From Candidatus Omnitrophota bacterium (GTDB lineage: Bacteria; Omnitrophota; Gorgyraeia; Gygaellales; Profunditerraquicolaceae), in the NCBI GenBank assembly GCA_028712375.1, contig JAQTQG010000012.1:1-40001 (forward strand): a DNA stretch of 40,001 bases, in the 5' to 3' direction. The translations under genes and the position numbers were made by a program. The notes beneath the pieces are model-generated. The model had not been told where the DNA came from, did not search any database, and saw only the letters and a program-made list of their open reading frames with translations. Shown one piece after another: positions 1-40,001 of the stretch (its first letter is position 1; every line of letters begins with the position of its first letter).

Positions 1-136
1 TACCTAATATCATCCTGGCTTCCGCAGCCCGGCTTTTTTCCACTACCTTATTATACTGAGTTAAACCGATGGATGCCAAAATACCGACAATAATAACTAC
101 GATAATTAATTCTACAAGCGTAAAACCTTTTTTCAT
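1..136 (-). CDS. type IV pilin / pseudopilin, N-terminal part (truncated by window edge)
   Basis: Minus-strand translation from ATG at 136: MKKGFTLVELIIVVIIVGILASIGLTQYNKVVEKSRAAEARMILG; class III signal peptide/N-methylation motif G^FTLVE; strong SD (AAGGAGGAG). Not in the ORF track because truncated. Confidence 0.93.
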   Translation of the reverse strand, partial: MKKGFTLVELIIVVIIVGILASIGLTQYNKVVEKSRAAEARMILG

Positions 137-182
137 TTAACTCCTCCTTGTTTGTCTCTGTTTATATAATGATAACTTTAGA

Positions 183-212
183 ATTATAGCACTACGCCTT
201 AATGATTGTCAA
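183..212 (-). promoter_or_regulatory. sigma70-type promoter for the pilin gene
   Basis: Minus strand TTGACA (207-212) - 18 nt - TATAAT (183-188), both consensus hexamers, between pilC and the pilin gene. Confidence 0.75.
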
Positions 213-215
213 TAA

Positions 216-1454
216 TTATCCGCTAATTTTTGCTAACTCGAATATCGGCAGAAACATTCCGACAACCATCACTCCAATCACTCCACCCAGAAAGATTAAA
301 ACGAACGGCTCAAACATGGAAACGAAACGCGTAAGGAATGTATCGCAATATTCCTGATAAAAAGAATTGACTCTTTTAAACATCTGCGGCAGCTCGCCAA
401 TCTCTTCCCCGATACTTACCATCTGAATAACCATCGGCTCAAAGAAACCGCTGCGCTCAAGCGAATCGCGCATCGGCTTACCTTCACGCACATCGTCCTT
501 AATTTTACGGATGATCTCTTCCATAATCAAATTATTTACACTGCGCCCTGAAATCTCCAGGGAATAAAGAATGGGAACCCCGGACTCTAAAAGAGTAGCC
601 ATTTCCGAAGAAAACTTTTCGACATTTAACCCTACCATAAACTCTCCAAAAACCGGCAGTTTAAATTGAAATTTCTCGAAGTTTAACCTGCCGGCTTTAG
701 TTTGTATATATTTACGGAATAGAAAAATACCGGCTCCGGCTAATAAGAGCATGGTGAAAAAATTCTTCCTGAGAAAATCACTTATGGCGATTAATACCTG
801 CGTTAACCAGGGCAAGCTAATATCGAAACTTTTAAATATCTCGGCAAATGATGGAATTATTTTTAACGATAAAAATAAAAGCGCCCCGAACCCCACCATA
901 GTTAACATCAACGGGTAAATCAAAGCGGAAATGATTTTATTCCTAAACTCCGCCTCTTTTTCTAAGTAAGCGGCCAAGCGGCTTAATACCACCGCCAGGT
1001 TGCCGCTGGCTTCTCCGCTTTCCACAAGGTTGATCCAAAGATCGGAAAAAATCTTTGGATGCGCAGCTAAGGCTTCATGAAAGCTTAAACCTGCCTCCAT
1101 ACTCTTTTTTAAATCCAAACACACATTATAAAGTTTCCTGCTGGCTACCTGTTTAGAAATAATTTCCAGGCTCATTAATATTGTTACCCCTGCGCCGATT
1201 AAAGTAGACAACTGCCGGCAGAAAAGCATGAGATCGTCGCTAGTAACCCTTCCGTGCTTGGGCTTAAACCGGACTTTTATAGAGGTGTCGGCAGAGGCAT
1301 TGCTAAATGATTCAGAGCCTTCCGGGATAACATTAACGACAATTAACCCTTTAGACTGGATTTTAATTACCGCGTCTTCCTGATTCAGAGCTTCTTCTAT
1401 ACCGGTTTCTTTAGCTCCCGAACGATTTCTGGCAATATAATAAAATTTGGGCAT
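216..1454 (-). CDS. pilC: type II secretion/type IV pilus inner-membrane platform protein (GspF/PilC)
   Basis: Duplicated GspF domain, e.g. DLMLFCRQLSTLIGAGVTILMSLEII...LWINLVESGEASGNLAVVLSRLA; GspE-GspF gene order. Confidence 0.93.
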   Translation of the reverse strand: MPKFYYIARNRSGAKETGIEEALNQEDAVIKIQSKGLIVVNVIPEGSESFSNASADTSIKVRFKPKHGRVTSDDLMLFCRQLSTLIGAGVTILMSLEIISKQVASRKLYNVCLDLKKSMEAGLSFHEALAAHPKIFSDLWINLVESGEASGNLAVVLSRLAAYLEKEAEFRNKIISALIYPLMLTMVGFGALLFLSLKIIPSFAEIFKSFDISLPWLTQVLIAISDFLRKNFFTMLLLAGAGIFLFRKYIQTKAGRLNFEKFQFKLPVFGEFMVGLNVEKFSSEMATLLESGVPILYSLEISGRSVNNLIMEEIIRKIKDDVREGKPMRDSLERSGFFEPMVIQMVSIGEEIGELPQMFKRVNSFYQEYCDTFLTRFVSMFEPFVLIFLGGVIGVMVVGMFLPIFELAKISG

Positions 1455-3169
1455 TATTCCGCCCCCAATGTTGTGGAAAGAATTTCTTCCAAAGAAGTTA
1501 TCCCGCTTTCCACTTTTTTAATACCCGATTCATAAAGAGTCTGCATGCCGGTAGACCTGGCTACTTCCCGTATTTTCTGGAAAGATGCCCTTTGGTTAAT
1601 TAAATCCTGAATATCCTCGGTGATCGGCAGCACCTCAACAATACAAGTCCTGCCTTTATACCCGGCGTTATTACATTTTGTACACCCTTTCGGGCCATAA
1701 ATCAATTCCGCTTTAATGGAAGCCCCTTTCAACTGCGCGCTGGTAGGCTCATAAGCTACCTTGCAATCCGGGCACAACTTACGCACCAGGCGCTGAGCAA
1801 TAATACACAATAAGGAAGGCGCCAGCATATACGGCTCAATTCCAATATCCATAAGCCGGCTTACTGCTGACGGAGCATCATTAGTGTGCAAAGTACTTAA
1901 AACCAAATGCCCGGTAAGCGCTGAACGGATACAGATCTGCGCAGTTTCCAGGTCTCTGATTTCTCCGACCAGCATGATATCCGGGTCCTGGCGCAGAAAA
2001 CTCCGCAAAGCGGCAGCAAAGGTGAGGCCGATTTCCGGCTTAACCTGCACCTGGTTAATTTCATCCATTTTATATTCCACCGGGTCTTCTACGGAAACAA
2101 TATTTTTAGACGGGCTTTTGATTTCATTTAAAATAGCATACAGAGAAGTAGATTTTCCGCTTCCGGTAGGGCCGGTAACTAAAACCAACCCGTATGGGGA
2201 GAATATTGACTTGCGTACATGTTCCAATTGCACCGGGTCAAAACCTAAATAATCCAAATTCAACATCACCCCGCCGCGGTCTAAGATTCTTAAAACAACT
2301 TTTTCTCCGTAAATCGTCGGAATTATAGAAACACGAATATCGATCGGGCGGTCTTCAATCCTTACCAGAATCGCCCCATCCTGAGGCAGCCTTTTTTCCG
2401 CGATATCCAACTTAGCCAGGATTTTTACACGCGACACAAGCGGTAAATGCAAGTGCTTGGCCGGCGGAGGTATTTCATAAAGCTTACCATCAATTCTGTA
2501 GCGTAATGAAATCCTGTCTTTAAACGGTTCAATATGTATGTCGGAAGCCCGCTCACCGATAGCCTGCCTGATTATTAAATCTACCAGTTTGACAACCGGA
2601 GCCTCTTCTGCTCTGGCAATCAATTTATCCAGGCTAAGCTCCTGCCCCATATCTTCAGCTTTTTGAGTAATTGAAGAATCTATATCATAGCTGGAATCAA
2701 CTACATCCTTAAGCATGGAAGCTTTGCCGTAAAATTCTTCGATTGCTTTTAAAATATCCGAACGCGTAGCAATTACCGGATTGATTTCGCTGCCGGTCAA
2801 TTTTCTAAGGCTGTCAATTAAAAGAATATCCAAAGGATCAGACAAGGCAACGGTTAAAGACCGCAGCATCCGGGAAAGAGGCAAAACAGCATTCTTAAAA
2901 GCAAATTCATGCGGGATAAGATTCTCCAGCCCCTGGTCCATAGCCGGTTTCAACATCCCGGTCCCCAGTGAAAAATAAGGCATATTCAGCTGTTTACATA
3001 AGGCTGCCAGTATCTGCTCTTCTTTAACTGCCCCCATTTTAATCAGTATTTCGCCAAGACGGCCGCCTTCCTGCCTCTGCAAAGTAACTGCTTTCTCCAA
3101 CTGGCTGGCAGTAATAATACCTTCCCTTAATAAAAAATCACCCAGTCTTAAATAGTTATCTTTTGCCAT
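1454..3169 (-). CDS. pilB: type IV pilus/type II secretion assembly ATPase (PilB/GspE)
   Basis: Walker A GPTGSGKSTSLYAIL, Asp box, LRSFLRQDPDIMLVGEIRDLETAQ, CxxC zinc motif (CPDC...CTKC), N-terminal MshEN-like domain. Confidence 0.95.
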   Translation of the reverse strand: MAKDNYLRLGDFLLREGIITASQLEKAVTLQRQEGGRLGEILIKMGAVKEEQILAALCKQLNMPYFSLGTGMLKPAMDQGLENLIPHEFAFKNAVLPLSRMLRSLTVALSDPLDILLIDSLRKLTGSEINPVIATRSDILKAIEEFYGKASMLKDVVDSSYDIDSSITQKAEDMGQELSLDKLIARAEEAPVVKLVDLIIRQAIGERASDIHIEPFKDRISLRYRIDGKLYEIPPPAKHLHLPLVSRVKILAKLDIAEKRLPQDGAILVRIEDRPIDIRVSIIPTIYGEKVVLRILDRGGVMLNLDYLGFDPVQLEHVRKSIFSPYGLVLVTGPTGSGKSTSLYAILNEIKSPSKNIVSVEDPVEYKMDEINQVQVKPEIGLTFAAALRSFLRQDPDIMLVGEIRDLETAQICIRSALTGHLVLSTLHTNDAPSAVSRLMDIGIEPYMLAPSLLCIIAQRLVRKLCPDCKVAYEPTSAQLKGASIKAELIYGPKGCTKCNNAGYKGRTCIVEVLPITEDIQDLINQRASFQKIREVARSTGMQTLYESGIKKVESGITSLEEILSTTLGAE

Positions 3170-4685
3170 TTATATTCTTCTCAAATTTATTCATATTAGC
3201 GTTAATAATATAATTACGGCTGGTATCCGCCGCCACAGCCTGCTCCCTAATTGGCAGCTGCACATTCTGAATCTTGTCAGCCATTTTTAAATCAGCCCTA
3301 TCCCTAACAATGCGCGGAGTAATAAATACTATTAACTCGCGCTCTAAACCCGTAGTTTGATTTTTATGCCTGAAAAGCGCGCCTAAAACCGGGATATCTC
3401 CCAGAATAGGCAGTTTTTTCACAGTAACATCTACCTCCTGATGAATTAACCCTCCCAGGATTATTGTCTCACCATCCTTAACTTTTACAATAGATTTTGT
3501 GCTTCTTACCTCCACATCCGATTGCGGGTTATCCGTCGAACTTAACGGGCTCAACGAAGAAACGCTGGATTTAGGATTAATCACCATCGTAATCTCATTC
3601 GTATCCATATTTATCTGCGGAGTTACCCTGAGAAAAATACCTGTCCCTTCGGGAGTCAGGGATAAACTGGTTGACCTTTGATATTCACTGGTAGTTGTCG
3701 GATCGCCGCCGGTATTAAATACAGTAGTATCCTCCCTGCCCACAATTTCATCTTTAGTAATAGATATCTCCGCCGTCTCATTATTTAAAGTAAGCAGCTT
3801 GGGACGCGCTAAAAATTTAGTATCATTTTGTGTGCGCATATAATCTAACTGGAAATCATAATCCAGAGTTAGCGTGCCCTGGCTATTGCTGCTCTTAAGA
3901 ATCTTAGTAAACATGCCCGCGTAAGGAAAACCTGAAGCGGCAGCAGATCCGGTAATCACCGCAGTAAAAGGCGTATCCCCAAACTCAAACCCCAACTTAT
4001 CCACCGTATCTTTACTCACATCCAGCATTTCCACCTCCAGCATTACCTGGGGTACCGCCACATCTAAGGCTGCAATAACCTGGCTGATTACCTGCATTTT
4101 CATCGGAGTATCCGTAACAATAATACTATTGGTCCGGAAATCTTCCATTATTGAACCCACGCTGGAAAGCAGTCTTTTAACCGCACTGGTAATCCCGCCT
4201 TCGGCCTCCTCCCTGAATTTACTCCGGGAACTGGAAGTTAGAGAGTTTCCGGGCAATCCCTTAGACAACGCTTCTTTTAAAGAAGAGGTAGAAACCGTGG
4301 CATTTTTTAAATAAAAAACTTTGGTCACTGTTTCAGTTTCCATTTTTCCCCATTCTTTAACCACAAAAATATTCGCTTCGCTGTCTAATTCATAAGAAAG
4401 GTTATTCGCGCTGAAGATTTTATCCATTGCCTGGCTTAAAGGAACTTTATCCAGGTAAAGAGTAATCTTTCTTTCCTGCACTGTTTCGGAAGCGATAAAA
4501 TTCATCCCTGCCTGCATAGAAAACACCTTCAAAACATCCCGCAGGTTAGCATCTTTAAAATCCATGGAAATGGTGACTTCGGCTGTTGAAACAGGCGGAG
4601 ATTGGTCATCGGCATTTAACCGCGAAACAAAAAAAGCAAATATTAAAAAGAAAGCAGCAAACATGGCAATAAATATTTTTTTCAT
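3156..4685 (-). CDS. pilQ: secretin (PilQ/GspD family)
   Basis: Signal peptide, STN/N0-like domain (DFKDANLRDVLKVFSMQAGMNFI), secretin core (VPQVMLEVEMLDVSKDTVDKLG..., VKDGETIILGGLI...KLPILGDIPVLGALFRHK...LIVFITPRIV). Confidence 0.95.
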   Translation of the reverse strand: MKKIFIAMFAAFFLIFAFFVSRLNADDQSPPVSTAEVTISMDFKDANLRDVLKVFSMQAGMNFIASETVQERKITLYLDKVPLSQAMDKIFSANNLSYELDSEANIFVVKEWGKMETETVTKVFYLKNATVSTSSLKEALSKGLPGNSLTSSSRSKFREEAEGGITSAVKRLLSSVGSIMEDFRTNSIIVTDTPMKMQVISQVIAALDVAVPQVMLEVEMLDVSKDTVDKLGFEFGDTPFTAVITGSAAASGFPYAGMFTKILKSSNSQGTLTLDYDFQLDYMRTQNDTKFLARPKLLTLNNETAEISITKDEIVGREDTTVFNTGGDPTTTSEYQRSTSLSLTPEGTGIFLRVTPQINMDTNEITMVINPKSSVSSLSPLSSTDNPQSDVEVRSTKSIVKVKDGETIILGGLIHQEVDVTVKKLPILGDIPVLGALFRHKNQTTGLERELIVFITPRIVRDRADLKMADKIQNVQLPIREQAVAADTSRNYIINANMNKFEKNINGKR

Positions 4686-4710
4686 CCGGTTCCTCCTTTA
4701 ATCAAAAAGG

Positions 4711-5178
4711 TCATTGTTTATCTTTACCTTTATCCGTATCTTTATTAACTTCTTTATCTTTACTCGAACCTATTCCGGGAGCGGCTAAATCAAATATCGC
4801 TCCATTAAAACTCAAAGTAACCCCTGTTTTCTCAATACTCACGATTTCGGCGCCCTCGATCAAATCGCCAATCGTAAGAACTTTATCATTAATAATCGCC
4901 TGAGGCACCTTAACCCCCCAGATTATCCCCTGGACCTTTAATCTGCTGCGGTCTATTTCCGGCCGGGCTTCCTCTGTTTTTTCTTCTACCACCGGCTTTA
5001 GCTCTTCTTTTACAAAATAAGTTTTAAACGGATCACGCAATTGCGCGGACTTATACTCCACTACCGGGCGCTTAATTAACCCGTCAGTAACGGAATCCTC
5101 CGCCCAGGCCATAAACTTAAAAGCAAAAATCCCGGTCAAAAATAAAATACATAATATATGGCTGTATATTCTGCTCAT
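4711..5178 (-). CDS. PilP/GspC-like pilus assembly protein
   Basis: N-terminal TM segment, then DPF motif and beta-rich domain LKVQGIIWGVKVPQAIINDKVLTIGDLIEGAEIVSIEKTGVTL; position between PilO and PilQ. Confidence 0.7.
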   Translation of the reverse strand: MSRIYSHILCILFLTGIFAFKFMAWAEDSVTDGLIKRPVVEYKSAQLRDPFKTYFVKEELKPVVEEKTEEARPEIDRSRLKVQGIIWGVKVPQAIINDKVLTIGDLIEGAEIVSIEKTGVTLSFNGAIFDLAAPGIGSSKDKEVNKDTDKGKDKQ

Positions 5179-5181
5179 ATT

Positions 5182-5709
5182 TTATAAGTAGGACAAAGTA
5201 TTTATTTTCAAACTAACATTTAAATCCACATTAGCCGAGACGATATCCGGATTCGCGGCGACCGCATTAACATTAACCTCGCTTACCAGATAAATATCCC
5301 CATGATTTTCAATTTTACTGATGAATTCGCCTAAATTATGATAACTGGGGGCAGTAAGCGTTATTAAAAATGAAGATTTGAAATAATTCACCATCGACTC
5401 TTCAGCAACCGGTTTGACAGAAAGAATTTTAACCGAAGTATTTTTGGCGATACCGTATATTACATCCATTACCAAAGCTAAATCTTTTTTAACAAATGTT
5501 TTCTTATATGTTTCTGTTTTCTTCTCCAGAACAGCAATATTTTCAAAAACCTTATTTTTTTCTAATTCATTATCCTGTTGCTGAATCAGCGAACTTACCT
5601 GGCCATTGGCAGACAAGTAAAGCTGCAAAGCAATAATTAACGATAAAACAATTATGGCGATATTTATAATTGTGTTTTTATTTCTCTCAATTTGTTCGTA
5701 ATTAATCAT
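5182..5709 (-). CDS. pilO: PilO/GspM-like pilus assembly protein
   Basis: Single N-terminal TM, coiled coil, ferredoxin-like domain pattern (YHNLGEFISKIENHGDIYLVSEVNV); start overlaps end of the PilM-PilN gene. Confidence 0.75.
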   Translation of the reverse strand: MINYEQIERNKNTIINIAIIVLSLIIALQLYLSANGQVSSLIQQQDNELEKNKVFENIAVLEKKTETYKKTFVKKDLALVMDVIYGIAKNTSVKILSVKPVAEESMVNYFKSSFLITLTAPSYHNLGEFISKIENHGDIYLVSEVNVNAVAANPDIVSANVDLNVSLKINTLSYL

Positions 5710-7262
5710 CTACTTTTCTCCGGGATATGCCGGCAGGTAATCTTAAAAACGGCCACATTCCTGCCCTGCACATCTTTACGATCAACGAAACTTATCGCGA
5801 TCTCTTTAAAATAGTTTGAGAACACCGGGTCTTTTTTTAGGTTTGTTAAGAATACATTCACCGAATCAAATTCCTGATCTCCATCTTTAAGATAAACCAG
5901 CCCATTAAGCGCTAACTCTGCCAAGAGGTCCTTATCTTTGGTTTGGGTAAGATTAAACGATTCCAACCATACCCCCCTGGGCAATGCCCGCGGAATATTG
6001 CTAAGGATAGGAGTAACATACATCTGGTTTTTTACTAAATTGTCTAACGCTTCGATCTTTTTCTTATATCTGGCATCCACATTAAATAATTCCTGAATAC
6101 TATCATTAGCGGGCATAGAATTAATCTTTACGCGCTTGTTTTTCACCAAATCCAACTCCTGCTGCTTAGCTTGCGTGCGCATCAAACCGTGGCCAAAAAC
6201 AGCTATACAGATAACTACCCCTAAGAAAACATACTTTAAATCTACTTTTACTCCTTCAAGCAATGCCAGAGGATTACCGGCAGCCGCAGCTGCCCGCGCA
6301 GCTTTTAGCCTTGAACCAACTAGGTTTATCTTAATCTTAAGCGGAGCCTGTTTAAACATCGCGGCAGCGAAACTTTTAGCCAGCATAGACGAATAAACAG
6401 CCGTTTTCCCTAAAACTTTCTGCGTGTCCACAAATTTCACCGGAATCGAAGATTCCGTAAAAAATGGCTTCAACCCCGGTTGGCTTTCTTTGTCGGAAAC
6501 CACAAAAACATTTTTTACCTCTTTATCGGGAAACTTGCGGTTATAGTAATCAAAAGAAATCTTGATCTCGTTTTTTAACTTTTCCTGCTTCTGCAATAAA
6601 TCTGATTCAGCGGTTTGCTCAAACCCCGCAGGCTCTCCGGCAAAATCGAAATCCCGGCTGAATAAAGAAAAACCATTCTCAAAAACGGTAAAATTTGCTT
6701 CATCATCATTATTCAAATCATAACAAAGGCTGGCAATTACGCCATTATCGCTTAAACCGGCCAGCTTTAAGAAACGTAAAATACTAAAAGCGGAATACTC
6801 TAAAGCATTAACTTTAAGGTTAAGCTGTTTAGCAAAAGAAACATAATTAGCCAGAATTTCTTTTTTTATCCCCACAAAAAGAACCAGGCTGGTTTTATTC
6901 TTTTTATTATAAACCGCCTGGAAATCATAATCTAAATCTTCAAGCTTAAAAGGTATGTATTTTTTGGCTTCAAAATTAACCCCGCTCCTTAATTCACTGG
7001 GCGGCAACAGAGGGATTTCAAAGGTCCGGATAATCAGGTCTTGCCCGGAAATACAAAAGGTTGCTTCCCCGGCATTTACCCGGTAGCTGCGGAAAGCATC
7101 TTTAAGCAAAGCCATTATTTTTACATCGGCGGGGACTTTTTCTTCTAATTCCGATATTTCCAGTTTAGGGTGCGGCAGGCGCACATTATTCAAGATCTTG
7201 CTGCCGCTGGTCTCAACCAAATTGATATCCTTAATCCCAAAATATATACCTAAGGAACTCAT
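5706..7262 (-). CDS. pilM: PilM-PilN fusion pilus assembly protein
   Basis: N-terminal actin-like PilM region (LGIYFGIKDINLVE..., EIPLLPPSELRSGVNFEAKKYIPFKLEDLDYDF), then LKIKINLVGSRLKAAR, TM segment and PilN-like periplasmic domain (LSNIPRALPRGVWLESFNL). Confidence 0.85.
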   Translation of the reverse strand: MSSLGIYFGIKDINLVETSGSKILNNVRLPHPKLEISELEEKVPADVKIMALLKDAFRSYRVNAGEATFCISGQDLIIRTFEIPLLPPSELRSGVNFEAKKYIPFKLEDLDYDFQAVYNKKNKTSLVLFVGIKKEILANYVSFAKQLNLKVNALEYSAFSILRFLKLAGLSDNGVIASLCYDLNNDDEANFTVFENGFSLFSRDFDFAGEPAGFEQTAESDLLQKQEKLKNEIKISFDYYNRKFPDKEVKNVFVVSDKESQPGLKPFFTESSIPVKFVDTQKVLGKTAVYSSMLAKSFAAAMFKQAPLKIKINLVGSRLKAARAAAAAGNPLALLEGVKVDLKYVFLGVVICIAVFGHGLMRTQAKQQELDLVKNKRVKINSMPANDSIQELFNVDARYKKKIEALDNLVKNQMYVTPILSNIPRALPRGVWLESFNLTQTKDKDLLAELALNGLVYLKDGDQEFDSVNVFLTNLKKDPVFSNYFKEIAISFVDRKDVQGRNVAVFKITCRHIPEKSR

Positions 7263-7468
7263 AAGCTATCTCCCTGATCCGGTGATACCGGAGTAGTTGT
7301 TTCGCGTTTTTTAGACCTTAGCCAATTATCTATATCTTTGCGGTCGAATCTCCATACTCCTCCAACTTTGATCCCGGAAATCTTACGCTGATTAAGCCAA
7401 TTATAGATAGTCTGCTTCTTTAATTTCAGATAATCCGCTAATTCATCAATATCAATCAGTCTTGACAT
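7259..7468 (-). CDS. helix-turn-helix (excisionase/MerR-like) DNA-binding protein
   Basis: MSRLIDIDELADYLKLKKQTIYNWLNQRKISGIKVGGVWRFDRKDIDNWLRSKKR is a classic HTH_17/excisionase-family domain; stop overlaps pilM start. Confidence 0.9.
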   Translation of the reverse strand: MSRLIDIDELADYLKLKKQTIYNWLNQRKISGIKVGGVWRFDRKDIDNWLRSKKRETTTPVSPDQGDSL

Positions 7469-7507
7469 AAGTATTACTTCCTTTAGGTATAAACTACTAC
7501 GTTGTTA

Positions 7508-7536
7508 ATTAAAACATAACATATTTAGTTTGTCAA
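7508..7536 (-). promoter_or_regulatory. sigma70-type promoter for the HTH-pilMN operon
   Basis: Minus strand TTGACA (7531-7536) - 17 nt - TTTAAT (7508-7513), ~40 nt upstream of the HTH start codon. Confidence 0.6.
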
Positions 7537-7661
7537 GTGTTTTTTTATCTATACTTACTTAGACTTACTTTGCAAAATTAGCAGCGACGGAATTGAATGC
7601 ATATTAAAGCATACAGCTTTATTATAGACTTACTTACATTATAATGGTTTGTTTACAGCGA

Positions 7662-8054
7662 TTAAGGAGTGTAGGTAAATGTGGCTTTAGATCTTACTCT
7701 GCGTGTATCAGAAGGGCCTGTATCTATTCCACCCACAATAATATCGACCTGAGAGACTGAAGCAGGCAATTCCGGCTCAACAATTACACATGCAGCTGAC
7801 CCGGAACGGCGCATAATCATGCCGGTACCAGTTAAACAGGCAACAGCAGTAGTATCATTTCTTCTTAAAGCGTCTAAAGCATAAAGCATGCCGGCTTTAG
7901 CCGCATACATCGCCTGAATTCTGCTGACTTGATGGTGGGTTAAACGCGAATGGTTGGCAATTACTCTTAAGGTAATCGTACTTAAAATGACGACTACCAG
8001 AATTATTCCTATAACAATAAAAAGTATAGCGCCCTTTTTACCGCAATTAGGCAT
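7662..8054 (-). CDS. PilX-like / prepilin-like pilus accessory protein
   Basis: KKGAILFIVIGIILVVVILSTITLRVIANHSRLTHHQVSRIQAMYAAKAGMLYALDAL: short basic leader, hydrophobic helix and YAAKAG motif as in PilX/GspK N-termini. Confidence 0.7.
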   Translation of the reverse strand: MPNCGKKGAILFIVIGIILVVVILSTITLRVIANHSRLTHHQVSRIQAMYAAKAGMLYALDALRRNDTTAVACLTGTGMIMRRSGSAACVIVEPELPASVSQVDIIVGGIDTGPSDTRRVRSKATFTYTP

Positions 8055-8253
8055 CTTTCCTTAAATATATACGATAGTCATTGTCCACTTGCACTAAAAC
8101 AACATGGCCTTCTCTGGCAAGCCAACCTAAACTCATTAAAATATTTTCAGGAGTACGGTCTATCCCTTTCACCAGGTCTTTTAAACTAACCTCTCCTTTT
8201 TGATCCAGAAAATGCCAAATCTCACCAGCAGTTATGCCGATTTCAATAATCAT
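8047..8253 (-). CDS. small winged-helix domain protein (DUF2582-like)
   Basis: MIIEIGITAGEIWHFLDQKGEVSLKDLVKGIDRTPENILMSLGWLAREGHVVLVQVDNDYRIYL; start at 8253 preferred over 8268 because GGAGGGAAG SD precedes it. Confidence 0.8.
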   Translation of the reverse strand: MIIEIGITAGEIWHFLDQKGEVSLKDLVKGIDRTPENILMSLGWLAREGHVVLVQVDNDYRIYLRKDA

Positions 8254-8274
8254 ATTTCTTCCCTCCATGGATTC

Positions 8275-8302
8275 ATTTTATAAACAATAAAAAATAAGTC
8301 AA
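8275..8302 (-). promoter_or_regulatory. sigma70-type promoter for winged-helix/PilX-like operon
   Basis: Minus strand TTGACT (8297-8302) - 16 nt - TAAAAT (8275-8280). Confidence 0.5.
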
Positions 8303-8351
8303 CTAATATTTTGCGCCCATTTTCCACACAGGGTCTTTCCCTATTCCAAAT

Positions 8352-10853
8352 TTACTTTCTCCCGCCCGCCACCTTAACATTCTCCTTAATCCAATCAATC
8401 CTTTCTTGAATAAATCCCGCCTCGGCCGCCGAAGGATGCACTTGGATAATCCGCTTATAAACTTTCAATGCTTCATTAAAATTTTCCTTATCTTCATAGA
8501 TCCTCGCCGCCCGCAAAAGAGAGCGCACAAACAACTGTGGAGATTGCTGCGCGTAAAGATCGGCAGATAGAAGATACTGTTTAACTGCCGCATCCGGCTC
8601 CGCATTGGCTTCAAATACTTCAGCAAGGCTAAAGCGGATATCCGCAACCTCACCGGGTGAAACAACGTCCAGGCTCTTTAGATAAAAAGACTTGGCCTCG
8701 TTGTAATTGCCCACCCTATAATAAGCCTGGGCGATCCGGGGAAAGAACGCTTTACTTATATCCGGAACATCTTTAAGCATTTCATTATACTGAGCTAAAG
8801 CCTCCTGTGGTTTTCCCTCCCGGCTGTAAATATCCGCTAAAGCGCTTGCTGCCTGAACTCTTAAATCAGGATGCCCGGATTTAATTACTTTTTTAAAATT
8901 ATCCGCCGCTTGTTCGTTTTTATCTTCTTCACTAAAAATCAAACCCAAAGCATAAAAAGCATCGGCGGCCAGGCGGCTTTCCGGGAAATCTTTAGCCAAA
9001 GAATCAAAATACCTGCGCGCAAGATTTAAATCCTTGTTGCGGTAATAATACTGCCCCAGCCACCACATAATATCCGGAGCAAGTTTGGAATCCGGATATT
9101 TAGCACGCAAAAACTTAAACCGGCTGACTGCTTCATCCTCCTGCCCTAGCTTATAATAACAATCCGCGATTTCATATTCAACTTTTTGCCGTAATTCCAT
9201 TTCCAGAGAATCAAGTTTAGATATCTCTTTAAAAACGCCAAGCGCCTCATCCGCCCTTTCCAAGCTAATCAATGCCGCCGCCAGCATATATAAGGCTTGC
9301 GCACGTAAGGGGCTATCTTTAAATTCTTCTTTGAATCTCAAGAATATTTGGTAACTTTGAGCAAAATCTGACTGCTGAAAATATGCCATTCCCAAAGCAT
9401 ATACAGCCTCCGGTAAAAATCTCGATTGCGGATACTTCTTTAACATCGACTGCAAAGAAATGATTGCGGAATCGTAATCCCGGCGCTTAAGCTGCAAAGA
9501 TGCCAGCTGGTATTGGGCATAATCGGTATTAAGCTGCCCCGGATATAGATTGATAATCCTGGCATAAATCTCTTCGGACTTAATTAATTCATTCGCATCT
9601 TCATAAGCCTGGGCTATTTGAAAAAGTAAACTGATGCTTGCTCCCTGAACGCTTTCGTTTTCGGCAATACTATTAAATATTTCCACACTGGAACTAACCT
9701 GTCCTTGCTTAAGATAAGCCAACCCTAAACCATACCGTAACTTATCCAGCAGTTGCCGCGGCACAAGATTAGCGGATTTATCTTGATCGAGCCTTTTTAA
9801 TCCTTCCCGATAAGCATTTACTGCCTGAGGATATTCGGCTAAGTTATAATGCACATCCGCTTTACCCAAATAAGCCTGGGTTAAAATTAACGGGTCCATA
9901 CTTTGATTAATAATCCGCTCATATAGCTTTTTTGCTTCATAAACCCGGTTAGTCGCAGACATCAATACCGCCTGGCCCAATAAAAAAATATCCAAACTTT
10001 TTTTATCCAGGATGCCGGATTTAATCTCGGAGAACACATCCTCGGTTTCTTTATACCTGGACAGCTTAAGATAAGACCAGCCTAACCCCAGCTTTGCTAA
10101 TGCCTGGGCCTTCGGTTCCTTAAAAGCCTGCGCGGACTTTAAATAATTTTTAGCCGCTTCATCCAGATGATCTAAATAATACTCCGATTCCGCAAGATAA
10201 AAATACAGATAAGGCGTATGCAACGCATCGTTGTTATACAGCTTAAAAACAAGATTAATTCCGGACTTTAATTCAGAATATTCTTTGAGATTATACAGGC
10301 ATTCGATCAACTTAAAAGCAGCATCTTTACTTTGGGGTTCCCGGGGAAATTTTTCCATTAAACTTTTAAAGGCTTGTTTGGATTGGTCAAACCTGCCTTC
10401 CTGGAAAAACGCCCATCCTAATGAATAATGTGCCTCCGGAACAAAAGCCGACCGGGGAAAATTATCGATCAATTTTTGATAAAATAAAGCCGCCTTTTCA
10501 AAATTATTACCTTTGGAATGCACTTGCCCCATCCAGAAGTAAAGCGCATCCTGAAGATTGCCTGCCTGCGGATTATTCATCAAAGCCTCAAAAACATTTA
10601 ACGCTTCCAGGTAACGACTCTGATAAAAATAACACTGCCCGCTTAAGAGAGCTGCTTGCACAACCGCCGGTGAACTCGCGTACTCTTTCTCGAATCTCTC
10701 CAGCATCCCCAAGCTGACTTCATAAAAACCATCTTCATATGCTTTCTTAGCCATGAACAACAATTCCGCCTCTTTAGAACCTTCATCATCCGCGAAAGCT
10801 CCGGGCACCAAAAACAAACAAAGCATAATTATGGCAACAATCTTTACTCTCAT
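8352..10853 (-). CDS. large periplasmic/secreted tetratricopeptide repeat protein
   Basis: Signal peptide [21 protein letters not shown] then many TPR units (e.g. ALYFWMGQVHSKGNNFEKAALFYQKLIDNFPRSAFVPEAHYSLGWAFFQEGRFDQSKQAF). Confidence 0.92.
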   Translation of the reverse strand: MRVKIVAIIMLCLFLVPGAFADDEGSKEAELLFMAKKAYEDGFYEVSLGMLERFEKEYASSPAVVQAALLSGQCYFYQSRYLEALNVFEALMNNPQAGNLQDALYFWMGQVHSKGNNFEKAALFYQKLIDNFPRSAFVPEAHYSLGWAFFQEGRFDQSKQAFKSLMEKFPREPQSKDAAFKLIECLYNLKEYSELKSGINLVFKLYNNDALHTPYLYFYLAESEYYLDHLDEAAKNYLKSAQAFKEPKAQALAKLGLGWSYLKLSRYKETEDVFSEIKSGILDKKSLDIFLLGQAVLMSATNRVYEAKKLYERIINQSMDPLILTQAYLGKADVHYNLAEYPQAVNAYREGLKRLDQDKSANLVPRQLLDKLRYGLGLAYLKQGQVSSSVEIFNSIAENESVQGASISLLFQIAQAYEDANELIKSEEIYARIINLYPGQLNTDYAQYQLASLQLKRRDYDSAIISLQSMLKKYPQSRFLPEAVYALGMAYFQQSDFAQSYQIFLRFKEEFKDSPLRAQALYMLAAALISLERADEALGVFKEISKLDSLEMELRQKVEYEIADCYYKLGQEDEAVSRFKFLRAKYPDSKLAPDIMWWLGQYYYRNKDLNLARRYFDSLAKDFPESRLAADAFYALGLIFSEEDKNEQAADNFKKVIKSGHPDLRVQAASALADIYSREGKPQEALAQYNEMLKDVPDISKAFFPRIAQAYYRVGNYNEAKSFYLKSLDVVSPGEVADIRFSLAEVFEANAEPDAAVKQYLLSADLYAQQSPQLFVRSLLRAARIYEDKENFNEALKVYKRIIQVHPSAAEAGFIQERIDWIKENVKVAGGRK

Positions 10854-13645
10854 TTGTCAGCTAAAGCTTCTTTGAGAAACCTGGCGGTATATGACCTGTC
10901 AACCTTAATCAATTCTTCAGGGCTGCCGGCAGCCACAACCTCTCCGCCTTTATCTCCGCCTTCCGGCCCTAAATCAATCACGTAATCCGCGCATTTGATT
11001 ACTTCCAGATTATGTTCTACCACCACTACTGTATTTTTACGGTCAACCAATTTTTGCAATACGGCAATTAACCGGGAGACATCCGCAAAATGTAAACCCG
11101 TAGTGGGCTCATCCAGAAGATAGAGTGTGCGGCCGCTGGAACGTTTGCATAGTTCTGATGAAAGTTTAACCCTCTGAGCTTCTCCTCCGGAAAGAGTAGT
11201 CGCGCTTTGCCCAAGTTGAAGATAACCTAAACCCACATCAAATAAATAACCCAGGGTGTTCTTAATCTTTGGTATATTATTAAAAAGCTCCAATCCTTCC
11301 TCAACGGTTAAATTTAAAACATCGGCAATAGATCTTCCTTTATACTTAACCTCTAAAGTCGCCTGATTAAACCTTAAACCCTTGCATAAATCGCATTTCA
11401 CATACACATCCGGAAGAAAATGCATTTCAATCTTTTTTATCCCGTCCCCGCCGCAAGCCTCGCACCGGCCACCTTTAACATTAAAGGAAAACCTTCCCGG
11501 TTTATAACCGCGCAGGCGCGCTTCCGGAAGCTGGGTAAAAATATCCCGGATATGGCTAAATACCCCGGTATAAGTAGCCGGATTGGAACGCGGAGTCCTG
11601 CCGATAGGAGATTGATCAACCACGATTACCTGGTCAATTTCTTGCACACCGCTAATCGACTTAAAGGCGCCGGGTTTTTCTTTAGACCGATAAAGTTTCT
11701 GGGCTAATGCCGGATAAAGAATGTCGCTGACTAATGTTGATTTTCCGGAACCGGATACCCCGGTAACACAAATAAAAGTGCCCAACGGAAAACTTAAATC
11801 AATATTTTTAAGGTTATGCTCACTGGCTCCTTTAATTTGAATACATTTACTCATCCGCCAGTTACGCCGGACATCCGGTATTTTTATATGAAGTTCTTTA
11901 CGCAGGTATTTAGCCGTCAGAGATTCCCGGCTTTTGCTCAACTCCTCCTGGCTTCCGGAAAAAATAACCTCTCCCCCGTGGCGGCCGGCTCCCGGCCCCA
12001 GGTCAACCACATAATCCGCTGCCAGAATGGTAGCAGCATCATGCTCTACCACCACCAAAGTATTCCCCAGGTCACGCAGTGTCTTTAAAGTTAACAGCAG
12101 CTTCTCATTATCCCGCTGGTGCAGGCCGATACTGGGTTCATCTAAAACATACAGAACTCCAACTAAACCGGAACCTACCTGAGTTGCCAGGCGGATACGC
12201 TGCGCTTCCCCTCCGGATAAAGTGGCGCTTTTACGGTCTAAAGCTAAATAGTCCAGCCCGACATCCACGCAAAATTTTAATTTTTGTGTAATTTCTTTTA
12301 ATGCCTGATAGCTGACTAATTTTTCTTTTTCCGTCAAGGCCAGCTGCGAGAAAAAAACCAACGCTTCTTTTATGGACATCGAAGTAATTTGCCAGATATT
12401 TTTTTGATTAATCTTAACCGACAGAGTCTCCGGCTTAAGCCGGGCGCCTTTGCAGGCCGGGCAAGAAAGCGTAGACATAAATTTACTGATCTCTTCTTTC
12501 AAGTAATCACTGTCTGTCTGATGAAATAACCTCTCCAGGTGCGGGATAACCCCTTCAAACGGCTTATTGCCAATTACTTCTTTTGTCCCGTAAAAAATCG
12601 CTTTCTGGACATGTTTGGGCAATTTTTGAAAAGGCGTATCCAAATCAAACTTCAAATGATAACTTAACTCCCGGATCAACCAGCGGTAATAAAGAATATA
12701 CCCTCTGCCGCCGCGTTTCCACGGCGCAAGCGCGCCGGCGTTAATGCTTTTAGCCCTATCCGGAATAATTAAATCCGGGTCAAATTCCAGCTTAGTCCCT
12801 AACCCGTTGCATTCCGGACAGGCCCCGTAAGGAGAATTAAAAGAAAAGTTACGCGGTTGTATTTCCGCATAGCTTATACCGCAATCCAGGCAGGCATACT
12901 GTTCACTAAAAGTCGCGTCTTTTATTCCTTTGGCGCTGATCATAATTGTGCCTGAACCAACCTTAAGCGCAGTCTCTATGGAATCGGTAAGCCGTTTTAC
13001 CGACTCCGGTTTAACCGTTAAACGGTCAACCACTACTTCGATATTGTGAATTTTATATTTAGCCAATTTAACGCTTGCCGGCAGCTCATAAATCTTTCCA
13101 TCTACTCTGGCGCGCACAAACCCGGATTTCTGCAGCTGCAGAAAAATATCGCTATGTTGGCCCTTTTTCCCGCTGATCAAAGGAGCCAATATCTGTATAT
13201 CATTATTAACATGCAGGGAAATAATCGACTGTACAATCTCCTGGGCACTCTGGCTTTGAATAGGTTTTCCGCATTTATAACAATACACTTTGCCTATTCT
13301 GGCAAACAATAGCCTTAAATAATCATAAATTTCCGTCTGCGTAGCCACTGTGGAACGGGGGTTGCCTCCGGCAGAACGCTGCTCAATGGCAATTGCCGGG
13401 GATAAACCGGAGATAAAATCCACATCCGGTTTTTGCAGCTGTTCCAGGAACTGGCGGGCATAACTGGAAAGGCTCTCCACAAACCGGCGCTGGCCTTCGG
13501 CATAAATCGTATCAAACGCCAGGCTGGATTTACCGGACCCGGATAAACCGGTTACTACAATCAGTTTATTACGGGGTAAAACCAAATTAATGTTTTTTAA
13601 ATTGTGCTCTCTTGCCCCGCGGATAATTATATTCTCACTTTTCAT
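10850..13645 (-). CDS. uvrA: excinuclease ABC subunit A
   Basis: Two ABC ATPase modules ([48 protein letters not shown]), zinc-binding CxxC sites, [38 protein letters not shown]. Confidence 0.98.
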
Positions 13646-15261
13646 TTAATTAACAGTTGCCGATCTTTAGGATTGTATTCTTTGGCTAAAGCATAATATT
13701 TATCTGCCAGGTCAAATTGCCCGATCTTACTATACAGTTTAGCCAGCTGAATAAGATTAGGCAAGTAAAATGAATTGAGGCTAAAACTCGCCCGGCTAAA
13801 TTCAATCGCCCTCTCCAGGTCATCCAGTTTAGAATAACACAAGCTTACGGAATAATTAGTAAAAAAACTTTTAACTAATATCCGCTGAAAATAACGCAAT
13901 GCTTCCTGAGGCTTTCCTTGCGCCAGGTAATATTGCCCCCAGAGAGAACTCATAATCGGGGAATCCGAATAATATTTTTCAAGTTTTTGCAGCAGTCGGC
14001 GGGCGGGCGCAAAATCACCTTTACGTATATATGCAAACGCTAAATTCCTCCTGATAAAGCTGTCTTCCGGGAGAAATTGCGCCGTCCTTTCATAAAAATT
14101 TATTTCACTGCGCCAATAGGCGCTATTGGCAAAAACTAAAACACTTAAAATTAATACGCAGCCATAAATAATAAGCCTGCCCTGCTTATACAGTAAACAG
14201 ACAACACAAAAAGCAGTAAAAAATCCGATACTGGGCAAATACAGCCAGCTTTCCGCCATGAGAACTTTGCCGGCGGCAGGATACGCATCAAAACAAAAAT
14301 AAACCGGTATCATACCCAAAAGAAACCAAAAAAAACTAAACCAGACCCATCTTTTTTTAAAACCAATGCATAATGCCGAAATAAACAAGATTACTCCGGC
14401 CGCCGCCAGGGATAAAAACGCAAAGTTTAAATTGTTAATAACCGGGACGGAATGGAACATGCGCAAATTGACCGGCCAAAACAATAATAATAAATAATGC
14501 AGAATTATATTGTAAAAATTCACTAAAGCTAAAATTCCGGTGACGTAAACCGGATGAACGGCCATACCCGCAGGGCCTAAGGCAAAAAACCTGATCGCAA
14601 AATAAACAACGTACAAAATACCAAATCCCGCTAAATACCCGGATTTTTTCTTTTCCTGGCGGCTGATAAAAAAAACCAAAGTTAAAAGAAAAATCAAAAG
14701 TAAAGCGTTCTCCCTGCTGAAGAAGGCTAAAAATCCGGCAAGCAAGCTTAAAAAATACAACCGGTAATCGAGTGAATTTAAAAAATTAAGGAATAAGATA
14801 CAGCAGGACAAGATAAAAAATCCGCTTAATAAATCACCCCTGGCGGAAATATATGCCACCGTGGAAATTTGCACCGGGTGCACCAGGAATAAAAGGCTGG
14901 CGGCTTGCGCTAAAAACCTGTTTTTAAAAAGCAGAAAAATAAAATAAAAAACTAAAACGGAATTAAAAAAATGCAGCAGCAGGTTAGTCAGCCGGAAACC
15001 TGCCGGATTCAGGCCCCAAAGATTATAATCCAGGTAATAGGAAAGCATCTGCAGCGGCCGGTACATTTGATCATAAGCCGGGCGTCCGGACCAATACTCA
15101 AAAATACCGGTTTTAAAGATACCGGGCAGAAGGCGCGCAGATTTAATCAGCGGATTATCCACAACCAATACCTGGTCATCAAAAACAAACTCACTATCCA
15201 GGTACCCAAAGTATACGCATAAACAAGCGCAAAACAGAATGAGAAAAAATAATTTTTTCAT
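13642..15261 (-). CDS. multi-TM protein with C-terminal TPRs (TMTC/DUF1736-like)
   Basis: FVFDDQVLVVDNPLI...MYRPLQMLSYYLDYNLWGLNPAGFRLTNLLLHFFNSVLVF...HPVQISTVAYISARGDLLSGFF followed by TPRs; typical of the TMTC-like family. Confidence 0.85.
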   Translation of the reverse strand: MKKLFFLILFCACLCVYFGYLDSEFVFDDQVLVVDNPLIKSARLLPGIFKTGIFEYWSGRPAYDQMYRPLQMLSYYLDYNLWGLNPAGFRLTNLLLHFFNSVLVFYFIFLLFKNRFLAQAASLLFLVHPVQISTVAYISARGDLLSGFFILSCCILFLNFLNSLDYRLYFLSLLAGFLAFFSRENALLLIFLLTLVFFISRQEKKKSGYLAGFGILYVVYFAIRFFALGPAGMAVHPVYVTGILALVNFYNIILHYLLLLFWPVNLRMFHSVPVINNLNFAFLSLAAAGVILFISALCIGFKKRWVWFSFFWFLLGMIPVYFCFDAYPAAGKVLMAESWLYLPSIGFFTAFCVVCLLYKQGRLIIYGCVLILSVLVFANSAYWRSEINFYERTAQFLPEDSFIRRNLAFAYIRKGDFAPARRLLQKLEKYYSDSPIMSSLWGQYYLAQGKPQEALRYFQRILVKSFFTNYSVSLCYSKLDDLERAIEFSRASFSLNSFYLPNLIQLAKLYSKIGQFDLADKYYALAKEYNPKDRQLLIK

Positions 15262-15317
15262 AGATATAATCCGGGCCGCTAAAGCCTTAAATAATTGATA
15301 TTATACCGAAAAAGTAA

Positions 15318-15370
15318 GCCCCTGCAAATTTACCCTATGGCAAAACCATAGATTTAATTTTTGCAGGGGC
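15318..15370 (-). terminator. stem-loop terminator downstream of small basic repeat protein
   Basis: GCCCCTGCAAA...TTTGCAGGGGC arms with nested CTATGG/CCATAG; T-rich tract follows on the minus strand. Confidence 0.6.
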
Positions 15371-15392
15371 AATACTTTTTTAAAACAAGCGG

Positions 15393-15632
15393 TTATTTCT
15401 TTTTCTTCTTACCGCCTCTTTTCATTTTGGCGCAAGAAACATCACCTTTTTTATCCAAGAAATAAAGGTATCCTACTTTTCTTTTAATACCGCACTTGGC
15501 TACTTTTTTAGGATTACCTCCCTTTTTGGCGCCTCTTGCCATTTTCGCGCAAGAAACATCACCCTGCTTGTCGATATAATAGAGGAACCCTTTTTCTCTC
15601 TTTACTCCTAACTTCACTACTTTATCTGCCAT
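15393..15632 (-). CDS. small lysine-rich protein with two tandem ~37-aa repeats, function unknown
   Basis: KVVKLGVKREKGFLYYIDKQGDVSCAKMARGAKKGGN / KVAKCGIKRKVGYLYFLDKKGDVSCAKMKRGGKKKKK; ATG at 15632 preferred (track start at 15644 is GTG). Confidence 0.85.
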   Translation of the reverse strand: MADKVVKLGVKREKGFLYYIDKQGDVSCAKMARGAKKGGNPKKVAKCGIKRKVGYLYFLDKKGDVSCAKMKRGGKKKKK

Positions 15633-15660
15633 TTTCGTACTCACCCCCTTTCTTAAATGA

Positions 15661-15733
15661 GTCCGCCAATGATTTATGGCGGACGAATTAATCCCGCCTC
15701 TTGTATTCTTGCAGAATGCAAGAATACGGCGGG
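15661..15733. repeat. two tandem hairpins between aspartate dehydrogenase gene and small repeat-protein gene
   Basis: GTCCGCCA...TGGCGGAC (15661-15684) and CCCGCC-tctt-GTATTCTTGCA-gaa-TGCAAGAATAC-GGCGGG (15693-15733). Confidence 0.75.
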
Positions 15734-15745
15734 AAAACTCTTATG

Positions 15746-16573
15746 CTACGTCCCAATCTTCACCGGCTGCAAAATTTGTTTTAAAGTCGCAATCGCCGAG
15801 AGTACCGCCAAATAAGAAGTCTTCGGATTCTGCGGGTGCAGAATATTTTCTGTCCGCGTAAAAATCTTAGCGGCACTTGATTCAATTAATATTTCATGAA
15901 TGTTTTTAGCCGCGCGGGGGCTGGCAATAATGCGCACTTTGGTTTTACGCATACCGATACCGGCTAACCCCAGCACCGCCGCAACATTGATATTCTGCGG
16001 GAAATATTTCACGGCTAACGCCGCGCTCCCGCTGAATAAAAGCTTGTCTTTTTTTAAACCGTCCAGCTTAAACCTTTTTGCCACGTACTCCACGCCCCTA
16101 AAAGCCTTGGGATGTTTGCGGGTAGTTAAAACTATGCTTTTAATCCCGGCGATATTTGCCGCTTTTAACCCGTCAATACCGGCAATCGCGCCGCTGGGAA
16201 AATAAATTTGCGCGTTATTTTGAGCAGCCAGAATAAATAACTGCTCTAAATAACCCACCATCCCTCCCACGCTCATTACCATCACCTTGCGCCTGCTTAA
16301 TAAAGATTTGCGCGCAATCTCCCAGGCGGCTTTCGCGCAAGAAGCTTCAATCACTAAATCCGATTTTCTAATTAAAGTCTCCAGGCTCCCCACGCAGAAC
16401 CTGGCATCTTTTACCAGCTTACGGCTAAGCAGCTGCGCTTTTTCCGGACGGATATCATAAAGAGCAGCCAAAACAGCCGCCTTGCCTAAATCCGCAACTA
16501 TCTCTTTCGCCAAAGAACTGCCGATTGCCCCGCAGCCGACAATACCGATTTTAAGTTTTTTATTTTTCGCCAT
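15746..16573 (-). CDS. aspartate dehydrogenase (NadX-like)
   Basis: Rossmann GIVGCGAIGSSLAKEI, SGAIAGIDGLKAANI, PQNINVAAVLGLAGIGMRKTKVRIIASP typical of aspartate dehydrogenase domain. Confidence 0.85.
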   Translation of the reverse strand: MAKNKKLKIGIVGCGAIGSSLAKEIVADLGKAAVLAALYDIRPEKAQLLSRKLVKDARFCVGSLETLIRKSDLVIEASCAKAAWEIARKSLLSRRKVMVMSVGGMVGYLEQLFILAAQNNAQIYFPSGAIAGIDGLKAANIAGIKSIVLTTRKHPKAFRGVEYVAKRFKLDGLKKDKLLFSGSAALAVKYFPQNINVAAVLGLAGIGMRKTKVRIIASPRAAKNIHEILIESSAAKIFTRTENILHPQNPKTSYLAVLSAIATLKQILQPVKIGT

Positions 16574-17414
16574 ATTTTACTACCAGATTATCAATTAGGC
16601 GGGTTTTGCCGATTTTTACCGCCAGGCAAATCAGGCAATCCCGGTTTATTTTTTTCATCCCCTGAAGACTTTCTAAATCCACAATCGCAGCATAATCGAT
16701 ATGCGCCTGCTTCTTTCTACCGATTAATTCTTTCATTTTACTGATAATCCTGGCGGCATCACGCTGGCCATGGCCAATTAAAGATTTCGCCAAAGATAAA
16801 GCTTTGAATAAAACTAATGCCGCATCTTTTTCCGCGGCATTTAAATAAGCATTGCGCGAACTTAAGGCTAAGCCGTCTTCCTGGCGCACAATAGGCGATA
16901 CTTTAACTTTAACCGGAAAATTTAAATCGCACACCATTTTTTTAATTATTACCGCCTGTTGCGCATCCTTCTGCCCCAAATAAAGCGCATCGGGCCGGAT
17001 AATATTAAGCAATTTAGCCACCACCGTAGCTACCCCGCGGAAATGCCCCGGGCGGGCCAGGCCGCAAAGCAAATCACTTAATTTCTCCACGTTTACAAAG
17101 GTCGAAAAACTTGCCGGATACATACTTTTATTGTCCGGCAGAAAAACCAGGTCCACCTTATGCTTACGGCAAAGCAAAAGGTCGTTTTTTAACGGCCGGG
17201 GATACTTATTTAAATCTTCCCGTGGCCCGAATTGCGCAGGATTAACGAATATGCTTACCGCCACCAAGTCATTTTCTTGTCTAGCCCGGGTAATCAAACT
17301 TAAGTGGCCCTGATGTAAAGCCCCCATCGTCGGGACAAAACCAATACGTTTACCCTTATGCCTTGCGCTGGCAAGCAGCTTAGTAATCTTTGCCGGAATG
17401 CGGATAACCTTCAT
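16560..17414 (-). CDS. panC: pantoate--beta-alanine ligase
   Basis: GFVPTMGALHQGHLSLI, VSIFVNPAQFGPREDLNKYPR, LYLGQKDAQQAVIIKKM, DGLALSSRNAYL. Confidence 0.97.
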   Translation of the reverse strand: MKVIRIPAKITKLLASARHKGKRIGFVPTMGALHQGHLSLITRARQENDLVAVSIFVNPAQFGPREDLNKYPRPLKNDLLLCRKHKVDLVFLPDNKSMYPASFSTFVNVEKLSDLLCGLARPGHFRGVATVVAKLLNIIRPDALYLGQKDAQQAVIIKKMVCDLNFPVKVKVSPIVRQEDGLALSSRNAYLNAAEKDAALVLFKALSLAKSLIGHGQRDAARIISKMKELIGRKKQAHIDYAAIVDLESLQGMKKINRDCLICLAVKIGKTRLIDNLVVKYGEK

Positions 17415-17812
17415 AGTACCTGGCTCAATGGCTTAATCACAAAATCACGCTTAAACATCCTGGGATGCGGAACAGTTAAAACCTTACTATTGATGCTCCT
17501 ATCCCCATAAAGCAGGATATCTAAATCAATAACCCGCGGCCCGAAGCGCACTCCAGCGGACCTGCCTAATTCTTTTTCAATCTTTTTTAATTTTTTTAAT
17601 AAAACAAGGGGAGAGAAATTCGTACTGATCTTTAAAGCGGCATTTAAAAAATCCGGCTGACCGGCCGGGCCGCCACAGGGCAGCGTTTTAAAAATTTTTG
17701 ACGTCTTTAATATGCGGGTATCTTTCAAAGCTGCAAGTAATTTAATTGCCAATTTAATATTCTTTCTGCGCCTGCCCAGGTTTGAGCCAACGCCAATATA
17801 GCAAATAACCAT
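17411..17812 (-). CDS. folK: 2-amino-4-hydroxy-6-hydroxymethyldihydropteridine pyrophosphokinase
   Basis: YIGVGSNLGRR, GPAGQPDFLNAALKI, EKELGRSAGVRFGPRVIDLDILLYGD, VPHPRMFKRDFVIKPL. Confidence 0.96.
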   Translation of the reverse strand: MVICYIGVGSNLGRRRKNIKLAIKLLAALKDTRILKTSKIFKTLPCGGPAGQPDFLNAALKISTNFSPLVLLKKLKKIEKELGRSAGVRFGPRVIDLDILLYGDRSINSKVLTVPHPRMFKRDFVIKPLSQVL

Positions 17813-18972
17813 TAGGAAATTTTTTCTATACGCGCTAAAGCTTCTTTAATCCTTTCCTCGGAAACTGTCAGGGCCATACGGATATACCCCTGGCCGTATT
17901 TACCAAACCCTATCCCGGGAGTGGCTACAATATCTGCCTCTTTTAAAAGATGCGCGGCAAAACTTAGCGCATCCGCTTTAGGAGGAGTCTTGATCCAAAC
18001 ATAAAAGGTAGCTTTGGGCTTGGTTGCCGCCCAGCCTAAAGCGGTTAATCCATCCACCAGGGTATTACGCCGGCGCTGATAAAGCTGGCACATGTCTTTA
18101 ATATAATCCTGATTACCCCGCAAGGCTGCCACTGCCGCCAACTGGACAGCCGAAAAAATCCCGGAATCAATATTTGATTTTACTTTGGCTAATGCTGCCA
18201 CTAACTGCGGATTACCGCATGCCCAGCCCGCCCGCCAGCCGGTCATATTATAAGTCTTGGATAAAGAATGAAATTCAATCGCCACCTCCCTTGCTCCGGG
18301 AAGCTCCAGGATACTCGGCGGCTGATATCCGTCATAAGCCATTTCAGAATAAGCCAAATCTGAAATAATAATAATTTTATTCCGGGCAGCGAATTTAATC
18401 AGTTCGCTGTAGAAATCCCTGCCGGCACAAGCGCCGGTAGGATTATTAGGATAATTAACAAATATAATCCTGGCTTTTCTACGGACAAAAAACGGGATTT
18501 TTTTAAGATCCGGTAAAAAAGAATTTTCTTCAAGCAGCGGCATTAAATATGGTTTAGCTCCGGCCAGGATCGTCCCCCCTTTGTAGGGCGGATAACAAGG
18601 ATCGGGAACCAGGGTAAAATCCCCGGGATTTAAAAAAGCTAATGGAAAATGCGCGATACCTTCCTTGGAACCGATTAAAGGCAGAACCTCTGTTTCCGGG
18701 TTTAAATTCACATCAAATCTGTGTTTATACCAATCCGCGATAGCGCTGCGCAACAACGGCATCCCCTGGTCTAAAGCGTAACGGTGATTCGCCGGATCAA
18801 GCGCTGCCTGGTTCAAGGCATCGATAATGAATTTAGGAGTAGGCTGGTCCGGGTCTCCAATCCCCAAATCAATGATATCTCTGCCTTCGGCGCGCGCTTT
18901 ACGCTTAGCCTTATCAATCTCTAAAAATAAATACGGAGGTAACGCTTCAACTTTCTTTGACAGCTTAAACAT
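17812..18972 (-). CDS. dapL: LL-diaminopimelate aminotransferase
   Basis: DIIDLGIGDPDQPTP, NYPNNPTGA, SLSKTYNMTGWRAGWACGN; start MFKLSKKVE at 18972 with AAGGA SD preferred over the longer track ORF; in an operon with dapA/B/F/lysA. Confidence 0.9.
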   Translation of the reverse strand: MFKLSKKVEALPPYLFLEIDKAKRKARAEGRDIIDLGIGDPDQPTPKFIIDALNQAALDPANHRYALDQGMPLLRSAIADWYKHRFDVNLNPETEVLPLIGSKEGIAHFPLAFLNPGDFTLVPDPCYPPYKGGTILAGAKPYLMPLLEENSFLPDLKKIPFFVRRKARIIFVNYPNNPTGACAGRDFYSELIKFAARNKIIIISDLAYSEMAYDGYQPPSILELPGAREVAIEFHSLSKTYNMTGWRAGWACGNPQLVAALAKVKSNIDSGIFSAVQLAAVAALRGNQDYIKDMCQLYQRRRNTLVDGLTALGWAATKPKATFYVWIKTPPKADALSFAAHLLKEADIVATPGIGFGKYGQGYIRMALTVSEERIKEALARIEKIS

Positions 18973-18974
18973 AC

Positions 18975-19688
18975 TTATCCTTTCAGAACGTCCTGCATGG
19001 AATAAAGGCCGGCGGGCTTGCCAAAAATCCATTTGGCGGCCTTTAAAGCCCCCACGACAAACAAATCCCGCGAATGTGCCTGATGCTTAATCTCAATACG
19101 TTCGGAATTACCGCAAAAAATTACCTGATGGTCGCCAAAAATATCTCCCAGGCGGATGGAATGCACCGGAATTTCTTTTTTAGTCACCCCGGTAATCACT
19201 TCCGCTAATTTTTTAGCTGTCCCGCTGGGAGCATCTTTCTTGGCTTTATGATGCGCCTCAACAATTTCTACGCTATAATCCGGGCCTAATCTTTTGGCGA
19301 TCTCCGGAAGCATATCAAATAAAACATTTACGCCTACGGACATATTCGGGGTAAAAACCACCGGGACTATTTTAGAAACCTCCGCCACTTTAGCTTTTTG
19401 GGCGTCGCTTAAACCGGTAGTCCCCAACACGCAGGCTTTTTTATATTTAGCAACGTAATCCAGGTGGGTATCGGCGGCCTCCGGCAAAGTAAAATCCACT
19501 AAAACATCCACCAGGAATAATCCGTCTAAATTGGAAGAAACTTTGATTTTCCCCAGATCCTTGCCGATTAAAGGCGTACCTTTCTTTTCCAGCGCCAAGG
19601 CAACCTCAAAATCTTTGTCTAAACCGGCAAACTCATAAATCCGCCTGCCCATTTTTCCGCACGCACCGGTAATCCCTAGTTTTATCAT
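18975..19688 (-). CDS. dapB: 4-hydroxy-tetrahydrodipicolinate reductase
   Basis: KLGITGACGKMGRRI, VDFTLPEAA, VEIVEAHHKAKKDAPSGTA; start at 19688 behind GGAGGAAAAG. Confidence 0.96.
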   Translation of the reverse strand: MIKLGITGACGKMGRRIYEFAGLDKDFEVALALEKKGTPLIGKDLGKIKVSSNLDGLFLVDVLVDFTLPEAADTHLDYVAKYKKACVLGTTGLSDAQKAKVAEVSKIVPVVFTPNMSVGVNVLFDMLPEIAKRLGPDYSVEIVEAHHKAKKDAPSGTAKKLAEVITGVTKKEIPVHSIRLGDIFGDHQVIFCGNSERIEIKHQAHSRDLFVVGALKAAKWIFGKPAGLYSMQDVLKG

Positions 19689-19728
19689 CTTTTCCTCCAA
19701 AACATGAATCATGTAACCGCTTCTGTTT

Positions 19729-19751
19729 ATTCCGGCTCCGGGAGCCGGAAT
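19729..19751. repeat. perfect palindrome between dapA and dapB
   Basis: ATTCCGGCTCC-G-GGAGCCGGAAT; 11-bp arms. Confidence 0.8.
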
Positions 19752-19758
19752 AGATTTT

Positions 19759-20652
19759 TTATTTTAAAAGGCCGTAATCCTTTAATGCTTTTTTTAATTT
19801 TTCCAGATTATCAGGCGACATACTGCACATCGGCAGGCGCAACCCCGCTTCACACATATCCAATAATCCCATCGCGGTTTTGACCGGGATCGGGTTGGTT
19901 TCCAAAAACATTGCCTTAATTAAAGGCATGAGCTTATAATGCAATTCCCGGGCTTTTTTAAAGTCGCCTTTGGTAAAAGCCGAAACTAAATTCGCCACGT
20001 CCCCGGGAACAATATTCGCAACTACGGAAATTATCCCGGTACCGCCGATACTTAAGACCGGCAAAGTTAACCCGTCATCCCCGGAAATTAAATCAAACTC
20101 TTTCGGGCAAAGCAGTTTAATCCGCGACATTTGGTCCAGGCTGCCGGAAGCTTCTTTGACAGCCACGATATTTTTACAATCTTTAGCCAATTGGGCAATG
20201 GTTTCCGGTTCGATGTTCACTCCGGTACGCCCGGCAATATTATAAAGAATAATCGGGATCTTAACGGACTGGGCAATCGCTTTAAAATGCTCATACAGAC
20301 CTTTTTGAGTCGGACGATTATAATACGGGCTGACCTGTAAAGAAGCGTCGGCACCGGCGCGGGCAGCCTGCTGGGTAAGCATAATCGCTTCCTGGGTGGA
20401 ATTAGACCCGGTGCCGGCAATTACCGGAACCCGTTTGTTTACCTGTTCAATGGTAATCCGGATCACCGCTTCATGCTCATCAAAATTAAGAGTAGGAGAT
20501 TCCCCGGTTGTTCCGCAAGGCACAATGCCGCTAGTGCCATTATCAATCTGAAAATCGATCAACTGACGTAATCTTTTTTCATCAATAGCCAGACTATCGC
20601 CTTTGACAGCAGAAAAAGGCGTAGCAATGGCTACAATCGAGCCCTTAAACAT
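19759..20652 (-). CDS. dapA: 4-hydroxy-tetrahydrodipicolinate synthase
   Basis: GTTGESPTL, VSPYYNRPTQKGLYEHF, LYNIAGRTGVNI, VAVKEASGSL. Confidence 0.97.
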   Translation of the reverse strand: MFKGSIVAIATPFSAVKGDSLAIDEKRLRQLIDFQIDNGTSGIVPCGTTGESPTLNFDEHEAVIRITIEQVNKRVPVIAGTGSNSTQEAIMLTQQAARAGADASLQVSPYYNRPTQKGLYEHFKAIAQSVKIPIILYNIAGRTGVNIEPETIAQLAKDCKNIVAVKEASGSLDQMSRIKLLCPKEFDLISGDDGLTLPVLSIGGTGIISVVANIVPGDVANLVSAFTKGDFKKARELHYKLMPLIKAMFLETNPIPVKTAMGLLDMCEAGLRLPMCSMSPDNLEKLKKALKDYGLLK

Positions 20653-21430
20653 AGTATTCTCCTTTGTAAACTATCCTGACTGCGCCTTCTAACCAGACTT
20701 TTTTAAACCCGCCGCTTTCTTTCTGGAAAGAAATTTTCAAGATCTCACCGCCTTGCGTCTGCACTTTAATTAAACCGTCTAAATTATTTTTTAAAGCAAA
20801 AATTAAGGCCGACGCCGTGCTTCCCGTGCCGCAGGCTAAAGTCTCATCCTCGACCCCTCTTTCATAAGTACGCACGCGAATAGTATTTTCCCCGATCTCC
20901 TCGACAAAATTAACATTTGTCCCGCGCGGGGAGAATGCTTTGTGATTTCTTATGCTGTAGCCGATATGTTTTACGTTAATCCCTTCGATCCCGTTCACAA
21001 AAATGACTGCGTGCGGAACACCGGTATTAATAAAATTTACTTTCATCAACCTGTCGCTAGTCATTAAAGGAATATCTAATTTTATATCCTTGGGGGTAGT
21101 GAGCTGGACTTTTACCTGGTTACCACGGACTTGCGTATCGATAACTCCGGCCAAAGTAAGCAAGCGGGCTTTGGGCTTGCCGTTAAAATAAGCAGCACAA
21201 CGGGCGCCATTACCGCACATCTCCGCTTCAGAGCCATCCGCATTAAAAATGCGCATCTTAAGGTCCGCGCCTTTGCATTTACTCAAAAGAAGCACTCCGT
21301 CAGCCCCCGCGCCGAATTTACGGTCGCATAAAGCCCTGACCAATTCCGGCAGGTTCCCGGAGAGTTTATCCGTAATTACCACAAAATCATTGCCGCTGCC
21401 CACCATTTTCGTAAATTTAAGTTTTTTCAT
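20645..21430 (-). CDS. dapF: diaminopimelate epimerase
   Basis: KMVGSGNDFVVI, NADGSEAEMCGNGARCAA, ETLACGTGSTASA. Confidence 0.97.
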   Translation of the reverse strand: MKKLKFTKMVGSGNDFVVITDKLSGNLPELVRALCDRKFGAGADGVLLLSKCKGADLKMRIFNADGSEAEMCGNGARCAAYFNGKPKARLLTLAGVIDTQVRGNQVKVQLTTPKDIKLDIPLMTSDRLMKVNFINTGVPHAVIFVNGIEGINVKHIGYSIRNHKAFSPRGTNVNFVEEIGENTIRVRTYERGVEDETLACGTGSTASALIFALKNNLDGLIKVQTQGGEILKISFQKESGGFKKVWLEGAVRIVYKGEYYV

Positions 21431-21500
21431 CCCGCACCTTCATTGTATTCTAATATTCCCGCTTCTTCTTTTTAAATAAAATATTTAGAAGGTGCGGGAT
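21429..21500. repeat. three-arm palindromic gene-junction element, copy 1 (lysA/dapF)
   Basis: ATCCCGCACCTTC (21429-21441) ... ATTCCCGCTTCTTC (21455-21468) ... GAAGGTGCGGGAT (21488-21500); outer arms are 13-bp perfect inverted repeats. Confidence 0.85.
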
Positions 21501-22729
21501 TCATTTCTTATTAAATCCTGCAGTGTTTCTCTTTTTCTAATCACTGCCGCTTTATTTCCAGAAACCATCACTTCGGCAGCACGCAGGCGCGAATTATAAT
21601 TGCTGGACATACTAAACCCGTATGCCCCGGCGCTCATTACCGCCAGATAATCCCCTTCTTTAACTTTGGCAATTAAGCGCTCTTTAGCTAAAAAATCCCC
21701 GCTCTCGCAGATCGGCCCGACCACATCGGCTTTTTGTGCCCCGGAAACTTTAGTTAAAGGCCAGATATTATGGTAAGCAGAATACAGTGCCGGACGAATC
21801 AAATCGTTCATTCCGCCATCCACAATAATAAATTTTTTCTTCGGCGTATTTTTAATGTAGAGCACTTTGACCACCAGAATACCGGCATTGCCCACAATAA
21901 ACCTGCCCGGCTCCATAATTATTTTAAGCCCGGTACGTTTAAGCAGCGGAAGAATCTGGCCGGCGTAGATCTGCGCGGTTTGCGGGTCTTCATGATCATA
22001 AATAATCCCCAGCCCCCCTCCGATATTTAGATATTCCAGGCTAATGCCCTGGTCTTTCAGGCGCCGGATAAAATAAGAGACTTTTTTAATCGCCTCCACA
22101 AACGGCTCACTTTTAGTAATCTGCGAACCGATATGGATATGTAAACCGCAGATTTTCAGGTTTTTAAAATTTTTGCGCAAGAGCAATATTTTATAAGCGC
22201 TTACCAGGTCAATCCCAAACTTATTCGTAATCTTCCCGGTAGAGATATATTTATGCGTCTTGGCCTCCACATCGGGATTAATCCGGATGGCAACGCGGGT
22301 TATTTTATTTAAACTTTTGGCAATGCGGTTAATATTTTTTAACTCCGCTAAAGATTCCACATTAAAAAATAATATCCCTTTGCTGATGGCCGCAGCAATT
22401 TCCTGGTCAGTTTTACCCACTGAGGCGTAAACTATTTTTTGCGCCGGGCAGCCGGCTTTTTGGGCGCGAAACAGTTCCCCTCCGGAAACAATATCCAACC
22501 CCGCCCCTTTGGCAATCAAAGCCTTTAAAATGGAAAGATTAGAATTGGCTTTCACGGAATAACAAATCAGCGGATTAATTTCGCTAAATGCGGATTTTAA
22601 TTTCAGGTAGTGGTCAGTAAGCGTGCGATAGCTGTAGACATAAAGCGGGGTGCCGAACTTTTTTGCCAAATCTTCTACTTTGACATCTTCGCAGTAGAAT
22701 TTATTATTCTTATATTTAAAATCGTGCAT
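21485..22729 (-). CDS. lysA: diaminopimelate decarboxylase
   Basis: PLYVYSYRTL, CYSVKANSNLSIL, HIHIGSQI, YLNIGGGLGI, EPGRFIVGNAG, CESGDFLAK, SAGAYGFSMSSNYNSR. Confidence 0.97.
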   Translation of the reverse strand: MHDFKYKNNKFYCEDVKVEDLAKKFGTPLYVYSYRTLTDHYLKLKSAFSEINPLICYSVKANSNLSILKALIAKGAGLDIVSGGELFRAQKAGCPAQKIVYASVGKTDQEIAAAISKGILFFNVESLAELKNINRIAKSLNKITRVAIRINPDVEAKTHKYISTGKITNKFGIDLVSAYKILLLRKNFKNLKICGLHIHIGSQITKSEPFVEAIKKVSYFIRRLKDQGISLEYLNIGGGLGIIYDHEDPQTAQIYAGQILPLLKRTGLKIIMEPGRFIVGNAGILVVKVLYIKNTPKKKFIIVDGGMNDLIRPALYSAYHNIWPLTKVSGAQKADVVGPICESGDFLAKERLIAKVKEGDYLAVMSAGAYGFSMSSNYNSRLRAAEVMVSGNKAAVIRKRETLQDLIRNESRTF

Positions 22730-22746
22730 TTATATTATTTTCCTTG

Positions 22747-22828
22747 GCGGGTCCTGTCTGCCAATCCACCTCGCCGTGCTCACTTTTCGTTGCGCGCGGC
22801 AAGGGCTCTGTCTTGGCAGCCACCCGCT
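22747..22828 (-). repeat. AGCGGGT...ACCCGC intergenic hairpin element, copy 1 (inverted orientation)
   Basis: Plus strand GCGGGTCCTGTCTGCCAATCC...CTTGGCAGCCACCCGCT; reads AGCGGGTGGC...AGGACCCGC on the minus strand. Confidence 0.75.
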
Positions 22829-22830
22829 AA

Positions 22831-24213
22831 TTACCTTTTAATAGAAAGCTTAGACTCAACTGATTTTTTAGGATCAAATAATTTAATTATTTCTTCTTTA
22901 TTTAAAGAATCAGAAAACTCTTTTATTTTTTCCCCTGACATCTCTTTAATCTTCTTACCGCTAGTAATAGAATATTTAATAAGCTCTCCAATAATAGTGT
23001 GCGCTTGCTTGAAAGGAACTTTTCTATCAACTAAATAATAGACTAGATCCGTTGCATACAGAGACTCATCTTTTAAGTATTCTTCAATCTTAGGTTCATT
23101 GAATTTAAGTGTCTTAATTAGTCCTGCCAAAACCCTTAATTCCATTGAAACTATTTCGAAGGAATTAAATAGTGGTTCCTTATCTAACTGCATATCTCTG
23201 TTATATGTCAAAGGTAAACCTTTCATCATCGTCAAGACACTTACTAGATTTCCGTTTAATCTTCCAGCATAACCTCTAACTAATTCTAATACATCAGGAT
23301 TTTTCTTTTGCGGCATAAGCGAACTCCCGGTACAAAAAGCTTCATCTATTTCCACAAAATCAAATTCCTGAGTAGACCAAATTATTAAATCTTCCGACAG
23401 TCTCGACAGATGCATTGCAACAATTGCTAATGCACTAATAATCTCAATAACGAAATCCCTGTCGCTTACTGCATCTAAAGAATTAGTAGTTGATTCAACT
23501 TTAAAGTCTTTCATAAATTTGCTTGTTTCTTCCCAATCCGGATTTTTTTGTAATTCTTCAATAATTTTATTCACGTTCTTACTATACTCTTCAGAACTAA
23601 TAGGAGTTCCTGCTAAAGCTCCCGCACCCATTGTTATTTTCATATTAATAGAGATATATTCTAATCTTGCTGCATCTCTTAATAACATTTTTTTGTATGT
23701 ACCCAAATAATCTTTCAAATAAACAGGCTGGGCATGCTGCATATGAGTGAAACCCGGCATAATAATACCATCATTTTCAACTAATAACTTATCTATGGAT
23801 AGTACTAATTCTTCAATATTGGTTTGTAAGTTTTTCATAGTATTTTTACAATACATCTTAGTTGCAAATACAACCTGATCATTTCTTGATCTGGCCATAT
23901 GCAATTTTAAAGCTACTTCCCCAAGCTTATTTTCCAATATATTTTGAATATTAGTATGAATATCTTCGCAATTAGGATCTTCTTTAAAAACTCCCTCCTG
24001 AATCTCTTTACCAATTTTCAGCAACTCATCTGCAAGACTGGTGGATTCAGCCTGAGTTAAATATCTAGATTGTGTCAAAATATCCACATGAAACAAAGAA
24101 CCAAATACATCATACCAAGCAAGCTTATGATCGAATTGTATTGATCTTGTAAACTTTTCAACTAATGGGTCTGTTTCCTTATCAAATCTTCCGCCCCACA
24201 ACTTTTTCGCCAT
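22831..24213 (-). CDS. argH: argininosuccinate lyase
   Basis: KKLWGGRFDKETDPLVEKFTRSI, HMARSRNDQV, TGSSLMPQKKNPDVLELVRG. Confidence 0.97.
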   Translation of the reverse strand: MAKKLWGGRFDKETDPLVEKFTRSIQFDHKLAWYDVFGSLFHVDILTQSRYLTQAESTSLADELLKIGKEIQEGVFKEDPNCEDIHTNIQNILENKLGEVALKLHMARSRNDQVVFATKMYCKNTMKNLQTNIEELVLSIDKLLVENDGIIMPGFTHMQHAQPVYLKDYLGTYKKMLLRDAARLEYISINMKITMGAGALAGTPISSEEYSKNVNKIIEELQKNPDWEETSKFMKDFKVESTTNSLDAVSDRDFVIEIISALAIVAMHLSRLSEDLIIWSTQEFDFVEIDEAFCTGSSLMPQKKNPDVLELVRGYAGRLNGNLVSVLTMMKGLPLTYNRDMQLDKEPLFNSFEIVSMELRVLAGLIKTLKFNEPKIEEYLKDESLYATDLVYYLVDRKVPFKQAHTIIGELIKYSITSGKKIKEMSGEKIKEFSDSLNKEEIIKLFDPKKSVESKLSIKR

Positions 24214-24250
24214 TTTTACTCCCTATGGATTATTATATTAATTACTATTT

Positions 24251-24350
24251 AAGCGGGTGGCTTGGGTGTTTTTCGCCACCTGGCGAACACCCGCGCAACT
24301 CCAATTAGCGCGGGGTGCGACCACACAACAAACCCTACAGGACCCGCTTA
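24251..24350 (+). repeat. AGCGGGT...ACCCGCT intergenic hairpin element, copy 2
   Basis: AAGCGGGTGGCTTGGGTG...CTACAGGACCCGCTT between argG and argH. Confidence 0.75.
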
Positions 24351-24355
24351 ACAAA

Positions 24356-25537
24356 TTATCTTTTATAAGGCATACCCCAAAGTTTGATAAATCCTTCTGC
24401 CAGCTTCTGATCAAACTTATCTTCTTTACCGTAAGTACTTAATTCTTTTTTATAGAGCGAATGCTTTGATTTTCTCCCTACGGCAACACAAGTTCCTTTT
24501 GACAATCTCAACTTAATAGTGCCGCTGACTAATTTCTGGGTCTTCGCCACAAAACCATCCAAAGCATCCTTTAAAGCGGAAAACCACAACCCGTAATAAA
24601 CTAACTCCGCATACTTCAGGCTGACAATTTCCTTAAAATGCGCCAGCTCCCGGTCCAACACAAGAGCTTCTAATTCCTTATGCGCAGTGTACAAAATAGT
24701 TCCTGCCGGAGCTTCATAAATTTCCCGGGACTTAATCCCCACCAGCCTATTCTCCACCATATCACTTCTGCCTACGCCAAACTGCCCGCCAACCTCATTA
24801 AGGTGCATAATCAAATCTTTGGCCTTATATGCTTTACCGTCAACCTTCACCGGCACGCCATTAGCAAAAGTTATTTCAATATACCGGGGGTAGCTGGCGG
24901 ATTGTGTTGATCCCTTGGTAATCATATAAGCGTCTTCCGGAGGCTCCTGCTCTAAATTTTCCAGAATCCCTGCTTCAATACTTATTCCCCAAAGATTACG
25001 GTCAATACTGTAAGGCTTCTTTTTGGTAACATCGATCGGAATATTATGCTTTAAAGCATATTCAATTTCTTCTTCACGGGATTTAAATTCCCACTCCCGG
25101 ACCGGAGCAAGAATCTCCAACTTAGGATCCAGTATGCCTACGGCAACTTCCAGCCTAACCTGGTCATTGCCTTTGCCGGTGCAACCGTGCGCAACGGCAA
25201 CTGCTTTTTCTTTATGCGCAATCTGCACTAAATATTTAGCAATTAACGGCCGCCCGAGCGCCGTAGCCAAAAGGTATTTTCCTTCATATATAGCGTTGGC
25301 TTTTAAAGCCGGAATAATAAAATCGTTAATAAATTCTTCCTGCAGGTCACGGATATACACTTTTGAAGCTCCGGCGGCCAAAGCCCGCTTTTCGATCGCC
25401 TCGAAATCTTCACCCTGGCCTAAACCCTGTCCCAGGTCCGCTACAAAACAAATTACATCATAGCCTCTCTCCCTAAGCCAACGCACAATACAAGAGGTAT
25501 CTAACCCGCCTGAATACGCCAACACTACCTTTTTCAT
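24356..25537 (-). CDS. argG: argininosuccinate synthase
   Basis: VVLAYSGGLDTSCIVRWL, HGCTGKGNDQVRLE, GVGRSDMVENRLVGIKSREIYEAPAGTIL. Confidence 0.98.
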   Translation of the reverse strand: MKKVVLAYSGGLDTSCIVRWLRERGYDVICFVADLGQGLGQGEDFEAIEKRALAAGASKVYIRDLQEEFINDFIIPALKANAIYEGKYLLATALGRPLIAKYLVQIAHKEKAVAVAHGCTGKGNDQVRLEVAVGILDPKLEILAPVREWEFKSREEEIEYALKHNIPIDVTKKKPYSIDRNLWGISIEAGILENLEQEPPEDAYMITKGSTQSASYPRYIEITFANGVPVKVDGKAYKAKDLIMHLNEVGGQFGVGRSDMVENRLVGIKSREIYEAPAGTILYTAHKELEALVLDRELAHFKEIVSLKYAELVYYGLWFSALKDALDGFVAKTQKLVSGTIKLRLSKGTCVAVGRKSKHSLYKKELSTYGKEDKFDQKLAEGFIKLWGMPYKR

Positions 25538-25572
25538 TATCCCTCTCCTAATTTAAATAAAATTTATTTAGA

Positions 25573-25641
25573 TTAGCGGGTGGCTTGGATGTTTTCGCAG
25601 CGCGTCAGCGCAAGAAAATATCCAAGCCAGGCCCCGCTAAT
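25573..25641 (+). repeat. AGCGGGT...CCCCGCT intergenic hairpin element, copy 3
   Basis: TTAGCGGGTGGCTTGGATGTTTTC...GAAAATATCCAAGCCAGGCCCCGCTAA; near-continuous long stem. Confidence 0.8.
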
Positions 25642-26590
25642 CCTTACTTAACAATTTTATTAAAATCGCCTTCTGCACGTGCATCCTGTTTTCCGCCTGA
25701 TCAAACACCACGGAATTCTTGCTATCCATCATTTCATCCGTGATCTCCTCGCCCCGATGCGCAGGCAAACAATGCATCAGGATAACCCCCGTTGCTGCGT
25801 TAGTTAAAAGTCTAGCATTAATCTGAAAATCTTTAAAGATAATTTTTCTTTTACCGATTTCTTCTTCCTGCCCCATACTCGCCCAGACATCCGTATAAAC
25901 AACGTTAGCGCCATTGACCGCGCTGAGCGGATCTTGAGTAATCCTGATCTGGCTGCCGGTTTCTTTAGCTGCCTCTTTGGCGTCTTTAACCACTTGGCCG
26001 TCGGGGGCATAACCATCGGGAGTAGCCACAGCAATATTCATTCCGGTTTTAGCTGCCGCAAACAATAATGAATTACAAACATTATTCCCGTCGCCGACAT
26101 AAGCCAGCGTTAAGCCTTTTAACTTGCTGCCTAATTTATGCGAAGCCGGATTCAGGCGCGCGAATTTTTCACCGATTGTAAAAAGGTCGGCTAAAGCCTG
26201 GCAAGGATGGGAAAAATCGGATAAACCGTTAATTACCGGCACTCCGGCGGCCGCGGCCATCTCCAGGCAATTTTTATGCTCAAAAGTCCTTAAAACAATC
26301 CCGTCGACGTAACGCGAGATAGTCTTAGCCACATCTTTAACTGCTTCCCTAACCCCCAGATTAATCTCACCGGGAGACAGATAAATAGAATTACCCCCCA
26401 GCTGATACATGCCCACTTCAAAAGAAACGCGTGTTCTGTTGGAAGGCTTCTGAAAAATTAAGGCCAGGGTTTTACCCGCCAGAACTTTATTAAACTTAGA
26501 CTTGTTTCTTTTTAATTTAACCGCCAGGTCAAACATCTCTTCAATTTCTTTAGTGGTTAAATCTTTAATCGAAAGTAAATCTTTTTTCAT
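25637..26590 (-). CDS. argF: ornithine carbamoyltransferase
   Basis: FQKPSNRTRVSFEVGM, VINGLSDFSHPCQALADL, YVGDGNNVCNSLL, MHCLPAHRGEEITDE. Confidence 0.97.
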   Translation of the reverse strand: MKKDLLSIKDLTTKEIEEMFDLAVKLKRNKSKFNKVLAGKTLALIFQKPSNRTRVSFEVGMYQLGGNSIYLSPGEINLGVREAVKDVAKTISRYVDGIVLRTFEHKNCLEMAAAAGVPVINGLSDFSHPCQALADLFTIGEKFARLNPASHKLGSKLKGLTLAYVGDGNNVCNSLLFAAAKTGMNIAVATPDGYAPDGQVVKDAKEAAKETGSQIRITQDPLSAVNGANVVYTDVWASMGQEEEIGKRKIIFKDFQINARLLTNAATGVILMHCLPAHRGEEITDEMMDSKNSVVFDQAENRMHVQKAILIKLLSKD

Positions 26591-26606
26591 ATTTACGCTC
26601 CTTACC

Positions 26607-27791
26607 TCAAGCCGAATACGCCGCCTTTAATACGCCCTTTAATATACTGATTGCTTTATCAATTTCTTTTTTGGCCACATTCAAAGCCGGCATTAACCTT
26701 AAAACATTATCATGCGTGCAATTAATCAATAAGCCCCGGCTGGCGGCTTCCTGCACAATCTGTTTGCCTTCGACATTTAGTTCCAACCCGTACATCAAGC
26801 CTATCCCCCTTATTTCTTTAACTACCGGGCAGGAATTTTTAAGAAAAGTTAATTTTTCAAAAAGATATTTACCCATATTTTGGCAGTTATGCAGAATCTT
26901 TTCTTTCTGCATCGCGTTGAGCGCCCCTAAAGCCGCCCGGCAAACTACCGGCCCGCCTCCAAAAGTAGAAGCATGCATTCCCGGAGCCAGAATATCGCTT
27001 AATTCTTTTTTCGCGATCATTGCGCCCATGGGTAATCCTCCGGCCAAAGCTTTTGCCAAAGTCATTATATCCGGGATAATCCCGTAATTTTGATAAGCAA
27101 ACATCTTACCGGTGCGGCCAAAACCGGTTTGCACCTCGTCAATGATTAAAAGCAAATTCTGCTCGTTGCATATTTTTCTCAAGCCCGAAATAAAATCTTT
27201 ATCCGCAACATTAACCCCGCCTTCGCCTTGAACCAGCTCCAACATAATCGCGACAGTCTTTCCGCTAATTGCCTGTTTAACCGCCGACAAATCATTAAAT
27301 TTAACCTGTTTAAAACCTTCCGGTATCGGCTCGAAACCCGCCTGGTATTTTTTCTGCCCGGTAGCCGCCAAAGCCGCCATCGTCCGGCCGTGAAAAGCAT
27401 TCTCAAAAGTAATAATTTCATACCGGCCGGCACCGAATTTACGCGCTAATTTAATCGCCGCTTCATTAGCTTCTGCCCCGGAATTAGCAAAAAATACTTT
27501 CCCCGGAAAGCTTAAATTAATAAGCTCCTTAGCTAATTTTGCCTGAAAAGGATGGTAATAGTTATTCGGCACAAAAATCAACTTACCGATCTGATCCCGC
27601 ACCCCCTGCATCACCTTGGGATGGCAATGCCCTAAACCGCCCACTCCCCAACCCGGGAAAAAATCTAAATAAGCCTTACCTTGAATATCCCAAAGCCAAG
27701 AGCCCTTGCCTTTAACAAAGATAAACGGAACCTTGTTGTAAGTAGGCATAATACATTCTTTATATGCCTGAAATATCTCTTCTACTTTCAT
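26607..27791 (-). CDS. argD: acetylornithine aminotransferase
   Basis: FFANSGAEANEAAIKLARKF, ITFENAFHGRTMAALAATGQ, LLIIDEVQTGFGRTGKMFAYQ, LAKALAGGLPMGAMI. Confidence 0.95.
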   Translation of the reverse strand: MKVEEIFQAYKECIMPTYNKVPFIFVKGKGSWLWDIQGKAYLDFFPGWGVGGLGHCHPKVMQGVRDQIGKLIFVPNNYYHPFQAKLAKELINLSFPGKVFFANSGAEANEAAIKLARKFGAGRYEIITFENAFHGRTMAALAATGQKKYQAGFEPIPEGFKQVKFNDLSAVKQAISGKTVAIMLELVQGEGGVNVADKDFISGLRKICNEQNLLLIIDEVQTGFGRTGKMFAYQNYGIIPDIMTLAKALAGGLPMGAMIAKKELSDILAPGMHASTFGGGPVVCRAALGALNAMQKEKILHNCQNMGKYLFEKLTFLKNSCPVVKEIRGIGLMYGLELNVEGKQIVQEAASRGLLINCTHDNVLRLMPALNVAKKEIDKAISILKGVLKAAYSA

Positions 27792-27864
27792 CCCGCACCT
27801 TCTTTTTTATTCAATTCACTGGATCCTGCACCTTCAATAGTTAAATATTGAGAAGGTGCGGGAT
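27790..27864. repeat. three-arm palindromic gene-junction element, copy 2 (argB/argD)
   Basis: ATCCCGCACCTTC (27790-27802), near-identical ATCCTGCACCTTC (27823-27835), and GAAGGTGCGGGAT (27852-27864). Confidence 0.9.
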
Positions 27865-28725
27865 TCATTGTATAATTTCAGTCCCGATCCCCTGGTCCGT
27901 AAAAATCTCTAAAAGCAAACCATGCGGAGTGCGCGCATCAATAATATGCGTCTTCTTTACCCCGCCGCCTAAAGCTTCCACGCAAGCCATCACCTTAGGA
28001 ATCATCCCTTCCTGGATAATCTTGTTCGCAATTAAGCCATTAGCTTCACTAACGGTAAGCGTTGAAATGAACGAATGCACGTCGTCCGCATTACGCATAA
28101 TCCCCTTGACATTAGTTAACAGCACAAACTTCTCCGCCTGCATATTCGCGGCAATACTGGCAGCTACTTCATCGGCATTTACATTATAGGTTTTTTTATC
28201 TTTTCCGCGGCCCATCGGCAGGACCACTACCACTTTATCTTTTTTCAATTCATCGGTTAACAACTGGGTATTAATGGCTTTAATCTGCCCGACTAAACCG
28301 ATATCCAGGCCACCCTTGATCTTTTTCTTCTCCACCTGAATTAAATCGTCAGTCTTACCGTTTAAACCAACGGCCTTTGCCCCTAATTCCGTAAGCTCCT
28401 TTACGATCAATTCATTTAATACAAGCAGCTCTTCTTCGACCAATTTTAAAGTTTCTTCATCGGTAACCCGCATCCCTTCGACAAACTCCGTCTTCTTACC
28501 GGTTGAGCGCATCCGCTCGCTGATATTCGGGCCGCCGCCGTGCACCAAAATAGTGCGTATTCCCATAAAATTTAAAAAGACAATATCCTCTAAAACACTA
28601 TTACGGATTTTTTCATCCCCCAGGATGCTTCCACCGTATTTAATAATGATTACTTTTTTATGGAATCTTTTAATATAGGGTAACGCCTCAATCAAAACAT
28701 CTGCTTTTCTAATTGCCTCTTCCAT
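27865..28725 (-). CDS. argB: acetylglutamate kinase
   Basis: VIIIKYGGSIL, ILVHGGGPNIS, VGLNGKTDDLI, NVNADEVAASIAANM, LLTNVKGIM, GMIPKVMACVEALGGGVKKTHIIDAR; ATG at 28725 preferred over GTG at 28749. Confidence 0.96.
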   Translation of the reverse strand: MEEAIRKADVLIEALPYIKRFHKKVIIIKYGGSILGDEKIRNSVLEDIVFLNFMGIRTILVHGGGPNISERMRSTGKKTEFVEGMRVTDEETLKLVEEELLVLNELIVKELTELGAKAVGLNGKTDDLIQVEKKKIKGGLDIGLVGQIKAINTQLLTDELKKDKVVVVLPMGRGKDKKTYNVNADEVAASIAANMQAEKFVLLTNVKGIMRNADDVHSFISTLTVSEANGLIANKIIQEGMIPKVMACVEALGGGVKKTHIIDARTPHGLLLEIFTDQGIGTEIIQ

Positions 28726-28735
28726 GAGTCCTTTC

Positions 28736-28797
28736 TTGTGTACGTACACAACCGCCGCAGAGGCGGCGTACCCGCCGCTCCTCTAGGGCGGGGTAAC
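28736..28797. repeat. GC-rich composite palindrome region upstream of argB
   Basis: 16-nt perfect palindrome TTGTGTACGTACACAA (28736-28751), then CCGCC-GCAGA-GGCGG and CCCGCC...GGCGGGG stems. Confidence 0.75.
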
Positions 28798-28817
28798 TTT
28801 CCTAAACTTCGAATACC

Positions 28818-29954
28818 TTAATTGTACTCCGCGTTTATTTTTATATATTCCGGCGTAAGGTCGCTGGTATAAACTGTGCATTTACTCTTGCCCCGGGATA
28901 AACTTACCGTAAGCTTTACCTGTTTGTCCTTTAAAGAACCCAGCTTTATTTTTAACTGCTCTTCCTTAATGTTAAAACCGCTTGCTCCGACGGCCGCCGC
29001 GACCCTGCCAAAATTAGGATTTTCTCCAAAAACCGCGGTCTTAAAAAGCATGGAATTGGCAATCCCTAAAGCAATACTTTTGGCCTCTTGCGTATTTTTA
29101 GCCTGGCAAACATCAATCTGAATAAACTTAGTTGCCCCTTCGGCATCAGCTACGACCATCTTGGCCAGGTCCAAACAAACAGCTTCCAAAGCCTTTGAAA
29201 AATTTTCCAAGCTCTCCCCGGCAGAGATAACTTTATTGCCGGCAGCCGCATTCGCCAACACCAAAACCGTATCATTAGTACTCATACACCCATCAACGGA
29301 AATACAATTAAAAGATTTATCCACTGCCGCCGAGAGCGCTTTATTCAAAGCAGGCTGGGTTACCGCCGCGTCCGTCATAATAAAACACAACATGGTGGCC
29401 ATATTCGGAGCAATCATCCCGGCCCCTTTAGCAATCGCGCAAATGCGCACCAGCTTGCCATCTACCTTTAAGCTGCGGCTGACTTCTTTAGCAAAGGTAT
29501 CCGTGGTCATAATAGCAGTTTCCGCCCGGTGAATGCCCGCGCTGGATAACCCGGCAACCAACTGCGGAATAGCTTGTTTGATTTTAGCCAGATCCAACCG
29601 CTTGCCGATAATCCCGGTAGAATTTACCAATACGCTATGTTTGGCGATCTTTAATTCCCGGGCAAGATAATCCGCCGATGCTTGGGCATCTTTAACCCCG
29701 GCTTTACCGGTAAAACAGTTGGCATTTCCGCTATTAATTAAAACCGCTTGAAATTTTTTGGCGGATTTTAGATGTTTTTTACAAACAATCAAAGGAGCAG
29801 CAATAATACTGCTGGTGGTAAACTTAGCAGAAGCTAATGCCGCAGGAGATGAATAAATTAAAGCCAAATCCGGCTTACCGGATCTTTTTAATCCGCAGGA
29901 TAACCCGTTAGCTTTAAAACCTAAAGGTAGAATTAAATTTTTATTGTTTTTCAT
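28818..29954 (-). CDS. argJ: bifunctional ornithine acetyltransferase/N-acetylglutamate synthase
   Basis: KGAGMIAPNMATMLCFIMTDA (autocleavage Thr), FNCISVDGCMSTNDTVLVLAN, NPNFGRVAAAVGASG. Confidence 0.97.
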   Translation of the reverse strand: MKNNKNLILPLGFKANGLSCGLKRSGKPDLALIYSSPAALASAKFTTSSIIAAPLIVCKKHLKSAKKFQAVLINSGNANCFTGKAGVKDAQASADYLARELKIAKHSVLVNSTGIIGKRLDLAKIKQAIPQLVAGLSSAGIHRAETAIMTTDTFAKEVSRSLKVDGKLVRICAIAKGAGMIAPNMATMLCFIMTDAAVTQPALNKALSAAVDKSFNCISVDGCMSTNDTVLVLANAAAGNKVISAGESLENFSKALEAVCLDLAKMVVADAEGATKFIQIDVCQAKNTQEAKSIALGIANSMLFKTAVFGENPNFGRVAAAVGASGFNIKEEQLKIKLGSLKDKQVKLTVSLSRGKSKCTVYTSDLTPEYIKINAEYN

Positions 29955-30026
29955 CCCGCGCCTTCCACTTATTAATCATTTTTACCCCCGCCGCCTCTTC
30001 GCATAAATACCAAGAAAGCGTGGGAT
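29953..30026. repeat. three-arm palindromic gene-junction element, copy 3 (argC/argJ, diverged)
   Basis: ATCCCGCGCCTTC (29953-29965) ... ACCCCCGCCGCCTCTTC (29984-30000) ... GAAAGCGTGGGAT (30014-30026). Confidence 0.7.
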
Positions 30027-31061
30027 TCATAATAAACCGGTAGCCTCCGGCAGCTTATACATAATATTCATATTCTGCACTGCCTGGGAAGAAGCACCCT
30101 TTAATAAATTATCAATAGCTCCGATAACAATAATCTTATTCCCGAAGTCTTTGACGCCGATATCACAAAAATTGGTTTTGGCAACATCCTTGATCCGAGG
30201 GAAAACCCCATCCGGCTTTATCCGGACAAAAGGTTCAGTTTTATAAAAATTTTTATATAACTCTACTAAATTTTTTACCTTAAGTTTATAACCGCAAGCT
30301 TTCTTTAAATAAACTGTCGCTAAAATTCCCCGCTCAATAGGCAGAAGATGCGGCACAAAAGTAACCTGCACCTTTTTACCGGAGACCTTTGAAAGCACCT
30401 GGTCTATCTCCGGGGCATGCTGATGCGTATTAACTTTATACGCCCTAAAATCCCCCTGAATCTCGGAGAACAAATACTCGTTGGCTAATTTTTTACCAGC
30501 GCCGCTCACCCCGCTTTTAGCATCAATAATAATTGAATCCGTATCCACTAAATCCAGCGCCAATAACGGAGCAATCGATAAAATCGCACACGTCGGATAA
30601 CAACCCGGATTGGCAATCAACGCAGCGGATTTTATTTTTGCCCGGTTTAATTCAGGAAGGCCATAAACCGCTGTTTTTAAATTATTTTTATCCTGATGAG
30701 TTGCCTTATAGAGATTTTCATAAACCGAGGTGTTTTTAAGCCGGTAATCCGCGCTTAGGTCAATAACCTTCTTCCCCAGGCTCAAAAGCTTCGGCACAAA
30801 ATTCATCGAGACGGTATGCGGCAGGGCCAGAAAAATTAAATCACAATCTTTTTTAATCTCCGGCCAATCCGGTTTTTTACAAATTAAATCCAGCCGGTTT
30901 TTGAATTTTGGGAACACTTCTGAAATAACCTGCTCGCCGGGCAAGCTTTTACCGCTATTATAAAGATGGGAGATCCTGACATTAGGATGGTTAAGCAGGA
31001 GTTCAATTAAAACTTCCCCGGTGTGCCCGGTTGCTCCGATTATCCCCACATTAATCAACAT
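30027..31061 (-). CDS. argC: N-acetyl-gamma-glutamyl-phosphate reductase
   Basis: VGIIGATGHTGEVLIELL, VIDLSADYRL, YGLPELNRAKI, ANPGCYPTCAIL, HQHAPEI. Confidence 0.97.
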   Translation of the reverse strand: MLINVGIIGATGHTGEVLIELLLNHPNVRISHLYNSGKSLPGEQVISEVFPKFKNRLDLICKKPDWPEIKKDCDLIFLALPHTVSMNFVPKLLSLGKKVIDLSADYRLKNTSVYENLYKATHQDKNNLKTAVYGLPELNRAKIKSAALIANPGCYPTCAILSIAPLLALDLVDTDSIIIDAKSGVSGAGKKLANEYLFSEIQGDFRAYKVNTHQHAPEIDQVLSKVSGKKVQVTFVPHLLPIERGILATVYLKKACGYKLKVKNLVELYKNFYKTEPFVRIKPDGVFPRIKDVAKTNFCDIGVKDFGNKIIVIGAIDNLLKGASSQAVQNMNIMYKLPEATGLL

Positions 31062-31142
31062 ACTTACTCCTTCTTAGACGGAAAAATTATAATCTAATCA
31101 TCTTGGAATAAAATTAATTTCCACCACTTAAGATATTAAAAC

Positions 31143-31171
31143 ATAATAGTATAAATTTTGTAACGGGTCAA
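31143..31171 (-). promoter_or_regulatory. sigma70-type promoter for the arg operon (upstream of argC)
   Basis: Minus strand TTGACC (31166-31171) - 17 nt - TATTAT (31143-31148), just downstream of the rpsI terminator. Confidence 0.7.
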
Positions 31172-31191
31172 GGTTTTTTCTCGACGGAAAT

Positions 31192-31219
31192 AAAAAGCCC
31201 CGCTTTTTCCAGCGGGGCT
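31192..31219 (-). terminator. rho-independent terminator of rplM-rpsI
   Basis: Minus strand AGCCCCGCT-GGAAAA-AGCGGGGCT followed by TTTTT. Confidence 0.92.
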
Positions 31220-31266
31220 ATATTATTAATTCCTGTTTTACTAATCTATGTAAACTGCTCTATCTT

Positions 31267-31662
31267 TTACCTCTTGGTCCACTGGAAGCGCTTACGCGCG
31301 CCTTTTTGCCCGTACTTCTTGCGTTCTTTCATGCGGGAATCACGGGTTAAATAGCCATTCTTGCGGAAAATTTCTTTGAAATTCTCATCCGCAATAATCA
31401 GGGCGCGGGAAATGCCTAAACGTAAAGCACCGGCCTGGCCGGTTAATCCGCCGCCGCTAAGCCGGGCAGCAATATCAAACTTCCCTTTGTTCTCGGTAAG
31501 CATCAAAGGCTGCATCACAATAATCTGATCCGTCTCGCGTAAAAAATATTTTTCAAACGGCCGCCCATTAATTACAATTTGACCGTTACCCGGCTGCATA
31601 CGTACCCTGGCGGTGGATTCTTTACGCCTGCCTAATGCTATATATTTAGTTAATTCACCCAT
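31267..31662 (-). CDS. rpsI: 30S ribosomal protein S9
   Basis: [33 protein letters not shown]-terminus [11 protein letters not shown]. Confidence 0.98.
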
Positions 31663-31664
31663 TT

Positions 31665-32102
31665 TTACTTTTTAACCTCCAAAACCAGCGGTTTTACACC
31701 GGTCAAATCATGCTTTTCATCTGTGTAAACTCTTAATTTCTTAATTAAATCCCTGCCTAGCGGGCCAATCGGCAGCATCCGCTCTACCGCTAAATGTATA
31801 ACCGTAGCCGGTTTTTTCGCTAAAAGATCCTCTAGTTTTATTTCCTTCAGGCCGCCGGGGTAGCCGGAATACCTGCGGTAAACCTTCTGTTTAAGCTTAC
31901 GCCCGGTAACCTTAATATGCCTGGCATTAATTACAATTACTCCATCACCGGTATCTAAATGCGGAGTAAAGATCGGCTTATGTTTGCCTCTTAAGATAGC
32001 AGCAGCTTTGACTGCCAGCCTGCCAAGTATCTGGCCCTTAGCGTCGATAATGTACCACTTTCTTTTAATGTCTTCTGGTTTTGCGGTATAGGTCTTTTTC
32101 AT
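31665..32102 (-). CDS. rplM: 50S ribosomal protein L13
   Basis: [76 protein letters not shown]. Confidence 0.98.
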
Positions 32103-32111
32103 AGAAAGATA

Positions 32112-32139
32112 AGTATAACAGAATAATAAATAAAGTCAA
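32112..32139 (-). promoter_or_regulatory. sigma70-type promoter for rplM-rpsI
   Basis: Minus strand TTGACT (32134-32139) - 16 nt - TATACT (32112-32117), only 9 nt before the rplM ATG. Confidence 0.65.
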
Positions 32140-32172
32140 ACGATTTTTTTATTTTTTTTACAACTAGCTATT

Positions 32173-33012
32173 TTAATACTTAACTCTTACCAGACACAAT
32201 CCTTTGGCCGGAAGAGTCGGGCCGGCAAGCTTACGGTCGCGCCCTTTAAGAATCCTGCGCATACTGCCGGCGGGAAACCTGCCTCTGCCGATTTCCAGCA
32301 GCGTTCCGGAGATGCTTCTAACCATATTATACAAAAAGCTATCTGCCTCGATATCAATATACAAAAAATCTTTAACTTTGCTAATCTTGATCTGTTTAAT
32401 CGTGCGCACAGGATTTCGCTGCCTGAGTTCCGCTGCCTGAAACGACGCAAAATTATGCCGGCCTAAAAGCTCTCCGGCTTCCTGCCGCATCAAAGCCACA
32501 TCCAAAGAATGGTGGAAAAAATATACCCGGTTTGCCAGAAGCGCGGAAGAATATTTACGGTTTAAAATTGTGTAACGGTAGAGTTTGGATTTTGCCCAGA
32601 AACGGCTGTTAAAATCTAAAGCTACTGCTTTAATCCCTGTTACTTTGATATCTTCAGGCAATAGGCAATTTAAAGCCCAGCGTAATTTTTCAAAAGGCAT
32701 GCGCGTGGAACTTTTAAAATTAGCAACCTGGGAAAGAGCGTGTACCCCCGAATCCGTGCGGCCGGCGACAATCAGCGAAACATTTTCCTGGAGGACCTTG
32801 CTTAAGACCCCTTCTAAAACATGCTGGATGGTCTGACTGCTGCGGTAGGCGGCTTGGGCAGCTTTACCGTTTTGTTCCTGCCAGCCATAATAACGCGTAC
32901 CATCATACTCTATTTCAAGCTTAAGATTGCGCTGCGGCGCCTTCACTTTGCTCACGCTCCAGGCCACCGTCTTCCTGCTATTTTTTCCGGGCCGGACACG
33001 CACAATACTCAC
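32173..33012 (-). CDS. truA: tRNA pseudouridine(38-40) synthase
   Basis: LEIEYDGTRYYGWQEQ, VAGRTDSGVHALSQVANF, NFASFQ, DSFLYNMVRSISGTLLEIGRG; GTG start overlapping the asd stop. Confidence 0.95.
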   Translation of the reverse strand: MSIVRVRPGKNSRKTVAWSVSKVKAPQRNLKLEIEYDGTRYYGWQEQNGKAAQAAYRSSQTIQHVLEGVLSKVLQENVSLIVAGRTDSGVHALSQVANFKSSTRMPFEKLRWALNCLLPEDIKVTGIKAVALDFNSRFWAKSKLYRYTILNRKYSSALLANRVYFFHHSLDVALMRQEAGELLGRHNFASFQAAELRQRNPVRTIKQIKISKVKDFLYIDIEADSFLYNMVRSISGTLLEIGRGRFPAGSMRRILKGRDRKLAGPTLPAKGLCLVRVKY

Positions 33013-34031
33013 TTGATCAAAACTTCAGCAATCTGGACAGCATTGGTCGCCGCGCCCTTGCGTAAATTATCCGCGACTATCCAAAGCCACAATCCTTTTT
33101 TATTAAAAGCGTCCTGGCGGATGCGGCCGACAAAAGTCTCATCCCTGCCTTCCACATCTTTGGGCATCGGATACAAATTATTCTTAACCTCATCCATCAA
33201 TATTATGCCCGGAGCCTTAGCTAAAATCTTTTTGGCCTGTTCCGGAGTAACGGGCTTGGCAGTTTCAATATAAACTGATTCAGAATGCCCGGTGCGCACA
33301 GGAATACGCACGGTTGTCGCGGAAATCTTGATTTTTGGAGCATGCATAATTTTATGCGTCTCATTCACTAGTTTCCACTCTTCATTAGTATAATCACCTT
33401 CCACAAAACTTCCGATATGCGGAAAACAATTATACGCTAACTGCTGCGGCATATATTTATTCTTGGCTTGCACCTGCACGCTCTTAAATTCACCTTGAGC
33501 AATCAAGCCGGTTTCTTCGTTTAATTGATGCACCGCGCCGATACCGGCACCGCTGGAAGCCTGCAAAGTGGTAACTATAATTTTTTTGATCCCGAATTTT
33601 TTATGCAAAGGATTAAGCGCTACCACCATCTGTACAGTCGAACAGTTGGGATTAGCAATAATCCCTTTGTGTTTTTTAACGTCCTGAGGATTAACTTCCG
33701 GGACAACTAAAGGAACTTTCACATCCATCCGGAAATCCGCTCCATTATCAATAACCACTGCCCCTCTTTTTACCGCTTCAGGCGCATAAGTAACCGCCGC
33801 GCCCTTTTCACCTTCGGTACCGGCAAACAAAGCGATATCTACTCCATTAAAACCTTCCGGAGTAATCGCCTGGACAGAATAAACCTGGCCGTCAACATTG
33901 ATATCCCGGGTTGAACGGGCAAAAACTTTTAAAGTATCTACGGGAAACTGGCGCTGCTTTAGGACCCGCAGCATCTCTACCCCCACCACCCCCGCGCCAA
34001 TCACCGCTACATTATATTTTGATTTTTTCAT
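33009..34031 (-). CDS. asd: aspartate-semialdehyde dehydrogenase
   Basis: VAVIGAGVVGVEMLRVL, NPNCSTVQMVVALNPLH, TLQASSGAG, RIPVRTGHSESVYIE; start at 34031 after an AGAGGA SD preferred over 34046. Confidence 0.95.
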   Translation of the reverse strand: MKKSKYNVAVIGAGVVGVEMLRVLKQRQFPVDTLKVFARSTRDINVDGQVYSVQAITPEGFNGVDIALFAGTEGEKGAAVTYAPEAVKRGAVVIDNGADFRMDVKVPLVVPEVNPQDVKKHKGIIANPNCSTVQMVVALNPLHKKFGIKKIIVTTLQASSGAGIGAVHQLNEETGLIAQGEFKSVQVQAKNKYMPQQLAYNCFPHIGSFVEGDYTNEEWKLVNETHKIMHAPKIKISATTVRIPVRTGHSESVYIETAKPVTPEQAKKILAKAPGIILMDEVKNNLYPMPKDVEGRDETFVGRIRQDAFNKKGLWLWIVADNLRKGAATNAVQIAEVLIK

Positions 34032-34060
34032 TCCTCTTACTCCCATGTTAAAACATTTAT

Positions 34061-34134
34061 ATTAGCGGGTGGCGATGGCTGATCTTTTGGAGGCAATTGC
34101 CGACAAAAGGCAGCCATCGACAGGACCCGCTAAT
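34061..34134 (+). repeat. AGCGGGT...ACCCGCT intergenic hairpin element, copy 4
   Basis: ATTAGCGGGTGGCGATGGCTG...CTTTTG...CAAAAG...CAGCCATCGACAGGACCCGCTAAT between leuB and asd. Confidence 0.8.
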
Positions 34135-34136
34135 GG

Positions 34137-35186
34137 CTATAGATTTTTAACTACCAAATCCCCGACTTCGGTTGTCGAATACCCCATTTTACCGGCAGCC
34201 AATGATTTTATATCTTTATTCACCAGGCCGATCACCGTTTTTTCAATGGCTTTGGCCGCTTCTATTTCACCCAAATTATCCAACATCATCGCCACCGCAC
34301 AAATCGCCGCCAAAGGATTAATCACATTCTTACCGGTATATTTCGGAGCGCTTCCGCCGATAGGTTCAAACATTGACACGCCCTGCGGATTAATATTGCC
34401 GCCGGCGGCAATCCCCATGCCACCCTGGATCATTGCCCCTAAATCCGTAATAATATCCCCGAATAAATTATCCGTAACAATCACGTCAAACCATTCGGGA
34501 TTTTTTACAAACCACATAGTTGTCGCATCCACGTGCGCGTAATCCGTGGTAATATCCGGATACTCCGCGGCTACTTCATTAAAAGTACGTTGCCAAAGGT
34601 CCCAGGCATAAGTTAATACGTTGGTTTTACCGCAAAGAGTCAGTTTTTTCTTTTTGTTCCGCTTACGGGCGCATTCAAAAGCATAGCGAATACAGCGCTC
34701 AACGCCTTTGCGCGTATTATAGGAAATCTGGATGGCTACTTCTTCCTTAGTGCCTTTATCTTTAAACTCCCCCATACCTTTATATAGGCCTTCGGAGTTC
34801 TCGCGCACCACCACAAAATCAATATCTTCCGGCTTTTTATCTTTTAACGGGCAATACGCGGAGTTATAAAGCTTGACCGGGCGCAGATTAATGTACTGAT
34901 CAAGAGCAAATCTTAATTTCAGCAAAACACCGGTTTCAATGATCCCGGGTTTAACATCGGGATCACCCACTGCCCCCAGAAATATCGCGTTGTATTTTTT
35001 TAATTCCACGATATCGCAATCATCCACCAATTTTCCGGTTTTCAGGTACCGCTGGCCGCTAAAATCAAAATTTTTGGTTTCATATTTAAAACCAAACTTT
35101 TTACCGGCAGCCGCTAAAACTTTTAAACCTTCATTAACTACTTCGGGGCCGGTTCCGTCACCGGGAATTACTGCTATTTTATACAT
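34137..35186 (-). CDS. leuB: 3-isopropylmalate dehydrogenase (isocitrate/isopropylmalate dehydrogenase family)
   Basis: IAVIPGDGTGPEVV, VVRENSEGLYKGMGE, VIVTDNLFGDIITDLGAMIQGGMGIAAGGNINP, EPIGGSAPKYTGKNVINPLA; next to leuCD. Confidence 0.85.
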   Translation of the reverse strand: MYKIAVIPGDGTGPEVVNEGLKVLAAAGKKFGFKYETKNFDFSGQRYLKTGKLVDDCDIVELKKYNAIFLGAVGDPDVKPGIIETGVLLKLRFALDQYINLRPVKLYNSAYCPLKDKKPEDIDFVVVRENSEGLYKGMGEFKDKGTKEEVAIQISYNTRKGVERCIRYAFECARKRNKKKKLTLCGKTNVLTYAWDLWQRTFNEVAAEYPDITTDYAHVDATTMWFVKNPEWFDVIVTDNLFGDIITDLGAMIQGGMGIAAGGNINPQGVSMFEPIGGSAPKYTGKNVINPLAAICAVAMMLDNLGEIEAAKAIEKTVIGLVNKDIKSLAAGKMGYSTTEVGDLVVKNL

Positions 35187-35282
35187 TTTAAGCTCCTTAA
35201 GTTTTTATCTAGTGCGATCCACGGAGTACGCCAAATTACTATTGAATGTTGGCGCGATTACGCAACGGGATTTTCCTGCTAT

Positions 35283-35774
35283 TTACTTACTCTTCTGCTT
35301 CTTCACCCAATTAATCAAGCCGCCGCTAGCCACAATCTGCTGCAGGAAATCCGGGAAGGCCTGGGTTTTATAATTCTTATCCTGGGTGATATTTTTAATT
35401 ATGCCGCCGGATAAATCTATTTCAATGATATCACCGTGATTAATTTTATCGACATCCTCGGACTCCAGAAACGGCAGCCCGATATTAATCGCGTTCCGGA
35501 AAAAAATCGCCGCAAAGCTTTTAGCAATTACCGCCGATACTCCACAGCCCTTAATCGCTAAAGGCGCGTGTTCCCGGCTTGAGCCGCAGCCAAAGTTGCT
35601 GCCGGCAACAATAATGTCCCCCGGGCTGACTGCCTGTGAAAAATCCGGATTAATCGTCTCCATGCAATGTTTGCCCAATTCCTGCGCGTCGGTAGAAACT
35701 AAATATTTAGCCGCAATAATATCATCGGTATTAATATCGTCGCTGAATTTATGGACCTTGCCTTTTATAATCAT
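35283..35774 (-). CDS. leuD: 3-isopropylmalate dehydratase small subunit
   Basis: KFSDDINTDDIIAAKYL, IIVAGSNFGCGSSREHAPLAIKGCGVSAVIAKSFAAIFFRNAINIGLP. Confidence 0.93.
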   Translation of the reverse strand: MIIKGKVHKFSDDINTDDIIAAKYLVSTDAQELGKHCMETINPDFSQAVSPGDIIVAGSNFGCGSSREHAPLAIKGCGVSAVIAKSFAAIFFRNAINIGLPFLESEDVDKINHGDIIEIDLSGGIIKNITQDKNYKTQAFPDFLQQIVASGGLINWVKKQKSK

Positions 35775-37030
35775 TTTATATTCCCCGGATGCGTAATTCT
35801 GCCGGTGATCGCGCTGGCAGCGGCAACCGCCGGATTAGACAGATAAACAAAAGACAGCGGGCTGCCCATCCTGCCTAAAAAGTTACGGTTAGTGGTGGCA
35901 ATCGCCACTTCCCCTTCGGCTAAAATCCCCATATGCCCGCCCAGACATGGCCCGCAAGTGGGTGTTGAAAATACTCCGCCGGCTTTCACAAAAATCTCCG
36001 CTAACCCTTCTTTTACCGCCTGTAAATAAATCTTTTGCGTTGCCGGAAAAACAATTAGCTTTACGCCGGAGGCGGCTTTTTTGCCCTTAAGCAATGAGGC
36101 GGCAATCCGCAAATCCGAAATCCTGCCGTTGGTACAAGAACCAATCACTACCTGATCTACTTTTATATTTTTTAAGCTGCTTACCGGCTTGACATTACTG
36201 GGTAAATGCGGACAGGCAACTAAAGGCTCCAGGTCCGTCACATCCCATTCATAGGTTTTTTCATAAACCGCGTCAGGATCTGAATGATAAAACTTAGGTT
36301 TACGTTTGAACTTAGCGACAAACTTTTTAGTAATCTCATCCGGTTCAATCAACCCGGCTCTTCCGCCGGCTTCAATGGCCATATTACACATCGAGAAACG
36401 GTCATCCATGCTTAACTTTTTAATGACCGGGCCGCAAAATTCCATTACCTTATATAATGCTCCATCCACGCCGATCTGGCCGATAGTATAAAGAATCAAG
36501 TCTTTGCCGCCAACCCATTTATTTAATTTTCCTTTAAAAATAAACTTCAAAGAAGCCGGGACTTTTAACCAGCATTTACCGTCAATATAGGCGCGGGCTA
36601 AATCCGTCGAGCCCATTCCGGTGGCATAGGCGCCCAAGGCTCCGTAAGTACAAGTATGAGAATCCGCTCCGATAATTAAATCCCCGGGCATCACAATCCC
36701 CGCCTCCGGCAGGAGCGCATGCTCAATACCCATCTGGCCGACTTCAAAATAATTTTTTATTTTTTGTTCTTTGGCAAAATTCGCCAGGATCTTGCATTGG
36801 TTGGCGCTTTTTAAATCTTTGGCCGGAGCAAAATGGTCCGGGACTAAAACAATTTTATTTTTATTAAATACCTGCGCAAAACCGGATTTTTTAAATTCGG
36901 CAATCGCTAAAGGCGCGGTGATATCATTAGCCAGGGCCACATCCACATCCGCCTGGATAAATTCCCCGGGTTTAATGCTTTTTTGCCCGGAATGCTTTAA
37001 TAATATTTTTTCCGCTATTGTATAACCCAT
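35771..37030 (-). CDS. leuC: 3-isopropylmalate dehydratase large subunit
   Basis: MGYTIAEKILLKHSG, GADSHTCTYGALGAYATGMGSTDLA, VIGSCTNGRISDLRIAA, PTCGPCLGGHMGILAEGEVAIATTNRNFLGRMGS; start at 37030 preferred over 37063. Confidence 0.95.
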   Translation of the reverse strand: MGYTIAEKILLKHSGQKSIKPGEFIQADVDVALANDITAPLAIAEFKKSGFAQVFNKNKIVLVPDHFAPAKDLKSANQCKILANFAKEQKIKNYFEVGQMGIEHALLPEAGIVMPGDLIIGADSHTCTYGALGAYATGMGSTDLARAYIDGKCWLKVPASLKFIFKGKLNKWVGGKDLILYTIGQIGVDGALYKVMEFCGPVIKKLSMDDRFSMCNMAIEAGGRAGLIEPDEITKKFVAKFKRKPKFYHSDPDAVYEKTYEWDVTDLEPLVACPHLPSNVKPVSSLKNIKVDQVVIGSCTNGRISDLRIAASLLKGKKAASGVKLIVFPATQKIYLQAVKEGLAEIFVKAGGVFSTPTCGPCLGGHMGILAEGEVAIATTNRNFLGRMGSPLSFVYLSNPAVAAASAITGRITHPGNIK

Positions 37031-37051
37031 ATTTATTTGAACCTTAAACCA

Positions 37052-37079
37052 GTAGAGACGCAAAATTTTGCGTCTCTAC
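37052..37079. repeat. 28-bp perfect palindrome upstream of leuC
   Basis: GTAGAGACGCAAAATTTTGCGTCTCTAC. Confidence 0.95.
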
Positions 37080-37121
37080 ATTATATCATCAATAATAAAT
37101 CCAGAGATTTAAAATTTACTT

Positions 37122-38366
37122 TTATCCCTTAAATTTCTTTACAATCAGCGACGCGTTATGCCCGCCAAACCCGAGAGAATTGGACATCGCGGCTAAAACT
37201 TCAACCTTACGCGCCGTATTCGGCACATAATCCAAATCGCATTCCGGATCCGGATGTTCATAATTAATGGTCGGAGGAACCACTCCGTCTTTAATTGCCA
37301 AACAGCAGGCCGCAAATTCCACGCCGCCGGCCGCGCCTAAAAGATGCCCGGTGACGGACTTGGTCGATGAAACCATCACTTTTTTGCTGTGCTGCCCGAA
37401 CGCTTTCTTCATCGATAAAGTTTCAATTTTATCATTAAGTTTAGTGGAGGTGCCATGCGCGTTAATATAGGTAACTTCTTCGGGATTCATCTGCGCATCT
37501 TTTAAAGCCATAGCCATTGCCGCAGCCGCGCCCTCTCCGCCGGGATCCGGGGCGGTGATATGATACGCATCACAGGTCATGCCAAAACCGACAATCTCGG
37601 CAATAATATTGGCATTTCTTTTTTGCGCATGCTCTAAAGTTTCCAGAACCACCAGGCCGCAACCCTCTGCCATAATAAAACCATCGCGTTCCTGGTCAAA
37701 AGGACGGCTGGCTTTTTGCGGAGCGTCGTTTCTGGTGGAAAGCGCCCTTAAAGCGCAAAATCCGCCCACCGCCGTAGGAACAATACAGCCTTCGGTGCCT
37801 CCGGTAACCATAATATCCGCATCCCCGTAAAGAATAGTCCGATAGGCTTCCCCAATCGCATGGGAACCCGAAGCACAAGCAGTAGCAATGCAGGTATTCG
37901 GCCCCTTTAACCCGTGCGCAATCGCCACTAACCCGGCGGCTTCATTCACAATCAACATCGGAATTAAAAACGGAGAAAGCCGGGAAGGGCCTTTATTTAA
38001 TAAAATTTTATGCTCTTCTTCAATGGTATGCAAACTGCCGATACCTGAACCGATCATTACGCCGATCCGGTGCAGGTCTTCCTTGGTCAAATCCAAACCG
38101 GAAGATTCTACCGCCTGCTTGGCAGCAGCGATAGCATATTGCACAAATTTGGCAGTACGCTTAACCTCTTTCAGAGAGATTCCGTATTGCGTAGGATCAA
38201 AATTCTTCACTTCCGCGGCAATCTTGGAATCGAACTCCGTAGTATCAAAACTAGTATTTAACCCCACACCGCTCTTGCCTTCTTTTAAAGACTGCCAAAA
38301 GCTGGCAACATCATTGCCTACCGGGCTGATTACTCCTAAACCTGTGATTACAACTCTTTTTTTCAT
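37122..38366 (-). CDS. fabF: 3-oxoacyl-[acyl-carrier-protein] synthase II
   Basis: RVVITGLGVISPVGNDV, TACASGSHAIGEAYR, INAHGTSTKLND, KSVTGHLLGAAGGVE (Cys-His-His triad). Confidence 0.98.
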   Translation of the reverse strand: MKKRVVITGLGVISPVGNDVASFWQSLKEGKSGVGLNTSFDTTEFDSKIAAEVKNFDPTQYGISLKEVKRTAKFVQYAIAAAKQAVESSGLDLTKEDLHRIGVMIGSGIGSLHTIEEEHKILLNKGPSRLSPFLIPMLIVNEAAGLVAIAHGLKGPNTCIATACASGSHAIGEAYRTILYGDADIMVTGGTEGCIVPTAVGGFCALRALSTRNDAPQKASRPFDQERDGFIMAEGCGLVVLETLEHAQKRNANIIAEIVGFGMTCDAYHITAPDPGGEGAAAAMAMALKDAQMNPEEVTYINAHGTSTKLNDKIETLSMKKAFGQHSKKVMVSSTKSVTGHLLGAAGGVEFAACCLAIKDGVVPPTINYEHPDPECDLDYVPNTARKVEVLAAMSNSLGFGGHNASLIVKKFKG

Positions 38367-38383
38367 AATTGGACTAATATAAA

Positions 38384-38415
38384 TTTACCCCGCGATAGCA
38401 AAATAGCGGGGTAAA
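38384..38415 (-). terminator. hairpin between acpP and fabF (attenuator/processing-site candidate)
   Basis: TTTACCCCGC-GATAGCAAAATA-GCGGGGTAAA arms on either strand; short weak T tract. Confidence 0.5.
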
Positions 38416-38440
38416 TTGATTATTTTTAATAAATTATAGT

Positions 38441-38677
38441 TTATTTGGTGCTTTTTTCATCAATATACTTGATGGCATCGCCAACAGTAGCGATTTTCTC
38501 CGCGTCCTCATCAGGAATTTCAATACCAAACTCTTCCTCTAAGGCCATAACTAACTCTACGGTATCTAAGGAATCCGCCCCTAAATCATCGACAAATGAC
38601 GCTTCAGGAGTTACCTCTTCGGGTTTTACACCTAACTGTTCAGCTATGATTGACTTTACTTTCTCTTGTGATGCCAT
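38441..38677 (-). CDS. acpP: acyl carrier protein
   Basis: [56 protein letters not shown]; start at 38677 with GGAGG SD. Confidence 0.98.
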
Positions 38678-38714
38678 TCTTTTTTCCTCCTTGTGTGGTG
38701 TACTCTTCTTTACT

Positions 38715-39458
38715 TTAGGCCATAACCATACCGCCGTCAACCGTAATGACCTGCCCGGTTATATAGCGTGATTCTTCTGATGCTAAAAACAAGCAGAGAT
38801 TGGCGACATCCTCAGGCGTGCCTAACGTGCCCAGGGGGATGGCTTCCTGCATTTTCTTTTTGATATCCTCCGGGAGTTTATCCGTCATTGCGGTCTGTAT
38901 AAACCCGGGGGCAACCGCATTAGCATTAACATTGCGGCTGGCTAATTCTTTAGCTACTGTTTTGGTAAGAGCAATTATCCCGGCTTTAGAAGCTGCGTAA
39001 TTTGCCTGGCCCGGGTTACCCATTAAACCGATAATCGAAGCGATGCTGATAATCCTCCCGCTTCTCTGTTTGATCATCGGCCTGGAAACAGCTTTAATGC
39101 AGTTAAAAGTGCCTTTTAAATTGACATTTATTACCGCATCCCAGTCAGCTTGGGACATTCTAAGCATAAGATTGTCCTTAGTAATCCCAGCGTTGTTAAC
39201 TAATATATCAACCTTTCCCATTTTGTCAAGAATTTTGTTTATAGCGTCTTCTACCGACTCATAATTAGTCACATCCATGGCGATTGCCATGGCGCGCCTG
39301 CCTAAACCTTCGATATCTGAAGCGGTTTTCTGGGCAACTTCCAGGTTAACATCCGCCACCACGATGTCGGCGCCTTCTCTGGCAAAAGTCATCGCGATTG
39401 CCTGTCCAATTCCCCGTGCGCCACCGGTCACTAAAGCTACTTTATCTTTCAGTCTCAT
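38715..39458 (-). CDS. fabG: 3-oxoacyl-[acyl-carrier-protein] reductase
   Basis: [76 protein letters not shown]. Confidence 0.98.
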
Positions 39459-39473
39459 TATTTTACCCCCTGT

Positions 39474-40001
39474 TTATGCGATATCGGTACTTTTCTCTAT
39501 ATTTACAACCTGGGCATTGCTATCAATCCGCCGCATTAATCCTTTTAATACTTTACCCGGGCCAAATTCCATAAAGTTTGCGGCTCCTTTTGACAAAATT
39601 AACTTCATAGAATCTTCCCAAAGGACACTGGCAGAAACCTGTTGGATTAAATTTTGCTTGATTTCATCAGCTGTAAACACGGGCTTACCGGTAACATTAC
39701 AGATTACGGGAAACTTAGGAGCCTGAATATTGATTTTCTCCAGCACGCGGGCTAATTTCTGCGAAGCTCCCTGCATAAAGGAAGAATGAAACGCGCCGCT
39801 AACCTCTAATATTACTGCCAGCTTTGCCCCTTTTTCTTTGGCTAAAGGCTGCGCCTGAATAATTGATTCCGGAGATCCGGAGATAACCACCTGGCCCGGA
39901 CAATTAATATTGGCTACTTCCGCTTTTACCACAACACAAATTTCTTTGACTTGCGCCAGATCCAAGCCGATAATAGAAAGCATTTTCCCGGATGCGCTTT
40001 T
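39474..40001 (-). CDS. fabD: malonyl CoA-acyl carrier protein transacylase, C-terminal part (truncated by window edge)
   Basis: CPGQVVISGSPESI, VSGAFHSSFMQGA, PVICNVTGKPV, QVSASVLWEDSM, FMEFGPGKVLKGLMRRI; the open frame continues past 39983 to the edge. Confidence 0.95.
   Translation of the reverse strand, partial: KSASGKMLSIIGLDLAQVKEICVVVKAEVANINCPGQVVISGSPESIIQAQPLAKEKGAKLAVILEVSGAFHSSFMQGASQKLARVLEKINIQAPKFPVICNVTGKPVFTADEIKQNLIQQVSASVLWEDSMKLILSKGAANFMEFGPGKVLKGLMRRIDSNAQVVNIEKSTDIA

Follow-up and report, generated by a model that had tools for sequence, protein, structure and literature searches.

A palindromic and probably mobile element at the start codons of Omnitrophota operons, with a copy at the argB/argD junction

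The junction between argB and argD in a 40,001-nt stretch of an Omnitrophota genome (the window) is occupied by one copy of what is probably a small, non-autonomous mobile element of ~73 nt with 13-bp inverted terminal arms, which lands on RTGA starts, duplicates ~4 bp (TGAA) and would preserve the coupling of the operon it enters. Its usual targets are starts that an upstream stop codon overlaps or shortly precedes. Read from the sequences of the copies, the last base of the element is shown to begin the new start codon and its right arm to give an AAGG that is the putative Shine-Dalgarno sequence (SD). The putative old ATG is shown in the same way to be kept at the left end, where in many copies it begins a small reading frame with its stop, a TGA, over the new start.

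All features at the junction lie on the minus strand. The argB gene (27865..28749) has orthologues in the congeners and, by homology, its product presumably belongs to the N-acetylglutamate kinase family; its TGA stop (27867-27865) directly abuts arm 1, AUCCCGCACCUUC. A repeat search identified an inverted repeat of 14 nt with 100% complementarity (27790-27803 / 27851-27864), consisting of arm 1, the left arm (AUCCCGCACCUUCU, 27851..27864), and arm 3, the right arm (AGAAGGUGCGGGAU, 27790..27803). The third arm or 'decoy', GAAGGUGCAGGAU, is an internal right-arm-like motif at 27823..27835. Arm 3 (GAAGGUGCGGGAU, 27802-27790) contains the AAGG at 27801-27798, and its final two bases are the AU of the argD AUG (27791-27789). 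The argD gene (26607..27791) has 69-91% identical matches in the congeners, and we take its product to be of the acetylornithine aminotransferase family by homology. The fold of a 96-nt RNA spanning the junction reached -31.8 kcal/mol compared with -14.6 ± 2.9 kcal/mol for shuffled sequences (z -5.93, 0/200), so the palindrome is not a product of chance. The first-pass annotation had described a three-arm palindrome at this place, and its sequence and coordinates proved correct, with arms that are perfect over 14 bp.

The element itself, Y(T)-CCCGCACCTTC ... GAAGGTGCGGG-R(A), comprises 73 nt (27791..27863), as delimited by alignment with 50 copies from the same genome and by empty sites in congeners. 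Its final base is the A of the argD ATG, and the argD start codon is thus provided by the element. The left target copy, ATGAA (27864..27868), holds both the argB stop and the old argD start (ATG, 27868-27866), so that the argB TGA is part of the duplicated ATGA target. The right target copy, TGAA (27787..27790), forms together with the last A of the element the ATGAA of the present argD start. These assignments draw on the sequence, on a target duplication test and on the empty sites.

The palindrome belongs to a dispersed family. The motif GAAGGTGCGGGAT (≤1 mismatch) had 64 matches in the 1.65-Mb source genome, whereas the reversed control had 1. A covariance model was built on 22 copies and the copies were read in the stretches around the matches, which resulted in ~51 distinct copies in the source genome, with an element of about 71-73 nt and YCCCGCACCTTC/GAAGGTGCGGGR as arms; the weakest of the 52 placed matches (C37:5025, E 0.096) was left out of this count. 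Three copies are located within the window. In addition to the argB/argD copy, a second one occupies the argC/argJ junction (29951..30030, minus strand) and a third one precedes dapF (21427..21504, minus strand), each with a copy of ATGA on both flanks; the open reading frame upstream of the third copy now stops within its left arm. Two copies in the source genome are identical across 70 nt and lie at different genes. The AAGG was conserved in 98-100% of the copies, other positions drift and the spacer is unconserved. A search of 84,980 species for exact matches to both arms returned 96 stretches and, among those listed, all were from Omnitrophota except for two contigs of one MAG. Exact two-arm matches were present in 17 of 384 Omnitrophota genomes, mostly of the same family as the source genome, and within the genus the copy number ranged from zero to dozens (matches counted on both strands). 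The element is patchy among related genomes and nearly restricted to one family. The exceptional MAG is labelled Phycisphaerae (L105, L106) and was obtained in a lake project that also yielded several Omnitrophota MAGs; its copies possibly reflect misbinning or lateral transfer.

The placement of the copies is closely tied to start codons. In the direction of the gene, RTG directly follows the right end GAAGGTGCGGG. In arm-based searches, the right end of 49 of the 51 source-genome copies coincided with the RTG that begins a real gene or ran into a tandem copy, with one further weak copy set aside in reaching this number; three of the copies run into a tandem copy and one is inverted (C34:11772). 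By homology, we take the genes begun by the RTG of the element to include argD, argJ, dapF, purA, alaS, ilvN, radA and prs, as well as those for ribosomal proteins L29, L18, L36, L9 and others. In other genomes an NTG was found at the right end of 102/107 copies and at the mirror end of 1/107, in a collection whose search pattern itself required RTGA. The restriction to starts is not explained simply by an element that stays out of genes, because 13 intergenic RTGAR sites in the window are non-starts, compared with 16 RTGAR sites that are starts. The upstream stop codon lay within the left DTGA in 21 of 50 source-genome copies and overlapped it by one or two bases in 5 more. Tandem pairs were observed at three loci (L014:992-1166, L071 and L069), in which the second copy occupies the RTGAA created by the first.

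The bases that flank the copies point to target duplication. The left flank mostly reads ATGAA, and it reads ATGAG at RTGAG genes and ATGGA at RTGGA genes. Bases 4 and 5 of the left and right targets agreed beyond permutation (p 0.003 and <5e-5, respectively); these and the other permutation p-values given here are optimistic because the sequences are related. The outermost bases of the element form a Y/R pair (T-A 39, C-G 87, T-G 12 and C-A 15; odds ratio 19, p 6e-14), and G-type copies lead to GTG starts. On the simplest reading of these sequences, an element Y...R would have been inserted into A|TGAA with duplication of TGAA, and the start codon would now begin with the element's own last base. 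The insertion reading was confirmed by empty sites that contain a single ATGA. At argC/argJ, the site is empty in 12 congeners, in which argC ends in ..TTATTATGA or ..TTACTATGA with an ATGA overlapping argJ, and likewise in the closest relative (G026), whose argC and argB are 90% and 96% identical, respectively. In eight congeners argB and argD overlap as a single ATGA (..ATAAAATGAAG..) and there is no element; in most congeners the two genes merely overlap or abut, without a hairpin. Filled sites were found at argC/argJ in G011, G014 and G025, at argB/argD in G025 and at argF in G014, and the arm changes of the argB/argD copy in G025 are uncompensated. A mobile palindrome had been offered earlier as the alternative to regulation, and the ~50 dispersed copies, the target duplication and the empty congener sites all support it.

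Other sequences were also observed at and near this junction. In G026, G014 and G004 (L032, L050 and L039) other, unrelated sequences, AT-rich or palindromic, take up this place, which gives the junction the look of an insertion hot spot. The argD genes of G014, G006, G017 and G026 (L050, L055, L056 and L032) carry an in-frame 16-residue repeat (ASTKLSANGEQSRTIS-like) at one loop, with up to three in tandem, which is absent from argD in the Omnitrophota source genome.

The consequences of the element for translation were investigated by RNA folding. At equilibrium, arm 1 of the argB/argD RNA was predicted to pair with arm 3 with a probability of 1.0 and with the decoy with a probability of 0.0, and the AAGG of arm 3 was unpaired with a probability of ~0.001. 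The proposed sequestration of the argD SD and start codon by arm 1 and arm 3 is thus supported by the prediction. Across the family, the AAGG was predicted to be hidden in 122 of 143 copies, with a median probability of being unpaired of 0.0008 compared with 0.51 at ordinary starts in the window. When a ribosome footprint was placed over the left ATG, the predicted probability for the AAGG rose to 0.71; the SD thus appears hidden without the footprint and exposed with it. It had also been suggested that a ribosome terminating at the argB stop covers arm 1 and so couples the two genes, and in silico this is supported, as a footprint at the stop or left ATG is predicted to free the SD. Translational coupling has been modeled both as RNA unfolding and as -4 re-initiation (reviewed in PMC12548453), and the predicted behavior of the element fits these models. 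Arm pairing across copies amounted to 12.18 of 13 pairs compared with 11.88 after permutation, and arm 1 covaried with arm 3 (p 0.006). G-U changes outnumbered A-C changes by 32 to 11 where the SD constrains the right arm and by 25 to 19 elsewhere. Selection at the RNA level is unproven, because the G-U excess is not clear outside the part of the right arm that the SD constrains.

The old left ATG opens a frame of the form ATG AAY CCC GCA CCT TCT ... GAA GGT GCG GGR TGA, the stop of which overlaps the new start. At argB/argD this bridging mini-ORF (27788..27868, minus strand) has 26 codons, MNPAPSQYLTIEGAGSSELNKKEGAG followed by the stop; it opens in the argB ATGA and closes in the argD ATGA, where its TGA overlaps the argD ATG. 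The length of the element was 2 mod 3, which keeps the frame, in 88 of 154 copies. A complete bridging frame was present in 12 of 47 source-genome copies and 39 of 97 other copies (51/144), compared with 4.0 and 8.4 after spacer shuffling; in the remaining two-thirds, approximately, it is broken by early stops or frameshifts. A protein-coding role of the mini-ORF was rejected: the peptide is unconserved and variation at the three codon positions was 0.38/0.37/0.40, without an excess at the third. Because the codon positions drift equally, what counts seems to be that the frame stays open, whatever peptide it encodes; alternatively, the frame is left over from the founder.

Taken together with the folding, the start-codon element may act as follows. 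Its hairpin would hide the SD from free ribosomes, and a ribosome that finishes the upstream gene or reads the mini-ORF would open the left arm and then re-initiate. In this manner the translational coupling of the operon would survive the insertion, and this survival would be the reason that the element is tolerated in essential operons. A further and tentative step, to which we give slightly less than an even chance, is that the family has evolved into a self-contained coupling adaptor: the hairpin would lock its own SD and the bridging frame would unlock it, so that downstream translation stays dependent on the upstream gene, the strength of coupling is set and ATG is often replaced by GTG. 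If this is true, coupling is kept and tuned by every insertion into a pair of overlapping genes. The dozens of operons with and without the inserted coupling device constitute a natural experiment.

The explanation as a whole competes with the view that the family is a purely selfish MITE-like element, in which the hairpin and mini-ORF have no selected effect and the placement reflects target preference and survival. The copy number that ranges from zero to dozens among congeners, the identical copies at two loci, the unconserved mini-ORF peptide and the decayed arms in G025 are all consistent with this view. However, frame-keeping and the absence of stops exceed the shuffled expectation, and the AAGG is 98-100% conserved where other positions drift; the founding sequence may already have had both. 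Overall, we regard pure selfishness as unlikely, though a serious alternative.

Mobilization as a REP/BIME-type palindrome by the Y1 (RAYT) transposases of the genus is improbable. The element is a palindrome, and Y1_Tnp genes occur in 27/27 congeners, but the copy number did not correlate with the Y1 count (rho -0.31, p 0.12), whereas that of an unrelated GGGACGGTTCT palindrome did (rho 0.72, p 0.02, ten genomes). Furthermore, no convincing arm was present near either of the two Y1 genes of the source genome, and the copies show target duplication. REPs tagged by GTAG/CGTC have been covered elsewhere (PMC3733652). The start-codon element shares with REP/BIME sequences and their RAYTs the appearance of dispersed extragenic hairpins, and it differs from them in its location at start codons, its target duplication and the missing Y1 correlation. 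Among the loci that were read, no transposase gene flanked by element arms was seen. In G014, a GGGACGGTTCT...AGAACCGTCCC palindrome, which has ~230 matches per strand in that genome, is nested within the copy of the start-codon element upstream of argJ (L094). A 422-residue open frame at G000:C28:11753-12097 (L029) combines a Y1 transposase domain with a long C-terminal extension and a possible membrane segment.

The first-pass annotation had favored a two-state attenuator or translational switch of the arginine operon, specific to this locus, in which arm 1 chooses between the decoy and arm 3. Apart from a single mismatch the decoy is complementary to arm 1, and as the RNA is transcribed their hairpin can be the first to form (-20.5 kcal/mol). 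Internal motifs resembling the right arm (≤3 mismatches) were found in 17/50 source-genome copies and 44/103 other copies (61/153), compared with 0.9 and 2.4 expected, mostly 31-35 nt upstream of arm 3; left-arm-like internal motifs showed no such enrichment across copies. The decoy is a real family feature, and because it recurs across the family its presence at argB/argD is not a local accident. However, the best fold that leaves arm 3 free was weaker (-20.5 compared with -31.8 kcal/mol), the decoy pairing had an equilibrium probability of 0.0, and covariation of arm 1 with the decoy was absent across copies (p 0.11). The same element also lies at dozens of unrelated genes, and comparison of related argB/argD junctions revealed that most congeners lack the arms. 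A regulated two-state switch is not supported, the lack of the arms at related junctions refutes one that is conserved at this locus, and we consider such a regulator highly improbable. Two other origins of the decoy were rejected: it is not an in-frame peptide repeat (EGAG), since the spacing between it and arm 3 favors none of the three frames (25/18/18), and it is not a recent duplicate of the right arm of the same copy, since the likeness was no better than in permuted pairs (p 0.86).

A conserved, riboswitch-like cis-regulatory RNA common to a regulon is highly improbable: the same structure does precede many genes, but no Rfam 15 family matched over 21200-30300 (one sub-threshold match elsewhere, E 0.64), nothing unites the target genes in function (ribosomal proteins, alaS, dapF, purA and arg genes), the spacer is unconserved and the presence is patchy. 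Annotators should be aware that an intergenic hairpin which looks conserved in an Omnitrophota operon can be a mobile element and not a regulatory RNA.

To our knowledge, elements that target start codons have otherwise been described only as the mycobacterial interspersed repetitive units (MIRUs), the original description of which is reportedly that of Supply et al. in 1997. MIRUs are apparently mobile, insert at start codons and contain an internal ORF that is coupled with -4 spacing (PMC12548453). By description, the Omnitrophota element resembles them in being small, apparently mobile and inserted at start codons in DTGA sites; a frame that bridges the neighboring ORFs in the manner of MIRUs is complete in 51 of 144 copies and broken in the others. 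It differs in its 13-bp palindromic arms, which mask the SD together with the first bases of the start codon and include the SD within the arm; in addition, many copies lack an intact bridging frame, and no variable tandem arrays beyond pairs were seen. Membership of the MIRU family is not claimed, because the likeness is one of description, the host phylum differs and the SD-sequestering palindromic arms are an extra feature. The element is best classified as a new, palindromic variant of start-codon-inserting elements. As a second case of start-codon targeting, in a distant uncultured phylum, it suggests that mobile DNA generally finds a safe harbor where stop and start codons overlap.

With prokaryotic MITEs the element shares a short length, terminal inverted repeats, target-site duplication, a high copy number and the lack of a transposase; it differs in targeting start codons and in supplying the SD and start base. 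A review of MITEs (ERIC, Correia/NEMIS and RUP; PMC10969869) does not refer to start or stop codons or to the Shine-Dalgarno sequence. The Rickettsia palindromic elements (RPEs; PMC10969869) are likewise palindromic, dispersed and in possession of an open frame. Many RPEs, however, are in-frame insertions within genes and are translated as a segment of the host protein, whereas the Omnitrophota element lies between genes and its frame closes at the next start. An extended left flank, AAGGTGCAAAAGGGGCAAAC, was common to two copies (L011 near 1020-1048 and L020 near 1180-1215), which suggests a longer composite form of the element.
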